DNA of 64,000 nt from Marinobacter sp. LA51 (GTDB lineage Bacteria; Pseudomonadota; Gammaproteobacteria; Pseudomonadales; Oleiphilaceae): NCBI RefSeq assembly GCF_030297175.1, contig NZ_AP028070.1, positions 496,001 to 560,000 on the forward strand. Direction: 5' to 3'. Positions 1 through 64,000 of the stretch are shown piece by piece. Made by a program: the position numbers and the translations under genes. Under the pieces are notes generated by a model, which ran no database searches, had not been told where the DNA came from, and saw only the letters and a program-made list of their open reading frames with translations. The first letter of the stretch is position 1; the number at the start of each line of letters is the position of its first letter.

Positions 1-1
1 G

Positions 2-271
2 CGAGCAGAGGCCGCACTGCGCCAGAAAATCAGTCCGTACCGCAAGCGCCAGACCAGCCTGGAGAAGGATATGGATGGCCTGCAGCAATCCCTGCAGGCA
101 TTGGAGGCCGACCTGGCCAACCCGGCCCTGTACGATGCTGAGGGGCAAGCTCGGTTGAAAGAGCTGCTGGGCAAGCAGGCGGAGGCCAAGCGCCAGCTGG
201 AAGACATTGAGGCGGAGTGGCTTGAGGTTAGTGAAACTGTTGAGTCGTTGGAGGCGGAGCTGACGGGCTAG
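2..271 (+). CDS. ABC-F family ATPase (YheS-like), C-terminal fragment
   Basis: The open frame runs in from the left window edge with no start and ends in TAG at 269-271, so only the last 89 residues are present. They are charged, Lys/Glu/Arg-rich and heptad-like, with a conserved stretch around 'NPALYDAEGQARLKEL' and a final 'EAEWLEVSETVESLEAEL'. This is the C-terminal coiled-coil tail of YheS-type ABC-F proteins, soluble ATPases that act on ribosomes rather than in membranes. The ATP-binding cassettes lie outside the window. The stop overlaps the convergent ppx stop by 4 bp. Family assignment rests on this tail only. Confidence 0.75.
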   Translation, partial: RAEAALRQKISPYRKRQTSLEKDMDGLQQSLQALEADLANPALYDAEGQARLKELLGKQAEAKRQLEDIEAEWLEVSETVESLEAELTG

Positions 272-1806
272 GCCCGCTCAGCGACCGGAATCACCAGCTC
301 GAAATTCTGCCTGGCAAGATAGTCCCGTTCGTTTTCGAGATCGGCCAGGGTGAGCGGCCGATCGTCGAGCCAACCCTCGTCAAATTCGACGGTCAGTTTG
401 TTGGCGTCGGCACTGAGTGCCAGTCGCGGTGGTGGCTCCAGGTTGCGCGGGTGCTGAATCAGCACGGCCAGGCGAACCAGCACGCATAGATAGCGCAGCC
501 GGGTTTTGTCGTCCGGATCATCCACGCCTTCGAAAATGGCCGGCGAGAATTTCCGTCGGTGACCCCGCACCAAGGTGGCCAGATCACGCTGAAACTGCTG
601 GCTGAAACCAGGCAGGTCGGAATAACGCAGCAGATAGGCGCCGTGCTTGTGATACTGACTGTGAGAGATGGTCAGCCCAATCTCATGGAGGCGGCAGGCC
701 CAGCGTAAAACCTCCTCGTCGCTGGCGGTGCGCACACCCCAGGTGTCCGCCACCTGCTCCCAGGCCGCCACAGCCGTCTGCTCGACGGCGGCGCCATGGG
801 CCTGGTCCACGTGATAGCGCTCCTGCAGTGCGGAAATGGTGCGCTCGCGCACATCTTCATGCTGAATCCGTCCGGCGATGTCATATAACAACCCCTCCCG
901 CAAGGCGCCATCGGCAAATTCCATTTCCTCGATCCCGAGTGACTGGAATGCAGCCATCAAAATCGCGAAGCCGGCCGGGAAGATGCTCTGGCGGTCTGCG
1001 CGCACGCCCAGATCATCCAGTTTTTCGATCCTGCCCATGTCCACCAGGCGCTTGCGAAGCTCCAGCATTCCGTCTCGGGTGATGGTGCCGTCGGATATCT
1101 TCAAGTTGGCCAAGACACTGGAGATCGCCTTGATGGAGCCGGATGACCCCACTGCACTCTGCCAGCCCACGGACCGGAAGTGCCGGCGAATGTTCAGCAA
1201 CTCCTGTTCGGCGTGGGTAACGGCCTTGTCCATCTGGCGCCGGGTGATCTTGCCGTCCGGGAAATAGCGATTGCGGAAAGATACACAGCCCATGTGCAGG
1301 CTTTCGAGCACTTCGGGTTCGAAGCGCTGACCGATGATGAACTCGGTGCTGCCGCCGCCGATGTCGATCACCAGTCGTCGGCCGCAATCGTCGGACAGGG
1401 TATGGGAAACGCCCAGGTAGATGAGGCGGGCTTCTTCACGGCCGGCGATGATTTCCACCGGGTAGCCCAGCACTTCCTCGGCCAGGTCCATGAAGATGTG
1501 GGCGTTGCGGGCCACCCGGAGGGCATTGGTGCCGACGATCTGAACGCCACTCGGTGGCATGCCGTTCAGTCGCTGAGCGAACCGACGCAAGCAGGACAGG
1601 CCTCGCTCTTGCGCCTCGGGGGTCAGGTTGTTGGCTTCGTCGAGACCCGCGCCCAGCTGGACCTTTTCGCCCATTTTCTCAAGAGTGCGGATTTCTCCGT
1701 GTACCAGCCGGGCAACGACCATGTGGAAGCTGTTGGAGCCCATGTCGATGGCTGCGAGAACCTCCGAAGGAGGAACAGAATTTTCGGAGGTGGATGCGGC
1801 CGTCAC
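268..1806 (-). CDS. ppx: Exopolyphosphatase / guanosine pentaphosphate phosphohydrolase (Ppx/GppA)
   Basis: This cytoplasmic phosphatase shortens inorganic polyphosphate or hydrolyses pppGpp. The 512 residues match the family length. The N-terminal actin/Hsp70-like ATPase fold shows the phosphate-1 motif 'AAIDMGSNSFHM' near residues 18-29 and 'VIDIGGGSTEF' near 145-155. The C-terminal helical HD-like half contains 'HEIGLTISHSQYHKHGAYLL'. The start is a GTG (1806) preceded by AAAGGAT at about 10 nt; the next in-frame Met falls inside the core fold. Ppx next to trxA is a conserved pairing in pseudomonads. Ppx and GppA cannot be separated reliably by eye. Confidence 0.93.
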   Translation of the reverse strand: MTAASTSENSVPPSEVLAAIDMGSNSFHMVVARLVHGEIRTLEKMGEKVQLGAGLDEANNLTPEAQERGLSCLRRFAQRLNGMPPSGVQIVGTNALRVARNAHIFMDLAEEVLGYPVEIIAGREEARLIYLGVSHTLSDDCGRRLVIDIGGGSTEFIIGQRFEPEVLESLHMGCVSFRNRYFPDGKITRRQMDKAVTHAEQELLNIRRHFRSVGWQSAVGSSGSIKAISSVLANLKISDGTITRDGMLELRKRLVDMGRIEKLDDLGVRADRQSIFPAGFAILMAAFQSLGIEEMEFADGALREGLLYDIAGRIQHEDVRERTISALQERYHVDQAHGAAVEQTAVAAWEQVADTWGVRTASDEEVLRWACRLHEIGLTISHSQYHKHGAYLLRYSDLPGFSQQFQRDLATLVRGHRRKFSPAIFEGVDDPDDKTRLRYLCVLVRLAVLIQHPRNLEPPPRLALSADANKLTVEFDEGWLDDRPLTLADLENERDYLARQNFELVIPVAERA

Positions 1807-1863
1807 GGTGGTCGAAATCCTTTTAAAGGTGAGCTTCCGGGCTACTATAAGCGAAATCCCTCA

Positions 1864-1886
1864 GGCCTGTCAGTAACGGACAGGCC
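1864..1886. other. Perfect 8-bp inverted repeat between ppx and trxA
   Basis: GGCCTGTC (1864-1871) and GACAGGCC (1879-1886) flank a 7-nt loop in the divergent ppx/trxA region. No T-run follows on either strand, so it is not an intrinsic terminator. It could be an operator or a leader hairpin for ppx, about 60-80 nt upstream of its start. Function unknown. Confidence 0.35.
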
Positions 1887-1896
1887 GATCTACCGC

Positions 1897-1926
1897 TTCA
1901 CATATTGCGGACCAATCGCGTAAAGT
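1897..1926 (+). promoter_or_regulatory. Putative sigma-70 promoter of trxA
   Basis: TTCACA (1897-1902, 5/6 match to the -35 consensus) is followed after 18 bp by TAAAGT (1921-1926, 4/6 match to the -10). Initiation near 1933 would leave a leader of about 120 nt before trxA. Read by eye only. Confidence 0.4.
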
Positions 1927-2055
1927 ATGGCTCATCTCGATAAGGGTGAAAGGTTGTTTCAACAACGAGGCAATCATTCAGCGAAGTGAACAGCGCCCTG
2001 CTGCAGTTCTAAAGCTGGCTGACATGATGTAGGGCGCACGAATCAGGAAATGGTA

Positions 2056-2382
2056 ATGAGCGGAAATATCGTAAACGTAACCGACGCTTCCTTTGAGCAG
2101 GACGTGCTGCAGTCCGACGTTCCGGTACTGGTAGATTACTGGGCGGAATGGTGCGGTCCCTGCAAGATGATCGCTCCGGTACTGGAAGACATTGCAGACG
2201 AATACGAAGGTAAGCTGAAAATCTGCAAGCTGAACATCGACGAAAACGAGCAGACTCCGCCCAAGTTCAACATCCGCGGTATCCCGACTCTGATGCTGTT
2301 CAAGAACGGCAACGTTGATGCCACCAAGGTAGGCGCCCTGTCCAAGTCGCAGTTGGTAGCCTTCCTGGACAGCAATCTCTGA
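2056..2382 (+). CDS. trxA: Thioredoxin 1
   Basis: Small cytoplasmic disulfide reductase that receives electrons from thioredoxin reductase and reduces ribonucleotide reductase, PAPS reductase and oxidised proteins. The protein is 108 residues, the standard single-domain length. The active site 'WAEWCGPCK' places redox cysteines at about 33 and 36, and the cis-proline loop '[12 protein letters not shown]' follows. Two in-frame ATGs exist (2050 and 2056). AGGA at 2045-2048 sits 7 nt from the second and only 1 nt from the first, so 2056 is chosen. An intrinsic terminator follows directly, so the gene appears monocistronic, separated from rho by the molybdopterin block. Confidence 0.97.
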
Positions 2383-2398
2383 TTGCCGGCCGGTTGCT

Positions 2399-2437
2399 AA
2401 AAACCGCCCCTGAGCATGCGCTCACGGGCGGTTTTTT
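2399..2437. terminator. Bidirectional intrinsic terminator between trxA and moaE
   Basis: CCGCCC (2404-2409) pairs with GGGCGG (2426-2431), then a C-C mismatch, then TGAGC/GCTCA around loop ATGC. Five A's lie on the left and six T's on the right, so it can stop both trxA and moaE transcripts. The right T-run overlaps the moaE stop codon (2436-2438). Confidence 0.92.
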
Positions 2438-2882
2438 ATTGCCAGGCGTCGCTGCGGGCGACGTCAGAGTCCTTCTGCTCCACCCAATGCTCCCCGGATG
2501 CGGTGATTTCCTTTTTCCAGAACGGTGCCGAGGTCTTGAGGGCGTCCATCAGGAACTGGCAGGCGGCGAATGCGTCGCTCCGGTGCGCGCTGCAGACGCC
2601 AACGAAGACAATCTGGTCTTGCAGTGCCAGTCGGCCTACCCGGTGGATCACTCGCGCCTGGCGGACATCCCAGCGGGATGACGCCTCGGCAACCAATCCC
2701 TCAATGACCTGCTCGGTCATGCCGGGGTAGTGCTCCAGATATAAGCCTTGAACGTCACTCAGATCGCCACTGTCCCTTACCAGGCCGGTAAAGGTCGCAA
2801 TGGCGCCGGTGCCAGCCCCACTGTCTCTGAGCCGTTGGTATTCCGCCGCCGGATCGAAATCTTCGGTCTGAATCGAAATCAT
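2436..2882 (-). CDS. moaE: Molybdopterin synthase catalytic subunit MoaE
   Basis: MoaE transfers sulfur from the MoaD thiocarboxylate onto precursor Z (cPMP) to form molybdopterin. Length 148 residues is typical. Recognisable stretches are 'GAIATFTGLVRD', the central 'HRVGRLALQDQIVFVGV' with 'AHRSDAFAACQF', and the lysine-rich active-site end 'ALKTSAPFWKKE'. The gene starts 1 nt after the moaD stop and is last in the minus-strand order moaB-moeA-moaD-moaE. The protein acts as a MoaD2MoaE2 heterotetramer in the cytoplasm. Confidence 0.95.
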   Translation of the reverse strand: MISIQTEDFDPAAEYQRLRDSGAGTGAIATFTGLVRDSGDLSDVQGLYLEHYPGMTEQVIEGLVAEASSRWDVRQARVIHRVGRLALQDQIVFVGVCSAHRSDAFAACQFLMDALKTSAPFWKKEITASGEHWVEQKDSDVARSDAWQ

Positions 2883-2883
2883 C

Positions 2884-3144
2884 TCAGCCTCCGGTTACCG
2901 GCGGGAAAAAAGCTACCTCATCGCCGGCACGTACTTCGGTAGACAGCTTGGCCATGGCCTGGTTCACCGCAATCATTACCGGCTGTTTTCCTTGAAGCTG
3001 GCCCCAGGCACCACCGCGCTCGGCCAGGCTGGCCAGGATAGCCCCAGTGGTCAGGCCGGGTTCGGCCGGAAGCGTGAGCTTCTCGGTGTCCAGTTCCTCC
3101 CGTAGTCGGGCGAAGAAACGGACAGTGAAGGTGTCTGCAGTCAT
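2884..3144 (-). CDS. moaD: Molybdopterin synthase sulfur carrier subunit MoaD
   Basis: An 86-residue beta-grasp (ubiquitin-like) protein ending in the required Gly-Gly ('FFPPVTGG'), which is adenylated by a MoeB-type enzyme and converted to a thiocarboxylate. The N-terminal strand 'TFTVRFFARLREELD' fits the MoaD family. It is packed between moeA (2-nt gap) and moaE (1-nt gap), pointing to translational coupling for complex assembly. The first Met is retained as start because the family N-terminus begins within a few residues of it. Confidence 0.94.
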   Translation of the reverse strand: MTADTFTVRFFARLREELDTEKLTLPAEPGLTTGAILASLAERGGAWGQLQGKQPVMIAVNQAMAKLSTEVRAGDEVAFFPPVTGG

Positions 3145-3146
3145 GA

Positions 3147-4361
3147 TCAGGCCAAAAGCTCGGTGAATGAATAGTAGGTTAGCACGTCGCCGATCCGGAC
3201 TTCGCTGTTCTCGGGAATCACTGCCAGACCATCGGCCCAGCAGGCGGAGCTGAGCATGCCGGAACTCTGATTGGGGTGCGCAGCCAAACAGAGCTCTCCG
3301 GCCTTATGCTCTTTGCGAGTCCGGAAAAAGCCCCGGCGGATTGAGGGTGAAGGAACCTCAAAGTCCGCTGGCAGCCGCTCGCCGACCGGATGAATGCGCG
3401 GCTGGCCCTGGCACTGACGGATAAAGGGCATCACGATCATGGCAAAGGTGACCAGAACGGCAGCTGGGTTGCCGGGTAGTCCGAGCAGGGGAGTGCCGTC
3501 GATCGCGCCGAAGGCCAGTGGTTTGCCCGGCTTTATCGCCAGGCGCCAGAGCGACAGGTTGCCGGTGGCCTCCAGTGCGGCACGCACGTGATCCTCCTCG
3601 CCTACGGAAACCCCGCCTGTGGTGATGATCAGGTCTGCCTGGGCGGCGGCTTTTTTCAGCGTGGTCTCGGTGGCGGCTCGGTTGTCGGCCAGACCTTCGC
3701 ACAGGACCACTTCGCAGGCGGCGTGCTTTAGCAGGCCCAGCAGAGTAAATCTATTGGTGTTGTAGATCTGTCCCGGGCCCAGGGGTTGCCCGGGTTCCAC
3801 CAGCTCGTCTCCGGTGGTGAGGATAGAGACTTTGAGCTTGCCCATGACGGGCACCTGAGCCACGCCCATGGAGGCAAGTAGCCCCAGCTCCTGAGCGCGC
3901 AGGCGGGTGCCTCGGGGCAAGGCCAGATCGCCCTTGTTCAGATCCTGCCCCCGGCGCCGGATGTTCTGGCCTGGCTCAACGTCTGTCTGTACCCGGATGC
4001 CGGTTTCAGAAACATCGACCTGTTCCTGCATGACCACGGAATCGGCTCCGGCTGGGATCTCCGAGCCGGTAAAAATGCGGGCAGCGGTACCTGCGGCCAG
4101 TGGCGTGGGTGCGGTGCCGGCAGGGATGCGGGCCGAAATCGGCAGAGGCTTGGTTGCCTGAAGGTCCTGTTGGCGCAGGGCGTAGCCATCCACCGAGCTG
4201 TTGTCCGCCGGTGGCACATCTGCCGGGACCCTCTGATCTTCAGCCAGAATACGATCCAGAGCATCGGGCAGCGCCACAATTTCGGTGCGACTGATCGCCG
4301 GTGCTCGGGATAGCAAGTGACCCAGGGCATCTTCCAGGGGCGTCAGGTCAGGGCTGACCAT
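3147..4361 (-). CDS. moeA: Molybdopterin molybdenumtransferase MoeA
   Basis: MoeA inserts molybdate into adenylylated molybdopterin, the last common step of molybdenum cofactor synthesis. The 404-residue protein shows 'ADNSSVDGYALR' near residue 50, 'IFTGSEIPAGAD', the MPT-binding segment 'ITTGGVSVGEEDHVR' and 'GLPGNPAAVLVTF', and has the C-terminal domain IV. The frame is open 67 codons further upstream. ATG 4361 is chosen because AAGGAGAA lies 7 nt before it and the upstream residues do not resemble the family. The gene is downstream of moaB with a 32-nt gap. Confidence 0.95.
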   Translation of the reverse strand: MVSPDLTPLEDALGHLLSRAPAISRTEIVALPDALDRILAEDQRVPADVPPADNSSVDGYALRQQDLQATKPLPISARIPAGTAPTPLAAGTAARIFTGSEIPAGADSVVMQEQVDVSETGIRVQTDVEPGQNIRRRGQDLNKGDLALPRGTRLRAQELGLLASMGVAQVPVMGKLKVSILTTGDELVEPGQPLGPGQIYNTNRFTLLGLLKHAACEVVLCEGLADNRAATETTLKKAAAQADLIITTGGVSVGEEDHVRAALEATGNLSLWRLAIKPGKPLAFGAIDGTPLLGLPGNPAAVLVTFAMIVMPFIRQCQGQPRIHPVGERLPADFEVPSPSIRRGFFRTRKEHKAGELCLAAHPNQSSGMLSSACWADGLAVIPENSEVRIGDVLTYYSFTELLA

Positions 4362-4393
4362 GAGCGGTTCTCCTTGTTGTTCGCTGAATGCAC

Positions 4394-4966
4394 TCAATTG
4401 GTCGCGCGGGTGGCGATCTGTTCGTTTACCCGGTGCAGGGGCTTGTCCGGTTTGCGCAAAACCAGCCCGGCAAAGTTGCAGGGGGAGTGTCGACTGTCCA
4501 GCTGATTGCGCAGGATACCGTTCCAGCCTGTCCGGCAGGCGCCAGTGGAACCCGGTAGACAAAAGATAACGGTGTGGTTGGATAAACCGCCAAAGGCCCG
4601 GGATTGGATGGTGGAGCTGGCGATTTCTGCGGCTGACAGGCGTCGGAATTCCTCACCAAAGCCATCAACGGTCTTGTCCAGCAGTGGTCCAACCGCTTCT
4701 GGCGTGCTGTCGCGTTCAGAAAAACCGGTGCCGCCCGTGATCAGTACGGCATGCACGGACGGGTCGGCGATCCAGTGGGCGATCAGGGCGCGTATCAGGT
4801 ACACGTCGTCCGGGAGGATGCGCCGGGCTGCCAAGTGATGTCCTGCCTCGAGCAGATTGTCGGCCAGAAACTGGCCCGAGGTGTCTTGCTCGGGGCCGCG
4901 GCTGTCAGAGACGGTCAACAGGGCGATGTTAAGGGGTTTGAATTCGCCGGCGAGGTCGATGCCCAT
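4394..4966 (-). CDS. moaB: Molybdenum cofactor biosynthesis protein B (MoaB/MogA-type adenylyltransferase)
   Basis: A 190-residue MoCF_biosynth-fold protein that adenylylates molybdopterin ahead of MoeA. Visible motifs are 'IALLTVSDSRGPEQDTSGQ' at the N-terminus, 'VLITGGTGFSERDSTPEAV' in the middle and 'CLPGSTGACRTGW' near the substrate site. The C-terminal 'LRKPDKPLHR' is also seen in MoaB proteins. It is the first gene of the four-gene Mo-cofactor run and diverges from rho across a 373-bp gap. moaA and moaC are not in the window, so the block covers only the later steps. Confidence 0.93.
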   Translation of the reverse strand: MGIDLAGEFKPLNIALLTVSDSRGPEQDTSGQFLADNLLEAGHHLAARRILPDDVYLIRALIAHWIADPSVHAVLITGGTGFSERDSTPEAVGPLLDKTVDGFGEEFRRLSAAEIASSTIQSRAFGGLSNHTVIFCLPGSTGACRTGWNGILRNQLDSRHSPCNFAGLVLRKPDKPLHRVNEQIATRATN

Positions 4967-5120
4967 GGCGTTAGCTCCGTAATTTTGGGATAAATACTGA
5001 TAACGTAAGTATCCGGATCACGGCCGAGGATTGGAAGAGGTCTCCGGCCAAGCCTGCCAGGCGGCGTTGGTCACAGGGATCAGGATCCGGGTTAAGTTGG
5101 CGTTAATTTGGACAGTTTAC

Positions 5121-5150
5121 TTGACATTCGCCAGTGAGGTGGTCGATGAT
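5121..5150 (+). promoter_or_regulatory. Putative sigma-70 promoter of rho
   Basis: A consensus -35 TTGACA (5121-5126) is followed after 18 bp by GATGAT (5145-5150, 4/6 match to TATAAT). Predicted initiation near 5157 leaves a leader of about 180 nt before the rho ATG. The rest of the moaB/rho gap (4967-5120) shows no other clear signal. Confidence 0.45.
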
Positions 5151-5156
5151 CTTCGT

Positions 5157-5339
5157 TGCCTAGGGGACGGTTGTTCCCACTCTCTGGCTTCAGACCCTTT
5201 TAAACCCGGATTCCATCTACACCCGGTTGCTCCATCTGGCCAGCAACAAGCTCAACGACGTTAATTTTTGATCAATCCGTGCAGGGACACCCTGTCATCC
5301 CACATTCGATTACTTCCATTCCTGATAATCCAACAAACT
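5157..5339 (+). promoter_or_regulatory. Long C-rich rho leader, possible rut site
   Basis: The predicted untranslated leader is pyrimidine-rich. In 5174-5237 I count about 25 C against 8 G, with many YC dinucleotides, the composition of Rho utilisation sites. No Shine-Dalgarno is visible just before the rho ATG (5340). E. coli rho is autoregulated by Rho-dependent attenuation in its leader, so the same is inferred here. No leader peptide was identified. Confidence 0.4.
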
Positions 5340-6602
5340 ATGAATCTTACTGAACTCAAGCAGAAGTCCATGCCCGAATTGCTCGAAATTGCGCAAGAGA
5401 TGGGCCTCGATAACCTGGCTCGTTCGCGCAAGCAGGATGTCATCTTCACCATTCTGAAGAGACACGCCAAGGGCGGCGAAGACATCTACGGCGATGGCGT
5501 ACTGGAAATTCTGCAGGACGGTTTTGGTTTCCTCCGTTCCGCCGACGCTTCCTACCTGGCGGGACCGGACGATATTTACGTCTCTCCGAGCCAGATCCGT
5601 CGTTTTAACCTGCGTACCGGTGACACCATTGCCGGCAAGATTCGCCCGCCCAAAGACGGCGAGCGTTATTTTGCCCTGTTGAAGGTTAATGAAATTAACT
5701 TCGACAAGCCGGACAACGCCCGTAACAAGATCCTGTTCGAGAACCTGACGCCGCTGTTCCCGGAAGAGCGCCTGATGCTTGAAGCCGGTAACGGCAGCAC
5801 CGAGGACCTGTCCTCCCGGGTGCTCGATCTGGTGGCGCCTATCGGCAAGGGCCAGCGTGGCCTGATCGTGTCGCCGCCCAAGGCCGGTAAGACGCTGCTG
5901 ATGCAGAGCATCGCCCAGTCGATTACCCGCAACAACCCGGAATGCCACGTGATGGTGCTGCTGATCGACGAGCGTCCGGAAGAAGTGACCGAGATGCAGC
6001 GCACCGTGCGCGGCGAGGTTATTGCTTCCACGTTCGACGAGCCACCCGCGCGGCACGTTCAGGTTGCCGAGATGGTGATCGAGAAGGCCAAGCGCCTGGT
6101 TGAGCACAAGAAAGACGTGGTGATCCTGCTGGATTCCATTACCCGTCTGGCTCGTGCCTACAATACCGTGATCCCGTCCTCCGGCAAGGTTCTGACCGGT
6201 GGTGTTGATGCCCACGCCCTGGAGAAGCCTAAGCGGTTCTTCGGTGCAGCCCGGAATGTGGAAGAGGGCGGCAGCCTGACCATCCTGGCGACGGCACTGG
6301 TCAACACCGGTTCCAAGATGGACGAGGTGATCTACGAGGAGTTCAAGGGCACCGGTAACATGGAAGTGCACCTGGACCGCAAGATCGCCGAGAAGCGTAC
6401 GTACCCAGCGCTTAACATCCGTAGCTCCGGCACCCGTCGTGAAGACCTGCTGATGACTGAGGCGGACATCCAGCGTGTGTGGATCCTGCGTAAGCTGCTG
6501 CATTCGATGGACGACGATACCGCAGCCATCGAGTTCCTGCTGGACAAGCTCCGGGACACCAAGACCAACGACGAGTTCTTCCAGTCGATGAAGCGTCGTT
6601 AA
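5340..6602 (+). CDS. rho: Transcription termination factor Rho
   Basis: Hexameric RNA-dependent ATPase/helicase that terminates transcription at C-rich, ribosome-free RNA. The 420-residue length from ATG 5340 matches the E. coli protein. Order: N-terminal helical domain ('[19 protein letters not shown]'), cold-shock RNA-binding domain with 'DGFGFLRS' (near residue 60), Walker A '[11 protein letters not shown]' (near 180), Walker B '[16 protein letters not shown]' (near 260), Q-loop and R-loop. The frame is open to a TTG at 5268, but the upstream 24 residues are unlike Rho. No clear Shine-Dalgarno precedes the ATG. Confidence 0.97.
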
Positions 6603-6620
6603 GGCAGAGTCAGGGATTAG

Positions 6621-6658
6621 CCCCGGCGCGTTGAACCTTTCGGTTTAGCTGCGCCGGG
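6621..6658 (+). terminator. G+C-rich hairpin after rho (weak terminator candidate)
   Basis: CCCGGCGC (6622-6629) pairs with GCGCCGGG (6651-6658), with an inner AACC/GGTT pairing. It lies 20 nt after the rho stop but lacks a T-run. Its right arm is shared with the larger palindrome at 6653-6749, so the two structures are mutually exclusive. Confidence 0.35.
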
Positions 6659-6749
6659 AGACCTTGCCCCGGACACGCCGTGGATACGTCCCTGTAGGCT
6701 TGGTCTTGCCATCCCTGGCAAGACACAGTCCGGAACAAGGTCTCCCGGC
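6653..6749. repeat. Nested palindromic intergenic element between rho and ubiD
   Basis: Outer arms GCCGGGAGACCTTG (6653-6666) and CAAGGTCTCCCGGC (6736-6749) are perfect 14-bp inverted complements, extended by CCGGAC/GTCCGG (6669-6674, 6728-6733). Inside is a second hairpin, TCTTGCCA/TGGCAAGA (6704-6711, 6716-6723) with loop TCCC, preceded by 'ACGCCGTGGATACGTCCCTG'. From memory, similar 'acgccgtgaatacgtccctgtagg' elements recur between genes in Marinobacter, Halomonas and relatives. I found only one copy here. Confidence 0.7.
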
Positions 6750-6862
6750 ACTGCTCTCCTGATTCCTGCGCGCACCCGTCCCTCCATCCTGACCTGGCGT
6801 TAAGTTTAAACATCCGATAAGCGCCGCAGCCCGTAAAAAGCCCGAAACCTTCGGAGCACGCG

Positions 6863-8353
6863 ATGAAATACAACGACCTGCGAGACTTCATGGACCAGCT
6901 GGAAAAGCTGGGCGAACTGAAGCGCATCTCTGTTGAAGTTGATCCCCATCTGGAAATGACGGAAATCTGCGACCGCACCTTGCGGGCGGGCGGTCCGGCG
7001 TTGCTGTTCGAGAACCCCAAGGGGCACGACATGCCGGTGCTGGCGAACCTGTTCGGTACGCCAAAGCGGGTGGCCATGGGTATGGGGCAGGACGATGTGA
7101 CCGCGCTGCGGGATATCGGCAAGCTGCTGGCCTTTCTGAAAGAGCCGGATCCCCCCAAGGGCTTCCGGGACGCCATCGAGAAGCTGCCGCTGTTCCGACA
7201 GGTCATGCGCATGAGCCCGAAGGTGTTGCGTTCGGCGCCGTGCCAGGACGTGGTGATCGAGAAGGATAAGGTGGACCTGTACCAGATTCCGGTGCAGCAC
7301 TGCTGGCCGGGCGATGCCGGGCCGCTGGTGACCTGGCCGCTGGTGATTACCCGTGGGCCACACAAGGAACGCCAGAATCTCGGGATCTATCGCCAGCAGG
7401 TGATCGGTCGCAATCGGCTGATTATGCGCTGGCTCAGCCACCGCGGTGGTGCGCTGGATTTCCAGGAATTCCAGAAGGCCAATCCGGGCCAGCCGTATCC
7501 CGTGGCCGTTGCCCTGGGCGCGGACCCGGCTACTATTCTTGGGGCGGTGACGCCGGTGCCGGATTCGCTGTCGGAATACGCGTTCGCGGGCCTGCTTCGC
7601 GGCAGTCGGACCGAGCTGGTGAAAGCCGGATTGAGTGACCTGCAGGTGCCGGCCAGTGCTGAAATTGTGCTGGAAGGCTTCATCTACCCGGATGACATGG
7701 CCCCGGAAGGACCGTTCGGGGATCACACCGGCTATTACAACGAGGTGGACCAGTTCCCGGTCTTTACCGTTGAGCGCATTACCCATCGCAAGGACCCGAT
7801 CTACCACAGCACCTACACCGGGCGGCCACCCGATGAGCCGGCCATTCTCGGGGTAGCTCTGAACGAGGTCTTTATCCCGATTCTGCAAAAGCAGTTTCCG
7901 GAGATCGTCGATTTCTACCTGCCACCGGAGGGCTGTTCCTACCGCCTTGCAGTGGTGACTATGAAGAAACAGTATCCCGGCCATGCCAAACGGGTGATGA
8001 TGGGCGTATGGTCGTTCCTGCGTCAGTTTATGTACACCAAGTTTGTAATCGTCACCGATGACGACGTCAACGCGCGGGACTGGAAAGACGTGATCTGGGC
8101 CATGACCACCCGCATGGACCCGACCCGGGACACCACGCTGGTGGACAATACGCCCATCGATTACCTGGATTTCGCTTCGCCGGTTTCCGGCCTGGGCTCG
8201 AAAATGGGCCTGGATGCCACCAACAAGTGGCCAGGGGAGACCGATCGGGAGTGGGGTACGCCCATTGAGATGACCGATGAGGTCAAGCAGCGAGTGGATT
8301 CACTCTGGGACAGTCTGGGCATTGAAACCGGACCTGATCGCCCCGACCAATAG
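6863..8353 (+). CDS. ubiD: 4-hydroxy-3-polyprenylbenzoate decarboxylase UbiD
   Basis: Prenylated-FMN-dependent decarboxylase of ubiquinone biosynthesis, converting 3-polyprenyl-4-hydroxybenzoate to 2-polyprenylphenol. Its cofactor comes from UbiX. The 496 residues match the E. coli enzyme. Diagnostic stretches are '[22 protein letters not shown]' (opening residues), '[19 protein letters not shown]' in the prFMN region, '[14 protein letters not shown]' carrying the catalytic acid cluster, and '[13 protein letters not shown]'. The gene is followed after 10 nt by an oxidoreductase, echoing the E. coli ubiD-fre arrangement. Confidence 0.96.
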
Positions 8354-8363
8354 GGTCAGAAAC

Positions 8364-9356
8364 GTGAAGCGGGTGGTTTTGCAGCCTTCCGGGCTCAGCT
8401 TTGACGCCGAGCCCGAAGACGATTTACTGGGCGCTGCCACCAGGGCAGGGATCGCGGTTCCCGCGGCCTGTCGCAACGGGGTGTGTGAACTTTGCGGTGG
8501 CCGGCTGATGGCTGGCACCGCGTTGAATACCCGAAATCAACAGAATATTTCGATCGGTGAACCCCTGATGCTGTGTAGAAGCCGGGCGTTGACTGATCTC
8601 GAACTGGAGATAGACGCCGTTATGGCAGCTGGAGCTAATCAGCCTCGCAAATTTCAGGCAAAGGTCGCGGACGTTCAGTCCATCAGTCATGACGTCTACC
8701 GCGTCGAGCTTCAGCTCCCGCGCCGGCGGGAGCTGTCGTTCCACGCTGGCCAGTATCTGTCGGTGATCCTGCCGGACGCCGATCCCTGCTACTTTTCCAT
8801 TGCCAGCTGTCCTTCGGAGCAGAGCATCGAGCTGCACATCCAGGCGTCACCGGAGTGGGTGTCGGCCCAGAAAGTGATCGACGCGCTGACTTCCGGCGGC
8901 GAGGTGACCCTGGAGTTGCCCCACGGCAAGGCCTGTCTGGCGCAAGCGCCGGCGAAGCCGTTGTTGCTGGTTGCCGCCGGTACCGGTTTTGCGCAGATGA
9001 AGAGCCTGGTGGATTACCTTCGGAGCACCTCCTACAACCAGCCGGTGACGCTGTTCTGGGGCGTGCGCCGTCATGAGGACATGTACCTGCGCTCACTGGC
9101 TCACCGCTGGGACCAGGAGTGGCCAGCGTTTACCTTCCGTCCGGTGGTGGGTGATGACGAGGACAATGATTGGGGCGGACACCACGATCAGCTGGTGCGG
9201 ACCGTATTGGCCACCGGTATGGATTGGGCTAATGTGGAAGTGCATGCCAGTGGTTCACCGACCATGGTGTACACGCTTATGGATGCCCTCATTGAGGCCG
9301 GTCTGCCAGAAGAAGCCTTCTTTTCCGATGTGCTGGAGTACGCGCCCCGGGGTTAG
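8364..9356 (+). CDS. NAD(P)H-flavin reductase-type oxidoreductase with N-terminal 2Fe-2S ferredoxin domain
   Basis: Predicted cytoplasmic electron-transfer protein of 330 residues with three modules: a plant-type 2Fe-2S domain (residues 1-90) with Cys 36, 41, 44 and 71 ('CRNGVCELC' then 'LMLC'), an FAD-binding barrel ('VYRVELQLP', 'FHAGQYLSV', 'YFSIAS') and an NAD-binding domain ('LLLVAAGTGFAQMKSL', 'LFWGVRRHEDMYL'). The GTG at 8364, 10 nt after ubiD, is chosen because residues before it are inside ubiD and unlike the family. In E. coli the adjacent gene is fre, a flavin reductase without the ferredoxin domain, so supply of reduced flavin or electrons for ubiquinone synthesis is inferred. Homologues are often named CDP-6-deoxy-delta-3,4-glucoseen reductase; that name is unlikely here. 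Confidence 0.85.
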   Translation: MKRVVLQPSGLSFDAEPEDDLLGAATRAGIAVPAACRNGVCELCGGRLMAGTALNTRNQQNISIGEPLMLCRSRALTDLELEIDAVMAAGANQPRKFQAKVADVQSISHDVYRVELQLPRRRELSFHAGQYLSVILPDADPCYFSIASCPSEQSIELHIQASPEWVSAQKVIDALTSGGEVTLELPHGKACLAQAPAKPLLLVAAGTGFAQMKSLVDYLRSTSYNQPVTLFWGVRRHEDMYLRSLAHRWDQEWPAFTFRPVVGDDEDNDWGGHHDQLVRTVLATGMDWANVEVHASGSPTMVYTLMDALIEAGLPEEAFFSDVLEYAPRG

Positions 9357-9388
9357 TCAGAAAGATTGGTCGAAGATAGAGAGATCAG

Positions 9389-9416
9389 AAAAACGGGCCA
9401 GCAGGCCCGTTTTTTT
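9389..9416. terminator. Bidirectional intrinsic terminator between the reductase gene and hemY
   Basis: ACGGGCC (9393-9399) pairs with GGCCCGT (9404-9410) around loop AGCA, with five A's on the left and seven T's on the right. It can serve both converging genes. Confidence 0.92.
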
Positions 9417-9437
9417 ATTGGTTTTTCAGGGTAATTT

Positions 9438-10679
9438 TTAGGCCCGTGGCATTGGCAGTTCGGGCAGGCCGTTGTCGTTGGCCAGCCCCTGCATCATCAG
9501 CTTGATGCTGACCTCTTCCTCACCCATGTGCGCGTTCAGCCGACTCAGTTCCGCCAGGGTCTCCCGGCTGCGGCGCAGGCGCAGGCTGGTTTCGAAGTAC
9601 TCGCGGGCCTTGCCCCAAAGCTCGTTGCGCAGACTGAGGCGGCCCAGTGCCAGCAGCAGTTCGGCATTGTTGGGCCGGTCTTTGAGCCATTGTTCGGCGA
9701 CGAGAAGCTGCTCATCCGGTTTCTGTCCCTCAATCCGGCCGTACAGGTTCACCAGTTCATCGCTCCAGTGATTTCTCAGCACCTTGCGTAGCAGGGTTTC
9801 GGTCTGGGCCTCTTCGCCCAGGTTGGCCAACAGTCTGGCGTAGTCCCGGATGGTGTGTTCGTCACGGCGCAGGAAGCCAGGCAGCTCGTCCCACAGGCGA
9901 GTCAGCGGTTCCAACGAGGCGTTCGGGTCTTCCTTGCGCTGCCGGCGACAATCCTCGGCCGCATCTTCCAGCAGGTTGTGCCAAACCAGACGCTGGAGTT
10001 CGTGCAGCTCATCGTCCGGCAGTACGTTGCGCTTGCGCAGCTCGGGCAGCAATTTCGACAGCTCGCTCCAGGCTTCCAGGCGCAGATAGGTGTTCTTCAA
10101 CAGCTTAAGAACGAACGGGTGGTGCGGCGATTGTTTGCGCAGGCGCACCAGAGTGGCCAGGGCCTGTTCCAGGCGATTGCCGGCTAGCTGCAACTGGGCC
10201 TGGGTGATGCCCACGGCCATGTCGGATCCGGGTGTGCTTTCGAAGGCGAGGCGTAGTAGCTCGTCCACGGCTTCGTGATCACCGGATTCGAACGAGGCCT
10301 GGGCCGCAGCCAGGTAATTGATCAGTGGGGTGTCGGCGTTGTTGGCTGAGGAGGTCAGCAGCTTGCGCGCCCGGGGCCAGTTGCCCTCGGCCAGCGCCAG
10401 CAGACCCTGGGTAGTACGACGGCGTGCGCGGCGTTCGTTGCCACGGGCCAGCCATCCGGCAACCACGCCAGTGCTCTGGCGGAAGCGTCGGAACAGGCCG
10501 ACGCTGACCATGATCAGTGCAACCAATGCCACCAGCAAAGCGACACCGACCCAGAAATTGGTTTCGATCAGATAGTGCCCGAGGCTGATGCGGATATAGC
10601 CGAGGTCATATTGCAGACCCATTGACAGCCCGGTCCCGATCAGCAGGGCCAGCAGGACAATCAGCAGCAGGCGAATCAT
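9438..10679 (-). CDS. hemY: Haem biosynthesis-associated TPR protein HemY
   Basis: Inner-membrane protein of 413 residues with two N-terminal membrane segments (about residues 3-21, 'LLLIVLLALLIGTGLSMGL', and 40-62) followed by a cytoplasmic tetratricopeptide-like helical array ('ALAEGNWPRARKLL', 'PNNAELLLALGRLSLRN', 'LWGKAREYFETSLRLR'). It belongs to the HemY-N family that follows hemX in gammaproteobacteria. It is not the protoporphyrinogen oxidase also called HemY in Bacillus. Its exact role in haem metabolism is unsettled. The start overlaps the hemX stop by 4 bp (ATGA), so it is translationally coupled and last in the hemC-D-X-Y operon. Confidence 0.9.
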   Translation of the reverse strand: MIRLLLIVLLALLIGTGLSMGLQYDLGYIRISLGHYLIETNFWVGVALLVALVALIMVSVGLFRRFRQSTGVVAGWLARGNERRARRRTTQGLLALAEGNWPRARKLLTSSANNADTPLINYLAAAQASFESGDHEAVDELLRLAFESTPGSDMAVGITQAQLQLAGNRLEQALATLVRLRKQSPHHPFVLKLLKNTYLRLEAWSELSKLLPELRKRNVLPDDELHELQRLVWHNLLEDAAEDCRRQRKEDPNASLEPLTRLWDELPGFLRRDEHTIRDYARLLANLGEEAQTETLLRKVLRNHWSDELVNLYGRIEGQKPDEQLLVAEQWLKDRPNNAELLLALGRLSLRNELWGKAREYFETSLRLRRSRETLAELSRLNAHMGEEEVSIKLMMQGLANDNGLPELPMPRA

Positions 10680-11815
10680 GAATTATCGCCTCCATTGCCT
10701 TCGGACTTGCCTCGGGTTCCACTTTGAGCCTCGGTCTCTTTCTGTTCGCCGCCATTCAGCCGGCCTGCCAGACGCTGCTTGAGCAGGTCCAGAGACTGGC
10801 TGATGTCCGGCAATTCCGGATCAACATTGCGCCCGGCCAGTTCGCTCAGGGTGTCTGACAGTGCTGTGACCCGAGGGTTGCTGGCGTCGTACCAGCTGTC
10901 GATGGTGCTGCGGGCCTTGGTCAGTGCCCGTTCGTACAGCGGCTGGTTACCGCGGAGTACCGCCATTTCCGCCTCTTCCAGCATCAGCTGCAGATTCAGG
11001 CGGGCGTAGGCACTCTGGTCCGGAGATAGCAGCGGTTTTACCGGTTCGTCCATACGCCGCACGACCACGACCTGCTTCAACGTTGTCTTGGCGGTGTTCC
11101 AGGCCTGGCTCAGGGCGCCAGATTCCTCCCCTGTATCGGCGGAGGTATCGCCATCTTTACGAACAAAGCCCGGCGCCTGCTCGCTGATCAGGGCCTGGTC
11201 GGTGAGCTGGTGAATGCTGTCGATAGCCGCTTCGAGCTTCAGGTACAGCCCGGTGCGGTCAACGCCGCTGATGCTCTTGAGTGCGAGGATTTCCCGGGCC
11301 AGTTGCTGGCGGACCGGGTACACGCCAATGTCGTCGGATTCGGTCAGCACCTCGTCGGCGGCTTCCAATGCCGAGCGGGCACCGCGGATGTCCTTTTCAA
11401 TCATCAGGCGCTGATTGGCGATCCTCAGCAAGTACTCCGCTTCGGCCAGCAGCCAGTCAGTACGGGTGCGGTTGCCGGCTTCCAGCAATTCCCGGGCGTT
11501 GTGATCGATCTGGCGTTGCTGTCGGGCGATCAGTTCCCGTTGCGCGCTCAGGGTCTGCTCCAGGGATTGCAGGCGCTGATTCTGCTCGCTGCCGCGATCG
11601 CCGTAGCGGTCCTCAAGCTGAGCCGTGTCCTGCTGGAGATTGTCGAGTGAGGCCAGAACGGCCTGGTGGTTGTTCCACTGCTGCCAGCTCCACAAAGCCA
11701 GGGCAATGGCCAATATCAGGGCGACGATGGCAATGAGCCAGACCGGCCAGAGCCTCTGGCGCTGTGCTGGTTCCTTGGCGAGAGTGGCGGGCAGTTGATT
11801 AGTTGTCTCAGTCAC
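10676..11815 (-). CDS. hemX: HemX-family membrane protein of the haem operon
   Basis: A 379-residue inner-membrane protein with a single N-terminal transmembrane helix (about residues 23-47, 'LWPVWLIAIVALILAIALAL') and a long, helical, Gln/Arg/Leu-rich periplasmic part with coiled-coil character ('LEDRYGDRGSEQNQRLQSLE', 'RELIARQQRQIDHNARELLE'). It fits the HemX family that was once called uroporphyrinogen-III C-methyltransferase by analogy. No methyltransferase motif is visible. The last 30 residues are polar and low in complexity. It lies 8 nt after hemD and overlaps hemY by 4 bp. Confidence 0.9.
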   Translation of the reverse strand: MTETTNQLPATLAKEPAQRQRLWPVWLIAIVALILAIALALWSWQQWNNHQAVLASLDNLQQDTAQLEDRYGDRGSEQNQRLQSLEQTLSAQRELIARQQRQIDHNARELLEAGNRTRTDWLLAEAEYLLRIANQRLMIEKDIRGARSALEAADEVLTESDDIGVYPVRQQLAREILALKSISGVDRTGLYLKLEAAIDSIHQLTDQALISEQAPGFVRKDGDTSADTGEESGALSQAWNTAKTTLKQVVVVRRMDEPVKPLLSPDQSAYARLNLQLMLEEAEMAVLRGNQPLYERALTKARSTIDSWYDASNPRVTALSDTLSELAGRNVDPELPDISQSLDLLKQRLAGRLNGGEQKETEAQSGTRGKSEGNGGDNS

Positions 11816-11823
11816 GGGCGTCC

Positions 11824-12636
11824 TTACTTAACTGTTCCGGAGCTACCGTCCCGGCCGTTCAGTTGCTCTGCAACGGTGGCCACGATGTCGTTGTCGGCAA
11901 GGCTTCCTGGTATGCACGGAAATTCGAACCCTGCAGTACGAGCCTGGTCGGCGACCCGATCTGCGGGAACAATCAATAACCTATCGTATAGATTATGGTC
12001 GCTCTTCGCACATAGTGCGATGAGATTGTTCAAGGTTTCGCCCGAGAGCGTGACGATGGCCTCGGGAGCAAAGTCGCCCAGCAGGTGATCAATCTGTTCG
12101 CTGGAGTGGTCGGGCAGGTAGCGGCGATACAGCGGCAGCACGGTCACCTGAGCGCCCCTCGCTTCCAGGGTTTCCCGAATCAGTTCGCGGCCGTCTTCGC
12201 CGCGTGCCAGCAGTACCCGCTCACCGTCAATCCGGGCCAGGGAGGGTAAGGCCAGCAGCGCTTCGCTGGTCCAGCCCTGGGCCGGTCGGCGCGGGCTCAG
12301 TCCTTGCTCGGCCAGCACCGCGGCGGTTCCGGAACCGACGGCGTACCAGCGAATGCCGGTCGGAATCTGTGGCCACCAGGTGTCTACCTCGTCCAGAAGC
12401 AGGCGGGCCGCGTAGGGGCTGACGGTGATGATGTGGGTGAAGTGATCGAGGCTGAGAATCAGCGTGCGGCGCTCCGGTGTCTCCGGCAAGGGCTCGCGCT
12501 CGATAAGGGGCAGCACCCGGGGCACCGCGCCAGCTTCACGAAAACACTGGGCAAGACGGGAGGCTTCGGGTTCGGGCCGGCAGATCAGGATGTGCCGGCC
12601 CTGGAGATCGGGCAACTTAGCGGGGGGTGTGGCCAT
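11824..12636 (-). CDS. hemD: Uroporphyrinogen-III synthase
   Basis: HemD closes and inverts ring D of hydroxymethylbilane to give uroporphyrinogen III. It is a poorly conserved two-domain family, supported here by length (270 residues), '[20 protein letters not shown]' at the N-terminus, '[13 protein letters not shown]', '[20 protein letters not shown]' and by position directly after hemC. The start is placed at ATG 12636, overlapping the hemC 3' end by 20 bp. A start 9 codons upstream is possible but adds residues not expected in the family. No strong Shine-Dalgarno is seen, consistent with translational coupling to hemC. Confidence 0.93.
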
Positions 12637-13558
12637 AGATCTCAGCCAGTACCTTGTCGGCACCGAGTGCGAGCAGGTCTTCGGCCAGCTCGCGGCCCAG
12701 GCGTTCGCCTTCGCTGCGAGGTGCCCGGCCTTCTACCCGCAAGATCTGGGTGCCATCAACGGCGCCGACCAGGCCGCGCAGCCAGAGTGTGTCGTTATCT
12801 TCCAGCAGGGCGTAGGCAGCGATGGGCACCTGGCAGCCGCCTTCGAGCCGACGGTTGAGGGCACGCTCGGCGCTGACCCGATCCCAGGTGTCGACGTGGT
12901 TCAGCGGCTCCAGCATGGCGCGCAGCTCGTTGTCGTCGAGCCGGCATTCAATGCCGAGCGCGCCCTGGCCGACGGCTGGCAGCGAAATGGTGTCCGGCAG
13001 GCAGTAGCGGATGCGGTCGTGGAAGCCCAGCCGCTTGAGGCCGGAGCTGGCCAGAACGATGGCTTCGTAGTCACCGGCGTCGAGCTTGGCCAGACGGGTG
13101 TTGACGTTGCCCCGTAGCACGCGGATCTGCAGATCCGGGCGGTAGGCCCGCAGTTGCGCCTCACGGCGCAGACTGGCGGTGCCAACCACAGCGCCATTGG
13201 GCAGGGCGTCAACATTGTCGTAGTTGTTGCTCACGAACGCGTCGGTCGGGTCCTCGCGCTCGCAAATAGCGACCAGGCCGAGGCCTTCCGGGAAGTGCAT
13301 CGGAACGTCTTTCATGGAGTGCACGGCCAGATCCGCACGGCCATCCAACATGGCCTCTTCCAGCTCCTTCACGAACAGACCCTTGCCACCGATCTTGGCC
13401 AGGGGCACATCCAGGATCTTATCGCCCTGGGTCTTGATCTTGACCAGCTCAACGGTGATGTCGTCGTTCAGCCGTTCCAGTTCCGCTTTGATGAATTCTG
13501 CCTGCCACAGTGCCAGTGCACTGCTGCGGGTTGCGATGCGAAGGGTGCGTTTGGACAT
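12617..13558 (-). CDS. hemC: Porphobilinogen deaminase (hydroxymethylbilane synthase)
   Basis: Polymerises four porphobilinogens into hydroxymethylbilane on a dipyrromethane cofactor. The 313 residues match E. coli HemC. Visible: '[16 protein letters not shown]' at the start, '[20 protein letters not shown]' with the following '[11 protein letters not shown]', '[11 protein letters not shown]' with the catalytic Asp, '[13 protein letters not shown]', and '[10 protein letters not shown]' near residue 245, whose Cys holds the cofactor. ATG 13558 is preferred to the in-frame GTG three codons earlier because the family begins at this point. First gene of hemCDXY, 95 nt downstream of algR on the same strand. 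Confidence 0.97.
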
Positions 13559-13653
13559 GCCACTCACTGTCGGTTCGGTAAATGTACGCCAAGGTTACCT
13601 TGTGACGGCAAAAATGTCCCGCGATCGGTGTTGTGGCTTCCCGAGGGAAGACC

Positions 13654-14415
13654 TTAGCCCGGTTGGTGTTCCTGCAGCCACTGGCGCACGCTGCTGGCGT
13701 GTCGACGGCTCACTGGCAGTTCGCCCTGGCCGTCGCGCAGCGCGACCACGCTCTGGCCATCGGCGGTGCGTCGTAAAGCCTGGATGAAGCGCACGCCAAC
13801 CAGGGTGTGGCGGTGAATGCGCAGCAAGTGATGGGGGTAGCTGCCTTCGAGTTCCTTGAGGGTGAAATCGCACACGGTTTCACCCGCGGCGTGGTGTAGG
13901 GTCACGTACTTCTGGTCGGCCTCGCAGTACAGGATATCGGCAAGGTCAATCAATTCGGTGCCCCGGTAGGTGCGCACCGCGAGCTGTTCATCGTTGGCAG
14001 TGCTTTGCTCCGTCAGTGTCTGCCGCTGCACCCGGTTGACCCGGCCAACCCGCCCCAGAGCATCGGCCAGGGCTTCCTTGCGCACCGGTTTGAGCAGGTA
14101 GGCGGTGGCCTGAACGCCGAAGGCCTGGATCGCATAGTGGTCGTAAGCGGTGCAGAAGATCAGTGCGGGCGGGTTGGTGAGTTGTTCCAGTCGGGCCGCT
14201 GCCTCCATGCCATCCATGCCGGGCATCCGGATATCCAGCAACAGGATGTCCGGTTCCAGAGTCGCCATCTGACGCAGGGCCGCATCGCCGTCCGCGGCCT
14301 CGCCGCACACCGTGTACTCGGGAAGTGCACTGACCAGCCGGCGCAACCGTTCCCGTGCCAGCGGTTCGTCGTCGGCGATCAGGATTCTGCGGGGGCTTGA
14401 AGGGCTGCTGGGCAT
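13654..14415 (-). CDS. algR: LytTR-family response regulator AlgR
   Basis: Cytoplasmic response regulator of 253 residues. The N-terminal receiver has the acidic pocket 'ADDEPLARERLRRLV' (Asp15-Asp16) and phospho-acceptor Asp at about 61 in 'ILLLDIRMPGMDGMEAA', with the conserved Lys in 'YLLKPVRKEAL'. The C-terminal LytTR DNA-binding domain ('LADILYCEADQKYVTLHH', 'LRIHRHTLVGVRFIQAL') binds direct repeats. In P. aeruginosa AlgR controls twitching motility, alginate and virulence genes and lies next to hemC, as here. Only 9 nt separate it from its kinase gene upstream. Confidence 0.93.
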   Translation of the reverse strand: MPSSPSSPRRILIADDEPLARERLRRLVSALPEYTVCGEAADGDAALRQMATLEPDILLLDIRMPGMDGMEAAARLEQLTNPPALIFCTAYDHYAIQAFGVQATAYLLKPVRKEALADALGRVGRVNRVQRQTLTEQSTANDEQLAVRTYRGTELIDLADILYCEADQKYVTLHHAAGETVCDFTLKELEGSYPHHLLRIHRHTLVGVRFIQALRRTADGQSVVALRDGQGELPVSRRHASSVRQWLQEHQPG

Positions 14416-14424
14416 GGCGGGTAA

Positions 14425-15546
14425 TCAGCTCCTCTGGTCTGTGGCTGGCTGGGAGTTCGCGCTCTGGCGCGGGAGTCTCAGGGTGACCGTGTAAATGTTG
14501 TTGTGGTGACTCTGTTTGAGCACCGCCGGAGCGCCAAAAAGCGCCTGCAGGCGCAGCCGGATGTTGGCCAGGGCCATCCGGTTGCCCTCGTGCTGGCGAT
14601 CGTTCTGATCCGGTATCGGGTTCTGAACCATCAAGTATACAAAATCCCCGCGGGACTGCGCCTCAATGCGCACGATGCCACCGTCGGGCCGGGGCTGGAT
14701 GCCGTGGTAAATGGCGTTTTCCACCAGCGGCTGCAGTGACAGGGGCGGAATGGCCTGGGCCTCAAGCCCCGGTTCGATGGCCCACTCCAGGGTCAGGCGG
14801 TCGCCCAGACGCAGGGCTTCAATGGCCAGATAACGCTGGCACAGGTCCAGCTCCTGGTTCAGGGGAATGAGTTGGTCGACGGTGCGCAGGCTGGCCCGGA
14901 ACAGCTCCGACAGGTCCAGAACGGCTTCTTCAGCCTGGTCCGGATTGACCGCGATCAGGCTGGCGATGGTGTTCATACTGTTGAACAGAAAGTGAGGCTG
15001 AATCCGGGCCTGAAGCGCAGTCAGGTGAGACTGCATTTCGGCTTCCCGCTGCTGTTGCCACTGATGCTGCAGGTAAAAATAACGCAGCACCATCAGTACG
15101 ATCAGCAGGGCGAGCAGTAGTTTCTTGGCGATACCCTGCCAAACCGCGACCCCGGCCTGGGGGTGCAGGACGCTGTCGGCAAACAGGCTGAACGCGAACA
15201 CGTCCAACAGCACAATGGTGACAATACTGAGAGTGGCCTTGGTCACCGTCAGCCGTGCCAGCCATTGCCGCAGCAGGCAGATTAGCGCGGCACTGGTCAG
15301 GGTGGTCCACTGCACGAAGAGTGACAGCAGGCCAAAGTAGTTCCAGTCGATCCAGCCGGCCTCGGCCTGGACGATTGCCAGCACCAGCACCAGCAGTTCG
15401 CTGGTGATCAGCAGCATGAACACTGCCCGCACCCGGCACAGGTCTGGTACAAAGAATTCGCTGACGTCTACCGCTTTGTCACCGTTCAGGGGTGGCTCCT
15501 TTACATCGGCCAGAATGCTATACTCCCGCCACACTAATGTACCCAA
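14425..15546 (-). CDS. algZ: LytS-type sensor histidine kinase AlgZ/FimS
   Basis: Membrane histidine kinase partnering AlgR. Four hydrophobic segments fill residues 40-155; a His_kinase domain follows with phospho-acceptor His185 in 'IQPHFLFNSMNTIASLI', then an unconventional ATPase domain ('LQPLVENAIYHGIQPRPDGG', 'MALANIRLRLQALFG'). The start is uncertain: ATG 15546 is the longest choice (373 aa), but family members begin near 'SEFFVPDLC' (about residue 29). AAAGGAG at about codons 16-18 precedes only a non-standard in-frame CTG at codon 20. The argH promoter candidate lies inside the longest version. Confidence 0.9.
   Translation of the reverse strand: MGTLVWREYSILADVKEPPLNGDKAVDVSEFFVPDLCRVRAVFMLLITSELLVLVLAIVQAEAGWIDWNYFGLLSLFVQWTTLTSAALICLLRQWLARLTVTKATLSIVTIVLLDVFAFSLFADSVLHPQAGVAVWQGIAKKLLLALLIVLMVLRYFYLQHQWQQQREAEMQSHLTALQARIQPHFLFNSMNTIASLIAVNPDQAEEAVLDLSELFRASLRTVDQLIPLNQELDLCQRYLAIEALRLGDRLTLEWAIEPGLEAQAIPPLSLQPLVENAIYHGIQPRPDGGIVRIEAQSRGDFVYLMVQNPIPDQNDRQHEGNRMALANIRLRLQALFGAPAVLKQSHHNNIYTVTLRLPRQSANSQPATDQRS
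15516..15524 (+). promoter_or_regulatory. Extended -10 promoter of argH
   Basis: TGCTATACT (15516-15524) matches the extended -10 pattern TGnTATAAT with 5/6 in the hexamer. No good -35 lies 16-18 bp upstream, as is normal for this promoter class. Initiation near 15531 gives a leader of about 60 nt before argH. Confidence 0.5.
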
Positions 15547-15589
15547 TTCCCGGCCGATGATGCCGGGCTGTCAGCAGGAAAGATAGACC

Positions 15590-16999
15590 ATGACGGATCA
15601 GAACAAACCTGACCAGGCCACAACGTCTGAAAAACCCTGGGGCGGACGCTTCAGCGAGCCGACCGACGCCTTCGTCGAGCGCTTCACCGCATCCGTGGGC
15701 TTTGATCAGCGCCTGTATCACCATGACATCACCGGTTCCATCGCCCACGCCACCATGCTGGCCGCGGTGGGCGTGCTGACTGAAGAAGAACGCGACACCA
15801 TCATTGAAGGCCTGAAGGCGGTCAAGGCCGACATCGAAGCCGGCACGTTCCAGTGGTCCGTGAGCCTGGAAGACGTTCACATGAACATTGAGGCGCGGCT
15901 GACCGACCGCATCGGCATCACCGGCAAGAAGTTGCACACCGGTCGCAGTCGTAACGACCAGGTCGCTACCGATATCCGCCTGTACCTGCGCGACGAGATC
16001 GATGTCATCACCGAAGAGCTGCATCGCCTGCAGCTGGGGTTGCTGGATCTGGCCGAGCGCGAGGCGGAGACCATCATGCCCGGTTTCACCCACTTGCAAA
16101 CCGCCCAGCCGGTCACCTTTGGCCACCATCTGTTGGCCTGGTACGAGATGCTGGTACGCGATGCAGAGCGTTTGCAGGATTGTCGCAAGCGGGTCAATGT
16201 CATGCCCCTTGGCGCTGCTGCCCTGGCCGGCACCACCTATCCCATCGATCGCAACATGACGGCGCAGCTGCTGGGCTTTGATCGCCCGAGCGAGAACTCG
16301 CTGGATTCGGTCAGTGACCGGGATTTTGCGATCGAATTCTGCAGCTTCTCCGCGCTGCTGATGACCCACCTGTCGCGCTTCAGCGAGGAACTGGTGCTGT
16401 GGACCTCGGCCCAGTTTGATTTTATCGATCTGCCAGACCGGTTCTGTACCGGTTCGTCGATCATGCCCCAGAAGAAGAATCCGGATGTACCGGAGCTGGT
16501 GCGCGGCAAAACCGGCCGGGTTAATGGTCACCTGATCAGCCTGCTGACCCTGATGAAAAGCCAGCCGTTGGCCTACAACAAGGACAACCAGGAAGACAAG
16601 GAGCCACTGTTTGACACCGTCGACACCATCAAGGGCTGCCTGAAGGCCTACGCCGACATGGTCCCGGCGATTCGTGCCAAGGCCGACAACATGCGTGTGG
16701 CGGCCAAGCATGGTTTCTCCACCGCCACCGATCTGGCCGACTACCTGGTCAAAAAGGGCGTGGCCTTTCGCGATGCCCATGAGATTGTTGGTAAGTCGGT
16801 TGCCTTTGGCGTGGCGGAGGGCCGTGACTTGTCGGACATGACCCTGGACGAACTGAAACAGTTCTCGGACGTGATCGGTGAGGATGTATTCGACGTGCTG
16901 ACCCTGGAAGGCTCGGTCCAGGCCCGGGATCACCTGGGTGGCACAGCGCCGAATCAGGTGCGGGCCGCCGTCGGTCGAGCGCGCAAGCTGCTGGGCTGA
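15590..16999 (+). CDS. argH: Argininosuccinate lyase
   Basis: Last enzyme of arginine biosynthesis; cleaves argininosuccinate into arginine and fumarate. The homotetrameric, fumarase/aspartase-superfamily protein is 469 residues long. Visible: '[17 protein letters not shown]' at the start, '[11 protein letters not shown]', '[20 protein letters not shown]', '[20 protein letters not shown]' and the superfamily signature '[20 protein letters not shown]' near 287-306, which holds the catalytic Ser. The ATG at 15590 has AGGAAAG about 9 nt upstream. It diverges from algZ and converges on the GGDEF/EAL gene 28 nt downstream. Confidence 0.98.
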
Positions 17000-17027
17000 G
17001 TCCGGCCAGGTGACCAGGGCGCGCGGT

Positions 17028-19472
17028 TTAACCGCCGATGCGCCCGGTGGTCAGATCAACCGCGGCGGGCGTCAGTTCTGCCAGCGGTTGCGGCCGGGCT
17101 AAACGGAAGCCCTGGCCGTAATGAATCCCCAGGGTTCGTACCTTCCTGAGCGTATCGTCGTTTTCGATAAACGTCGCCACCGTCTGTTTGCCCGCTACCT
17201 CGGCAATCCTGTGCAGGGCTTCCGCCATAACCTGCTGCACAGGATCCTCGTCCAGATTTTCCATGACCCGACGATCCAGCTTGATGATGTCGACCGGCAG
17301 GTTGGCCGCCAGGCTGTAGCTTTCCACCGATGCGCCGGCTCCGTCCAGCGCCACCCGGCAGCCAATCCGGTGCAGGGCATCACACAGTACTGCCACTACT
17401 TCCGGGTATTGGGTGGCGTGGGCTTCGCGGATTTCCAGGCAGAAACAGTGCGCCGGGAATGGCGACTGCCGCAGCTGCGTTTCCATGAAGTCGGCAAAGG
17501 TGTCGTCCAGTACACTGGTCAGTGACAGGTTAAAGCCACAGTATTTAATTCGTGGTTCCAGTAACGGCTGCCTGTTGAGCCAGGCCAGGGTTTCACCGAT
17601 GACCCGGCGGTCCAGCCGTTTGGCCAGGTCGAAACGCTCGGCAATGGGCAGAAACTGGTCCGGCATCAGTGGCTCGGAGTTGTTATCGTCGCTGGGTATC
17701 CGGCTCAGGATCTCGATGTGATCGCCCCAAGTGACGCTGGCCACCGGCCGGAGCGCCTGGTACATCAGGATCAGGTTGTTGTCGTCCAGCGCCCGGCGAA
17801 TCAAATCCAGCTGTTGGTTCGCCGTGGTGTCGTCGGCCTGGCAGGACATTGCCCGGGCCGTGTGCACCCGGTTGCGCCCGGAGGTTTTGGCCGTGTGGCA
17901 CAGGTTGGCGGCCTGCTTCAGCAAGTGCTCGGGATCGCTGGGAGCATCGGTCTCCATCACCAGCAAGCCGCCGGAGGCCGTGGTCTGCAGGGCCTGACCC
18001 TGCCATTCGAAGACAAACTCACCAATCAGCGCCAGGATGTCCTCGGCAATTGTCCGGGCCCGGGGTTCTGGGCAGTTTTCGATCAGCAGGGCAAAGGTGT
18101 CACCGGACAGTCGGGCCAGGGCATCCCGTTGCCGCACCCGGATGCCGAGGGTGCCCGCCAGCTCCCGCAGGTAGCGATCACAGGTGCCGCTGCCGGCTCG
18201 GTCATTGAAGTCTTCAAAGCCATCGAGGTCGAGATAGAGCAGACTGTCGCAAGAGTCGCGGTGGGTTTTCTGTTCCAGTGTGCGTAGCAACCGGGCGATG
18301 AAGGCACGCCGGTTCATCAGCCCGGTGACTGGATCGTGGCGGATACGGTAATCGCTGCTGGCGCTGTGCTGGATGCGTTGGCTGATGTCCTTGGCAACCT
18401 GTACCGCGCCGGTCACTTCGCCCTGGCTGTTGGTTAACCGTTGATAGTGAAATTCGTAAACCGGCAGTTCCCGGTTTTGCTGGGCCAAGGGCATCTCCAC
18501 GACGAAGCTGTCCCGGTCGAAGGCTCGCTGCCACAACCGGTCAATCAGCCGGCGTTCGTTGGGGTGCTTGGCCAGCAGTTGCCTGAGGTTGTCACCGGTG
18601 CTTGGGGACACGCCGAAGACACTGGCAAATTGAAGTTGAAACGGGGCATTGCAATGCAGCAGGTTGAGCTCCCGGTCTACCGCCGCCACCAGGTCCGGGG
18701 TGGCCAGTGTGGTGGCCTCGAGGATCTGTTCGGCGTTCTGGCGGGCCTGATTCTGTTCCATTACCGGGGTCAGATCCACCAGGCTACCGCCCACTCGCCG
18801 GATTTGCTGACCGTCTTTCAGGGCTCGCCCGTACAGACGCACCCGGCGGGAACGCTGGCGGGCGGTGAGCAGAGTCAGCTCCAGGGTGAACGGCTTACCA
18901 GTCCGGAGGCAGCGGCGATACAAGGCCCGAATGCGGCTTTGGCCAGTCTGGCAGTAAAACAGTGCCTGCTCCGGGGTGATGTCTGAGTCAGGCCGCAGTT
19001 CCAGCAGCCGGAACACGCCTTCGGTCCAGGTCATCTCGTTAGTCCGGGCGTCCAATTGCCAGAGCCCGAAGGCGGCGTTGCCCTCGGCCTGTTTCAGCAG
19101 GCGCGGATCCATGTGTCGGCTGTCCTGCTGGTGAATGCTGGCGTTGGCGGCGGGATCGGAATCCTGCATGTCGAGGCGCAGGCTGAGGCAGGCGGTATAG
19201 AAAAAGCCATCCTTGTGACGGCAGGTCACCATCACCGTCTGTCCCCGTTCAAGCTGGTGGCGGTTGGCGGGTGCAAAGGGGTCGTCCTGGCGGGAGGCCA
19301 GCACCCGGTTTGCCGGGAAGCCTTCGAGGTCGCCGGCGTCGTAGCCCAGGACGGATTCGGCGTGACGGTCTGCGAACAGGACCTTGCCCTCGTCATCAAT
19401 GCGCACCAGGGTGCTGCGCTCGGAACCGCTGGGCTGATCGGAACGGTAGCGACGAATAACAAATTCTTTCAC
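17028..19472 (-). CDS. PAS-GGDEF-EAL protein with degenerate catalytic motifs, predicted c-di-GMP effector
   Basis: An 814-residue protein with no membrane segment. PAS-like modules occupy about 20-100, 130-235 and 255-365. The GGDEF domain (about 375-545) has SGDTF at 456-460 in place of GGDEF. The EAL domain (about 555-800) has EIL at 587-589 and Asp710-Gly-Ala-Gly in place of the DDFG metal-binding motif, while 'FNLSLTS', 'CLEIREA', 'IIKLDRRV' and 'HYGQGF' persist. Cyclase activity is therefore unlikely and phosphodiesterase activity doubtful. A c-di-GMP binding or scaffold role, as in FimX- or LapD-like proteins, is inferred. Confidence 0.85.
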   Translation of the reverse strand: MKEFVIRRYRSDQPSGSERSTLVRIDDEGKVLFADRHAESVLGYDAGDLEGFPANRVLASRQDDPFAPANRHQLERGQTVMVTCRHKDGFFYTACLSLRLDMQDSDPAANASIHQQDSRHMDPRLLKQAEGNAAFGLWQLDARTNEMTWTEGVFRLLELRPDSDITPEQALFYCQTGQSRIRALYRRCLRTGKPFTLELTLLTARQRSRRVRLYGRALKDGQQIRRVGGSLVDLTPVMEQNQARQNAEQILEATTLATPDLVAAVDRELNLLHCNAPFQLQFASVFGVSPSTGDNLRQLLAKHPNERRLIDRLWQRAFDRDSFVVEMPLAQQNRELPVYEFHYQRLTNSQGEVTGAVQVAKDISQRIQHSASSDYRIRHDPVTGLMNRRAFIARLLRTLEQKTHRDSCDSLLYLDLDGFEDFNDRAGSGTCDRYLRELAGTLGIRVRQRDALARLSGDTFALLIENCPEPRARTIAEDILALIGEFVFEWQGQALQTTASGGLLVMETDAPSDPEHLLKQAANLCHTAKTSGRNRVHTARAMSCQADDTTANQQLDLIRRALDDNNLILMYQALRPVASVTWGDHIEILSRIPSDDNNSEPLMPDQFLPIAERFDLAKRLDRRVIGETLAWLNRQPLLEPRIKYCGFNLSLTSVLDDTFADFMETQLRQSPFPAHCFCLEIREAHATQYPEVVAVLCDALHRIGCRVALDGAGASVESYSLAANLPVDIIKLDRRVMENLDEDPVQQVMAEALHRIAEVAGKQTVATFIENDDTLRKVRTLGIHYGQGFRLARPQPLAELTPAAVDLTTGRIGG

Positions 19473-19616
19473 GACGGGGGAGCCTCGGTCTTCTTTTTTT
19501 CATTCAGCGCGCTGGCCGCATGCCTGCCGGCATCGCTTTTATTTTTTTGTCGGTTTTGCCACGATGCTCCATCATACTGATACTGACTTCGAAAAGAACC
19601 TCTCCCGGGAGCTGCC

Positions 19617-22475
19617 TTGACCGCCCACGTTGCCCCGATCGCCCTGAATTTTGACGAGGGTATTGATCGCAAAACCCTGCGTCGTTTGCGGGACCGGTTT
19701 CTTGCGGTCAATCAGCAGCGCTGGCAGCGGGCCCACTCGGCGCTGACCTATCGCCAGCAGATGGTGCTGGAAGTCCTGCCGCTGGTGTTTCACACCAATC
19801 ATCCCGCCTTGCCCGGTTATCAGGACGCTGATTGCCCTTACGGGCTGAGCCACTATCAACCCTCACCCGCGACACTGGGCGCCGCCCGTCGTCTGGCACG
19901 CACGTTCAGCGTGCGCGACGAGGGCAAGCGCCGAGCGGACCTGGATGCCCTGTTCCTGATGGGCAGCCCCGGTACCCTTGGTCATTCTGTAGCCAGTGAT
20001 CTGGATGTGTGGTTGTGCCATCGCAGCGATTTGTCGGAGCGGGGCATCCGCTGTCTCGAGCGCAAAGCTGACCGGCTGTCCGACTGGGCTGCCTCGCTTG
20101 GGGTTGAGCTGCATGTCTTCGTATTCTGTGCCGACGATTGGCGGGCCGGGCGTCAGCGAGCCGAGGTGACCGGCGAGAATTGCGGAAGTGCCCAGCATTA
20201 CCTGCTGCTCGATGAATTCTACCGCACCAGTATTCATCTCGGCGGCCGTTACCCTATGTGGTGGCTGGTGCCTGCCGATCAGGAAGACCGCTATGACGAG
20301 TGCATGCGCCAGCTGGTGGACTGCCGGTTCATTCGGGGCGATGAGTTCATTGATTTTGGTCCGGTGTCGGCGATTCCCGAGGAGGAGTTTCTGGGGGCCG
20401 GGGTCTGGCAGCTGTACAAGGGCATTGATTCGCCCTGGAAATCGATTCTCAAGTTGTTGCTGATCGAATGCTACGCCCAGACTGCGGATCAGCCGCTGCT
20501 GTCCAGCGTGTTCAAGCGCGCGGTGTACCTGGGGAAGACCGATGCCGATGGACTGGATCCCTATGTTTTGCTGTACAACCGGCTGGAGGCCTGGCTGTCC
20601 GTGCCGGAGGCCGGCGCCAGGCTTGATTTGGTGCGGCGGAGCCTGTACCTGAAGGCCGGGCTACCACTGACCCGCGCCGACCTGGCACCGGAGCAATGGC
20701 GTGCTCGCCTGCTGGCGCAACTGGTAGAGCGCTGGCAATGGCCCGAGCCGGTGCTGACCGAGCTGGATAACCGCCAGCGCTGGCGGGCGGAAGATGTCAC
20801 CCGGTTGCGCCGGGTGATTGTCGCGGAGCTTACTCACAGCTACCGGCTGTTATCGAAAATGGCCCGGGACCACGGAACCCGCGCCGCCATCAGTGCCAAC
20901 GACATCAACCTACTGGGGCGAAAGCTGTACGCGGCTTTTCAGCGCAAAGCCGGCAAGGTAGAGCAGATCAATCCGGGCCTGGCGCCAACCCTGGTGGAGG
21001 AGAACCTGGCGTTCCATCACCAATCGGAGCAGGGCGGCGATGGTAATGGTTGGCTGTTGTACCGGGATCTGGAAGATCCGGCAGACGCTTTCTGGCAGCC
21101 GGTGATTCGACGGTCCGGTAATCTCACCGAGTTGATGTTGTGGTGTTACTGCAATGGCCTGTTGTCCCGTACCACCCGGTTGAACGTGCGTGCCGGCCAC
21201 AGTGTGGCGTCGGTCAGCGAGCTGCGGGAAATGCTGGATGCCCTGGCCAGTTTCCTGCCGTTCCCCGTTGAACCAGCCAACCGGGAGGCCCTGTCCCGAG
21301 GGGTGCACCCATTACGACACCTGCTGCTGGTAAATGTCGCCGTTGATCCCCAGGCCCATCTGACCGAGAAAGGCCTGCACAAACTCAGCGCCCGACACGA
21401 CTCCCTGGGCTTCAGTGGTGGCCGGGAGAACCTGGTAGTGACCATCGATCAGGCCACCTTCAATAGCTGGCACGAGGTAAGCCTGCAGCACTACGCGGCG
21501 GGCGACACCCTGATCCAGTGCCTGAAAAACGTGTTGGCGTCGGTGGCCGGAAATCCGGCCGATCTGCCCGGCATTCAGGTTCACAGCCATAATCGCGGCC
21601 ACGGAGCCGCCGTCGCCCGACGGGTTCAGGAACTGTTCGGAGATGTCTTGCGACAGTTCTTTGCTGGCGGTGTCGGGCCGCACCCCTTGCGCTACGTCAT
21701 CGAAATGGACCGGCGCTATTTTCTGCTGCAGTTCAGCGGCCAGGAGCCGGGTTTTGTCGCCCTCGACAGTTTCGCCGGCCTGATGGAACACCTGGCGTTA
21801 CCCCAGGAGCAGTACCTGCCGGTAGTGTTTGATCGCTATGCGGGCATCGACGAACCCGCGCTCAGGGCGGTTTGCCAGGCCAGCGAGCCGGACAGCATCC
21901 AAGTTTTCTACTATGTGCGAGGCGATCAGGCGCGCCTGTGGGTTGTGGACGAGATGGGGTCCGTAACCAGCTGGCAACAGCCTGTCAGCAGTCGCCGCTA
22001 TCTGCTGACGCCATTGCTGCGTTTTCTGGAAAACCTGCTGGAACGCAGACTCCTGCGCCAAGGCGATATGCCGATGGCGGGTGCCGGTATCCAGTGTCTG
22101 GAAGTGGTGCAGCGGGCGGGGAGCTGGCAGACCGAACTGCGGCCGGAGCACGATGCTGGCTTGGCCCTGCCTGGCCTGGAGGTCCAGGCGGTCGGAGTAC
22201 AGGAGGGTGGCAGTCGGGTTCGTTTTGATCTGTTCTGTGGTGAACATGAATTCACCGTGCAGGAATACGGCGACCAGCTGATTCCTGCGGTGGCTCACTA
22301 CATCCGGTCCCTGCGTCAAAATCAGGAGGGCTATCCGGTGTATCTGACCGACCTGCACCTGCCCAACGATCTTGATCCCCAAGTCTACCAGCGGGATATA
22401 CAGACCAGTCAGTACCTCTACTATCGATCGATTCTCGAGCAATCCCTGAACCGGGCAATGAATAGCGGGCGCTAG
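19617..22475 (+). CDS. cyaA: Class I adenylate cyclase
   Basis: Makes cyclic AMP from ATP, feeding the CRP/Vfr regulators. At 952 residues it has the length of the gammaproteobacterial class I enzyme. The catalytic nucleotidyltransferase core is in the N-terminal half: 'LMGSPGTLGHSVASDLDVWL' near residues 114-133, with Ser117 and the Asp128/Asp130 pair, followed by 'CHRSDLSERG'. The start is a TTG with GGGAG at 19607-19611, 5 nt upstream; no Met lies closer than residue 49. The C-terminal half is the regulatory region. It diverges from the GGDEF/EAL gene across 144 bp, and a rare-start TTG is also found in enterobacterial cyaA, limiting expression. Confidence 0.95.
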   Translation: MTAHVAPIALNFDEGIDRKTLRRLRDRFLAVNQQRWQRAHSALTYRQQMVLEVLPLVFHTNHPALPGYQDADCPYGLSHYQPSPATLGAARRLARTFSVRDEGKRRADLDALFLMGSPGTLGHSVASDLDVWLCHRSDLSERGIRCLERKADRLSDWAASLGVELHVFVFCADDWRAGRQRAEVTGENCGSAQHYLLLDEFYRTSIHLGGRYPMWWLVPADQEDRYDECMRQLVDCRFIRGDEFIDFGPVSAIPEEEFLGAGVWQLYKGIDSPWKSILKLLLIECYAQTADQPLLSSVFKRAVYLGKTDADGLDPYVLLYNRLEAWLSVPEAGARLDLVRRSLYLKAGLPLTRADLAPEQWRARLLAQLVERWQWPEPVLTELDNRQRWRAEDVTRLRRVIVAELTHSYRLLSKMARDHGTRAAISANDINLLGRKLYAAFQRKAGKVEQINPGLAPTLVEENLAFHHQSEQGGDGNGWLLYRDLEDPADAFWQPVIRRSGNLTELMLWCYCNGLLSRTTRLNVRAGHSVASVSELREMLDALASFLPFPVEPANREALSRGVHPLRHLLLVNVAVDPQAHLTEKGLHKLSARHDSLGFSGGRENLVVTIDQATFNSWHEVSLQHYAAGDTLIQCLKNVLASVAGNPADLPGIQVHSHNRGHGAAVARRVQELFGDVLRQFFAGGVGPHPLRYVIEMDRRYFLLQFSGQEPGFVALDSFAGLMEHLALPQEQYLPVVFDRYAGIDEPALRAVCQASEPDSIQVFYYVRGDQARLWVVDEMGSVTSWQQPVSSRRYLLTPLLRFLENLLERRLLRQGDMPMAGAGIQCLEVVQRAGSWQTELRPEHDAGLALPGLEVQAVGVQEGGSRVRFDLFCGEHEFTVQEYGDQLIPAVAHYIRSLRQNQEGYPVYLTDLHLPNDLDPQVYQRDIQTSQYLYYRSILEQSLNRAMNSGR

Positions 22476-22540
22476 TGTTCTCGCCGCACGGGCCGGGTCT
22501 CAGGTATACTTCCGCCAATATAAATACAGGGGTAGCAAGC

Positions 22541-22717
22541 ATGCGCGCGGTACACATTCTGGTCACCGGTCTGATTCTGCTGACGGCACTGGCCGGCTGC
22601 GGTCAGAAGGGCCCGCTTTACCGGGAGGCTCCGGGTGAGTCGACAGCGGAAGCGAGCACGGCTCCGGCCGAAACCGGCAGCCGGGACGTCCGCGATGATG
22701 AGGATGCCGGCGACTGA
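22541..22717 (+). CDS. lptM: LPS translocon maturation lipoprotein LptM (YifL family)
   Basis: A 58-residue lipoprotein with a signal peptide and lipobox 'LTALAGC' (lipidated Cys at 20), then the family-defining 'GQKGPLY' and a polar, Glu/Ser/Thr-rich tail. LptM helps LptD adopt its native disulfides in the outer membrane. ATG 22541 is chosen with AGGGG at 22528-22532 upstream; the frame is open further up but those residues are not a signal peptide. It lies upstream of lysA with a 40-nt gap, the standard arrangement in pseudomonads and enterobacteria. TATACT at 22504-22509 may be its -10, but no convincing -35 is present. Confidence 0.93.
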   Translation: MRAVHILVTGLILLTALAGCGQKGPLYREAPGESTAEASTAPAETGSRDVRDDEDAGD

Positions 22718-22757
22718 CCCAGTGCTCGGGTGCCCCGTTTAACGAATCAGGACAATC

Positions 22758-24008
22758 ATGGATCACTTCAATTACCGCAACGGCGAGCTGTTCGCCGAGG
22801 ACGTGCCGGTTGCAACCATTGCCGAGCGCTTTGGAACTCCGGCCTACGTGTATTCCCGGGCGACCCTGGAGCGCCATTACCGGGCCTATGACGATGCCCT
22901 CGAAGGCCGTCCGCACCTGGTGTGCTATGCAGTTAAGGCCAACAGTAACCTGGCGGTGCTGAACGTTCTGGCGCGCCTGGGCGCGGGCTTCGACATCGTG
23001 TCTGCCGGTGAGCTGGAGCGAGTGCTGCGGGCCGGCGGTGATGCGAGCAAGGTTGTGTTCTCCGGCGTTGGTAAGCAGGAGTGGGAAATGAAGCGCGCGC
23101 TTGAGGTTGGCGTGCGCTGTTTCAATGTTGAATCGGACACCGAGCTTGATCGTCTGAATGCCGTCGCCGGTGAGCTGGGCGTGAAGGCGCCGATATCCCT
23201 GCGGGTGAATCCGGATGTGGATGCGGGTACTCACCCCTACATCTCTACCGGTCTGAAAGAGAACAAGTTCGGCATCGACATTGCAGAAGCGCCTGCGGTC
23301 TATGCCCGGGCCGCGACTTTGCCCAATCTCGACATCAAAGGCGTGGATTGTCACATCGGCTCCCAGCTGACCTCGGTCTCGCCGTTTCTGGACGCCCTCG
23401 ACCGGGTGCTGGCCCTGATCGACACCCTGGTCGCGCAAGGTATTACCGTGCACCACCTGGACATCGGCGGTGGCCTGGGTGTGACCTACAATCAGGAGCA
23501 GCCTCCGCAGCCGTCAGACTATGTGACCGCGCTGGCAGCCCGGCTCGGCGATCGTGAGCTGGAGCTGGTGATGGAGCCAGGGCGTTCAATTGCCGCCAAT
23601 GCCGGGATCCTGCTGACACGGGTGGAATTCCTGAAGTGCACCGAACACCGCAACTTCGGCATTATTGATGCTGCCATGAACGACCTGATCCGGCCGGCCC
23701 TGTACGATGCCTGGCAGGCCATCGTTCCGGTAAAGCCTCACTCCGAGGGTGACGAGAAGTTCTGGGATCTGGTGGGTCCGGTGTGCGAGACCGGTGACTT
23801 CCTGGGCAAGGACCGATCGCTCCGGCTTCAGGCTGGTGATCTGCTGGCGGTTCGTTCCGCTGGCGCCTACGGTTTCGTGATGAGCTCGAACTACAACAGC
23901 CGAAACCGACCACCCGAGCTGATGGTCGATGGTGATCAGGTGCACGTGGTTCGTCGCCGTGAAACCCTCGAAGACCAGCTTGCGCCTGAAAGCTGTCTGC
24001 CGGAATGA
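22758..24008 (+). CDS. lysA: Diaminopimelate decarboxylase
   Basis: PLP-dependent alanine-racemase-fold enzyme that converts meso-diaminopimelate to lysine. Its 416 residues are typical. The PLP lysine lies in '[13 protein letters not shown]' near residue 59; '[16 protein letters not shown]', 'KFGID', 'DCHIGSQL', 'LDIGGGLGV' and '[11 protein letters not shown]' follow. The C-terminal active-site segment is '[14 protein letters not shown]'. The gene is second in lptM-lysA-dapF-DUF484-xerC, with dapF following at once. No LysR-type activator gene stands next to it. Confidence 0.97.
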
Positions 24009-24022
24009 GTGGAGCGCCAGAG

Positions 24023-24928
24023 ATGAGTCAGCAGCGACGGGGTCAGGGTGCGGCCGTGCGATTTACCAAAATGCACGGTCTGGGCAACGACTTCATGGTG
24101 GTTGATGCCATCAGTCAGCCATTTCGGCTGCGCCCGGAAGTGATTCGGGACCTGGCTGATCGCAATTTCGGCATCGGCTTCGACCAGTTGCTGGTGGTGG
24201 AGCCGCCGGGACTTCCCGATGTGGACTTCCGCTATCGGATCTTCAACGCCGACGGCTCCGAAGTCGAGCAATGTGGCAACGGGGCCCGCTGTTTTGCCCG
24301 TTTCGTCCGTGACCAGCGCCTGACCAACAAGCGGGTAATCCGGGTGCAGACCGCCAAGGGCGTGATCGAGTTGCGGGTGGGCAAAGATGGCCTGGTGATG
24401 GTCAATATGGGCGTGCCGGAACTGAATCCACCGGCTATTCCTTTTGCCGCCGATCGCAGGAAGGACGTGTACACCGTGGAAGTGGACGGCACCAGCGCGG
24501 AATTGAGTGCGGTCTCCATGGGTAATCCCCATGGCGTTCTGCTGGTCGATGATGTCGATACCGCGCCGGTGGAAACACTGGGGCCGCGCCTCGAAAACCA
24601 CCCCCGCTTCCCCGCCCGTGCCAATATCGGTTTTCTTCAGATCATCGATCGCAACCATGCCCGTCTGCGAGTGTTTGAACGCGGTTCAGGCGAAACCCTG
24701 GCCTGTGGCAGTGGCGCCTGTGCTGCTGTCGTGGCAGGCTGCCTGCGCGGTCTACTGGATCATCGGGTCGAGGTAGAGCTGCGTGGTGGCCGCCTGGTGA
24801 TCGAATGGCAGGGTGATGGGGCCCCTGTTATGATGGAAGGCCCCGCAACGAGCGTATTCGAGGGCCAACTGCGGCTGCCAGGCGACCATCAGGGGCGTCG
24901 CCGGAGAAACGGCAGATCCTCCCGATAA
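24023..24928 (+). CDS. dapF: Diaminopimelate epimerase
   Basis: Cofactor-free epimerase that turns LL- into meso-diaminopimelate for lysine and peptidoglycan. Both catalytic cysteines are seen: '[17 protein letters not shown]' and '[14 protein letters not shown]'. '[14 protein letters not shown]' marks the true N-terminal strand. Start ATG 24023 has GGAG 8 nt upstream; an ATG at 24005 overlaps the lysA stop but has no such site. Even so, about 12 residues precede the usual family start, and a basic tail ('[11 protein letters not shown]') extends the C-terminus, giving 301 residues against the usual 274-276. Confidence 0.96.
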
Positions 24929-24953
24929 TGGTCCGGACAGTCAGGAGAGCGTG

Positions 24954-25700
24954 ATGACAGAACAAACGGCCCACCAGAAGGCCGAAGAGCTCACCCGGGA
25001 GCAGGTAGCAGATTACCTGCGTGAGAATCCGGAGTTTTTCGTGGATCAGGATGAGCTGCTGCGCAGCCTGACCCTCCCCCATGACAGCGGTCGAGCCATT
25101 TCACTGGTGGAACGGCAGGTGCACCTGTTCCGTGAACAGCGCGATACATTGCGCCGTGAACTGGTCGAGCTGGTGTCGATTGCCCGCCAGAATGACCGTC
25201 TGTTCGAAAAGAGCAAGCGCCTGCTGATGCAGGTCATTGAAGCCCGCACCCTGAACGATATGGCCTCGGCCATTGATGACAGCATCCGCGGAGATTTTGG
25301 CCTTGACGCTGCGTCGGTCCTGCTGTTTACCGACGCTGACGTAGCCGGCGCGTCCCAGGGTGCACTGCACGTGGTTCGTCCGGTTGAAGCCCGTGAACGC
25401 CTTGGCTCCCTGCTCGAAGGTGATCGCGCGGTCTGTGGCCAGTTCCGGGAGAGTGAACGAGCCTTCCTGTTTCCGGACCGGGAAGAGCCTATTGCCTCGG
25501 TGGCGCTGGTACCTCTGCGCAGCGACGAGCTGGTTGGGGTGTTTGCCGTGGGTAGCTGCCAGCCCGGCTATTTTGACCAGAGCATGGGCTCGCTGTTTCT
25601 GAGCTACATCAGTGATACCTTGAGCCGTCTGCTTCCCCCGATGGTTCAGCGCCATACCTCAGCAACCCCGGTCACCGAGATCGCAACGGAGTCCCGCTGA
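24954..25700 (+). CDS. DUF484 family protein (GAF-like)
   Basis: A 248-residue cytoplasmic protein of the DUF484 family, found between dapF and xerC in most gammaproteobacteria. The N-terminal 'QVADYLRENPEFFVDQDELL' and 'LPHDSGRAISLVERQVHLFR' are hallmarks. A helical segment that may form a coiled coil follows, then a GAF-like domain ('ASVLLFTDAD', 'SVALVPLRSDELVGVFAVGS'). Its function is unknown. ATG 24954 is preferred to the adjacent GTG 24951 because AGGAG (24943-24947) is 6 nt away. Gene order suggests co-expression with xerC, which begins 1 nt after its stop. Confidence 0.9.
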   Translation: MTEQTAHQKAEELTREQVADYLRENPEFFVDQDELLRSLTLPHDSGRAISLVERQVHLFREQRDTLRRELVELVSIARQNDRLFEKSKRLLMQVIEARTLNDMASAIDDSIRGDFGLDAASVLLFTDADVAGASQGALHVVRPVEARERLGSLLEGDRAVCGQFRESERAFLFPDREEPIASVALVPLRSDELVGVFAVGSCQPGYFDQSMGSLFLSYISDTLSRLLPPMVQRHTSATPVTEIATESR

Positions 25701-25701
25701 A

Positions 25702-26670
25702 GTGGCCGAGGTGCAGGGTGCTACGGAGCTGCCGGACAGCCTGTCAGCACCCCTGACCGATTTCATCGGTCATCTCGCCTCGGAAAAACGTCATTCCCCC
25801 CGAACCTGCGACAATTATCAGCGCGACCTGCTGCGGCTGGCACACTGGCTTAACGCCGGCCAGCAAAACCAGTGGCGGGATGTGTCCACCCACGACGTGC
25901 GTCGGTATGTGGCCACGCTCAGCCGTGACGGGCTCGGCGGTCGCAGTATTGCCCGCCACCTGTCCGCCATTCGCCGACTGTTCCAGTACCTGTTGCGGGA
26001 GCGTCTGGCGACCGACAATCCCGCTCTCGATATTCGTGCGCCCAAGAGCCCCCGGCGATTGCCCAAAGTGGCGGACGTGGATCAGCTCAATCACCTGCTG
26101 GATGCCGATGCCGAAGACCCGTTGGAAACTCGGGATCTGTGCATGTTCGAGCTGATGTACTCCTCGGGTTTGCGGTTGGCGGAGCTGGTGGGGCTAAACC
26201 TGACGTCCGTGGACCTGTCCGGTGGTGAAGTCCGGGTGGTGGGTAAGGGCGACAAGGAACGGGTGGTGCCAGTTGGCCGCAAGGCGCGCGCTGCCATCGA
26301 GACCTGGTTGCCGCTGAGGGCTGGCCTGGCTGCCGAATCCGAGCCGGCGCTGTTTGTCAGTCAGCGCGGCCACCGGCTCAGTCATCGCAGTGTCCAGTCC
26401 CGCCTGAATCGCTGGGGGCTGGCCAAGGGCGCGGATCAAAAACTGCACCCGCATCTGCTGCGTCACTCCTTTGCCAGCCACATGCTGGAATCCAGCGGAG
26501 ATCTGCGTGCGGTGCAGGAGTTACTCGGTCATGCCGACATTGCCACCACACAGGTCTATACTCACCTTGATTTTCAACATCTGGCCCGGGTTTATGACCG
26601 GAGTCATCCCCGTGCGCACCGTCGAGGATCGGCGAGCGAATCGCGTGGGGATGGTCAAGCTGATGACTAG
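25702..26670 (+). CDS. xerC: Tyrosine recombinase XerC
   Basis: With XerD resolves chromosome dimers at dif. The 322-residue protein has an N-terminal SAM-like DNA-binding domain ('DFIGHLASEKRHSPRTCDNY') and a catalytic domain with Arg in 'LMYSSGLRLAELVGL', Lys in 'GKGDKERVVPVG', the 'HPHLLRHSFASHML' box (His-x-x-Arg), 'LLGHADIATTQVYTHLD' with His and the nucleophile Tyr. The start is GTG 25702 with GGAG at 25688-25691. A Ser/Arg-rich tail of about 25 residues follows the core. The position after dapF-DUF484 identifies it as XerC rather than XerD. No dif site is apparent in the window. Confidence 0.95.
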   Translation: MAEVQGATELPDSLSAPLTDFIGHLASEKRHSPRTCDNYQRDLLRLAHWLNAGQQNQWRDVSTHDVRRYVATLSRDGLGGRSIARHLSAIRRLFQYLLRERLATDNPALDIRAPKSPRRLPKVADVDQLNHLLDADAEDPLETRDLCMFELMYSSGLRLAELVGLNLTSVDLSGGEVRVVGKGDKERVVPVGRKARAAIETWLPLRAGLAAESEPALFVSQRGHRLSHRSVQSRLNRWGLAKGADQKLHPHLLRHSFASHMLESSGDLRAVQELLGHADIATTQVYTHLDFQHLARVYDRSHPRAHRRGSASESRGDGQADD

Positions 26671-26730
26671 CTGACGATAGGGAAATACTGCAAGATCATG
26701 GGATTTGGGAAAGCACTACAGGAGCGTTTC

Positions 26731-28179
26731 ATGGCATCGGATCAGTCCTGGAAGGAGAAATACCTGCAGGCGCTGGAGTCGTCAGACAGCCGCGAAGAGC
26801 AGTGGCAAACCGAGCGTAATACCCTTGAGCGGATGCTGGTCCGAACCAGTCTTGCTTCCGAGGGCCAGTCCCGGGAGCTGGATCTTCTGCTGGCGCGGGT
26901 ACGCAAGGATCTTCGCAAGAAAACGGTGGATGTCGAGGCCTGGCGCGAACTGCAGGAGCAGATTGATCGGCAGGTTGCGTTGCTGGATGAGCACACAGAG
27001 GCGAAGCAGGCACAAGCATCGTCGGCTCCGTCGCGGGATTCCCTCAATAGCAATGCCGAAGTAGCACCGGTGGCGTCCATCCCGGGTGATGACCGGGATT
27101 TGGCGGATAACAGTGGGCGCCTGAGAATTGCCCAGCGAGTTGGACAACTGCTGGGGCAACTGTTGGATCAAGTGTCCCTGGATTCCGTGGCCGAAGCCCG
27201 TGCCCGGGAACTGCAGCGGGTCCTGCTTTCCAGTGACGACTGGAATGAGCTTCGCGAGGGGCTGAATTATGTTGCCGAGCTGGTGATTACGGCGGTGAAC
27301 CGAAGCCGTGGCGAATTTGAAGCCTTCCTCAAACGTCTTGATGAGCGGCTGGCGCTGTTGCATGAGCATTTCGCGGAGCAATCTACGGCTCAGATGGATC
27401 GGCTGTCGGCGTCCGAGACCCTGGATCAGGAAATTCGCGAGGGCATGGCCCGCATTGGGGCTGATGTTCGCGACAGTGAAGACCTGACTCAGCTGAAAGC
27501 CTCCGTGAGCCGTCACCTGTCTTCCATTGGCGATGCCGTCGGCCGGTTCCGGGATAAGGAAACCGATCGTGAGAAGGTGATGTCGGACCAGCTAAGGGCA
27601 ATGCAGGAAAAAATTGCTGTAATGGAGGCCAATTCCGAGCAACTGCAATCGGAGGTCCGGCGCGAGCGCGAGCGTGCCATGACCGATCTGCTGACCCAGC
27701 TGCCCAACCGCGAAGCCTGGCAGGAGCGGCTGTCGTTTGAGTTCAACCGTTGGCAGCGGTACCAGAACGAGCTGACCATCGGCCTGCTGGACATTGATCT
27801 GTTCAAGCGTATCAACGACGGCTACGGCCACAAGGCCGGAGACCGGGTGCTGCAACTGATTTCCCGGGAGCTGAAAGCCAGCCTTCGGACTACCGACTAT
27901 GTCGCCCGCTATGGCGGTGAGGAATTTGTATTAATGTTCCCGGAGACGGGACCGGACGCGGCCCTGGTGGCGATGGAAAAGTTACGGCAGCGGATCAGCA
28001 AGTTGCCGTTTCACTTCAGTGGCGAACCAGTAAGCGTGACCTTTTCGGCGGGCCTGGCGGCGTTCAGGCGGGGAGACTCGGAAGAAGCCGTATTTGAACG
28101 TGCCGACCGGGCCCTCTATCTGGCCAAGGACTCCGGTCGGAATCGCATCAATATTGAAGACGAAGACGCCAGTCAGTGA
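26731..28179 (+). CDS. Diguanylate cyclase with long helical N-terminal region
   Basis: A 482-residue soluble protein. Residues 1-310 are predicted helical with heptad-like stretches ('ERMLVRTSL', 'RELDLLLARVRKDLRK', 'LRAMQEKIAVMEANSEQLQS') and no membrane segment or recognisable sensor domain. The C-terminal GGDEF domain (about 315-475) has 'DLLTQLPNREAW', 'GLLDIDLFKRINDGYGHKAGD' and an intact active site GGEEF at about 395-399. An inhibitory I-site RTTD sits exactly five residues before it, so product feedback is expected. ATG 26731 has AGGAG (26720-26724) 6 nt upstream and is preferred to 26698. It contrasts with the degenerate GGDEF protein at 17028-19472. Confidence 0.9.
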   Translation: MASDQSWKEKYLQALESSDSREEQWQTERNTLERMLVRTSLASEGQSRELDLLLARVRKDLRKKTVDVEAWRELQEQIDRQVALLDEHTEAKQAQASSAPSRDSLNSNAEVAPVASIPGDDRDLADNSGRLRIAQRVGQLLGQLLDQVSLDSVAEARARELQRVLLSSDDWNELREGLNYVAELVITAVNRSRGEFEAFLKRLDERLALLHEHFAEQSTAQMDRLSASETLDQEIREGMARIGADVRDSEDLTQLKASVSRHLSSIGDAVGRFRDKETDREKVMSDQLRAMQEKIAVMEANSEQLQSEVRRERERAMTDLLTQLPNREAWQERLSFEFNRWQRYQNELTIGLLDIDLFKRINDGYGHKAGDRVLQLISRELKASLRTTDYVARYGGEEFVLMFPETGPDAALVAMEKLRQRISKLPFHFSGEPVSVTFSAGLAAFRRGDSEEAVFERADRALYLAKDSGRNRINIEDEDASQ

Positions 28180-28406
28180 CGCATGCGAGCATCGAGTTCG
28201 TCGATAACTTCGGCCCAATCGCTGTCCTCTTCCAGACCTTCTTCCAGGAAGTGTGACTGACTCTCAGACCAGAAGGGCGCATCCTGCAGCGCAATCTCCC
28301 CGGGCAACGGCGAGTATTTGGTCACGAAGTCCTCAATGCTCTTTTCATCAGCCGCCAGGCCGAGTTGTTCGAAAAGGGTATTGAGCGTGTGCTTGCTGGT
28401 GTCCAT
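28173..28406 (-). CDS. DUF2789 family small protein
   Basis: A 77-residue acidic protein ('HTLNTLFEQLGL', 'FVTKYSPLPGEIAL', 'DAPFWSESQSHFLEEGLEED', 'WAEVIDELDARMR') that fits the DUF2789 family of marine and pseudomonad gammaproteobacteria. No function is known. ATG 28406 is set by AGGAG about 9 nt upstream. Its 3' end overlaps the convergent cyclase gene by 7 bp. Confidence 0.85.
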   Translation of the reverse strand: MDTSKHTLNTLFEQLGLAADEKSIEDFVTKYSPLPGEIALQDAPFWSESQSHFLEEGLEEDSDWAEVIDELDARMRH

Positions 28407-28502
28407 GGGTTGGTTTCTCCTGATCGGCGTTTGCCAGAATGAAATCACAGTCGTTTGCAGGTATTGTTCCCTGAAATGTAGCGGAACCCCTAAGGATATC
28501 CA

Positions 28503-31292
28503 GTGAAGGCGATCCCACCCTTCTTACTATGCTGCCTTCTCGTGCTGTTTCAATCCCCATTGCGTGCCGACCCGCCCCAGCCGTCGCCAGCGCCGATCCT
28601 GGGCAATGAACAGCTGACCTGGCTTGGCGAGCAGGACAGTTTTCGGATTGGCGTACACATCGGCCAGGTTCCGCTGATCTTCGATACCGGCGATGGCACC
28701 CTTGCCGGTACCTACATCGATTACCTGGCCCGGCTCTCGGGTAAGCTGGACGTGCCCATTGAGCCGGTAACCCTGGGCCAGGACAGCGAAGCGCCCGGGC
28801 CGGTCACCGACGCAATTCTGACAACCCGCCTGCCCGACGCCCAGGTGACCCCGGGCAAGCGTTACAGCGAACCCCTGATGAGCCTGACGTACGGTCTGTT
28901 TGTCAGTGCCGGCGACGTTGCCATTCGCAGCCTCTCGGATCTTGAAGGTGGCCGCATAGCGATCATCGATGGCGACGTTAGCCAGTATCCGATGCTCGAC
29001 CCGGTTGAGAGCTTCACCCCGGTTCCGGTCGACAGCATTGGTGATGCCGTCAGTCGCGTGTTGTCGGGGCAGGCCGATGCTTTTCTCGGACCCGTGCCGG
29101 TGGTATCGGATTACCTGCAGTCGGCGATGATTAGTGGTATCGGACTGGCGGCATTGCTGGAGGAGGCCCGGGTTGATGTGGTGTTGCAGGTGGACGTGGA
29201 CGACGATCGTTTGTTTCACGTGCTGAACCAGGCGGTGGCGGCAATCAGCCACAACGAACACCGGGTTATCCGCCAGGCCTGGCTGCAGGCCGATGTGCCG
29301 GCGCTGGAACGCAGTGGCCTCGAATTATCGGCTTCAGATCAGGAGTGGCTCAAGCGGCATCCCAATTTGCGAGTGGCCTTCCGATCGGACTGGCCGCCGT
29401 TCGAGTATGCCCAGGATGACCGGCCAACCGGTCTGGTGCCGGATCTGGTGACTCGTCTGGAGACCGAGCTGAATGCCAGGTTCAATCGTTCGGTGGTGTC
29501 GGATCGTGGCGTCGCCGAGCGGCAGTTGCAAGCCGGCGATATCGATATTCTGCCGGGGCTGTCTCGAACCCCGCGCACCGAAAGTGAGTACTTGTTTACC
29601 CGCGCCTACCTGACTGTGCCCATTGCCCTGGCCATTCGGGACGACGGCCGCTTTATTGGTGAATTGCGCGAACTGCGCGATGAGCGTGTGGGGGTGGTCA
29701 ATCGTCACGCGGCCCATGATTACCTGCTGATCAACCACCCGAACCTCGATATCTATCCGGTGGAAACGGTTGAGGAAGGCTTGCTGGCGTTGTCCAACGG
29801 CGATCTGGAGGTGATGGTTACCCACATTCCGGCGGTCAGTTACACCGTGGCCCGGCTCGGACTGTCGAATCTGCGAATCACCAGCATCACGCCCTACGAG
29901 TACGACCTGCGGCTGGCGGTCAGCAAGGACAACCCCGAGTTGCACCGGATTCTGAATCAGGCACTGAACAGCCTCGACGCGTCGGAAACGGAGGCCATCT
30001 ACAACCGCTGGATCCACCTCGATATCGAGCAGGAGACTGACTACACGGTGGTGCGACGGGTGGTGCTGATAGCCGTGCTGGTGGTGCTGATCTTCCTGTA
30101 CTGGAACCGCAAGCTGTCCCGGGAAGTGGATGAGCGGATTCGTTCCGAGAATGCCCTGCGGCGTAGCGAAGATGAATTGCGGGCGGCCAAGCTGGAAGCC
30201 GAGCGCCTGGCCCGGGAAGCGGAAACCGCGAGTCTGGCCAAGAGTGAGTTCCTGGCCAATATGTCCCACGAGATCCGGACTCCGATGAATGCTGTCATTG
30301 GCTACAGCGACCTGCTCAACAATACCGTTACCGATCCCCAGCAGCGAACCTATCTGGAAGCAATCCGGGCGGGCAGTCGAAGCCTGTTGATGCTGATCAA
30401 CGACATTCTCGATCTGTCCCGAATCGAGGCCGGCAAGCTGCGACTGGATTATTCGGCGGTTTCGATGCGCCGATTGTTGGGCGATGTGCGACACATCTTC
30501 GATTTGCGCGCCATGGAACAGGGTATTTCGTTGGAGGTCAGTGTCGATTCAAACATGCCGGCCGCGATGATGCTCGATGAAACCCGGTTGCGGCAGGTGC
30601 TGTTCAACCTGGTGGGTAATGCCATCAAGTTTACCCACGAGGGTGGGGTTACGGTACGGGCCACGGCGACGCGGCTGAAGTCCGAGAAAACCAGCGAGTC
30701 GGACGCCGGCGGCGGTGAGGTTCGTAAGTTCTACCGGCTGGTGGTTACGGTCCGGGATACCGGTATTGGGATTCCTGCGGATCAGCGCGACCGAATATTC
30801 GACGCCTTTGAACAGCAGGAAGGCCAGAATACCCGGCGTTATGGCGGTACCGGCCTGGGGCTGGCAATCAGCCGGAAACTGGCGCGCATGATGGGCGGTG
30901 AATTGGAGCTTGAGAGTGAGCCCGGTGAAGGCTCGGTGTTTACCGTGGTCCTGCCCAGGGTGGAGGCAACCGGGCAAGAAGCCGAAGACGAAGGCGAACC
31001 CAAGGAAGCCGAGCGCCTGCTGGCCCAGACCCTGAGTATTCAGGAGCGTGGCTGGCTGCGGGAACAGTTGGCCTCGGATTTCGGAGATGAGTGGCAAACC
31101 ATTCGCGAAAGCGGGGATCCGGAGAAGATGAAAGATTTCGCCCGGCGGTTGATGGCATGGGGGCAGCGGTTCCGCTCGAAATCGGTGACCCATTACGGTG
31201 AGAAACTGCTGGCGGACGTGGAGGCGTTTAATCTGGACGCGGTGAACAGTGCTCTGGAATCGTTCCCGAAACTGCTTGGTCGCAAGCGATAG
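28503..31292 (+). CDS. Periplasmic-sensing histidine kinase with tandem SBP_bac_3 domains, no receiver
   Basis: A 929-residue inner-membrane kinase: signal peptide (1-22), two solute-binding-protein type 3 periplasmic modules (about 40-265 and 285-505, '[20 protein letters not shown]'), one transmembrane helix (about 518-536), a short coiled coil, HisKA with His589 in '[19 protein letters not shown]' and HATPase_c (N box '[13 protein letters not shown]', 'DTGIGIP', '[10 protein letters not shown]'). The last 95 residues form a helical tail of unknown family, without a receiver or a clear HPt motif. It is BvgS/EvgS-like in its sensor but lacks the relay. Start GTG 28503 has AAGGAT upstream. 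No response regulator is adjacent, so it is an orphan. Confidence 0.88.
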
Positions 31293-31302
31293 TCGGGGTG
31301 CC

Positions 31303-31668
31303 TTAGAGGCAGTCGAACTGGGAGCGGCGGTCGAAGGCAACCGCAACCATGTCGTAACCGGAATTGGAGAGCTGGCGAATCAGATCGAGGTCTTTCAGCA
31401 GGGTCATGCATACCTTGTGCACGCTGGCCTGAAGTTGCTCTACTGGGGGCTGCGCGGCTTCAAACCGGAAATCAACAATCAGGTATTTGCGTTCTACGGC
31501 CGCAGAGGCGGGGATGTCTTCACGCTCTACACTTTCGTAGCCAATGTACGTCGCCTGGTCCTGGGGAAAAACCTGGCTCATCAGGATATCGAGGTTCTCG
31601 CCATGGGCGGAGCCGGTGGCTGCTAGTAGGGTGACGAGCATGGCAGTGGCAAAAAAAGTGGTTCTCAT
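31303..31668 (-). CDS. Unrecognised secreted protein
   Basis: A 121-residue protein with a signal peptide ('FFATAMLVTLLAATGSAHG', cleavage near residue 23) and a soluble mature part containing two cysteines ('VHKVCMTLL' and 'RRSQFDCL' at the very end), which could form a disulfide. ATG 31668 has GGGGAG 8 nt upstream. I do not recognise the family. It converges on the kinase gene (10 nt between stops), so it may be unrelated to it. Confidence 0.75.
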   Translation of the reverse strand: MRTTFFATAMLVTLLAATGSAHGENLDILMSQVFPQDQATYIGYESVEREDIPASAAVERKYLIVDFRFEAAQPPVEQLQASVHKVCMTLLKDLDLIRQLSNSGYDMVAVAFDRRSQFDCL

Positions 31669-31883
31669 GACGGGTGCTCCCCGTGGCAATCAGACATTCG
31701 TGTTACCGAGTGTAAACTTTCGTTACAGGTGATTATTGCAGAGTGGCTGGCACTTTGCGTAGTGAAGGGCATTAATTTTTCAACTTTTTGCGTTTGTTGC
31801 GGTTCGGGTGGCGGCCTGGCAGCAGCCGGCGGCTAAGCTATCAACTATTCTGTGAATAAGACAGTCATATAAGAGGAATTCGC

Positions 31884-32501
31884 ATGTTTCAGCTCGTCTT
31901 TAAAGGAGAATGCGCTCCCGGTACCGATCCGGAAGCTGCTCGAGCCAATGCGCGCAACCTGTTCAAGGCCAGTGTCGAGCAGGTGGAGCGGATGTTCAGT
32001 GGCCAGCCGGTGGTGATTCGCAACAAGCTGGAAGAGGTTCAGGCTGAAAAGTACCGTGCAGTACTGAAGAAGCACGGCATGATTGCCTATGTTCAGCCTA
32101 TGGCGGGCGCGCCGGAACCGTCGCGTCCGGCCTCCACGGCCACTCCGGAGCCCGTGGCATCGAGTGCCGCTGAGCCGGCGGCCACTGAAACGCCGCAGCC
32201 AGCCCCGGCAACCGGCACGGTGCCTGAAACCGAGCCCGGGGAACGCTTGCCGGTGGCCGGTGACAAGGTGGACGACATTCTGTCCGGCTCGGGTCTGAGC
32301 CTGGACCCGGTGGGTGTCACGTTGATGGAGCATCTCGAGGTGGAAGCGCCGATGTTCCAGCACATTGAAGACTGGACACTGGCGCCCGCCGGCACCGATC
32401 TGGGCGTGGAGCGGGAGTTGCCACCGCCGGTGGTGCCGGATGTGTCGCACCTGTCATTGGTCGACGAAGACGCAACTGACAAGCCCACCCACGGTGCCTG
32501 A
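31884..32501 (+). CDS. Unrecognised protein with conserved-looking N-terminal domain and Pro/Ala/Glu linker
   Basis: A 205-residue soluble protein without a signal peptide. Residues 1-75 form a compact basic domain ('LVFKGECAPGTDPEAARANA', 'LFKASVEQVERMFSGQPVVI', 'AEKYRAVLKKHGMIAYV'), a pattern I have seen as a stand-alone small domain in pseudomonads but cannot name. Residues 76-125 are a Pro/Ala/Thr/Glu-rich linker; the rest is acidic with 'VDDILSGSGLSLDPVGVTL'. RBS AGAGGAA is 7 nt before ATG. The plpD gene follows 19 nt after its stop, so the two probably form one transcript. Confidence 0.7.
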   Translation: MFQLVFKGECAPGTDPEAARANARNLFKASVEQVERMFSGQPVVIRNKLEEVQAEKYRAVLKKHGMIAYVQPMAGAPEPSRPASTATPEPVASSAAEPAATETPQPAPATGTVPETEPGERLPVAGDKVDDILSGSGLSLDPVGVTLMEHLEVEAPMFQHIEDWTLAPAGTDLGVERELPPPVVPDVSHLSLVDEDATDKPTHGA

Positions 32502-32520
32502 TTCGAGAGTACTGCTGGCA

Positions 32521-34716
32521 ATGAAACTTGGTTTGCAGGTTGTGGTCCTGGCCATCGCCGTGATGGCTGCGCCCCTGTATGCGGCAGAGCGGCCAAAGGT
32601 TGGGCTGGTACTGAGTGGCGGCGGCGCAAAAGGCATGGCCCACGTCGGGGTGCTGCGGGTGCTGGAGGAAATGAACATTCCCGTGGACCTGGTGGTGGGC
32701 ACCAGTGCCGGCTCTGCAGTGGGCGCCCTGTATGCATCAGGGATGCCGGTGGAGGACATCGAACGTCGGTTCATTGAGATGGACTGGCTGTCCAGCTTCC
32801 AGGACGATCCCGGTCGGGTCTACAAGCCAATACGGCGCAAACAGGATGAGGTGCGACTGCCCGTTACCCCGGGCATTGGGGTCCGGGCCGATGGCCTGTA
32901 CGTCGGGGGCGGCATCATCGCGGGTCAGAATCTCGGTTTCATTCTCAATGAACTGACCCGCAACGCCGCGCTGGTGGAGGACTTCGATCGCCTCGCCATC
33001 CCATTCCGGGCGGTGGCCACCGATCTGGAATCCGGCGAACAAGTGGTGATGGGCGATGGCAATCTGGCCGAAGCAGTCCGCGCCAGCATGAGTATCCCCG
33101 GTGTTTACGCTCCTGTTAACCGCAATGGCCGGCTGTTGGTGGACGGTGGAGTGGCTAATAACCTGCCGGTTAGCGTGGCCCGGGACATGGGCGCAGACGT
33201 GATCATTGCTGTCGATATCACCGACCCGCTGCTGGATGCTGAAAAACTGAACGAAGCTTTCTCCGTAGTGGGACAGCTGACCACCATCATGACCCGTCGT
33301 AATACCGAACAGCAGCTTGATCTGCTGGGCGATCAGGACATCATTGTCCGGCCCGACCTCGTGGGCGTCAGTTCGGCAGATTTCTACAATGCGCCGATGC
33401 TGTTCGAACTGGGTGCTACCGCTGCCAGGGAAAAGGCTGTGGAGTTGAGGCCTTTGATGGTGTCGCCTATCGCGTGGGCCGGCTACAAGGAGCAGGTGGC
33501 ATTCACCCCCTACCAGGCCGGGCCGATTGGCCGTATTCGAATTGAACAGGGTGGGGGCCTGGCCCCTGAATTCCTGCGGGAGCGAATTCAACAAAAGGCT
33601 GGTGAGCCACTCGACGTGGAAACACTGGAAGCGGATCTCAAGCGTATTTATGGTCTGGGCTATTACGAAACGGTGTCCTACGCCTTGGAACCGAGTCCGG
33701 ATGGCACCGTGTTGACTGTGCGGGTAAAGGAGAAAAGCTGGGGGCCGAATTACCTGTCGTTTGGCCTTGGGTACGAGGACAACTTCGACGGTGAGACCCG
33801 TTTCAATATCGCCACCGGTCTGAGGATGACCGAGCTTAATGATCTGGGTGCGGAATGGCAGAGCGGGGTTCAGCTCGGTACCGATCCCTGGGTACGAACC
33901 CAGTGGTATCAGCCACTCGATTATGGCTACCAACGTTTCCTGGTGCTTGGTGGCGAGTACAGTCGTGACACTCTGGGTATCTATGACGGTGGTACCCGAC
34001 CGGTCAGCGAAGTGGACGTCACGTACCGGGATCTGGACCTGGCTCTGGGTATGGAGTTGGGCGGTAACGCTGAAATCCGCCTGACATACGTCCGTGGCTT
34101 TGCCACCGTGGATGAACAGATCGGCCAGCCGATCGTACGCGATGATACCGTGCATCGGGGCGGTCTCAGCCTGCAACTGGTGCATGATTCCCTGGACGAC
34201 ACCTTCTTCCCCCGCCACGGCGCCTTCGCTGGTATTCGGGGCCGGGTGGAGCGCGAGGGTCTGGGCTCAGACCGCCAGTTCGATTCGGTCACCGGCATGG
34301 TGCTGGGCACCGACAGCTGGAAAGGCTTCAATATGACCGGCTTGCTGTTTGCCGAGGCGGTAACCGCCGGTGAACCCGGCATCGAGAACGCGGTGCGCCT
34401 GGGTGGGTTCCGCCGGTTGTCGGCGTACGCGCCGGGCGAGATTACCGGCGATAACGCCCTGCTGGGTGCACTCTATGCCAGTCAGGCATTTGGCGGGCCG
34501 TGGGTGCCCTGGTTTGCCGGTGCTGGTTTTGAGGCAGGAAACGCCTGGGAATCGTTTGATCAGGCCAGCTGGCGTAACACGGTGCGTTCCTACAGCGTGT
34601 TTGCCGGCGTGGATACCTTTCTGGGGCCGGTGCAGTTTGCTACCGCCTACAACAACCGGGACGACTGGGCCGCCTACCTGAACATCGGTTTCTCGTTCAC
34701 CCAGCTGTTCTACTGA
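32521..34716 (+). CDS. plpD: PlpD-like type Vd autotransporter patatin phospholipase
   Basis: Predicted outer-membrane lipase of 731 residues: signal peptide ('LAIAVMAAPLYAAE', cleavage about 21), patatin domain (25-330) with oxyanion loop GGGAKG (33-38), nucleophile Ser62 in GTSAG and catalytic Asp208 in DGG, one POTRA-like domain (about 335-405) and a C-terminal 16-stranded-barrel region ending in 'NIGFSFTQLFY'. The layout and length match P. aeruginosa PlpD (about 728 aa), which hydrolyses phospholipids. ATG 32521 is set by the signal peptide; the frame is open 52 codons upstream inside the preceding gene. Only 19 nt separate them. Confidence 0.93.
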   Translation: MKLGLQVVVLAIAVMAAPLYAAERPKVGLVLSGGGAKGMAHVGVLRVLEEMNIPVDLVVGTSAGSAVGALYASGMPVEDIERRFIEMDWLSSFQDDPGRVYKPIRRKQDEVRLPVTPGIGVRADGLYVGGGIIAGQNLGFILNELTRNAALVEDFDRLAIPFRAVATDLESGEQVVMGDGNLAEAVRASMSIPGVYAPVNRNGRLLVDGGVANNLPVSVARDMGADVIIAVDITDPLLDAEKLNEAFSVVGQLTTIMTRRNTEQQLDLLGDQDIIVRPDLVGVSSADFYNAPMLFELGATAAREKAVELRPLMVSPIAWAGYKEQVAFTPYQAGPIGRIRIEQGGGLAPEFLRERIQQKAGEPLDVETLEADLKRIYGLGYYETVSYALEPSPDGTVLTVRVKEKSWGPNYLSFGLGYEDNFDGETRFNIATGLRMTELNDLGAEWQSGVQLGTDPWVRTQWYQPLDYGYQRFLVLGGEYSRDTLGIYDGGTRPVSEVDVTYRDLDLALGMELGGNAEIRLTYVRGFATVDEQIGQPIVRDDTVHRGGLSLQLVHDSLDDTFFPRHGAFAGIRGRVEREGLGSDRQFDSVTGMVLGTDSWKGFNMTGLLFAEAVTAGEPGIENAVRLGGFRRLSAYAPGEITGDNALLGALYASQAFGGPWVPWFAGAGFEAGNAWESFDQASWRNTVRSYSVFAGVDTFLGPVQFATAYNNRDDWAAYLNIGFSFTQLFY

Positions 34717-34723
34717 TCTTCCG

Positions 34724-35401
34724 CTAGGTGTCCTGCTTCTCGATCACGGCGATGGCGTCCAGCACCTGCTGGCACTGCTGCATGGCGTAGCGGTGGAGGA
34801 TCGCCGTCAGGCGCTCCTCATCCCGGTCTTTAATCGCCTGGATGGATTCCTGCATGTGCGCCAGGTTGTCCTCGAAGACATGGCTGCCACCGCGCTGGAA
34901 GGCTACGAAAGCGCAACGCTTGGCCGAGGGCCAGAGATCATCAATGGCGGCCACGATAAAGTAGTTGTCTGCGTACACCAGCGAGGCCTTGGTGTACTCG
35001 ATACCCAGTTCGAGAAACGCCATCAGGTCGCTGGTCTCAAAGCAGGATTTCATCTGGGCATAGAGCGACTCCAGCCGTTCCATGTCGGCCGGCTGCCACT
35101 GCCGGACCAATTTTCGGCCGGTGTGGGTCAGGTAGAGTTCGAGTGTCTCGTACAGACTGCGGACAAAATACTCGTCGAGGGTGGTCACGAAGGCGCCCTT
35201 GCGCGGCACGTTCCGCACCAGGTGGCGTTTCTCCAGCAACAGCAGACCCTCGCGGATGGAGCCGTGGCTGACGTCCATATCCTTGGCCATGGCACCTTCG
35301 TAAATGCGTTCGCCAGAACGTAGCTGGCCGAAGGCAATCAGGTTTTCAATATGGCGGGCGACCTGTTCGGTCAGGGTTTCTCTGGGTCGGAAGGCGTTCA
35401 T
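34724..35401 (-). CDS. GntR-family (FadR/FCD) transcriptional regulator
   Basis: A 225-residue DNA-binding regulator. The N-terminal winged helix-turn-helix covers residues 10-75 ('EQVARHIENLIAFGQLRSGE', 'GAMAKDMDVSHGSIREGLLL'), and an all-helical FCD ligand domain follows ('YETLELYLTHTGRKLVRQW', 'HVFEDNLAHMQESIQAI', 'RLTAILHRYAMQQCQQVL'). Members usually sense carboxylates or acyl ligands through a metal site. The ligand is unknown. It converges on plpD (7 nt between stops) and lies 92 nt upstream of cls. Confidence 0.87.
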   Translation of the reverse strand: MNAFRPRETLTEQVARHIENLIAFGQLRSGERIYEGAMAKDMDVSHGSIREGLLLLEKRHLVRNVPRKGAFVTTLDEYFVRSLYETLELYLTHTGRKLVRQWQPADMERLESLYAQMKSCFETSDLMAFLELGIEYTKASLVYADNYFIVAAIDDLWPSAKRCAFVAFQRGGSHVFEDNLAHMQESIQAIKDRDEERLTAILHRYAMQQCQQVLDAIAVIEKQDT

Positions 35402-35493
35402 GGTGTGGTGTCGCTACTGCATACGGGCCGATAGATCTTGGAATAGTCGCATAATCGGGCTGGAAGAAACCAGTACCTTGCTCGCAGCCGGGA

Positions 35494-36930
35494 TCATAGC
35501 AGTGGCGCGAGCAGGCGGATGGCACGGCAGGTCAACCGGAACAGGATGGACCTGTCCTTGTAGTCGCGCTCGGTCATCAGCCGGCAGTTGTCCAGGTCGT
35601 CTTCGAGCATGGACTCAACGCTGTTGATGAAATGAGGCGCGGTGGTTACGGCAGTGATTTCAAAGTTCAGCCGCATTGACCGGTTGTCCAGGTTGGCCGT
35701 GCCCACCGCGGCGTAACGGTCATCCACCAGAACGACCTTCTGATGCATGAAGCCCGGCTGATAGCGGTAGATGCCAACACCGCTTTTACAGGCCTGAACC
35801 AGATAAGAGTACGCCGCCAGGCCAATCAGCCTGCTGTCGGATTTCTCCGGAATCATGATGCGCACATCGACACCACGAAGGGCAGCCAGCTGCAGCGCGT
35901 TCATGATTTGAAAGTCAGGCACGAAGTAGGGCGAACAGATCCACAGGCGATTGCGGGCGTTGTTGATACAGTTCAGGAAGAACAGGGTGCAGGTTTCCCA
36001 GTCATCCGCCGGCCCGGTTGGCAGCATCAGTACCCGATCCTCACCGGCGGTGTTGTTCTGCGGCGCCCAGTCCAGGTCCGGGCACTCATCACTGGCCCAA
36101 TTCCAGTCCTCCAGCCAGGTCAGCTGCAGCCCGGTCACCGCCGGGCCCTCAATCCGGCAATGGGTATCCCGCCAGGGTTCCTGGTCCATGGCAGTGCCAA
36201 GGTATTCGTCGCCGAGATTGATGCCGCCGACAAAGCCGATGGTGCCATCGCAGACCAGCAGCTTGCGGTGGTTACGGAAGTTAATCTGGAACCGGCGTCG
36301 GCGAACGTTGCCATCACCAAAGGAGGCTACCCGGGCGCCGGCAGCGGTCAGCTGCTTCAGATAGCTTTTCGATAGCCCGACGCTGCCGATGTTGTCATAC
36401 AGGAAACAGACCTCCACGCCCTGAGCCAGTTTGCGCTCCAGGATCGACTTGATGCGGCGGCCAACCCGGTCGGAACGGACAATGTAGAACTCCATCAGAA
36501 TATAGCGGGTGGCGTTTTCCATGGCTTCGAACAAGGCTTCAAACGTGGCCTCTCCGTCTCGAAGCAGGGTGCAGCGATTGCCCTCGGTAAAGGGTTGGCG
36601 GCCCAGTTTGCACAGCACCTGGAGTTCGTCGGTAAAGTACTGGTCGGCCGGCGCCGCGATGGACGTGGTTTGGCGCTCAAACCGGTTCAGCAGGTTGGTC
36701 AGGCCCCGGTTCCCCATGCGCCGGGCCCGGACGTAACCTCCGAAACGATAGCGCCCGAACAGCGCAAACAGCGGCACCGCCACGTAGGGCAAACCGAGCA
36801 GGCCGATGATCCAGGCGATGGCGCCCTGGGCGGTGCGATAGGTCAGCAGAATCCGGTAGATGCAGGCCAGTGCGGCCAAGTAAAGCAGGCCAAGCGCCAC
36901 TGCCACCAGAGAGACATTTTCCATAATCAC
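35494..36930 (-). CDS. cls: Cardiolipin synthase
   Basis: Inner-membrane phospholipase-D-superfamily enzyme that condenses two phosphatidylglycerols into cardiolipin. The 478 residues begin with two transmembrane helices (about 8-28 and 38-60, 'AIAWIIGLLGLPYVAVPLFA'), then carry two HKD motifs: 'NFRNHRKLLVCDGTIGFVGG' (near 220) and 'MHQKVVLVDDRYAAVGTANL' (near 395). It begins inside the end of the upstream AraC gene with an ATGA overlap of 4 bp, so the two are translationally coupled. Family member ClsA-type by membrane anchors. Confidence 0.93.
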   Translation of the reverse strand: MIMENVSLVAVALGLLYLAALACIYRILLTYRTAQGAIAWIIGLLGLPYVAVPLFALFGRYRFGGYVRARRMGNRGLTNLLNRFERQTTSIAAPADQYFTDELQVLCKLGRQPFTEGNRCTLLRDGEATFEALFEAMENATRYILMEFYIVRSDRVGRRIKSILERKLAQGVEVCFLYDNIGSVGLSKSYLKQLTAAGARVASFGDGNVRRRRFQINFRNHRKLLVCDGTIGFVGGINLGDEYLGTAMDQEPWRDTHCRIEGPAVTGLQLTWLEDWNWASDECPDLDWAPQNNTAGEDRVLMLPTGPADDWETCTLFFLNCINNARNRLWICSPYFVPDFQIMNALQLAALRGVDVRIMIPEKSDSRLIGLAAYSYLVQACKSGVGIYRYQPGFMHQKVVLVDDRYAAVGTANLDNRSMRLNFEITAVTTAPHFINSVESMLEDDLDNCRLMTERDYKDRSILFRLTCRAIRLLAPLL

Positions 36931-38009
36931 TTATCTGTTTCCGAAGGGGCTGAGGCCCCGGATGTCGGGTGGGTGCGGGCCAGCTGATTGGCGCGGTACT
37001 GGGCCGGCGCCGTGCCGGTCCAGCGTTTGAACGCGCGGCTAAAGGCGCTGAGTTCCGAAAATCCCAGCAGGAAGGCGATTTCACCCAGGGCGTAGTGATC
37101 TGCAGCGACATAGCGTAGAGCCTTGTCCTTGCGAACTTGCTCGACCAGATCGTGGAAGCTGAGCCCCTCCCGCTTCAGTTTTCGATACAGGGTCTGGCGG
37201 CTCATGTGACACTGCCTCGCCAGGCTGTCGGCATCAATCCTCTCCGTGGCCATCTGCTTGGAAATCAGGCGTCGGATCTTGCGGCCGAATGAGCGTCTCG
37301 GTTGCAGCCGCGCCAACACCGAGTTCACCTGCTTCAGTACCGCGGAGTATACGTAGGGATTGCGGCGGGGGATGCCATGACTGAGATGGCGACTGTCGAA
37401 GGCCAGCCGGGTAGAGACACAGTCAAATGTCACCGGGCCACCCAACAGGGTTTCATACTCGCCGGCGTAACTTGGGCGCGGATGAGCGATCTCGACCCAC
37501 TCGGCCTGAATCTCCGGGTGAATGAAGTGACGGGTCCGGCTCAGCGCTGCTGCAAGGGTTCGGTCCATGTCCTGCCGGGAGTAGTGGTTGGGGGCATCCG
37601 GTTGCCAGGTCAGGATGGCCTCTTCGCCCGTCTGCTCAAAACTCAGGGTCACCGATTCGTTGATTAACCGGTGCAGGCGGACATACTGGGTCACCGCTTC
37701 ACCCAGGGTGTCGCAGTTGAAGAACACGTGGCCCACCAGCCCCATGCGTTCCGGATCGACTACCAGGCCGGCGTGCAGACCCACGGCCGGATCACCGGTT
37801 ACCTGCTCAGCGTAGTCCCACAGGCGGTAGTGAGCCGGCGCCGGTATCCTCAAATCCGGATCGGCCAACGCCTGCAAGTCCATGCCAATGATCTGTTGTA
37901 CCCGGGCTGTGTCCAGCAGGCCCTGGCTCTGGAGGTAATGCACCAGAGCCAGCGTACTGGAGGCGGCCACCAGGGGTGTGTGGTTGTTTTCTGACGCAGC
38001 AGAGATCAA
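36927..38009 (-). CDS. AraC-family transcriptional regulator (OruR/Arabinose_bd type)
   Basis: A 360-residue regulator. The N-terminal ligand-binding domain (about 20-200: 'ALVHYLQSQGLLD', 'DPAVGLHAGLVVDPERMGLV') is of the Arabinose_bd type seen in OruR-like regulators. The C-terminal double helix-turn-helix (about 255-345) shows 'DADSLARQCHMSRQTLYRKL' and 'ALGEIAFLLGFSELSAFSRA' with the end 'FKRWTGTAPAQYR'. It overlaps cls by 4 bp and diverges from a 30-codon ORF. TGTCA direct repeats with AraC-type spacing lie between the two, so it likely controls itself with cls and/or the small gene. Ligand unknown. Confidence 0.9.
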   Translation of the reverse strand: MISAASENNHTPLVAASSTLALVHYLQSQGLLDTARVQQIIGMDLQALADPDLRIPAPAHYRLWDYAEQVTGDPAVGLHAGLVVDPERMGLVGHVFFNCDTLGEAVTQYVRLHRLINESVTLSFEQTGEEAILTWQPDAPNHYSRQDMDRTLAAALSRTRHFIHPEIQAEWVEIAHPRPSYAGEYETLLGGPVTFDCVSTRLAFDSRHLSHGIPRRNPYVYSAVLKQVNSVLARLQPRRSFGRKIRRLISKQMATERIDADSLARQCHMSRQTLYRKLKREGLSFHDLVEQVRKDKALRYVAADHYALGEIAFLLGFSELSAFSRAFKRWTGTAPAQYRANQLARTHPTSGASAPSETDK

Positions 38010-38057
38010 GGCGTATTCCCGATGGTTAACAAACTTTCATCTGGGTTTGATACAAAA

Positions 38058-38094
38058 TGTCAAGCGAATGAAACCGCCTGTCAACGGTTTGTCA
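38058..38094 (+). promoter_or_regulatory. Putative AraC-type operator: three TGTCA direct repeats
   Basis: TGTCAA at 38058-38063 and 38079-38084 are exactly 21 bp apart (two helical turns), and a third TGTCA (38090-38094) is 11 bp further. AraC-family dimers often bind tandem half-sites of the form TGnCA at 21-22 bp spacing. The last copy lies inside TTGTCA (38089-38094), a possible -35, with only a weak -10-like ATTAAG near 38111-38116, as expected for an activator-dependent promoter. Confidence 0.6.
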
Positions 38095-38160
38095 TGGCAA
38101 CAACGATAGCATTAAGTCATCAGGTTGATGCAATGGAACGGTGTTTTCAGGAGGAGTTAT

Positions 38161-38253
38161 ATGGAACAGGAAATTTTTGTACCGCACAATGAGACCGAAC
38201 GGACGAACGTTATGGCGCTCGCCGAGTACTTGAACAGCATCTTCTATTGCTGA
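38161..38253 (+). CDS. Orphan 30-residue small protein
   Basis: ATG 38161 to TGA 38253 encodes 30 residues beginning MEQEIFVPHNETER and ending AEYLNSIFYC. AGGAGGAG (38149-38156) lies 4 nt before the ATG, among the strongest ribosome sites in the window. A small hairpin (CGGCG TAA CGCCG, 38260-38272) and a strong intrinsic terminator (38281-38309) follow, so it has a complete gene architecture. The peptide is acidic at the start and hydrophobic at the end, with a C-terminal Cys and no signal peptide or transmembrane helix. I recognise no family. A regulated small protein or a modified precursor peptide are possibilities; no modifying enzyme is nearby. Confidence 0.65.
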   Translation: MEQEIFVPHNETERTNVMALAEYLNSIFYC

Positions 38254-38280
38254 GTCCTTCGGCGTAACGCCGACGACTGA

Positions 38281-38309
38281 AAAAGCCGGGCCTTGGCCCG
38301 GCTTTTTTG
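38281..38309 (+). terminator. Intrinsic terminator after the 30-codon gene
   Basis: GCCGGGCC (38286-38293) and GGCCCGGC (38296-38303) form a perfect 8-bp G+C stem with a 2-nt T-T centre (in practice a slightly larger loop), followed by TTTTTT (38304-38309) and preceded by six A's. It insulates the small gene from the esterase gene. Confidence 0.92.
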
Positions 38310-38424
38310 TGCCTGTACTTTGGTTCCAGAAGGACGATCACGGCCAGGCAAAATTTGCGCGCTGCACTGGCGGTGGTAATGTAACCGGTCAGAAACCACC
38401 CGCTAAACCGGAGATCGTCTACCC

Positions 38425-39222
38425 ATGAGTGTCGAGCTGAACCACCGAATTACCGGCGAAGGTGCGCCGCTGATCCTGTTGCATGGCCTGTTCGGGTCGC
38501 TGGAGAATCTCGGCGGCATTGCCCGCCGGCTGCAGGACGAGTGGCAAGTCCACGCCCTGGATCAGCGTAATCACGGCAGTTCTCCCCACAGCGATACCAT
38601 GGACTACCCCGCCATGGCCGAGGATGTGATTGCCTATCTGGACCGGCAGGGCATCGACAAGGCCCGTCTCCTTGGCCATTCCATGGGCGGCAAGGTGGCT
38701 ATGCAGGTGGCCTTGCAGGCCCCGCACCGGGTCGAGAAAATAGTGGTCGCCGATATTGCGCCGGTCAGTTACAAGCCCCGCCACGACGCCATTCTGGAAG
38801 GCCTGAAAAGCCTCGACTTGCAGAATGCGCGCACTCGCCAGGATGCCGACAAGTTCTTGTCTGAGTTTGTTGATGTGCCTTCCATCCGCCAGTTCCTGCT
38901 GAAGAATCTTGAACGGGTACCGCGGGAGGAGCAGGAAGAGGGCGGAGCCGTCTTCCGCTGGCGCCTGAACCTGCCGGTCATCGATGCCTGTTACGGCAAT
39001 CTTGCCATGGCTCCGGAAGGCGACGGACCCTACGAAGGGCCGGTGTTGTTCCTGAAAGGTGCCGAATCGGCTTACATTCAGGAGAAGCACCGGGAGCAGA
39101 TTGAGCGTCTGTTTCCTGCCGCGGAGCTGCGTGTGATTGAGGATACCGGGCACTGGCTGCACGCCGAGAAGGCCGATACCTTTGCTGCCCTGAGTCGCCG
39201 GTTCCTGGCCGAGGGTCAGTAG
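38425..39222 (+). CDS. Alpha/beta-hydrolase esterase (YbfF-like)
   Basis: A 265-residue cytoplasmic serine hydrolase. Oxyanion motif 'LILLHGLFGSLENLGGIAR', 'ALDQRNHGSSPHSD', nucleophile Ser in 'LLGHSMGGKVAMQVAL' near residue 92, and catalytic His in 'VIEDTGHWLHAEK' near 245 are visible. This pattern fits the YbfF family of short acyl (thio)esterases. The physiological substrate is unknown. The gene stands alone after the small-gene terminator; 105 bp with no clear signal separate it from the next gene. Confidence 0.87.
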   Translation: MSVELNHRITGEGAPLILLHGLFGSLENLGGIARRLQDEWQVHALDQRNHGSSPHSDTMDYPAMAEDVIAYLDRQGIDKARLLGHSMGGKVAMQVALQAPHRVEKIVVADIAPVSYKPRHDAILEGLKSLDLQNARTRQDADKFLSEFVDVPSIRQFLLKNLERVPREEQEEGGAVFRWRLNLPVIDACYGNLAMAPEGDGPYEGPVLFLKGAESAYIQEKHREQIERLFPAAELRVIEDTGHWLHAEKADTFAALSRRFLAEGQ

Positions 39223-39327
39223 GTTATTTTTCCCCCGGGGTTCGTATTTTTCTCCGGTGGCAGCGGTCTGCTAAGGTTAAGCCATCGCGGGGACGGGTTT
39301 GAATACACGAACAGGCGGGCATGATCT

Positions 39328-40416
39328 ATGAAATGGTTGATGGTGGGAGCGCTGGTCCTGTTCGTGTTGCTGGGCAGTTTTCTGCTGACACCGTCGCCCA
39401 TTGACAGCAAGGCCTGGCAGCCGCCATCGCCGCCGCCGCTGACCGGGCCCCTGGCCCCCAATGAGCGGCTCCGGCTGGCGGACCTGCTGGCACGCGGGCA
39501 AGTGTATGGCCCGGAAGATACCACCGTCAGTGACGATGGTACTGTCTACGCCGGCACCCAGGATGGCCGCATTGTCCGGCTGTTCCCTGATGGCCGGGTG
39601 GAAACCTGGCTCAAGACCGAAGGCCGCCCCCTGGGCCTGGTGTTCGATGACGCCGGCAATCTGATTGTGGCCGACGCCTGGAAAGGCCTGTTGTCGATCG
39701 CGCCGGACAAGACTATCACCGTGTTGGCGCGGGAAGCCGAGGGCACCCCGTTCCGGTTCACCGACGACGTCGATATCGGTCCCGATGGCCGCATCTACTT
39801 CACCGACGCCAGTTCCCGTTTCCAGCATCCGGATTACCGGCTCGACCTCCTGGAAATGCGTCCCCACGGGCGCCTGCTGCGGTATTCGCCGTATACCGGC
39901 AAGGTTGAGGTGCTGCTCGGCAACCTGCATTTTGCCAACGGTGTCTCGGTCTCGCCGGACGGGGCCTTTGTGCTGGTCAACGAAACCTGGAAGTACCGCA
40001 CCCTACGTTACTGGATTCACGGCCCCAAGGCAGGCCAGGCCGAGGTGTTTGCCGACAACCTGCCGGGCTTCCCCGATAACCTGGCCGTGGACGCTGAGGG
40101 TCGTTACTGGGTGGCCTTTCCCTCGCTTCGTGACACCCGGGTGGATACCCTGCACCGCAGTCCCTGGCTCAAGGATCTGGTGGCCAAGCTGCCGGACCGC
40201 CTAAAGCCCACGCCGCGTGAATACGGCCTGGTGGTGGCTTTTGATCGGGATGGGGAGGTGATTACCAGTCTCCATGACACCCGGGGCACGCACTTGCAGG
40301 AGATCACCTCGGTCAATCCCCACGGCGGTTACCTATACTTTGGTTCACTTCACAACGATCGTATCGGGCGGCTACCGTTGCAGGCCATTCCCGGTCTTGG
40401 AGACGATGAAGTATGA
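39328..40416 (+). CDS. SMP-30/gluconolactonase or strictosidine-synthase-like beta-propeller, membrane-anchored
   Basis: A 362-residue protein with an N-terminal hydrophobic helix ('MVGALVLFVLLGSFLL') that acts as signal anchor, followed by a six-bladed propeller: 'GPEDTTVSDDGTVYAGTQDG', 'GLVFDDAGNLIVADAWKGL', 'DIGPDGRIYFTDASSRF', 'FANGVSVSPDGAFVLVNETW'. These repeats match the strictosidine-synthase/SMP-30 group, metal-dependent lactonases or esterases in several characterised members. The active site should face the periplasm. The stop overlaps the following thioesterase gene by 4 bp, so they are co-translated. Confidence 0.85.
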   Translation: MKWLMVGALVLFVLLGSFLLTPSPIDSKAWQPPSPPPLTGPLAPNERLRLADLLARGQVYGPEDTTVSDDGTVYAGTQDGRIVRLFPDGRVETWLKTEGRPLGLVFDDAGNLIVADAWKGLLSIAPDKTITVLAREAEGTPFRFTDDVDIGPDGRIYFTDASSRFQHPDYRLDLLEMRPHGRLLRYSPYTGKVEVLLGNLHFANGVSVSPDGAFVLVNETWKYRTLRYWIHGPKAGQAEVFADNLPGFPDNLAVDAEGRYWVAFPSLRDTRVDTLHRSPWLKDLVAKLPDRLKPTPREYGLVVAFDRDGEVITSLHDTRGTHLQEITSVNPHGGYLYFGSLHNDRIGRLPLQAIPGLGDDEV

Positions 40417-40886
40417 CCGACGCCAGCGCCCTTCAGTGGGATCTGCCAGATCCGTTTACCCTTGAAATCACCGTGCGGGACGACGACACCGATCGCCTGG
40501 GGCATGCCAACAACGTGGTCTACGTGCGCTGGCTGGAAGACGTGAGTTGGGCCCACATCGAAAGTCTGGGTATGACCTGGGAATTGCATGAGGCCACCGG
40601 CAAGGCGATGGCCATCACCCGCACCGAGATCGACTATCTGACCTCAGCCAATACCGGTGACCGGCTGATCCTGGGCACCTGGTTGACCGGCTATGACGGC
40701 CGCTTTCGCTCTTCGCGCCAGTTCCAGCTGGTCCGCCCGGCTGACGGCAAGACCCTGGTACGGGCGGTTTCCACCCATGCCTGCGTCGATATGAAATCCC
40801 AGCGCCCGAGCCGGGCTCCCCGTGAATTCGCCGAGATCCTGGCCGCCGCCGCAGTCGACGGTGGCGCCGGCGTGGCCGTCAAATGA
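40413..40886 (+). CDS. Acyl-CoA thioesterase, 4-hydroxybenzoyl-CoA type hotdog fold
   Basis: A 157-residue hotdog-fold protein. 'DDTDRLGHANNVVYVRWLED' near residues 27-46 carries the catalytic Asp and the GHANN signature of the 4HBT/YbgC group, and 'EIDYLTSANTGDRLILGTWL' follows. It hydrolyses acyl-CoA thioesters; the chain length is not predictable. It is joined to the SMP-30-like gene by an ATGA overlap and followed after 72 nt by a quinone oxidoreductase. Confidence 0.88.
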   Translation: MTDASALQWDLPDPFTLEITVRDDDTDRLGHANNVVYVRWLEDVSWAHIESLGMTWELHEATGKAMAITRTEIDYLTSANTGDRLILGTWLTGYDGRFRSSRQFQLVRPADGKTLVRAVSTHACVDMKSQRPSRAPREFAEILAAAAVDGGAGVAVK

Positions 40887-40958
40887 ATCACCTTTGGTGC
40901 CATCTTCTGCTAGTCTGAAAAAACTGCTTCCCGTTACTGCCGTTGTCCGGAGACCGTC

Positions 40959-41942
40959 ATGGTAAATCCCGAAGAGTCCAGCACCGAAAACACCATGCGT
41001 CATGTCAGCTATGCCCGGTTTGGCGAACGCGATGTCCTGCAGGTGAAAACGTCGGATATCCCGCAGCCCGGCCCGGGCCAGGTACTGGTGCGCGTTCATG
41101 GTGCCGGTCTCAACCCCATCGACTGGAAGACCCGTAAAGGGCTGGGCTTCGCCGCCCGGCAGATTGAAAACAGCCTGCCATGGACCCCGGGTTACGACGT
41201 GGCCGGCGAAGTGGTTGCAGTCGCCGACGACGTGACGACACTGGCGCCCGGAGATCGGGTGATGGGCATGATCGGCTTTCCCGAGGGTGGCGGTGGTTAC
41301 GCCAGTTACGCGGTGGCCGGGGCTGATGAATTTGCCATCGTACCGGAAGAATTGGATCTGCTGGCGGCCGGCGCCTTACCCCTGGCAGCCTTGACTGCCT
41401 GGCAGGCGCTGTTCGAAGTGGCCAAGCTGGAGTCCGGGCAGAAAATCCTGGTTCACGCCGGTGCCGGTGGGGTAGGGCATTTTGCCGTTCAGTTTGCGCT
41501 GGAGCGCGGTGCTCACGTGGTGGCCACGGCGTCTGCGTCGAACCGGGATTTCCTGGCCGAGCTGGGTGTGCACGAAGTCATCGATTACCGCACCACCGAC
41601 GTGGCTGAAGAGTGCTACGGCCTCGATGTTGTGCTTGATCTGGTGGGCGGTGAGGAAGGTAAGCGCTCGCTGCATACCCTCGGTGAGCATGGTGTTCTGG
41701 TGACCATCCCGACGGTGACCGCCGATGAAATCATCAGTGCCGCCGAGAACATGGGCTTGCGTGCCCATGGGATGACCGTGCGTCCCGATGTCTTTCACCT
41801 GGATGAAATTGCCGAGCTGATCGAGGATGGCGATGTCCGGGTACATCTGGATCAGATCTTTCCCCTTGATCAGGTTGCCCACGCCCATGAACTGCTCGAA
41901 GGCGGTCACGTGCGTGGCAAACTGGTGCTGGACTGCCGCTGA
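40959..41942 (+). CDS. NADP-dependent quinone oxidoreductase-like MDR protein
   Basis: A 327-residue zinc-independent medium-chain dehydrogenase/reductase. The GroES-like domain shows 'GPGQVLVRVHGAGLNPIDWK' and 'TPGYDVAGEVVAVADDV'; the Rossmann domain has 'KILVHAGAGGVGHFAVQFAL' (near 167) and 'YGLDVVLDLVGGEEG'. No zinc-binding cysteines are present. The likely activity is NADPH-dependent reduction of quinones or enones. Start ATG 40959 has GGAGA 5 nt upstream; an internal Met 12 codons later is less well placed. Confidence 0.9.
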   Translation: MVNPEESSTENTMRHVSYARFGERDVLQVKTSDIPQPGPGQVLVRVHGAGLNPIDWKTRKGLGFAARQIENSLPWTPGYDVAGEVVAVADDVTTLAPGDRVMGMIGFPEGGGGYASYAVAGADEFAIVPEELDLLAAGALPLAALTAWQALFEVAKLESGQKILVHAGAGGVGHFAVQFALERGAHVVATASASNRDFLAELGVHEVIDYRTTDVAEECYGLDVVLDLVGGEEGKRSLHTLGEHGVLVTIPTVTADEIISAAENMGLRAHGMTVRPDVFHLDEIAELIEDGDVRVHLDQIFPLDQVAHAHELLEGGHVRGKLVLDCR

Positions 41943-41952
41943 GGGGCTTAGG

Positions 41953-43842
41953 TTAAGCCCCTCGGTTACTCTCGCTCTCCTTCTCGTTCGAGCCGTCGCC
42001 AGCGGCAGTGCCATTGTCTGCCTGGCCGTCCCGCTCCTTGCGCTCCTTGCGAGCCTGGGGCGGAACCAGGCTGATCAGCATCCAGTCTTTCTCCGGTTTT
42101 AGCGTCTCCATGTCCATTACCGGCATGACGTGGCCCTTGCTGTCGAACACGAACAGCACCAGGGCCTGGCGCTGGAACTTGTTCAGGAAGTCGTCATAGC
42201 TGAACTCGTCGCTGAGTTGGGTAGTGCGCACTGTGTAGTCCTGGCTCGCCAGGCTGGCCAGCTTGGCGTAGCTCACACCTCCGAACAGGCCGCGGGTCAT
42301 CTGGATTTTCTCAGCGGTCTGGTGCCGCGCTTTCTGATCCTGATCGCCTTCCGCGAGACTGAACACGCTGTGGTTCCCGAACCAGTCCAGGAAGTGGTAG
42401 GTGGCCAGTGAGTTCATGTGTTTATAGGGCGAGATCACCAGCAGGTTGCCGATACCCGTCAGGTCCAGGTGGGTCGAGGCGTGTTCCGACACCGGATTGC
42501 CAAAATAGGTCTGCAGGTTTTCCATGCGCGCTTGACGCACGTTCTCCCAGTTGGTGTCCGCCAGAGTGACCGGCACGTCGGATTTTTTCAGGGCCAGGCC
42601 GATCATGCGCGCTACGGGGTTAGCCCCGAGTACCAGAAATCCGTAGGCCGCCGGCTCGTCTACTTTCAGCATTTTGGCCACTGGGCGAGCGGTCAGGCTC
42701 TGCAATGTCACGGTGGCAATGATAAGCATGAACACCAGCGGCACCAGGGTGCCGGCACTCTCGTAGCCTAGTTTCTGAAGCTGAAAAGCAAACAGTGCCG
42801 AGACCGCAGCCGCTACAATGCCACGGGGGGCAATCCAGCTCAGAAACAGTTTCTCCCGCCAGTTCAGTTTGGTGCCAATCGCCGACAGGAAAATGCTCAG
42901 CGGACGGGCCACCAGCATCAGGATTGCCAGAACCAGGGCCAGGCCCCAGCCCAGTTCGGCAATGGCACTGAACTCCACGCGGGCCGCCAGAATGATGAAC
43001 AGGGCAGAAATGAGAAGGACGCTGAGCGACTCTTTGAATTCAAGAATGCTCTCGATCGGCACCTGCTTCATGTTGGCCATCCAGATACCCATCACGGTGA
43101 CCGTCAGCAGGCCAGATTCATGGGCGATTTCGTTGGACAGAGCGTACACCCCGAGCATGAACGTCAGGGTGCCGGCATTGTGCAGGTACTGTGGGACCAA
43201 GTGCTTGCGCAGTATCAGGCCGTTCAGGTAACCGGCCACAGCGCCGATCAGAAAACCCACCATCAGGGTCTTGCCGAAAATGTACAGCGAGTGGCCAAAC
43301 ACGTTGCCCTGGCCCCAGGACACAATGCCCTCGAACACCAGGACCGCCAGCAGGGCACCAACCGGATCGATGATGATGCCTTCCCAGCGCAAGATGTTGG
43401 CCAGATTGGATTTTGGCCGGACCGAGCGCAGCAGCGGTGCAATTACCGTGGGGCCGGTAACGATGGAAATGGCGCCGAACAGCAGTGCCACCGGCCAGGA
43501 TACATCCAGCAGCCAGCGTACTGATAATGTGCCGATGATGCAGGTGACGATGGAACCAACCGGAATCAGGTTGCGCACCATTTTGCCGTGGCCACGGATT
43601 TCTGCCAGGCGTAGGGTCAGGCTTCCTTCGAACAGGATAATGGCGACCGCCAGGGAAATGACCGGGAACAGCAGCTCACCGAACACCGCTTCTGGCACCA
43701 GGAAGCCGAAGAGCGGACCAGCTGCCAGGCCGCCGGCGAGCAGAAACAGGATTGCCGGCATCCTGACCCGCCAGGCCAGCCATTGGCAGAACAGAGAGAG
43801 AACGCCGATGCTGGCAAGCAGCAGGACCGTGCTAATGGGCAT
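41953..43842 (-). CDS. Cation:proton antiporter (CPA1/NhaP-like) with C-terminal TrkA-N domain
   Basis: A 629-residue inner-membrane antiporter. About 12 transmembrane segments fill residues 5-405 ('SVLLLASIGVLSLF' region, 'FPVISLAVAIILFEGSLTL', 'LFGAISIVTGPTVIAPLLR', 'LFLSWIAPRGIVAAAVSALF'); the 'RWEGIIIDPVGALLAVLVFE' stretch carries the ion-binding Asp. A TrkA-N/RCK-like domain follows (about 420-540, 'FLVLGANPVARMIGLALKKS'), which suggests nucleotide control. The C-terminal 30 residues are charged and low in complexity. It converges on the oxidoreductase gene and lies 21 nt after tcdA. Confidence 0.9.
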   Translation of the reverse strand: MPISTVLLLASIGVLSLFCQWLAWRVRMPAILFLLAGGLAAGPLFGFLVPEAVFGELLFPVISLAVAIILFEGSLTLRLAEIRGHGKMVRNLIPVGSIVTCIIGTLSVRWLLDVSWPVALLFGAISIVTGPTVIAPLLRSVRPKSNLANILRWEGIIIDPVGALLAVLVFEGIVSWGQGNVFGHSLYIFGKTLMVGFLIGAVAGYLNGLILRKHLVPQYLHNAGTLTFMLGVYALSNEIAHESGLLTVTVMGIWMANMKQVPIESILEFKESLSVLLISALFIILAARVEFSAIAELGWGLALVLAILMLVARPLSIFLSAIGTKLNWREKLFLSWIAPRGIVAAAVSALFAFQLQKLGYESAGTLVPLVFMLIIATVTLQSLTARPVAKMLKVDEPAAYGFLVLGANPVARMIGLALKKSDVPVTLADTNWENVRQARMENLQTYFGNPVSEHASTHLDLTGIGNLLVISPYKHMNSLATYHFLDWFGNHSVFSLAEGDQDQKARHQTAEKIQMTRGLFGGVSYAKLASLASQDYTVRTTQLSDEFSYDDFLNKFQRQALVLFVFDSKGHVMPVMDMETLKPEKDWMLISLVPPQARKERKERDGQADNGTAAGDGSNEKESESNRGA

Positions 43843-43863
43843 AATGAGGGCAAATCCTTAGGG

Positions 43864-44655
43864 TTATTGGTTGGCGCGTCTGGCAATCCGGTTCAGCAAC
43901 CGGGACGCCGCAAAGAAGCCAAAACTGGCGGTGACCGGGCTTGCCGCGCCGAAACCTGATGCGCAATCCAGTCGCACCGGCCCTTCTGTTGCCGGTTTCT
44001 GCAAGCACACCTCGCCGTTCCCGGCAGGATATGTCAGTTGCTCCAGCGAGTATACGGCCTCAATACCAAAACGGCGCTTTGGGTTGCGCGAAAAACCGTA
44101 CTCCCGGCGCAACAGGTTCCGAACCTTCGCCAGCAGCGGATCCTGGGTGGTCTTGCTCAAATCCGCGACCTGGATCTGGGTCGGATCCATCTGACCACCG
44201 GCACCGCCGGCGCATACTAACGGTAGCTTGCGGCGCTGGCAGTGAGCGATCAGGGCGGCCTTGGCCTTGACGCTGTCGATGGCATCGACCACGCCGGTCA
44301 TCTCCGGAGTGATCAGCTCAGCGACGTTCTTGGTGGTCAGGAAACCGAAATGCACCCGGATATCAGCCTGGGGATTGATTGCCCGCAGGCGGTCCGCCAT
44401 GGCATCGGTCTTGGTACGACCGTACTGCTGCTCCAGGGCATGAAGCTGGCGGTTGGTGTTGGACACGCAAATGTCGTCCATGTCGATCAGGGTGATGGTG
44501 CCGATGCCACTACGGGCGAGCGATTCGGCGGCCCAGGAGCCCACGCCCCCCAGTCCGACAATGGCAATGTGGGCGGATCGAAAGGCCTCCAGGGCGCGGC
44601 GCCCATAGAGTCGTTCAATACCACCAAAGCGAAAGGCGTAATCGTCGGCGTTCAT
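43864..44655 (-). CDS. tcdA: tRNA threonylcarbamoyladenosine dehydratase
   Basis: E1-like ThiF-family enzyme that cyclises t6A37 to ct6A in ANN-decoding tRNAs. The 263-residue protein has 'FGGIERLYGRRALEAFRSA', the nucleotide-binding 'IVGLGGVGSWAAESLARSG', 'LIDMDDICVSNTNRQLHAL' and 'VVDAIDSVKAKAALIAHCQ'. A C-terminal hydrophobic stretch ('ASPVTASFGFFAASRLLNRI') matches the family's membrane-associated end. Start ATG 44655 has GGAGG 4 nt upstream; the frame is open 17 codons further but without a ribosome site. Confidence 0.93.
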   Translation of the reverse strand: MNADDYAFRFGGIERLYGRRALEAFRSAHIAIVGLGGVGSWAAESLARSGIGTITLIDMDDICVSNTNRQLHALEQQYGRTKTDAMADRLRAINPQADIRVHFGFLTTKNVAELITPEMTGVVDAIDSVKAKAALIAHCQRRKLPLVCAGGAGGQMDPTQIQVADLSKTTQDPLLAKVRNLLRREYGFSRNPKRRFGIEAVYSLEQLTYPAGNGEVCLQKPATEGPVRLDCASGFGAASPVTASFGFFAASRLLNRIARRANQ

Positions 44656-44825
44656 GCGGCCTCCGGTCGGGTCCGGTGTGGGACCGGACGGAATCAAAGA
44701 GCGCAATTGTAACCCAGAGCCGGGTCAGCCCGCAGGTGTTGCAGTACTCGGACGGTGCCGGGTGTTGCAGGGTGTTGAAAGAGTGAGGGAAGGTCAGGGC
44801 CGTTTGGCCCTGACCGGTTCTGACC

Positions 44826-46601
44826 TTAAGCGGCCCAGTGGTCGTCGTCGAACGCCATGAGGCTGCCTTTGCCAGTCTTGATGTCGCCCAGCAGCCAGTG
44901 GATTTCCGGCAGAAGTTTCTCAAAGTAGAAACGGGCAGACACCTGCTTGCTCTCCAGCAGTGGCTTGTTGGCGCCATCCGCTTCCAGCTGCTGACCGGCA
45001 ACACCGGCCATGCGCGACCAGAGGTAGCCGATCACCGTCAGGGCCATCAGTCGCAGGTACGGGGTGGCGGCGGAGCCGGCCTGTTCCGGATCGCTCGGCG
45101 CGTTGCTTGCCAGCCACAGGGTGGCTTCCTCAAGACACTTGATGGCGTCTTTCAGCTCTTCACGATGGGGTGCTTCCGGGTTGTCCTTGAGGTAACCGGT
45201 GAGCACACCAAACAGGCTACGCACCAGCTGTCCGCCCTTCAGGCTGAGCTTGCGGCCGACCAGGTCCATGGCCTGAATGCCGTTGGTACCCTCGTAGATC
45301 CTGGCGATGCGGCCATCACGAACCAGCTGCTCCAGCGGCCAGTCGGTGGTGAATCCGGAACCGCCCAGTACCTGCAGACCGGTGTTGGCGTTGTTGAAGC
45401 CCTCATCGGTCAGGAAGGCTTTGACCACCGGCGTCAGCAGTTGCACCAGATCGTTCGACGATTCACGCACGGCTTCATCGGTGTGGGCCACGGACAGGTC
45501 CAGGTGGTGGCCGGTAAACAGGGCCAGGGCACGCATGCCTTCGTTCAACACTTTCTGGCGCATCAGCATGCGACGCACGTCGGGATGCACGATGATCGGG
45601 TCGGCCGGGCCGTCCGGATTCTTGGGGCCACTCAGGGAACGGCTCTGCAGACGCTCGCGGGCGAAGCCCAGGCTCTCCTGGTAAGCCATTTCGGCCAGGC
45701 CCAGACCCTGCATGCCCACCATCAGACGGGCTTCATTCATCATGGTGAACATGGCACGCATGCCGTCGTTGGGCTCGCCCACCAGCCAGCCTTTGGCGCC
45801 TTCAAAATTCATCACGCAGGTGGCGGAACCCTTGATGCCCATCTTGTGTTCCAGGCCACCACAGAACGCTGGGTTGCGCTCGCCGGTGTCCGGCAGGACC
45901 TTGGGTACCACGAACAGGGAAATGCCCTTGGTGGTGTCGGGCGCACCGGGCAGCTTGGCCAGTACCAGGTGGACAATGTTGTCGACCAGGTCGTGCTCAC
46001 CACCGGTGATCCAGATCTTGGTGCCTTCGATGGCATAGCTGCCGTCGTCGTTCGGTGTCGCGCGAGAGCGGATCAGGCCCAGGTCAGTACCACACTGGGG
46101 CTCGGTCAGGCACATGGTGCCGGTCCACTCGCCGGAGATGAGTTTCTCCAGATACACCTTTTTCAGATCATCAGAGCCGTGGGCGTGAAGGGCGCTGATG
46201 GCGCCGTGGGTGAGGCCCGGGTACATGCCCAGCGAGAGGTTGGTGGAGCAGACCATCTCATCGACAATAAATTTGAGGGTGTGCGGAAGTCCCTGGCCAC
46301 CAAACTCAAGCGGGGCATCCAGGGCGGTCCAGCCACCTTCAACAAACTTTTGATAGGCTTCCTTGAAACCGGCAGGCGTGGTCACCTCGTGAGTCTCGGG
46401 ATCGTAGCTGCAGCCTTCGCGATCGCCAACCTGGTTGGTGGGCTGGATCACTTCCGCGGCCAGCTTGCCGGCTTCGTCAATGACCGCAGAAATCAGGTCG
46501 GGAGTGGCGTCGGCGTATTTTTCCAGCTCGTGGAGCCGGTCTGCACCCAATACATCAAACAACAGAAAGCGAAGATCGTTCGCGGGAGCCTGGTATTGCA
46601 T
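44826..46601 (-). CDS. Acyl-CoA dehydrogenase (DmdC/FadE-like, long C-terminal domain)
   Basis: FAD-dependent alpha,beta-dehydrogenase of fatty acyl-CoAs, 591 residues. Acyl-CoA_dh_N ('DAPLEFGGQGLPHTLKFIVD'), the FAD/substrate segment 'GTMCLTEPQCGTDLGLIRSR', 'WITGGEHDL', and the helical C-domain with 'VRDGRIARIYEGTNGIQAMD' (catalytic Glu in YEGTNG near 437) are all seen. The 120-residue C-terminal extension is found in the DmdC (methylmercaptopropionyl-CoA dehydrogenase) and related long-chain groups; the substrate here is uncertain. Ribosome site GAGGAGAG precedes ATG 46601. It diverges from the SDR gene by 238 bp, in which I find no clear operator. Confidence 0.92.
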   Translation of the reverse strand: MQYQAPANDLRFLLFDVLGADRLHELEKYADATPDLISAVIDEAGKLAAEVIQPTNQVGDREGCSYDPETHEVTTPAGFKEAYQKFVEGGWTALDAPLEFGGQGLPHTLKFIVDEMVCSTNLSLGMYPGLTHGAISALHAHGSDDLKKVYLEKLISGEWTGTMCLTEPQCGTDLGLIRSRATPNDDGSYAIEGTKIWITGGEHDLVDNIVHLVLAKLPGAPDTTKGISLFVVPKVLPDTGERNPAFCGGLEHKMGIKGSATCVMNFEGAKGWLVGEPNDGMRAMFTMMNEARLMVGMQGLGLAEMAYQESLGFARERLQSRSLSGPKNPDGPADPIIVHPDVRRMLMRQKVLNEGMRALALFTGHHLDLSVAHTDEAVRESSNDLVQLLTPVVKAFLTDEGFNNANTGLQVLGGSGFTTDWPLEQLVRDGRIARIYEGTNGIQAMDLVGRKLSLKGGQLVRSLFGVLTGYLKDNPEAPHREELKDAIKCLEEATLWLASNAPSDPEQAGSAATPYLRLMALTVIGYLWSRMAGVAGQQLEADGANKPLLESKQVSARFYFEKLLPEIHWLLGDIKTGKGSLMAFDDDHWAA

Positions 46602-46839
46602 GGAGTACTCTCCTCAGTGTGCTTCTTGACCTTGAGACGCCGAGCCAATCGCCCGAAATCTTGTGGTGTCTGTTGGTGTGGTTAATCAGAACCGGATATT
46701 CATACGCCCGTTTTAATGTCCCGGTTCACAGGCGCCAGCAGTCCAGCCATTAAATTGTTCGTATTTCCTTCAGGATCTGAGCGCGCGACTCAAGAGCGAG
46801 CCCGAGCGCTAGAATGTTCACAGCAGTGGGAGAGATACC

Positions 46840-47583
46840 ATGGAACGAGTGCTGATAGCTGGGGCGTCGGGAGCCATTGGTGCTGCATTGGCGGAGGCCA
46901 TTCTGGCCGAGTACCCGGATAGCCGGGTAGTGGGTCTGTGCCGGAACCCGGATCGGGCGCCCGAGACGTTGCGCAGCTCCGATCGGGTCATGTTGGTGCC
47001 TTGGGATGCCAGTGACGGCAGTTCTCTGGCCTCAGTGACCGATGCTCTGGAATCTGTGTTCCCGGCCCGAGAGGGTATCGACACACTTATTTATGCGGTC
47101 GGCTTGCTGCATTCCGACACCGTGTTTCCGGAGAAACGCCTGGAAGACTTGTCTGCCGACGCTATGAGCCAGGCTTTTGCAGTCAATGTCACCGGATTTG
47201 GCCTGCTGGTGCAGGCTCTGATCCCGTGGCTCAGGCACAAGGAGCTGAAACGTATTGCGGCAATTTCGGCGAAGGTGGGGTCCATCACCGACAACCGCCT
47301 TGGCGGCTGGTACACCTACCGGAGCTCCAAGGCGGCTCTGAATATGCTGGTGCGGGGGCTGTCGGTGGAGTTGCCCCGGCGTTGTATGCCGGTAGCCTGT
47401 GTGGCGCTGCACCCGGGCACTACCGAGTCGACGTTCAGTGAGCCGTTTCGTCAGTCGTTGGCGCAACTGAAGGTACATACGCCGGCGCAGACTGCGGAGA
47501 ATCTGCTCAAGGTCATAGGCAATGTGAACAGTGACGACAACGGCCGCTTCCTGAGTTGGGATGGTTCAGAATTGCCTTGGTAG
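46840..47583 (+). CDS. Short-chain dehydrogenase/reductase
   Basis: A 247-residue SDR with the dinucleotide motif 'IAGASGAIGAALAEAIL' at residues 5-21, 'LIYAVGLLHS' in place of the NNAG segment, and active-site Tyr/Lys in 'WYTYRSSKAALNMLV' (YxxxK near 159-163). It resembles the C-factor/CsgA-like group. The substrate is unknown. Ribosome site GGGAGAG lies about 6 nt before ATG 46840. It converges on the chrR gene, with a bidirectional terminator between them. Confidence 0.88.
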   Translation: MERVLIAGASGAIGAALAEAILAEYPDSRVVGLCRNPDRAPETLRSSDRVMLVPWDASDGSSLASVTDALESVFPAREGIDTLIYAVGLLHSDTVFPEKRLEDLSADAMSQAFAVNVTGFGLLVQALIPWLRHKELKRIAAISAKVGSITDNRLGGWYTYRSSKAALNMLVRGLSVELPRRCMPVACVALHPGTTESTFSEPFRQSLAQLKVHTPAQTAENLLKVIGNVNSDDNGRFLSWDGSELPW

Positions 47584-47597
47584 GTTATGGCGGGCAC

Positions 47598-47628
47598 AAA
47601 AAAAGGGCGATCAACGATCGCCCTTTTT
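47598..47628. terminator. Bidirectional intrinsic terminator between the SDR gene and chrR
   Basis: GGGCGATC (47605-47612) and GATCGCCC (47616-47623) form a perfect 8-bp stem around loop AAC, with seven A's before and five T's after. It works in either direction. Confidence 0.93.
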
Positions 47629-47644
47629 GTCAGCCTTGAGCCGC

Positions 47645-48283
47645 TCAGCGGATGAACGGGTTCAGCATCCGGGTAAAAGTGCCGGTCAGTTTTACCGGGG
47701 CACTCAATACCGACAGCGTGATGCAATCTTCACAACCCACAGCCACGGGCTTGTGTTCGTCCTTGTCATCCAGCACAACAAAGTCCCACTGATTGAACAC
47801 ACCTTTCTGGTCGGCAAATGCACCTTGCAAGACGATTGTGGTTTCTTCGCCCCGGTGGGTGTGGGCCGGAGCCTTGCCGCCTGCCGCCAGTTTCTGCAAC
47901 ACAACCTGCTCGGACTGACCCGGGAAGCGATCGGTAATGTCCAGCACGCTGACATCACCCAGCTGCCGCTTCCAAGGCAGCTTGTTGATGTCGTCGCCGA
48001 GCAGCTTCTGTAAGACACTGATCCGTGGCGCTGTGGCAGCCTTGGCTGCTTCCGCCGGCTCACTGTCGATCATGGAGAGAATGCTATCGAACATGCCCTC
48101 GGAAACAGACACCTTAGGCTGTTGTTCCATCATCACCGCACCCAGGCTGTCGAGCGTATCGACGCGACTGCGGCAATGTGGACATTCGTCCAGGTGCAGC
48201 CGAATGCACAGAGCATGCGGCTCGCTCAGATTGCCTGCGCTGTATTCCATCAAGCTCAGACTGTCGGGATGATGACGTGTCAT
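47645..48283 (-). CDS. chrR: ChrR-type zinc anti-sigma factor with cupin domain
   Basis: A 212-residue cytoplasmic anti-sigma factor. The N-terminal zinc-binding anti-sigma domain shows 'LHLDECPHCRSRVDTL' (His-x3-Cys-x2-Cys), and the C-terminal cupin domain carries metal ligands in 'APAHTHRGEETTIVLQGAF'. In Rhodobacter ChrR binds RpoE and releases it on singlet oxygen or organic hydroperoxide. Start ATG 48283 overlaps the sigma gene stop by 4 bp. The pair has the same order and coupling as characterised rpoE-chrR operons. Confidence 0.92.
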   Translation of the reverse strand: MTRHHPDSLSLMEYSAGNLSEPHALCIRLHLDECPHCRSRVDTLDSLGAVMMEQQPKVSVSEGMFDSILSMIDSEPAEAAKAATAPRISVLQKLLGDDINKLPWKRQLGDVSVLDITDRFPGQSEQVVLQKLAAGGKAPAHTHRGEETTIVLQGAFADQKGVFNQWDFVVLDDKDEHKPVAVGCEDCITLSVLSAPVKLTGTFTRMLNPFIR

Positions 48284-48879
48284 ACGTTTTGATCCTGCAA
48301 AATCACTTTCAACTTGTTCAACGCCAAGCGAACCCGGCTTTTCACTGTGCCAAGGGGAATATTCAACTCATTCGCGACCATCTGGTGCGACTTGTGTTCC
48401 ATGTAGACCTTGGCAATCACGGTAGTCTGTTCTTCGGGCAAATGCGTCAGCGACTCCCGAATGCGCCGCTCCGACATGAGACGGTGCAACGATGTGACGG
48501 GTTCGTTCTCATTGTCTCCGGGAATCTGCCAGAGATCTTCGGTTTCAACCGGCATTTCCGCGCTAGTGCGCTGCATCTTACGCAGCATGTCGATGCGCTG
48601 GTTCCGGGCGATGGTGAAAATCCAGGTCGAGGCGGCGGCCTTGCGCCAGTCGTAGAGGCAGGATCGACGCCAAATGGAAACGAAGACCTCCTGAACCAGC
48701 TCTTCGGCATGGCTCGCCAGTCCGTTTGCCATGGCGTAATACTTGATCTGCGGGCCAAAGTGCTCAAAGAGCGCGTGGTAAGCCGCGCGATCCTGGTTCT
48801 TGCCCACTTTCTGCAGCAACTGGCTCCAAGGGTCTTTTCTTCCTTCAGAGCTGGTCGGTTTTTGCTCCAGTGTGCTCAC
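48280..48879 (-). CDS. rpoE: ECF RNA polymerase sigma factor (RpoE/ChrR-partner group)
   Basis: A 199-residue group 4 sigma factor with region 2 ('YHALFEHFGPQIKYYAMANG', 'AEELVQEVFVSIWR', 'ASTWIFTIARNQRIDMLRK') and region 4 ('LPEEQTTVIAKVYMEHKSHQ', 'ELNIPLGTVKSRVRLALNKL'). GTG 48879 is chosen because AAGGAG lies 6-7 nt upstream; ATGs at 48936 and nearby lack a ribosome site. It is predicted to direct a photo-oxidative stress regulon. A TGATCC-N18-TAAATT promoter stands upstream. Symbol follows the Rhodobacter RpoE-ChrR usage, not E. coli envelope-stress RpoE. Confidence 0.9.
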   Translation of the reverse strand: MSTLEQKPTSSEGRKDPWSQLLQKVGKNQDRAAYHALFEHFGPQIKYYAMANGLASHAEELVQEVFVSIWRRSCLYDWRKAAASTWIFTIARNQRIDMLRKMQRTSAEMPVETEDLWQIPGDNENEPVTSLHRLMSERRIRESLTHLPEEQTTVIAKVYMEHKSHQMVANELNIPLGTVKSRVRLALNKLKVILQDQNV

Positions 48880-48960
48880 TGGACGCTCCTTGACAGATAC
48901 ATGATTCGAACTTGTTCTAGCCATCATTCTATGCACTCGTCCCGGGTTTGTCAGTCAGGT

Positions 48961-48990
48961 AATTTACGGGCCGGATCGGTGCCCGGATCA
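48961..48990 (-). promoter_or_regulatory. ECF-type autoregulatory promoter of the sigma/chrR operon
   Basis: On the minus strand TGATCC (48990-48985) is followed after 18 bp by TAAATT (48966-48961). The RpoE-ChrR consensus in Rhodobacter is TGATCC with TAAGA-like -10 at 17-18 bp. Initiation near 48954 leaves about 75 nt before GTG 48879. Confidence 0.65.
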
Positions 48991-49053
48991 GTGCAAATAC
49001 GAAAAAGAAGGATGGGTGAGGGGGCAGGCGGCGCTTCCGGAGAAGCGCCGGGT

Positions 49054-50964
49054 TCACTCCTCCAGGTAGGTGTAGCCTTCCAGGCCTGCGGTCAGCTCCG
49101 CCAACAACTGCATTCGCTGGGAACCGGACAGGTGACTGGCGCTGAATTTCTGCTGGTAAGTCTTGAGCAGGTCCTCGGGCTCGAAGTTAACGTAGCGCAG
49201 CACCTTGGAAACCGTATCGCCGGTGATCCGCTGGCCAATGCTGAAGCCGCCTTCCGGATTCAGTTTCACATCTACCGAATGCGTGTCGCCAAACAGGTTG
49301 TGCATGTCGCCGAGAATTTCCTGGTAGGCCCCGGTCATGAAGAAGCCCATGAGCATTGGCTCGCCCGGGCTTTCCTCGGGCAGCGGCAGGGTGGTTTCTG
49401 TGCCCTGGCCGTCAACGTACTGGTCAATGCGGCCATCGGAATCGCAGGTGATGTCCTGGATAACGGCGCGGCGAGTCATTGGCCGGTTCAGGCCGTTGAT
49501 CGGCATTACCGGGAAGATCTGGTCGATGCCCCAAACATCCGGCAGCGACTGGAACAGGGAGAAGTTCACGAACAGCTTTTCCGCCAGTTTCTCATTCAGT
49601 TCGTCAATGATCTCCCGGTGCGCCCGATTGGCCGAATTCAGCTGGTTCCGCAGCAGGCGGCAGCAGCGGGTGTAGAGGGTTTCGGCGTCGGCACGTTCCG
49701 GTAACGACAGCACGCCATGGGCAAACTGGCCATGGACATCGGCCATGGCGTGGAGCACGTCGTGGTAGATCTCGGCCAGCGAGCGCGGGGTGTCGGAATC
49801 CTCCAGGCTGAGCAGATCCCGCCACAGATCATGCAATGGCCCCGGTGCCTCGGGCGACGGCTGCTCCGGGCTGCGGTCCTGGGGTACTTCCCGGTCAATC
49901 ACATTGGTCACCAGCACGGAGTGATGCGCAGTCAGGGCCCGGCCCGATTCGCTGATCAGGTTTGGGTGCGGGATGCCGTAGCGGTCGCATTCGGTCTGCA
50001 GGACATGAATCACGTTGTAGGCGTATTCGTGCACGCTGTAGTTCATCGAGCAACTGCTGCGGGAACGGGTGCCCTCGTAGTCCACGCCCAGGCCGCCGCC
50101 AATGTCCACGGTGCCGATGGGCGCGCCCAACTGGCGCAACTCGCTGTAGAAACGCGCGCATTCCCTTAGGCCGGTCTGGATGTCGCGGATGTTGGCAATT
50201 TGCGAGCCCAGGTGAAAGTGCAGCAATTGCAGGGTGTCGAGGGCGCCGGCCTGGCGAAGGGTGTTGACCACATCCAGCACCTGGCTGGCGGACAGTCCGA
50301 ACTTGGATTTCTCGCCGCCGGTATTCTGCCAGTTGCCCTTGCCGATCGTGGCCAGGCGGGCGCGCACACCTATCAGTGGCGACACACCCAAATCCCGGGC
50401 TTCGTCCAGAATCAGTGGCAGTTCTGACTGCTTTTCCACCACGATAAATACCCGGTGGCCCAGCTTCTGGCCGATCAGTGCCAGGCGAATGTATTCCCGG
50501 TCCTTGTAGCCGTTGCAGACAATGACCGAACCGGGCTGCCGGGACATGGCCAGCACCGCCATCAGTTCGGGCTTGCTGCCAGCCTCCAGACCGATCTGGC
50601 CTTGGCTGGCGGCGGGTTCGGCCGACAACAGCTCTTCTATCACCCGGCGCTGCTGGTTGACCTTGATCGGATACACCGCAGTGTACTGGCCTTGATAGCC
50701 CTGGTCGCCGGCAACCATGTTGAAGGCGCCGCACAGTTTGTTGACCCGATCGTGCAGGATGTCGGTGAAGCGGATGAGCACCGGCAGCTGTATGCCGGAC
50801 TGCAGCAGCGACTGAGTCAGGTCTGGCAGGTTGATGCGGGCCGGACTGTGGCCACGATCCGGGCGGACCAGCACCTGGCCCTGATCATTCACACCGATGT
50901 AGCCATCGCTCCAATGGGCAATGTTGTAGACCTTGTGGGCAGTGGTGCCGCTGGATTCGCTCAT
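49054..50964 (-). CDS. speA: Biosynthetic arginine decarboxylase
   Basis: PLP enzyme that converts arginine to agmatine for putrescine and spermidine synthesis. The 636-residue protein has the opening 'VYNIAHWSDGYIGVNDQGQV', PLP lysine in 'YTAVYPIKVNQQR' near residue 100, the specificity segment 'HFHLGSQIANIRDIQTGL', '[19 protein letters not shown]' and 'VPQDRSPEQ' loop. The fold is alanine-racemase plus a speA-specific insertion. It diverges from speE across 212 bp, giving a compact polyamine locus. Confidence 0.96.
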   Translation of the reverse strand: MSESSGTTAHKVYNIAHWSDGYIGVNDQGQVLVRPDRGHSPARINLPDLTQSLLQSGIQLPVLIRFTDILHDRVNKLCGAFNMVAGDQGYQGQYTAVYPIKVNQQRRVIEELLSAEPAASQGQIGLEAGSKPELMAVLAMSRQPGSVIVCNGYKDREYIRLALIGQKLGHRVFIVVEKQSELPLILDEARDLGVSPLIGVRARLATIGKGNWQNTGGEKSKFGLSASQVLDVVNTLRQAGALDTLQLLHFHLGSQIANIRDIQTGLRECARFYSELRQLGAPIGTVDIGGGLGVDYEGTRSRSSCSMNYSVHEYAYNVIHVLQTECDRYGIPHPNLISESGRALTAHHSVLVTNVIDREVPQDRSPEQPSPEAPGPLHDLWRDLLSLEDSDTPRSLAEIYHDVLHAMADVHGQFAHGVLSLPERADAETLYTRCCRLLRNQLNSANRAHREIIDELNEKLAEKLFVNFSLFQSLPDVWGIDQIFPVMPINGLNRPMTRRAVIQDITCDSDGRIDQYVDGQGTETTLPLPEESPGEPMLMGFFMTGAYQEILGDMHNLFGDTHSVDVKLNPEGGFSIGQRITGDTVSKVLRYVNFEPEDLLKTYQQKFSASHLSGSQRMQLLAELTAGLEGYTYLEE

Positions 50965-51103
50965 GCTTGCTATCCTGTCAGAAAACCGGGGCCGGCGAGA
51001 TAGGGGCAGACGCGGCCGATTGTATGGTCGCCATTGTATGGATTCCGCTCGCCGGCTAAAAGAACCGGGTGTGGAAACTACACGACAAGTCCGGCGATTA
51101 AAG

Positions 51104-51133
51104 CTTTAGCTACCGGGGTGGCATGCCTACAAT
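51104..51133 (+). promoter_or_regulatory. Weak sigma-70 promoter candidate for speE
   Basis: TACAAT (51128-51133, 5/6 match to TATAAT) with a poor -35, TTTAGC (51105-51110), at 17 bp. Initiation near 51140 leaves a leader of about 37 nt. The rest of the speA/speE gap shows no other clear signal. Confidence 0.35.
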
Positions 51134-51176
51134 ACGCCCCTTAACCCGGCTCATGGACCACAGCAGGAGAAGTACG

Positions 51177-52058
51177 ATGACGGCATTGAACGAAGGTTGG
51201 TTTACCGAAGTATTCCAGGATCACGGGACGGCATTTTCCCTGCAGGTGAAAAAGAAGGTGCATGAGGAGCAGACGCCGTTCCAGAAGCTGGAAATCTATG
51301 AAACCGAAACCTTCGGCAACCTGATGGTGCTGGACGGTTGCGTGATGTTGACCAGTCGCGACAACTTCCTGTACCACGAGATGATGACCCACCCGGCCTT
51401 GTTCACCCACAAGGATCCGCGCAAGGTAGTGATCATTGGTGGTGGCGACTGTGGCACCCTGAAAGAAGTGCTCAAGCATCCGGGCGTAGAAGAAGCCTGG
51501 CAGGTGGAGATTGATGAGCGGGTCACCCGGGTTTCGGAAAAGTACTTCCCGGAGCTGTGTGAATCCAATGGTGATCCCCGGGCCAATTTCTTCTTTGGCG
51601 ATGGCATCCAGTGGATTCGTGACATCGAGCCCAATAGCCTCGATTTGATCATCATCGACAGCACCGATCCGGTCGGTCCGGCCGAAGGCCTGTTCGCCCT
51701 CGATTTCTATCGCGATGCCATGCTGGCTCTGCGTGACGGCGGCTTGATCGTGCAGCAGAGCGAGTCTCCGCTGTTGCACACCAGCACCATCATCAAGTCG
51801 ATTCACGACGACATGCGCAAGGCCGGCTTTGACCACGTCCAGACCCTGCCATTCCCGCAGCCGGTTTATCCCACGGGCTGGTGGAGCTGCACCATGGCGG
51901 GCAAAGACAAGCCTGTGCGCTATTTCCGCGAGGAAGATGCCGAGAACCGTCCGTTTGTTACCCGTTATTACAACCCGGGTACCCACCACGGCGCCCTGGC
52001 GATGCCGCAGTTCATGGTTGATGAACTGGAGGATCACGTCATACCCGGCGAGGGCTGA
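51177..52058 (+). CDS. speE: Spermidine synthase
   Basis: Transfers an aminopropyl group from decarboxylated SAM to putrescine. The 293 residues carry the Rossmann signature 'VVIIGGGDCGTLKEVLKHPG' near 80-99, 'VEIDERVTRVSEKYF', the gate-keeping 'IIIDSTDPVGPAEGLFALDF' and 'QQSESPLLH'. Start ATG 51177 has AGGAG about 7 nt upstream; an in-frame ATG 18 codons earlier is unsupported. Its partner speD (SAM decarboxylase) is not in the window. Confidence 0.96.
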   Translation: MTALNEGWFTEVFQDHGTAFSLQVKKKVHEEQTPFQKLEIYETETFGNLMVLDGCVMLTSRDNFLYHEMMTHPALFTHKDPRKVVIIGGGDCGTLKEVLKHPGVEEAWQVEIDERVTRVSEKYFPELCESNGDPRANFFFGDGIQWIRDIEPNSLDLIIIDSTDPVGPAEGLFALDFYRDAMLALRDGGLIVQQSESPLLHTSTIIKSIHDDMRKAGFDHVQTLPFPQPVYPTGWWSCTMAGKDKPVRYFREEDAENRPFVTRYYNPGTHHGALAMPQFMVDELEDHVIPGEG

Positions 52059-52240
52059 TACGGCGACGGCACCTGAACCTGTAGTCGTTTCTGGCGGGTT
52101 TCGGGTGTCGTCATTCCTTCCGGCTATGAGCGGCTGGTTGCTTTGATCAAGATGGTCTCTACGGAGCAGGATGGCTTGACTAGACTGATGGAGCAGTGGG
52201 AAATGATCTGAGATAGGGAACTACGTCAGGAGAGGGAACC

Positions 52241-52441
52241 ATGACGGTGCGACAAGGGGAGTCTGAGAAAAACTGGTTCCGGTCAGAGCGCTTGAGTTCG
52301 GTGAATGGTGAGTATTTCTTTGAAACCCGGGAGGGTTCAATTGAAGGCCCTTTTGAGTCTGAGCTTGAGGCTGTGCTGGAATTGCGTGTGTATTTGCAAA
52401 AGGCTGAGTACCAGTCGTACTGTGCCCAGCTAACACACTAA
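52241..52441 (+). CDS. Small conserved protein, DUF6316-like
   Basis: A 66-residue protein with 'NWFRSERLSSVNGEYFFETR', 'EGSIEGPFESELEAVLEL' and 'VYLQKAEYQS'. This resembles the DUF6316 family of pseudomonads and Marinobacter; function unknown. AGGAGAGG lies about 6 nt before ATG 52241 and an intrinsic terminator follows at once, so it is probably monocistronic. Confidence 0.75.
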   Translation: MTVRQGESEKNWFRSERLSSVNGEYFFETREGSIEGPFESELEAVLELRVYLQKAEYQSYCAQLTH

Positions 52442-52453
52442 AGTGTAACCACG

Positions 52454-52481
52454 AAAAAAGGCGCCGAAGGGCGCCTTTTTT
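52454..52481. terminator. Bidirectional intrinsic terminator after the DUF6316-like gene
   Basis: GGCGCC (52460-52465) and GGCGCC (52470-52475) form a 6-bp stem with loop GAAG, flanked by six A's and six T's. It also lies 23 nt beyond the convergent amtB stop. Confidence 0.92.
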
Positions 52482-52503
52482 GTTGGGATCGAGAGGCCGT
52501 GTA

Positions 52504-53772
52504 TTACTTGGCGCTCACAAACTCCGGGTAGGCTTCCATACCACACTCGGACAGATCCACACCTTCGTACTCGTCTTCTTCGCTGACCCGCAGGCCCATC
52601 ACGGCTTTCAGGATGCCCCAGACGACCAGGCTGGCGACGAAAACCCAGGCGAAGATGGTGATTGCGCCGATGATCTGGCCACTGAAGCTTGCGCCACCGT
52701 TGGTGATCGGAACCAGCAGCAGACCCAGCAGGCCACAGACACCGTGGACCGAGATGGCACCGACCGGATCGTCGATACGCAGCTTGTCCATGGTGACGAT
52801 GCTCAGTACTACCAGGACACCGCCGAAGGCGCCGAACAGGGTAGCGGTCAGAGCGCTCGGAGTGGACGGCTCAGCGGTGATCACCACCAGGCCAGCCAGG
52901 GCGCCGTTCAACAGCATGGTCAGGTCGGCCTTGCCAAACATCAGGCGAGCGGTGATCAGGGCGGCAACCGCACCACCGGCAGCGGCGGTGTTGGTGTTCA
53001 GGAACACCATGGCCACGGAGTTGGCGCTGGCGATGTCGCCCAGCTTCAGTACCGAGCCACCGTTGAAGCCGAACCAGCCCATCCACAGGATGAAGGTACC
53101 GAGAGTAGCCAGCGGCAGGTTGGCACCCGGGAAGGCGCGGATCTCGCCGTTCGCACCGTATTTGCCTTTACGGGCACCCAGCAGGATAACACCCGCCAGA
53201 GCCGCGGCCGCACCCGCCATGTGAACGATGCCGGAGCCGGCAAAGTCGCTGAAGCCCAGGTCACCCAGGGAGTACATACCGAAGACAGACGCGCCGCCCC
53301 AGGTCCATGCACCTTCCATCGGGTAGATGAAGCCGGTCATGACAACCGCGAAGATCAGGAAGGCCCAGAGCTTCATACGCTCAGCCACGGCACCGGAAAC
53401 GATGGACATGGCGGTAGCGACGAACACCACCTGGAAGAAGAAGTCAGAAGCGCCGGAGTAGATGGAGCCACCCTCGAAGCCGTCTTCACGGCCGGCGAAG
53501 TCACCCAGAACAGCTGCGGTATCTACGTCGGCGATGCCGGACAGGAAGATGTTACCGCCGTACATGATGGCGTAACCGCACACCAGGTACATGATGCAGG
53601 AGATGGCAAACAGTGCCACGTTCTTGGTCAGAATTTCCGTGGTGTTCTTGGAGCGTACCAGGCCGGCTTCCAGCATGGCGAAGCCCGCGGCCATCCACAT
53701 TACTAAGGCGCCGCACACCAGGAAATAGAAGGTATCCATTGCGTACTGCAGGTGAAAAAGATTGCTTTCCAT
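52504..53772 (-). CDS. amtB: Ammonium transporter AmtB
   Basis: Trimeric inner-membrane ammonium channel of 422 residues with 11 predicted transmembrane helices ('FYFLVCGALVMWMAAGFAML', 'LAGVILLGARKG', 'LPLATLGTFILWMGWFGFNG', 'VHGVCGLLGLLLVP'). The pore His residues lie in the 'GSGIVHMAGAAAALAG' and 'SVHGVCGLLG' segments. The C-terminal cytoplasmic tail 'LRVSEEDEYEGVDLSECGME' is the GlnK-binding region. The gene is 75 nt downstream of glnK, the usual order, and shares its nitrogen-regulated promoter. GGAGGG precedes ATG 53772. Confidence 0.96.
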   Translation of the reverse strand: MESNLFHLQYAMDTFYFLVCGALVMWMAAGFAMLEAGLVRSKNTTEILTKNVALFAISCIMYLVCGYAIMYGGNIFLSGIADVDTAAVLGDFAGREDGFEGGSIYSGASDFFFQVVFVATAMSIVSGAVAERMKLWAFLIFAVVMTGFIYPMEGAWTWGGASVFGMYSLGDLGFSDFAGSGIVHMAGAAAALAGVILLGARKGKYGANGEIRAFPGANLPLATLGTFILWMGWFGFNGGSVLKLGDIASANSVAMVFLNTNTAAAGGAVAALITARLMFGKADLTMLLNGALAGLVVITAEPSTPSALTATLFGAFGGVLVVLSIVTMDKLRIDDPVGAISVHGVCGLLGLLLVPITNGGASFSGQIIGAITIFAWVFVASLVVWGILKAVMGLRVSEEDEYEGVDLSECGMEAYPEFVSAK

Positions 53773-53847
53773 TTGAAGCCCTCCGCACGAGGCTTTTCAG
53801 GTTATAAGTTTTTTTGCGCTGGCTAAGTCTTTCTTTTTAGATCTGGA

Positions 53848-54216
<369 letters not shown>

Positions 54217-54297
54217 TCAAAGGCTTCTGGGCCAGCGGTTGGGTTCGGAATGCTGCCACCTCGCACACCAATTGTGCGGATTGCGTACGAGAGCTTT

Positions 54298-54313
54298 AGC
54301 ATCGGGTGTGCCA
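54298..54313 (-). promoter_or_regulatory. Sigma-54 promoter of glnK-amtB
   Basis: On the minus strand TGGCAC at 54313-54308 and TGCT at 54301-54298 give the invariant GG and GC with 10 bp between (GG-N10-GC). This matches the -24/-12 consensus TGGCACG-N4-TTGCT closely. Initiation near 54287 leaves a leader of about 100 nt before glnK. Confidence 0.8.
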
Positions 54314-54364
54314 ACGCAAAAAAAATCTTTAATAACAGTCGTCTAGCGAACGGCTGTCCCAGAT

Positions 54365-54394
54365 TGGCGCAAAACCGTGCACCAAAATCGGGCG
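54365..54394 (-). promoter_or_regulatory. Two overlapping NtrC-like sites upstream of glnK
   Basis: Two 17-bp segments (54365-54381 and 54378-54394), read on the plus strand, share the tetranucleotide TGCA. Compared with the E. coli-type site TGCACTAAAATGGTGCA they match at about 11/17 and 13/17. They lie about 50-80 bp upstream of the sigma-54 -24 element, consistent with an enhancer. Confidence 0.6.
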
Positions 54395-54450
54395 TTGCGC
54401 CCCGTATTGGGCCAAATTAGAGCGACTCAACGGGGCAGCGCCAGTCATTA

Positions 54451-54471
54451 TACTGTCGACCGGCTACAGTA
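54451..54471. other. Dyad TACTGT-N9-ACAGTA overlapping a -10-like TATACT
   Basis: TACTGT (54451-54456) and ACAGTA (54466-54471) are perfect 6-bp inverted complements. TATACT (54449-54454) overlaps the left arm and may be a -10 for ubiK; a second extended -10, TGATACACT, is at 54489-54497. An operator is possible, but the regulator is unknown. Confidence 0.35.
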
Positions 54472-54567
54472 TGGCAGGGGGCGCGGTGTGATACACTCCC
54501 GCGTACCGGTGCAGGCCCCGTGTCTGGTCGTAAAACCGGCCATTATTTCAATCAGTAGAGGTGATGC

Positions 54568-54822
54568 GTGAAAGGTCCGCAGGATATTTTCGCCCAATTG
54601 CAGGGCCAGTTTGGTCAATTCGTTCCGGATATGGCACGGGCTGCCCGTGAGGATTTCGAAACCCAGGCTCGGGCCACGGTGATGTCGGTGCTTTCCCGGC
54701 TGGAACTGGTAACCCGGGAAGAATTCGACGCCCAGCAGGCGGTTTTGATGAAGACCCGTGAAAAGGTCGACGCACTGGAACACCGGGTTGCCGCGCTCGA
54801 GCAAAAGCTGCAAGAGCAATAG
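54568..54822 (+). CDS. ubiK: Ubiquinone biosynthesis accessory factor UbiK
   Basis: An 84-residue protein of the YqiC/BMFP family with N-terminal 'DIFAQLQGQFGQFVPDMARA' and 'DFETQARATVMSVLSRLELV', then a C-terminal coiled coil ('KVDALEHRVAALEQKLQEQ'). UbiK associates with UbiJ and membranes and supports aerobic ubiquinone synthesis. The start is GTG 54568 with AGGTGA (54559-54564) 3-4 nt upstream. The next gene, comM, begins 62 nt later. Its presence here complements ubiD at 6863-8353. Confidence 0.9.
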   Translation: MKGPQDIFAQLQGQFGQFVPDMARAAREDFETQARATVMSVLSRLELVTREEFDAQQAVLMKTREKVDALEHRVAALEQKLQEQ

Positions 54823-54884
54823 CCCGACAACGGCCCGAAAGGAGTTCGGGCCGGTTGTATCTATGTTAACCAGGGAAGGTTGTC

Positions 54885-56417
54885 ATGCTTGCCATTGTCC
54901 ATTCACGCGCCAGCGTGGGGGTCTCCGCGCCTGCGGTGACCGTTGAAGTTCATCTTTCGGGTGGTCTGCCCGCCCTCTCAATCGTCGGGCTGCCGGAAAC
55001 CGGCGTCCGGGAGAGTCGTGAGCGCGTTCGCAGCGCCCTGCTAAATGCCGGCTTCGAATTCCCCGCCCGTCGTATCACTATCAACCTGGCGCCTGCCGAT
55101 TTGCCTAAAGAGGGCGGCCGCTTTGATCTACCCATCGCCCTCGGCATTCTTGCCGCCTCGGGCCAGATTCCCGCCGATAGTCTGTCTGCCCACGAATTCG
55201 TGGGAGAGTTGTCTCTGGACGGAGCGCTTCGCCCGCTGAATGGTGTCTTGCCGTCCGTACTGGCTGCCCGGGCTGATGGCCGGGCGCTTTTGGTGCCCCA
55301 GGCCAATGCCGCTGAAGCGGCCCTGGCCAGCCAGGGCGAGGTTCTGGCGGCGGGGCACCTGTTGGCGGTGGTTGAGCATCTAACCGCCCGTGCCCGGCTG
55401 GTGCCGGTGGCCAGGGCTCCGCGTACGCCAGCATCGGAATCTGGCCGCGAGCTCCCGGATCTGGCCGATGTTTGTGGCCAGAATGTGCCCCGGCGAGCCT
55501 TGGAAGTGGCCGCCGCCGGCAATCACAACCTGCTGTTCTTTGGTCCGCCGGGCACTGGTAAGAGTATGTTGGCTAGCCGATTGCCCGGCATTCTGCCGGA
55601 TCTGGAGGATGACGCCGCGATGGAAGTCGCCAGTGTTCATTCCGTTGCGGGTCTGGCCCTGGCTACGGACGACTGGCACAGCCCGCCCTATCGGGCGCCC
55701 CATCACACCGCCTCGGCAATTGCCATGGTCGGTGGTGGCAGTAGCCCGAGGCCTGGTGAAATCTCCCTGGCGCATCGGGGCGTACTGTTTCTGGACGAGT
55801 TACCGGAGTTTGAACGCCGGGTCCTGGAAGTGCTGCGTGAACCCATGGAAACCGGGGAAATCGCCATCAGCCGGGCCGCTCGCCAGGTTCGGTTTCCAGC
55901 CAGATTTCAGGTGGTTGGTGCGATGAATCCATGCCCCTGTGGCTACAGTGGTCATCCGAGCATCGAATGCCAGTGTACGCCGCAACAGGTGTTGCGCTAT
56001 CGGTCGAAGATTTCCGGGCCATTGCTGGACCGCTTCGATCTGCACGTGGAAGTACCGGTTCAAAGTGGTGACATCCTGATGGGGCAGGCCGGGGGTGGCG
56101 AATCCAGTGCCGTGGTCCGGAGCCGGGTTGCACAGGCGCGGGCTCGGCAGAATAAGCGTAAACAACAGAATTCGGCACTGGGCGGCCGTGCCTTGCAGGA
56201 AGTCTGTCGCCTGGATGCCGACGGCGAGCGCCTGCTCACCGGTGCCATGGAGAAACTGGGGCTGTCAGCGCGGGCCCTGCACCGAATATTGAGGGTCGCC
56301 CGCACCCTGGCGGATCTGGACGGAGCCGAGCACCTGGCACACAGTCACCTGGTTGAGGCGTTGGGCTATCGCCAGCTTGATCGCCAGCACGGACAGAGTG
56401 CCCTGGTGTCCTCCTGA
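54885..56417 (+). CDS. comM: ComM/YifB-family AAA+ Mg-chelatase-like protein
   Basis: A 510-residue AAA+ ATPase of the ComM family, a hexameric branch-migration helicase aiding natural transformation. The N-terminal ChlI domain ('VEVHLSGGLPALSIVGLPET', 'RITINLAPADLPKEGGRFDL') is followed by the ATPase core: Walker A 'FGPPGTGKSMLASR' near 220, 'HRGVLFLDELPEF', the cysteine-rich 'MNPCPCGYSGHPSIECQCTP', and the C-terminal domain 'LSARALHRILRVARTLADLD'. YifB is the same family outside competent species. The neighbouring glnK-amtB-ubiK-comM order is conserved in pseudomonads. Confidence 0.93.
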   Translation: MLAIVHSRASVGVSAPAVTVEVHLSGGLPALSIVGLPETGVRESRERVRSALLNAGFEFPARRITINLAPADLPKEGGRFDLPIALGILAASGQIPADSLSAHEFVGELSLDGALRPLNGVLPSVLAARADGRALLVPQANAAEAALASQGEVLAAGHLLAVVEHLTARARLVPVARAPRTPASESGRELPDLADVCGQNVPRRALEVAAAGNHNLLFFGPPGTGKSMLASRLPGILPDLEDDAAMEVASVHSVAGLALATDDWHSPPYRAPHHTASAIAMVGGGSSPRPGEISLAHRGVLFLDELPEFERRVLEVLREPMETGEIAISRAARQVRFPARFQVVGAMNPCPCGYSGHPSIECQCTPQQVLRYRSKISGPLLDRFDLHVEVPVQSGDILMGQAGGGESSAVVRSRVAQARARQNKRKQQNSALGGRALQEVCRLDADGERLLTGAMEKLGLSARALHRILRVARTLADLDGAEHLAHSHLVEALGYRQLDRQHGQSALVSS

Positions 56418-56505
56418 CCCCTGATCCCCTGACCCCCAGGACTCTGGTAAACTGTTGCCAAAATTCCGCTTAACCAGACCCGCAGCCTGCGGTTGAGGAC
56501 TTCAA

Positions 56506-57240
56506 ATGACCGACCAGAAAGACCCGCATGAGCCGAAGGAATCTGCTCAAGAGTCGCCGGTAACCACCCGCCGAGGTATTCGCAGCTTCGTGCTTCGGCA
56601 GGGCCGGATGACCGAGGGCCAGAAGAAAGCCTATGAACGCAGCTGGCCCAAGTACGGCCTGACCCGCGAAGACGGCATGATTGACCCACGGGAGGTGTTT
56701 GGCCGCGAAGCCATGCTGAACCTGGAAATCGGTTTTGGTATGGGCGGGTCGCTGGCGGACATGGCCGAGGCCGCGCCGGAGCAGGATTTCATTGGTGTCG
56801 AAGTGCACCTGCCGGGTGTCGGCGCGTTGCTGAAAGAGGTGGAAGATCGCGGATTGGAGAATGTCCGGGTTTACAGTATTGATGCCAACGACGTCATTGA
56901 CCTGTGCCTTCCGGACGCCTGTCTTGATCGGGTGATGGTGTTTTTCCCGGACCCCTGGCACAAGAAAAAGCACCACAAGCGTCGCCTGATCCAGCACGAA
57001 TTCGTGCAGCGCATCCGTCACAAGTTGCGGGTTGGCGGTATTCTTCATCTGGCGACGGATTGGGAGAATTACTCCGGGCACATGATGGAAGTCATGTGCG
57101 AATCGGAGGGCTTTGCCAACACTCAGGACAACGGTGCCTTCTCACCCCGGCCCGAAGACCGACCCATCACCAAGTTCGAAAAGCGCGGTGAGCGACTCGG
57201 CCACGGCGTCTGGGACCTGCTGTTCCATCGCACTAACTGA
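56506..57240 (+). CDS. trmB: tRNA (guanine-N7-)-methyltransferase TrmB
   Basis: SAM-dependent enzyme forming m7G46 in tRNA, 244 residues. '[20 protein letters not shown]' near residues 25-44, '[20 protein letters not shown]' (SAM motif), '[15 protein letters not shown]', '[20 protein letters not shown]' (catalytic, near 148) and '[17 protein letters not shown]' are diagnostic. The first 20 residues are polar and unlike the core. It converges on the membrane protein gene 20 nt downstream. Confidence 0.95.
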
Positions 57241-57259
57241 CTCGGGAAACCGATAGCCG

Positions 57260-57793
57260 TCAGCCGTGAGCGAGCGGGTGGCGGCGTGAAGCCCGAACGA
57301 TGACCAGGCCGGCAATGCCCAAGGTCAGTCCGGTGTACTTGATCAGGGCGCAGATGGTGGCGGACAGGCTAACCACATCGGTCGGCGGGTTGAAGTTGTT
57401 CAGCAACAGGATGTTTTCGGTGACGTCGCTGAGGCCAGCCGCGACGAACAGGGCTCGAACCCAGCGCGCGACCATGCGCTCACGGACACCGGGACGATCC
57501 CGGGTAAAGTGTCGGGTAAGCTGGATCAGCGCCAGCACGTAGGCGGGGATAAACAGGAAATCGAGCCACAACGACACCTGAGCCCAGACTTCACCACCAG
57601 AGCGCCAGCTGCGGAGAATGGCATGGGCCTGATCCGCGGTTCCGGCCATCTGGAAGCTGACAATGCCCTGGGGCGCCGAGCCGGTCTGTAATGGCTGGTT
57701 GACCAAGATCAATACCACAAGCAGCATCAAGGCGGTGATCAGGGTAACCCTCAAGGTCTTGGGTAGCGCTGCGAGTTCTTTCATCCAGTCCAT
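57260..57793 (-). CDS. Unrecognised four-helix inner-membrane protein
   Basis: A 177-residue protein with four predicted membrane segments ('LITALMLLVVLILVNQPL', 'SLWLDFLFIPAYVLALIQLT', 'WVRALFVAAGLSDVTENIL' and 'LIKYTGLTLGIAGLVIVRA'). It matches no family I can name. Its ATG overlaps the hemW stop by one base (TAATG), so it is the last gene of the metX-metW-DUF4426-rdgB-hemW run. Confidence 0.75.
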   Translation of the reverse strand: MDWMKELAALPKTLRVTLITALMLLVVLILVNQPLQTGSAPQGIVSFQMAGTADQAHAILRSWRSGGEVWAQVSLWLDFLFIPAYVLALIQLTRHFTRDRPGVRERMVARWVRALFVAAGLSDVTENILLLNNFNPPTDVVSLSATICALIKYTGLTLGIAGLVIVRASRRHPLAHG

Positions 57794-58941
57794 TACAGAA
57801 ATCGCTCCAACAGGCTGTTCAGGTATCGCTGGCCCAGGTCAGTGGCCTGTAGGCGATGCCGCTCCAGCAGTTTTTCGTCACGCAACTGCTCAAGTTTTAC
57901 CGCAACTGAGGACAGGGGTAAACCCGTACGCTCGGTAAACAGTGTTTCCTCCACCCCTTCCGTCAGCCGCAGTGCGTTCATCAGGAACTCCAGCGGCAAG
58001 TCCTCGACTTCAATGGTCTCTGTGCCTGCCGTTCGGCTGCCGATCCGGTTCAGGTAGGCTTCCGGTTGCCGGGTTTTCCAGTAGCGTCGGATGCTGCCAT
58101 CGGCGAGGCTGATTTTGCCGTGGGCACCGGCCCCCAGTGCCAAGTAGTCACCAAAGGTCCAGTAGTTCAGGTTGTGGCGCGATGCCTGTCCCGGGCGGCT
58201 CCAGGCCGACACCTCGTAATCCCGGAATCCCTGCTGGTGCAGGAAGTCGCCACCCTGACGGTAGATTTCCCACAGCCGCTCGTCGTCGGGTAACCGGGGC
58301 GGGCGGCTGTAGAATTCGGTGTTTGGTTCCAGCGTCAGCTGATACCAGGACAGGTGCGAAGGGTTATGACTGAGTGCGGCCTTGAGGTCGGCAATGGCGT
58401 CGGCCGGGGTCTGGCCCGGCAATCCGTGCATCAGGTCGACGTTGAAGTTGTCGAAGCCGGCCTGGCGCGCCGCTTCGATGGCCCGGTGCGCGGCATGGCT
58501 ATCGTGGATCCGGCCCAGAGCCTGCAGATGGGCGCTGTTGAAGCTTTGCACGCCAATGGAGAGGCGATTGATACCGGCGCTCCGGAAGGCTTCAAAACGG
58601 CCTTCCTCCAGAGTGCCCGGATTGGCCTCTAGGGTGATTTCGGCATCCGGCGCCAGGTTCAGGCGAGCGCGTAGCTCCCGGAACAGAGTGTGGTAGAACT
58701 CACCGGTCATCAGCGAGGGGGTGCCCCCGCCAATGAATACCGTCTGGATTTCCCGGCCTGAGGCAAAGCCAAGGTCCTGGTCGATGTCTTCCAGCAGGGC
58801 TTTCAGGTACGCCGTTTCCGGGATCTCGTGCTTAACCGCGTGGGAATTGAAATCACAGTAGGGGCATTTGCGCACGCACCAGGGCATGTGCAAATACAGG
58901 CTCAGCGGTGGCGTGACCGCCACCGGTGCAGGGGCGGTCAC
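57793..58941 (-). CDS. hemW: Radical SAM haem chaperone HemW
   Basis: A 382-residue radical SAM protein with the 4Fe-4S motif C22-x3-C26-x2-C29 ('CVRKCPYCDF') and the adjacent 'HAVK', 'FIGGGTPSLM' and 'GINRLSIGVQSFN'. HemW binds haem and delivers it to respiratory enzymes. It resembles HemN but lacks the N-terminal and C-terminal residues required for coproporphyrinogen oxidase activity, and is often misnamed as such. It lies 4 nt after rdgB and overlaps the following membrane gene. Confidence 0.93.
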   Translation of the reverse strand: MTAPAPVAVTPPLSLYLHMPWCVRKCPYCDFNSHAVKHEIPETAYLKALLEDIDQDLGFASGREIQTVFIGGGTPSLMTGEFYHTLFRELRARLNLAPDAEITLEANPGTLEEGRFEAFRSAGINRLSIGVQSFNSAHLQALGRIHDSHAAHRAIEAARQAGFDNFNVDLMHGLPGQTPADAIADLKAALSHNPSHLSWYQLTLEPNTEFYSRPPRLPDDERLWEIYRQGGDFLHQQGFRDYEVSAWSRPGQASRHNLNYWTFGDYLALGAGAHGKISLADGSIRRYWKTRQPEAYLNRIGSRTAGTETIEVEDLPLEFLMNALRLTEGVEETLFTERTGLPLSSVAVKLEQLRDEKLLERHRLQATDLGQRYLNSLLERFL

Positions 58942-58945
58942 GGCG

Positions 58946-59545
58946 TCACGCTCCCGCTTTCAGCTGTTGTGTCAGTTGCGCCAGGGCGCGGCCCCGGTGA
59001 CTGATGCGGCTCTTCTCAGCCCGGGTCAGTTCGGCGGCACTGCACTGGTGCTCGGAGACCCAGAATACCGGATCGTAACCGAAGCCACCGTCACCGGCGG
59101 GCGCGGACAGGATGGCCCCGGGCCAGCGACCGTGGCAGACGACCGGTGTAGGGTCGTCTGCATGCCGCAAAAATACCAGTACGCAGTGAAATTGCGCACC
59201 GCGCTGGCCTTCGGGTACCGAGGCCATGGCAGCCAGCAGCGTGTCGACGTTGTCCTGATCGCTGGCATTGTCGCCGGCGTAGCGGGCCGAGCGCACGCCC
59301 GGCTGGCCATCCAGGCAGTCCACCGCCAGTCCGCTGTCGTCGGCCAGTGCCGGCAGGCCCGTTATCCGGGAGGCGTGCCGGGCCTTGAGTATGGCGTTTT
59401 CCACAAAGGTCACGGCTGGCTCTTCGGCTTCACCCACACCCAGCTCACCCTGGGCTACGGGTGTCATGCCCAGGGGGGCAAGCAGATCTGTTAGTTCTGC
59501 GATCTTGCCCTTGTTGTTGCTGGCAATCACGATTTTGTCAGTCAT
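58946..59545 (-). CDS. rdgB: dITP/XTP pyrophosphatase RdgB
   Basis: A 199-residue Ham1-family house-cleaning nucleotidase that removes dITP, ITP and XTP from the pool. '[20 protein letters not shown]' at the start, '[20 protein letters not shown]' and '[18 protein letters not shown]' with '[15 protein letters not shown]' are diagnostic. The ATG at 59545 is 7 nt after DUF4426. Conserved position between the DUF4426 gene and hemW. Confidence 0.95.
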
Positions 59546-59552
59546 GCTTTAC

Positions 59553-60008
59553 TCAGTCGCTGAACAGTGTGTGGGCAAACCGGACCGGCAGGTCTCGCTG
59601 TTCGCCGGTGGGGCGGGCCGTGACATTGAAAGTCATCAGTTCCCCGGAGCTGTACTGGTACTCGGCAATGAAATACACCGCGTCGCCTTCCTGCACCCTT
59701 CGAAACGCCAGGAACCGCACCTGTTGGATATCATTGGAAACCTTGCCTTCAACCTGACCGCCCATCGGCGCCATGGTTCCGTCTTCGTTTTCCTTCATGA
59801 TCGCAATGTTGATAATTCCAATGCCCTTGCTGCGCTGCAGGTTGTTGGCCTTAGCCACTTCCGGGGAAAGGAAGGTGCTGGGCAGGACGCTCCAGTGCAC
59901 CTGGATGTCACCGAAGTCCTGGTTGCCGGCGGCGTGTACCTGCAGGGCAAACGCCAGCGCCACCAGGGTGGACAGGGCGTACAGGCAAAGACGCTTTGCG
60001 AGTCTCAT
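59553..60008 (-). CDS. DUF4426 secreted protein
   Basis: A 151-residue exported protein: signal peptide ('CLYALSTLVALAFALQVHAA', cleavage about 25) and a periplasmic domain with 'GDIQVHWSVLPSTFLSPEVA', 'KGIGIINIAIMKEN' and 'FTVTARP'-type 'FNVTARPTGEQRDLPVRFAH'. This is the DUF4426 family, always seen between metW and rdgB in pseudomonads; function unknown. ATG 60008 overlaps the metW stop by 4 bp, while 24 further codons are open upstream without a signal peptide. Confidence 0.88.
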   Translation of the reverse strand: MRLAKRLCLYALSTLVALAFALQVHAAGNQDFGDIQVHWSVLPSTFLSPEVAKANNLQRSKGIGIINIAIMKENEDGTMAPMGGQVEGKVSNDIQQVRFLAFRRVQEGDAVYFIAEYQYSSGELMTFNVTARPTGEQRDLPVRFAHTLFSD

Positions 60009-60610
60009 TGTTCGTTCTCCCGTGTGATGCGATAGATGGCAATTTCCCCCAGCAGGTTGGGCCACAACCGGGCCAGCCAACTATTCTGATGCTGGCCGTC
60101 GACAACCCGTCGGCTCTTGATGCGAATGCCCTTTTGGCGGCATAGAGCTTCAAAATCCTTGAAGGTGCACAACCGGATGTTGGGGGTGTTGTACCATTTA
60201 TACGGTAAGGCTTCGGATTCGGGCATACGACCGCTCAACGCCAGGCCCCAACGCAAACGCCAATGGGCAAAGTTGGGAAAGGTGACGATGCCATCGCGGC
60301 CGACCCGCAGCATTTCGTCCAGAACCCTGTCCGGGCGGCGCACCGCCTGCAATGCCTGGGTCATGAGTACAGTATCGAAACTGCCATCGTCGAAGTTACC
60401 CAGGCCCTGGGTGTCGAGGTTTTGCTCGATGACCGGGACCCCGCGGCTCATACACGTGGTGATATGCTCGGGGTTGATCTCCAGGCCAAAGCCGCTGGCG
60501 CCGCGCTCCCGTTGCAGGTAGTCGAGCAGGGTGCCGTCACCGCAACCGAGGTCCAGTACATGATAGCCGGGTTGGATCCATTGCTGGATGATTTCAAGAT
60601 CCGGTCTCAT
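60005..60610 (-). CDS. metW: Methionine biosynthesis protein MetW
   Basis: A 201-residue SAM-methyltransferase-fold protein with motif I '[20 protein letters not shown]', '[13 protein letters not shown]' and '[20 protein letters not shown]'. MetW is required with MetX for homoserine acylation in pseudomonads and related bacteria, where it acts as a partner of the transferase. It is bracketed by 4-bp overlaps with metX upstream and DUF4426 downstream. Confidence 0.94.
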
Positions 60611-61755
60611 TGGCCCACCTCCCTGGCTACGCGATCCATGTAGGCGGTGAAAATGTCGGTGTAGCGGGGCGTCGGGATCAGAAACGCGTCGTGGCCCCAG
60701 GGTGCGTCTATTTCGGAGTAGCTGACTTTTCGTCGGGCCGCAATCATGGCGTTGACCAATTCCTCCGATCGGGCCGGAGTGAAGCGCCAGTCGGTGCTGA
60801 ACGACAGCACCAGGAATTCACACCGGGCCTCAGCCAGCGCCCGGGCCAGGTCGCCGCCATAATCGTAGGCGGGGTCGAAATAATCCAGCGCTTTGGTCAT
60901 CAGCAAATAAGTGTTGGCGTCGAAGGACTCGGAAAACCGCTCGCCCTGGTAGCGCAGGTAGCTTTCCACCTGGAATTCGGCGTCGTACCCGAACTTGTAG
61001 GCCTGGTCCCGCAGCTCGCGACCAAATTTTTCGCCCATCGAGGCATCGGACAGGTAGGTGATGTGGCCGACCATGCGTGCCAGCATCAGGCCGCGCCGGG
61101 GTACCAGCCCGAAATCGTAGTAGCGGCCGTCGTGGAATTCCCGGTCGGAGGTAATGGCCTGCCTGGCCACTTCATTGAAGGCGATATTCTGGGCCGTAAG
61201 TCGGGGCGTGGAGGCGATCACCACCGAGTGCTTCAGTCGCTCCGGATAATCCAGGCTCCATTGCAGCGCCTGCATGCCACCGAGCGATCCGCCCACCACC
61301 GCGGCCCAGCATTGAATGCCCAGCCTATCCGCCAGCAGGGCCTGGCTCTTCACCCAGTCGCCGACGGTAATAACGGGGAAATCCGGGCCGTAGGGCTTGC
61401 CGGTGGCCGGATTGATGCTGTTGGGGCCGGTGCTGCCGTGGCAGCCGCCCAGGTTGTTCAGGCTCACCACAAAAAAACGGTTGGTGTCGATGGGCTTGCC
61501 GGGGCCGATGCAACTGTCCCACCAGCCGGGTTTGCGCTCGTCTGCGCTGTGGTAACCGGCGGCGTGGTGATGGCCGCTCAGGGCATGGCAGATAAGCACG
61601 GCGTTGCTGGCATCGGCGTTCAGCTGACCGTAGGTTTCAACCACCAGGTCATAGCTGTCCAGGGCCTGGCCGCAGGCCAGCTCGATGGGCGTGTCGAAAT
61701 GAAGAGTCTGCGGGGCAACTACTCCGACAGAATCCGCAGGCAGGGAATCGGGCAT
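60607..61755 (-). CDS. metX: MetX-type homoserine O-acyltransferase
   Basis: Alpha/beta-hydrolase-fold enzyme that activates homoserine for methionine synthesis. The 382-residue protein shows '[15 protein letters not shown]', '[12 protein letters not shown]', nucleophile Ser in '[20 protein letters not shown]' near 157, '[20 protein letters not shown]' and the catalytic His in '[19 protein letters not shown]'. Despite the acetyltransferase family name, many gammaproteobacterial MetX proteins use succinyl-CoA; the sequence alone does not settle it for me. First gene of the metX-metW-DUF4426-rdgB-hemW run; the 127 nt upstream hold only a weak ATGGC-TTT-GCCAT hairpin. Confidence 0.95.
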
Positions 61756-61882
61756 TGGCGCGAAAGGTTCCTGGTTCGGTCTGTAAGTATCTGGAACAGC
61801 AATGGCAAAGCCATCGCCAGCCCAGCAGTTTAAAGCCGGGCCGTCATGGCTGCAACCGATGGCGAGTGCCTGTGACGGGGGC

Positions 61883-63847
61883 TTAGAACGCCCCGGAGAT
61901 GTTGACGACTTTTTGCTGGATCAGGGTTGGCGCCGGTTTTCGGATCTGGCGGTGCATGGCGTCGGCCAGTTCCAGCTGCCGGCTAAGGTCGGAGATGGTG
62001 TTGTGCAGGCGTTCCCGTTCGGCACGGCCGTCGCGGTCATTGCGCACCATGTCCCGCAGGCGCCGGATCTGGTGCTCCAGCAGCTGCTTCTGTTCCATGG
62101 AGTACTGCATGATCGGCAGCAATGCTTCCCGGGGCCAGCGATCAACGTCGGTGCGCACCCGGGCGTGCAGGGTACGGGCTTCGCCCACCATGACATTGAA
62201 GAAGCGGCGCACCAGCAGGGACTGCTCGGTCAGCAGGTTCTTGGGACTGATGCGGAATCGCCGCGCTTTCTTGCGCAGTTCACGAACTGCAATGACATGG
62301 CGCCCGGCCCGCAGCGGAATCGGTTCCAGGTGGCGGGCCCGGGTGTCGTCGTTGTAGCGCCGGTAGATGGCGCCGACCATTTTTTCCGCCAGGTGACCTT
62401 CGCTTAACAGGTTGGTCAAGTCACTTTCAAGCAGCTCAAAGAACTGGTCCATGGCCCGGTTCATGCCAGCCGTGGTCCAGCTTTTGGACATGGACTGGCG
62501 AATGCGTTCGGCGTGGTCTTCAAAACGTTTCTCGGCCACCAGCCGTTTCAACAGGTCGCCCTGGGAATCCATCAACCGACGGCTGGAGCGCAGGGTAATC
62601 AGCTTCTTGTAGTAGAAGTCGTAGTCTTTATGAGCCCGATCGGCGAGCCGGGCCAGCGCGGCCTTGTCCATGGTGGTGCCGGAGCAGGCCGCCAGTTCTT
62701 CCTGGAGTGAGTCCAGTCGGGTCTGCATTGCGGCCTGACTGTTTTGCAGCATGCCCAGCAGATCATTGATCAGACTCTGGGTAATCAGCTGCTCCTTGTG
62801 CATCAGGATGCGCTGGATGATCAGTTGCTCCAGCTGTCCGATGTTGGATCGTTCAAACAGCGCCTCATCCTTGCGAACCCGGCTGACCAGGCCCTGCTTG
62901 GCAGACAGTGGGATGACATCGTGCTGGCGCATGCCCAGATGGTCGGCGGTGTATTCGCGCACCCGCTCAATGGCGTCCTCAGTGTGTTTCTCACCCTGCA
63001 GGTCATCCCAGAGCACGTCGATCTTGTTCAGTACCGCAAAGCGTCCGGCCCGGTGGTCGGCATGCTCGGTATCAATGTGCTCTTTCCAGATGGTCAGGTC
63101 GCTGGCGGTCACGCCGGTGTCGGCGCTCAGCACAAAAATGACCGCGTGGGCCCGGGGCAGCATGCTGATGGTCAGCTCAGGCTCGGAGCCCAGGGCGTTC
63201 AGCCCTGGCGTGTCGAGTATGCGTAGGCCACGCTCGAACAGCGGGTGGCGAATGCTGATTTGGGCGTTGCGCCAGGCCGGCACCAGTACCTGGCCCGGGT
63301 TGTTGCGATCATGCTCCAACATGTCTTCGTCGAAGCCCAGGCGGCGGGCTTCCTGCGGGCGCACGCTCTTGACCCGGGCCACCTCTGCCAGCACCTCGCG
63401 CATGACGTCGGGGTCGCGTTCGTCGAGCTCGTGCTTGACCCAGCGCTCAGGCAGCTTGCGCAGCTGCTGCAGGGACAGTTCGCCAGTGCGGGTTTCTATT
63501 GGTAACAGTAAGAGGTAGTTCTGGTTGGCGCTGCGATCAAAGAACAGTTCGGTTGGGCACATGGTGGTGCGCCCGGCCTGCGACGGCAGCATGCGCTGGC
63601 CGTATTCGGAGAAGAACAGGGCATTGATCAGTTCGGTTTTGCCGCGGGAGTACTCGCCCACAAAGGCAATGGTCAGTTCGTCTTCAACCAGCAGTTCCAG
63701 GCCGTGACGGATACGGGTACTGACATCGTCCGAAAAAAGGTTGTTGTCCTGCAGCCATAACCGGTAGCGGCCAATCTGTCGGATTAGCTCTTTCTTCCAG
63801 TTGTGGTATGCCTCTACCTGCTGCGACAGAGTTCCCTGCTGATTCAT
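61883..63847 (-). CDS. Dynamin-family GTPase
   Basis: A 654-residue bacterial dynamin-like protein. G1 P-loop GEYSRGKT at residues 64-71, switch '[11 protein letters not shown]' (G2 Thr), G3 '[12 protein letters not shown]' near 210 and G4 'AVLNKIDVL' near 268 are intact. Long helical stalk-like regions follow (about 330-640) with heptads but no clear transmembrane paddle. ATG 63847 has AGGA about 9 nt upstream; the frame is open 20 codons further without support. It is upstream of metX by 127 nt on the same strand and has no dynamin partner next to it. It may remodel membranes or, as proposed for E. coli CrfC, act at nucleoids. Confidence 0.85.
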
Positions 63848-63907
63848 TGATCTTTCCTTCTGCGCTACTACCGAGCCTTCTGCGCGACTGCCAGGTGCTT
63901 GGGGCAC

Positions 63908-64000
63908 GATGCTCTGGAGGGCGGATTAATTACTGTTAATAGTATCCTGTTCCCCGCAGCTTTGAAGCCAGGGCCTCACAAGACTGTCGTCTATATCGGC
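63908..64000. other. Non-coding right edge
   Basis: 93 bp upstream of the GTPase gene with no ORF or clear signal; A+T-rich 'TTAATTACTGTTAATAGTAT' (63927-63946) may hold part of its promoter, but I cannot define hexamers. Confidence 0.3.

Follow-up and report, generated by a model that had tools for sequence, protein, structure and literature searches.

A conserved 30-codon gene with an AraC-type operator faces a presumed AraC-family activator in Marinobacter and related genera

Results

A conserved small-protein gene faces an AraC-family regulator

We find that a 30-codon open reading frame in a Marinobacter genome is, judged on its pattern of codon constraint, a genuine protein gene, and that its control by the divergently transcribed AraC-family regulator is well supported in silico. 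The reading towards which we lean is that the AraC protein is an activator, probably responsive to lipids, and that the small protein which it switches on is cytosolic and helical and acts on a protein of lipid metabolism. The unit lies in a window of 64,000 nucleotides (C1:496001-560000 of the 3.77-Mb genome), with an alpha/beta hydrolase gene downstream of the small-protein gene. The features are:

35494-36930, minus strand: PLD-type cardiolipin-synthase gene (cls), by domain match; a neighbour outside the core unit
36927-38009, minus strand: AraC/XylS-family regulator, presumed activator, with Arabinose_bd (PF12625) and HTH_18 domains; start codon putative
38048-38084, plus strand: AraC-type operator, a direct repeat of TGATACAAAATGTCAA (38048-38063) and TGAAACCGCCTGTCAA (38069-38084) with a 21-bp period, from alignment and mismatch scans
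38090-38094, plus strand: third TGTCA, not conserved
38107-38112, plus strand: −10 box TAGCAT, 22 nt past the operator, a distance shared by all 51 aligned loci
38149-38156, plus strand: Shine-Dalgarno AGGAGGAG; an SD-like motif is present in 54 of 54 distinct loci
38161 (ATG) to 38253 (TGA), plus strand: small-protein gene, 30 codons (MEQEIFVPHNETERTNVMALAEYLNSIFYC), from the ORF list, profile matches and dN/dS
38283-38310, plus strand: intrinsic terminator, 9-bp stem and T-run (hairpin 38283-38304), by hairpin prediction

An earlier note on this DNA had placed the ORF, the Shine-Dalgarno motif and the terminator exactly here, and had read the facing genes as an AraC-type regulator coupled to a cardiolipin synthase; the domain matches agree.

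The 30-codon frame is under codon-level constraint

Comparison of 53 distinct 30-codon coding sequences (a 29-codon member, L018, was excluded) gave a median dN/dS of 0.13 over 926 usable pairs; the shifted frames of the same sequences gave 1.67 and 1.13. Pooled pN/pS values in this set were 0.24 in frame versus 1.73 and 1.13 in the shifted frames, and differences from the window sequence at codon positions 1, 2, and 3 amounted to 15, 15, and 45%. A terminator-like hairpin follows the stop codon in 53 of 54 distinct loci, the exception being the locus of G015. A longer ORF starting at TTG 38125 (42 aa) is not favored, as the distance from the −10 box to the ATG varies (53-61 nt) and the leader is poorly conserved.

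Structure prediction (mean pLDDT 88, pTM 0.47) gives the product an extended start and a helix over residues 11-27. Across five members, net charge ranges from −3 to −6 and mean helix hydrophobicity from −0.18 to 0.16, values that are not those of a hydrophobic transmembrane helix, and inspection revealed no hydrophobic leader or transmembrane stretch. Helix amphipathicity did not exceed that of shuffled sequences in any of the five at the 5% level, with hydrophobic moments near those of the shuffles, and the helix therefore has no marked docking face. A membrane-active helix is thus disfavored by charge, hydrophobicity and amphipathicity alike, and an acidic protein lacking clear amphipathicity argues for a protein partner over the membrane. 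Conservation spans most of the protein's length. The C-terminal Cys singled out by the earlier note is indeed present and common, yet not invariant, with W, A, G, N, R or I taking its place in relatives. The same note's description of the peptide as belonging to no known family holds for the family models, since searches to an E-value of 10 matched none of three members to an NCBIfam or Pfam family, but not for the protein collection, where relatives are already entered: we found 84 matches of 29-65 aa, the named ones being hypothetical proteins. A PDB search returned four weak matches (E of 1.5 or more), none convincing.

A 21-bp direct repeat overlaps the −35 position

Between the small-protein gene and the divergent AraC gene, two TGnnACnnnnnGTCAA half-sites form a 21-bp direct repeat, the second of which overlaps the −35 position. 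The own-genus consensus, aligned on the first half-site, reads TGaTACAAAATGTCAAgcgnnTGggACaGcctGTCAAcGG, 13 nt, AACGATAGCAT. The spacing does not vary among the 51 loci aligned (of 54 distinct loci, three did not fit the strict anchor); in these loci, anchored on the first core, the half-site cores TGTCAA and GTCAA are always 21 bp apart. The earlier note had listed TGTCA at 38058, 38079 and 38090, spaced by 21 and 11 bp. All three copies are present in the window and the 21-bp pair proved constant, whereas the third copy, at 11-bp spacing, is found in 10 of 51 loci and was rejected as part of the operator. Mean pairwise identity was 83% for the operator and 98% for the −10 region, compared to 74% for the coding sequence and 39% for the spacer.

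Using a looser pattern, we located the operator upstream of the small protein in all but one of 54 distinct own-genus loci. The window contains a single match, with 0 mismatches, where 0.04 sites would be expected at up to 3 mismatches. Beyond the genus, an operator (0-2 mismatches) precedes all 20 small-protein genes sampled, 18 from the other genera of the same taxonomic family and two from the family f7, and for each of them 0 of 200 mononucleotide shuffles was as good; as a control, five of five f7 paralogues outside AraC control scored at chance. A TATAAT-like peak lies 21 nt past the operator in other genera and families, compared to 22 nt in the own genus. A direct-repeat operator over the −35 with fixed spacing to the −10 is, in silico, the arrangement of class II activation.

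Operators with 0-1 mismatches occur in exactly those 30 of 37 own-genus genomes that carry the AraC gene, always at the small protein, and the seven genomes that lack AraC have none. Ten further own-genus hits all carry 3 mismatches, compared to 11 hits for a reversed-pattern control. Judged on close operator matches, the small protein looks like the regulator's main target; no lipid gene of the own genus is tied to the operator except the non-essential neighbor cls.

The regulator itself is 96% identical to its counterpart in Marinobacter similis, to which the present genome is close, and scores well above cutoff for both domains (Arabinose_bd, N-terminal, 139 bits versus 27.6; HTH_18, the C-terminal double HTH, 73.1 bits versus 33.6). 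VirS and CdpR are its top PDB matches by sequence as well as by fold, and its N-terminal domain matches that of VirS with a TM score of 0.82 by target. Fatty-acid-bound Rns and ToxT are also among the fold matches, mainly through the DNA-binding domain, so this likeness carries little information on the ligand. Separately, the N-terminal domain gave weak H-NOX fold matches, with TM scores of 0.5-0.6 when normalized by target and about 0.3 when normalized by query.

The small protein and the regulator co-occur across the family

The small-protein profile matched in 142 of 163 genomes of the family and in 16 of 16 genera, although three of the 142 matches are weak, decayed or truncated at a contig end; an AraC match was found in 138 of 163. 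Both occur in 137 genomes and neither in 20, leaving one genome with AraC alone (G895) and five with the small protein alone (Fisher p 5e-20, uncorrected for kinship). Genomes not named individually were derived by subtraction, and AraC absence is not absolute, given that the searches scored the best 5 or 12 candidates per genome. Since the two genes mostly adjoin, a single deletion may take both, and co-loss is weaker evidence than it appears. The homologue search and dN/dS comparison that the earlier note had proposed both came out in the ORF's favor, and operator, fixed −10 spacing and co-occurrence together uphold, on comparative grounds, its suggestion of a regulated small protein under the facing AraC protein.

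Within the own genus, a search with an E limit of 10 found the small protein in 32 of 37 genomes, weakly in one, and it is present in 37 of 37 named AraC loci (one under the name Halomonas). Relatives of 30-43 aa occur in each of the family's 15 other genera, most of 30-37 aa and few reaching 43. A class-level search of 369 genomes found, besides the own genome, one weak match within a 1076-aa frame. An order-level search with an E limit of 0.1 matched 29 of 390 genomes, with full-length, short-frame matches in f1 and f7 and one possible in the genome G038; the remainder are mostly fragments within other frames. Of two G038 and two G054 matches, one from G038 (43 aa) is a plausible distant relative and the others look like chance.

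Individual genomes show how the unit comes apart. In G025 AraC is gone, cls is kept and the small-protein frame lacks a start codon; in G858 operator and small protein are kept beside an AraC gene reduced to an 86-aa remnant; G857 has a small protein cut by the contig end; and G894 carries a divergent member with no AraC match. Five small-protein-free genomes that we inspected (G004, G006, G026, G029 and G179) retain cls and the hydrolase gene at least partly, and G006 also retains AraC fragments. In g410 the operator stays with the small protein, about 6 kb from araC. G015 has an intact small protein with neither AraC nor operator, and three of the four small-protein paralogues in G042, from f7, lack an operator; the small protein can thus persist without the AraC regulator. 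The G015 locus (L171) has lost cls along with AraC and the operator; 5′ of its small-protein gene lies a short ORF (MFVADKSSG...), together with TTGTAT...CATAAT, which may be a new promoter. The f7 genomes G042 and G084 (L092, L093, L096, L097, L098, L217) each hold four scattered paralogues, most without an operator, and a divergent type ending in YFAN occurs in f7 genomes and in G894.

Cardiolipin synthase is a less constant neighbor. In G389 the AraC gene, operator and small protein persist with no cls within 12 kb (tblastn with the window cls as query). Of the family's other genera, 15 in all, three have cls directly adjoining AraC (g415, g23, g421), and in loci of three more it lies 1.6-5 kb away (g417, g418 and g410 G784); for the remaining genera, the stretches that we read, three of them short contigs, revealed no cls. 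We therefore rejected cls as a functional partner. A role for the AraC-cls coupling that the earlier note pointed to is not supported, with cls lacking AraC in G025 and AraC lacking cls in G389.

Related regulators are associated with fatty-acid-synthesis genes

Comparison with related regulators links the same operator to lipid genes. In f7, an AraC relative sits at the end of a cluster of fabA, fabB, fabV, a fused acetyl-CoA carboxylase (ACC) and ACP genes, with the operator before fabA. In G084, one AraC gene goes with operators before both fabA and a 34-aa small-protein gene, the latter operator being perfect and its gene lying beside an acyltransferase. In f38 (G109), AraC lies beside ACP-fabV-fabB-fabA with the operator again before fabA and with no small-protein match. 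A second copy of AraC adjoins fatty-acid-synthesis genes in two genera of the small protein's own family (g410 and g419) and an ACP gene in another (g418), and fabA is preceded by an operator in G785 (0 mismatches) and G893 (4 mismatches). Altogether, the operator was present at five of five fabA genes tested elsewhere (0-4 mismatches), and in each case none of 200 mononucleotide shuffles equalled the match. No operator with up to 3 mismatches was found in L240, L242 or L243, stretches without a recognized fabA, nor in L241, which has a match at 4 mismatches. In G895, the family's one genome with AraC and no small-protein match, the operator (L245:3651-3687) is followed after 21 nt by TACAAT and then by an AMP-binding gene (3769-5457), adjoining and convergent with AraC, that is most like fatty-acid-CoA ligases and falls below NCBIfam cutoffs.

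In a tree of AraC proteins rooted by choice on G109, from which L036 and L238 were excluded for want of a full-length ORF, the small-protein-linked regulators form one clade with support of 91/94, slightly under the tool's high-support mark, and the regulators linked to fatty-acid synthesis fall outside it. The fatty-acid association is drawn from related regulators and, after divergence, may not hold for the present one.

The neighborhoods also contain two further genes of note. Inside the AraC-linked fabA-fabB-fabV-ACP cluster of f7, a single ORF of 1510-1521 aa (L170:8045-12610 in G042, L184:6917-11449 in G084) joins carboxyltransferase, biotin carboxylase and biotin carrier domains into a single-chain acetyl-CoA carboxylase, to our knowledge unusual for this class. 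In G109, a fatty-acyl-CoA-reductase-like gene with a Male sterility NAD-binding domain (L204:3787-5331) lies a few kilobases from the AraC-linked cluster.

Discussion

In the mechanism that we propose, the AraC protein would bind the 21-bp direct repeat, its promoter-proximal half-site overlapping the −35, and would recruit RNA polymerase to a promoter whose own −35 is poor, thus acting as an activator instead of a repressor. The resulting short mRNA would end at the terminator hairpin and encode an acidic, cytosolic 30-residue protein with an extended start bearing an IFVP motif, followed by one helix. The regulator's signal would most likely be a fatty acid, acyl-CoA or related lipid, because other members of its lineage seem to drive fatty-acid-synthesis genes via the same operator. 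The small protein, which probably serves fat or membrane metabolism, would most likely dock on a protein involved in fatty-acid or phospholipid metabolism, adjusting it as the signal rises.

A different use of the same parts would be a feedback loop in which AraC activates the small protein, and the small protein binds and damps AraC as Aar does with AggR, with other targets reached through weak or unrecognized sites. AraC-activated small proteins that act back on their activator have precedent (PMC4038620), and the dedicated pairing over 16 genera and the short, acidic, helical product fit such a loop. We nevertheless consider it possible but less likely than action on lipid metabolism, because G015 keeps an intact small protein without AraC, f7 genomes hold several paralogues mostly without an operator, and G109 and the AraC copies linked to fatty-acid synthesis have no adjoining small protein of this profile; moreover, a regulator whose sole strong target was its own inhibitor would serve little purpose. 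That the transcript acts as a regulatory or dual-function RNA, with the small protein secondary, is improbable: it is short, terminated and, by its predicted promoter, strongly controlled, but constraint tracks the codons, third positions being three times as variable as the other two, conservation of the leader is poor, and the 64-kb window contains no Rfam match. More improbable still is an exported signal, an antimicrobial or membrane peptide, or a type I toxin. Small size and an aromatic C-terminus would suit such a product, but the acidic charge, the shuffle-like hydrophobic moment and the lack of any leader or transmembrane stretch on inspection do not. The peptide signal raised by the earlier note is further disfavored by conservation over most of the length and by replacement of the terminal Cys in relatives.

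Action on a lipid-metabolism protein would set this pair apart from the systems that it most resembles. According to PMC4038620, the ANR proteins, such as Aar of enteroaggregative E. coli, have genes switched on by an AraC-family activator; the operator and promoter geometry of the present gene fit AraC activation in silico. However, ANR members are given there as 39-80 aa compared to 30 aa here, the hosts differ, small proteins without an AraC partner exist, and no NCBIfam or Pfam family matched, similarity to Aar/orf60 being judged by family models alone. The regulator shares PF12625 and HTH_18 with CdpR and VirS, for which we found no dedicated small-protein target described, and its operator of two TGnnACnnnnnGTCAA half-sites differs from the CdpR and VqsM consensus given in PMC8151288. 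Likened by their published descriptions, not by sequence, SphR (sphingosine; PMC5150637), APR1 (which answers to n-alkane C32; PMC11784139) and GliR (glycerolipid genes; PMC8151288) are AraC-type activators near the −35 with a lipid tie, the first two answering to long hydrophobic molecules, and the SphR site, two 15-bp repeats with a 7-bp spacer, has a period similar to 21 bp. The targets described for these three are enzymes, whereas here the apparent target is a small protein. We found no account of the AraC-small-protein pair in the open-access literature, PF12625 papers included.

Few proteins so small have their coding sequence, operator, fixed promoter and terminator kept together over 16 genera, and because its transcription factor has a single evident target, the small protein's role can be tested directly. 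A bolder and less probable possibility, which we put forward tentatively, is that these proteins are a new family of about 30 residues that directly adjusts Gram-negative fatty-acid or phospholipid synthesis, under a dedicated lipid-sensing AraC activator split by duplication from a regulator of a fatty-acid-synthesis operon. On this view, the f7 regulator would control enzymes and small protein together, and the pathway would carry its own brake or tuner in the form of the peptide. If the lipid reading is right, the pair would add a small-protein layer to the control of bacterial fatty-acid synthesis and provide a named operator with which further targets may be found.
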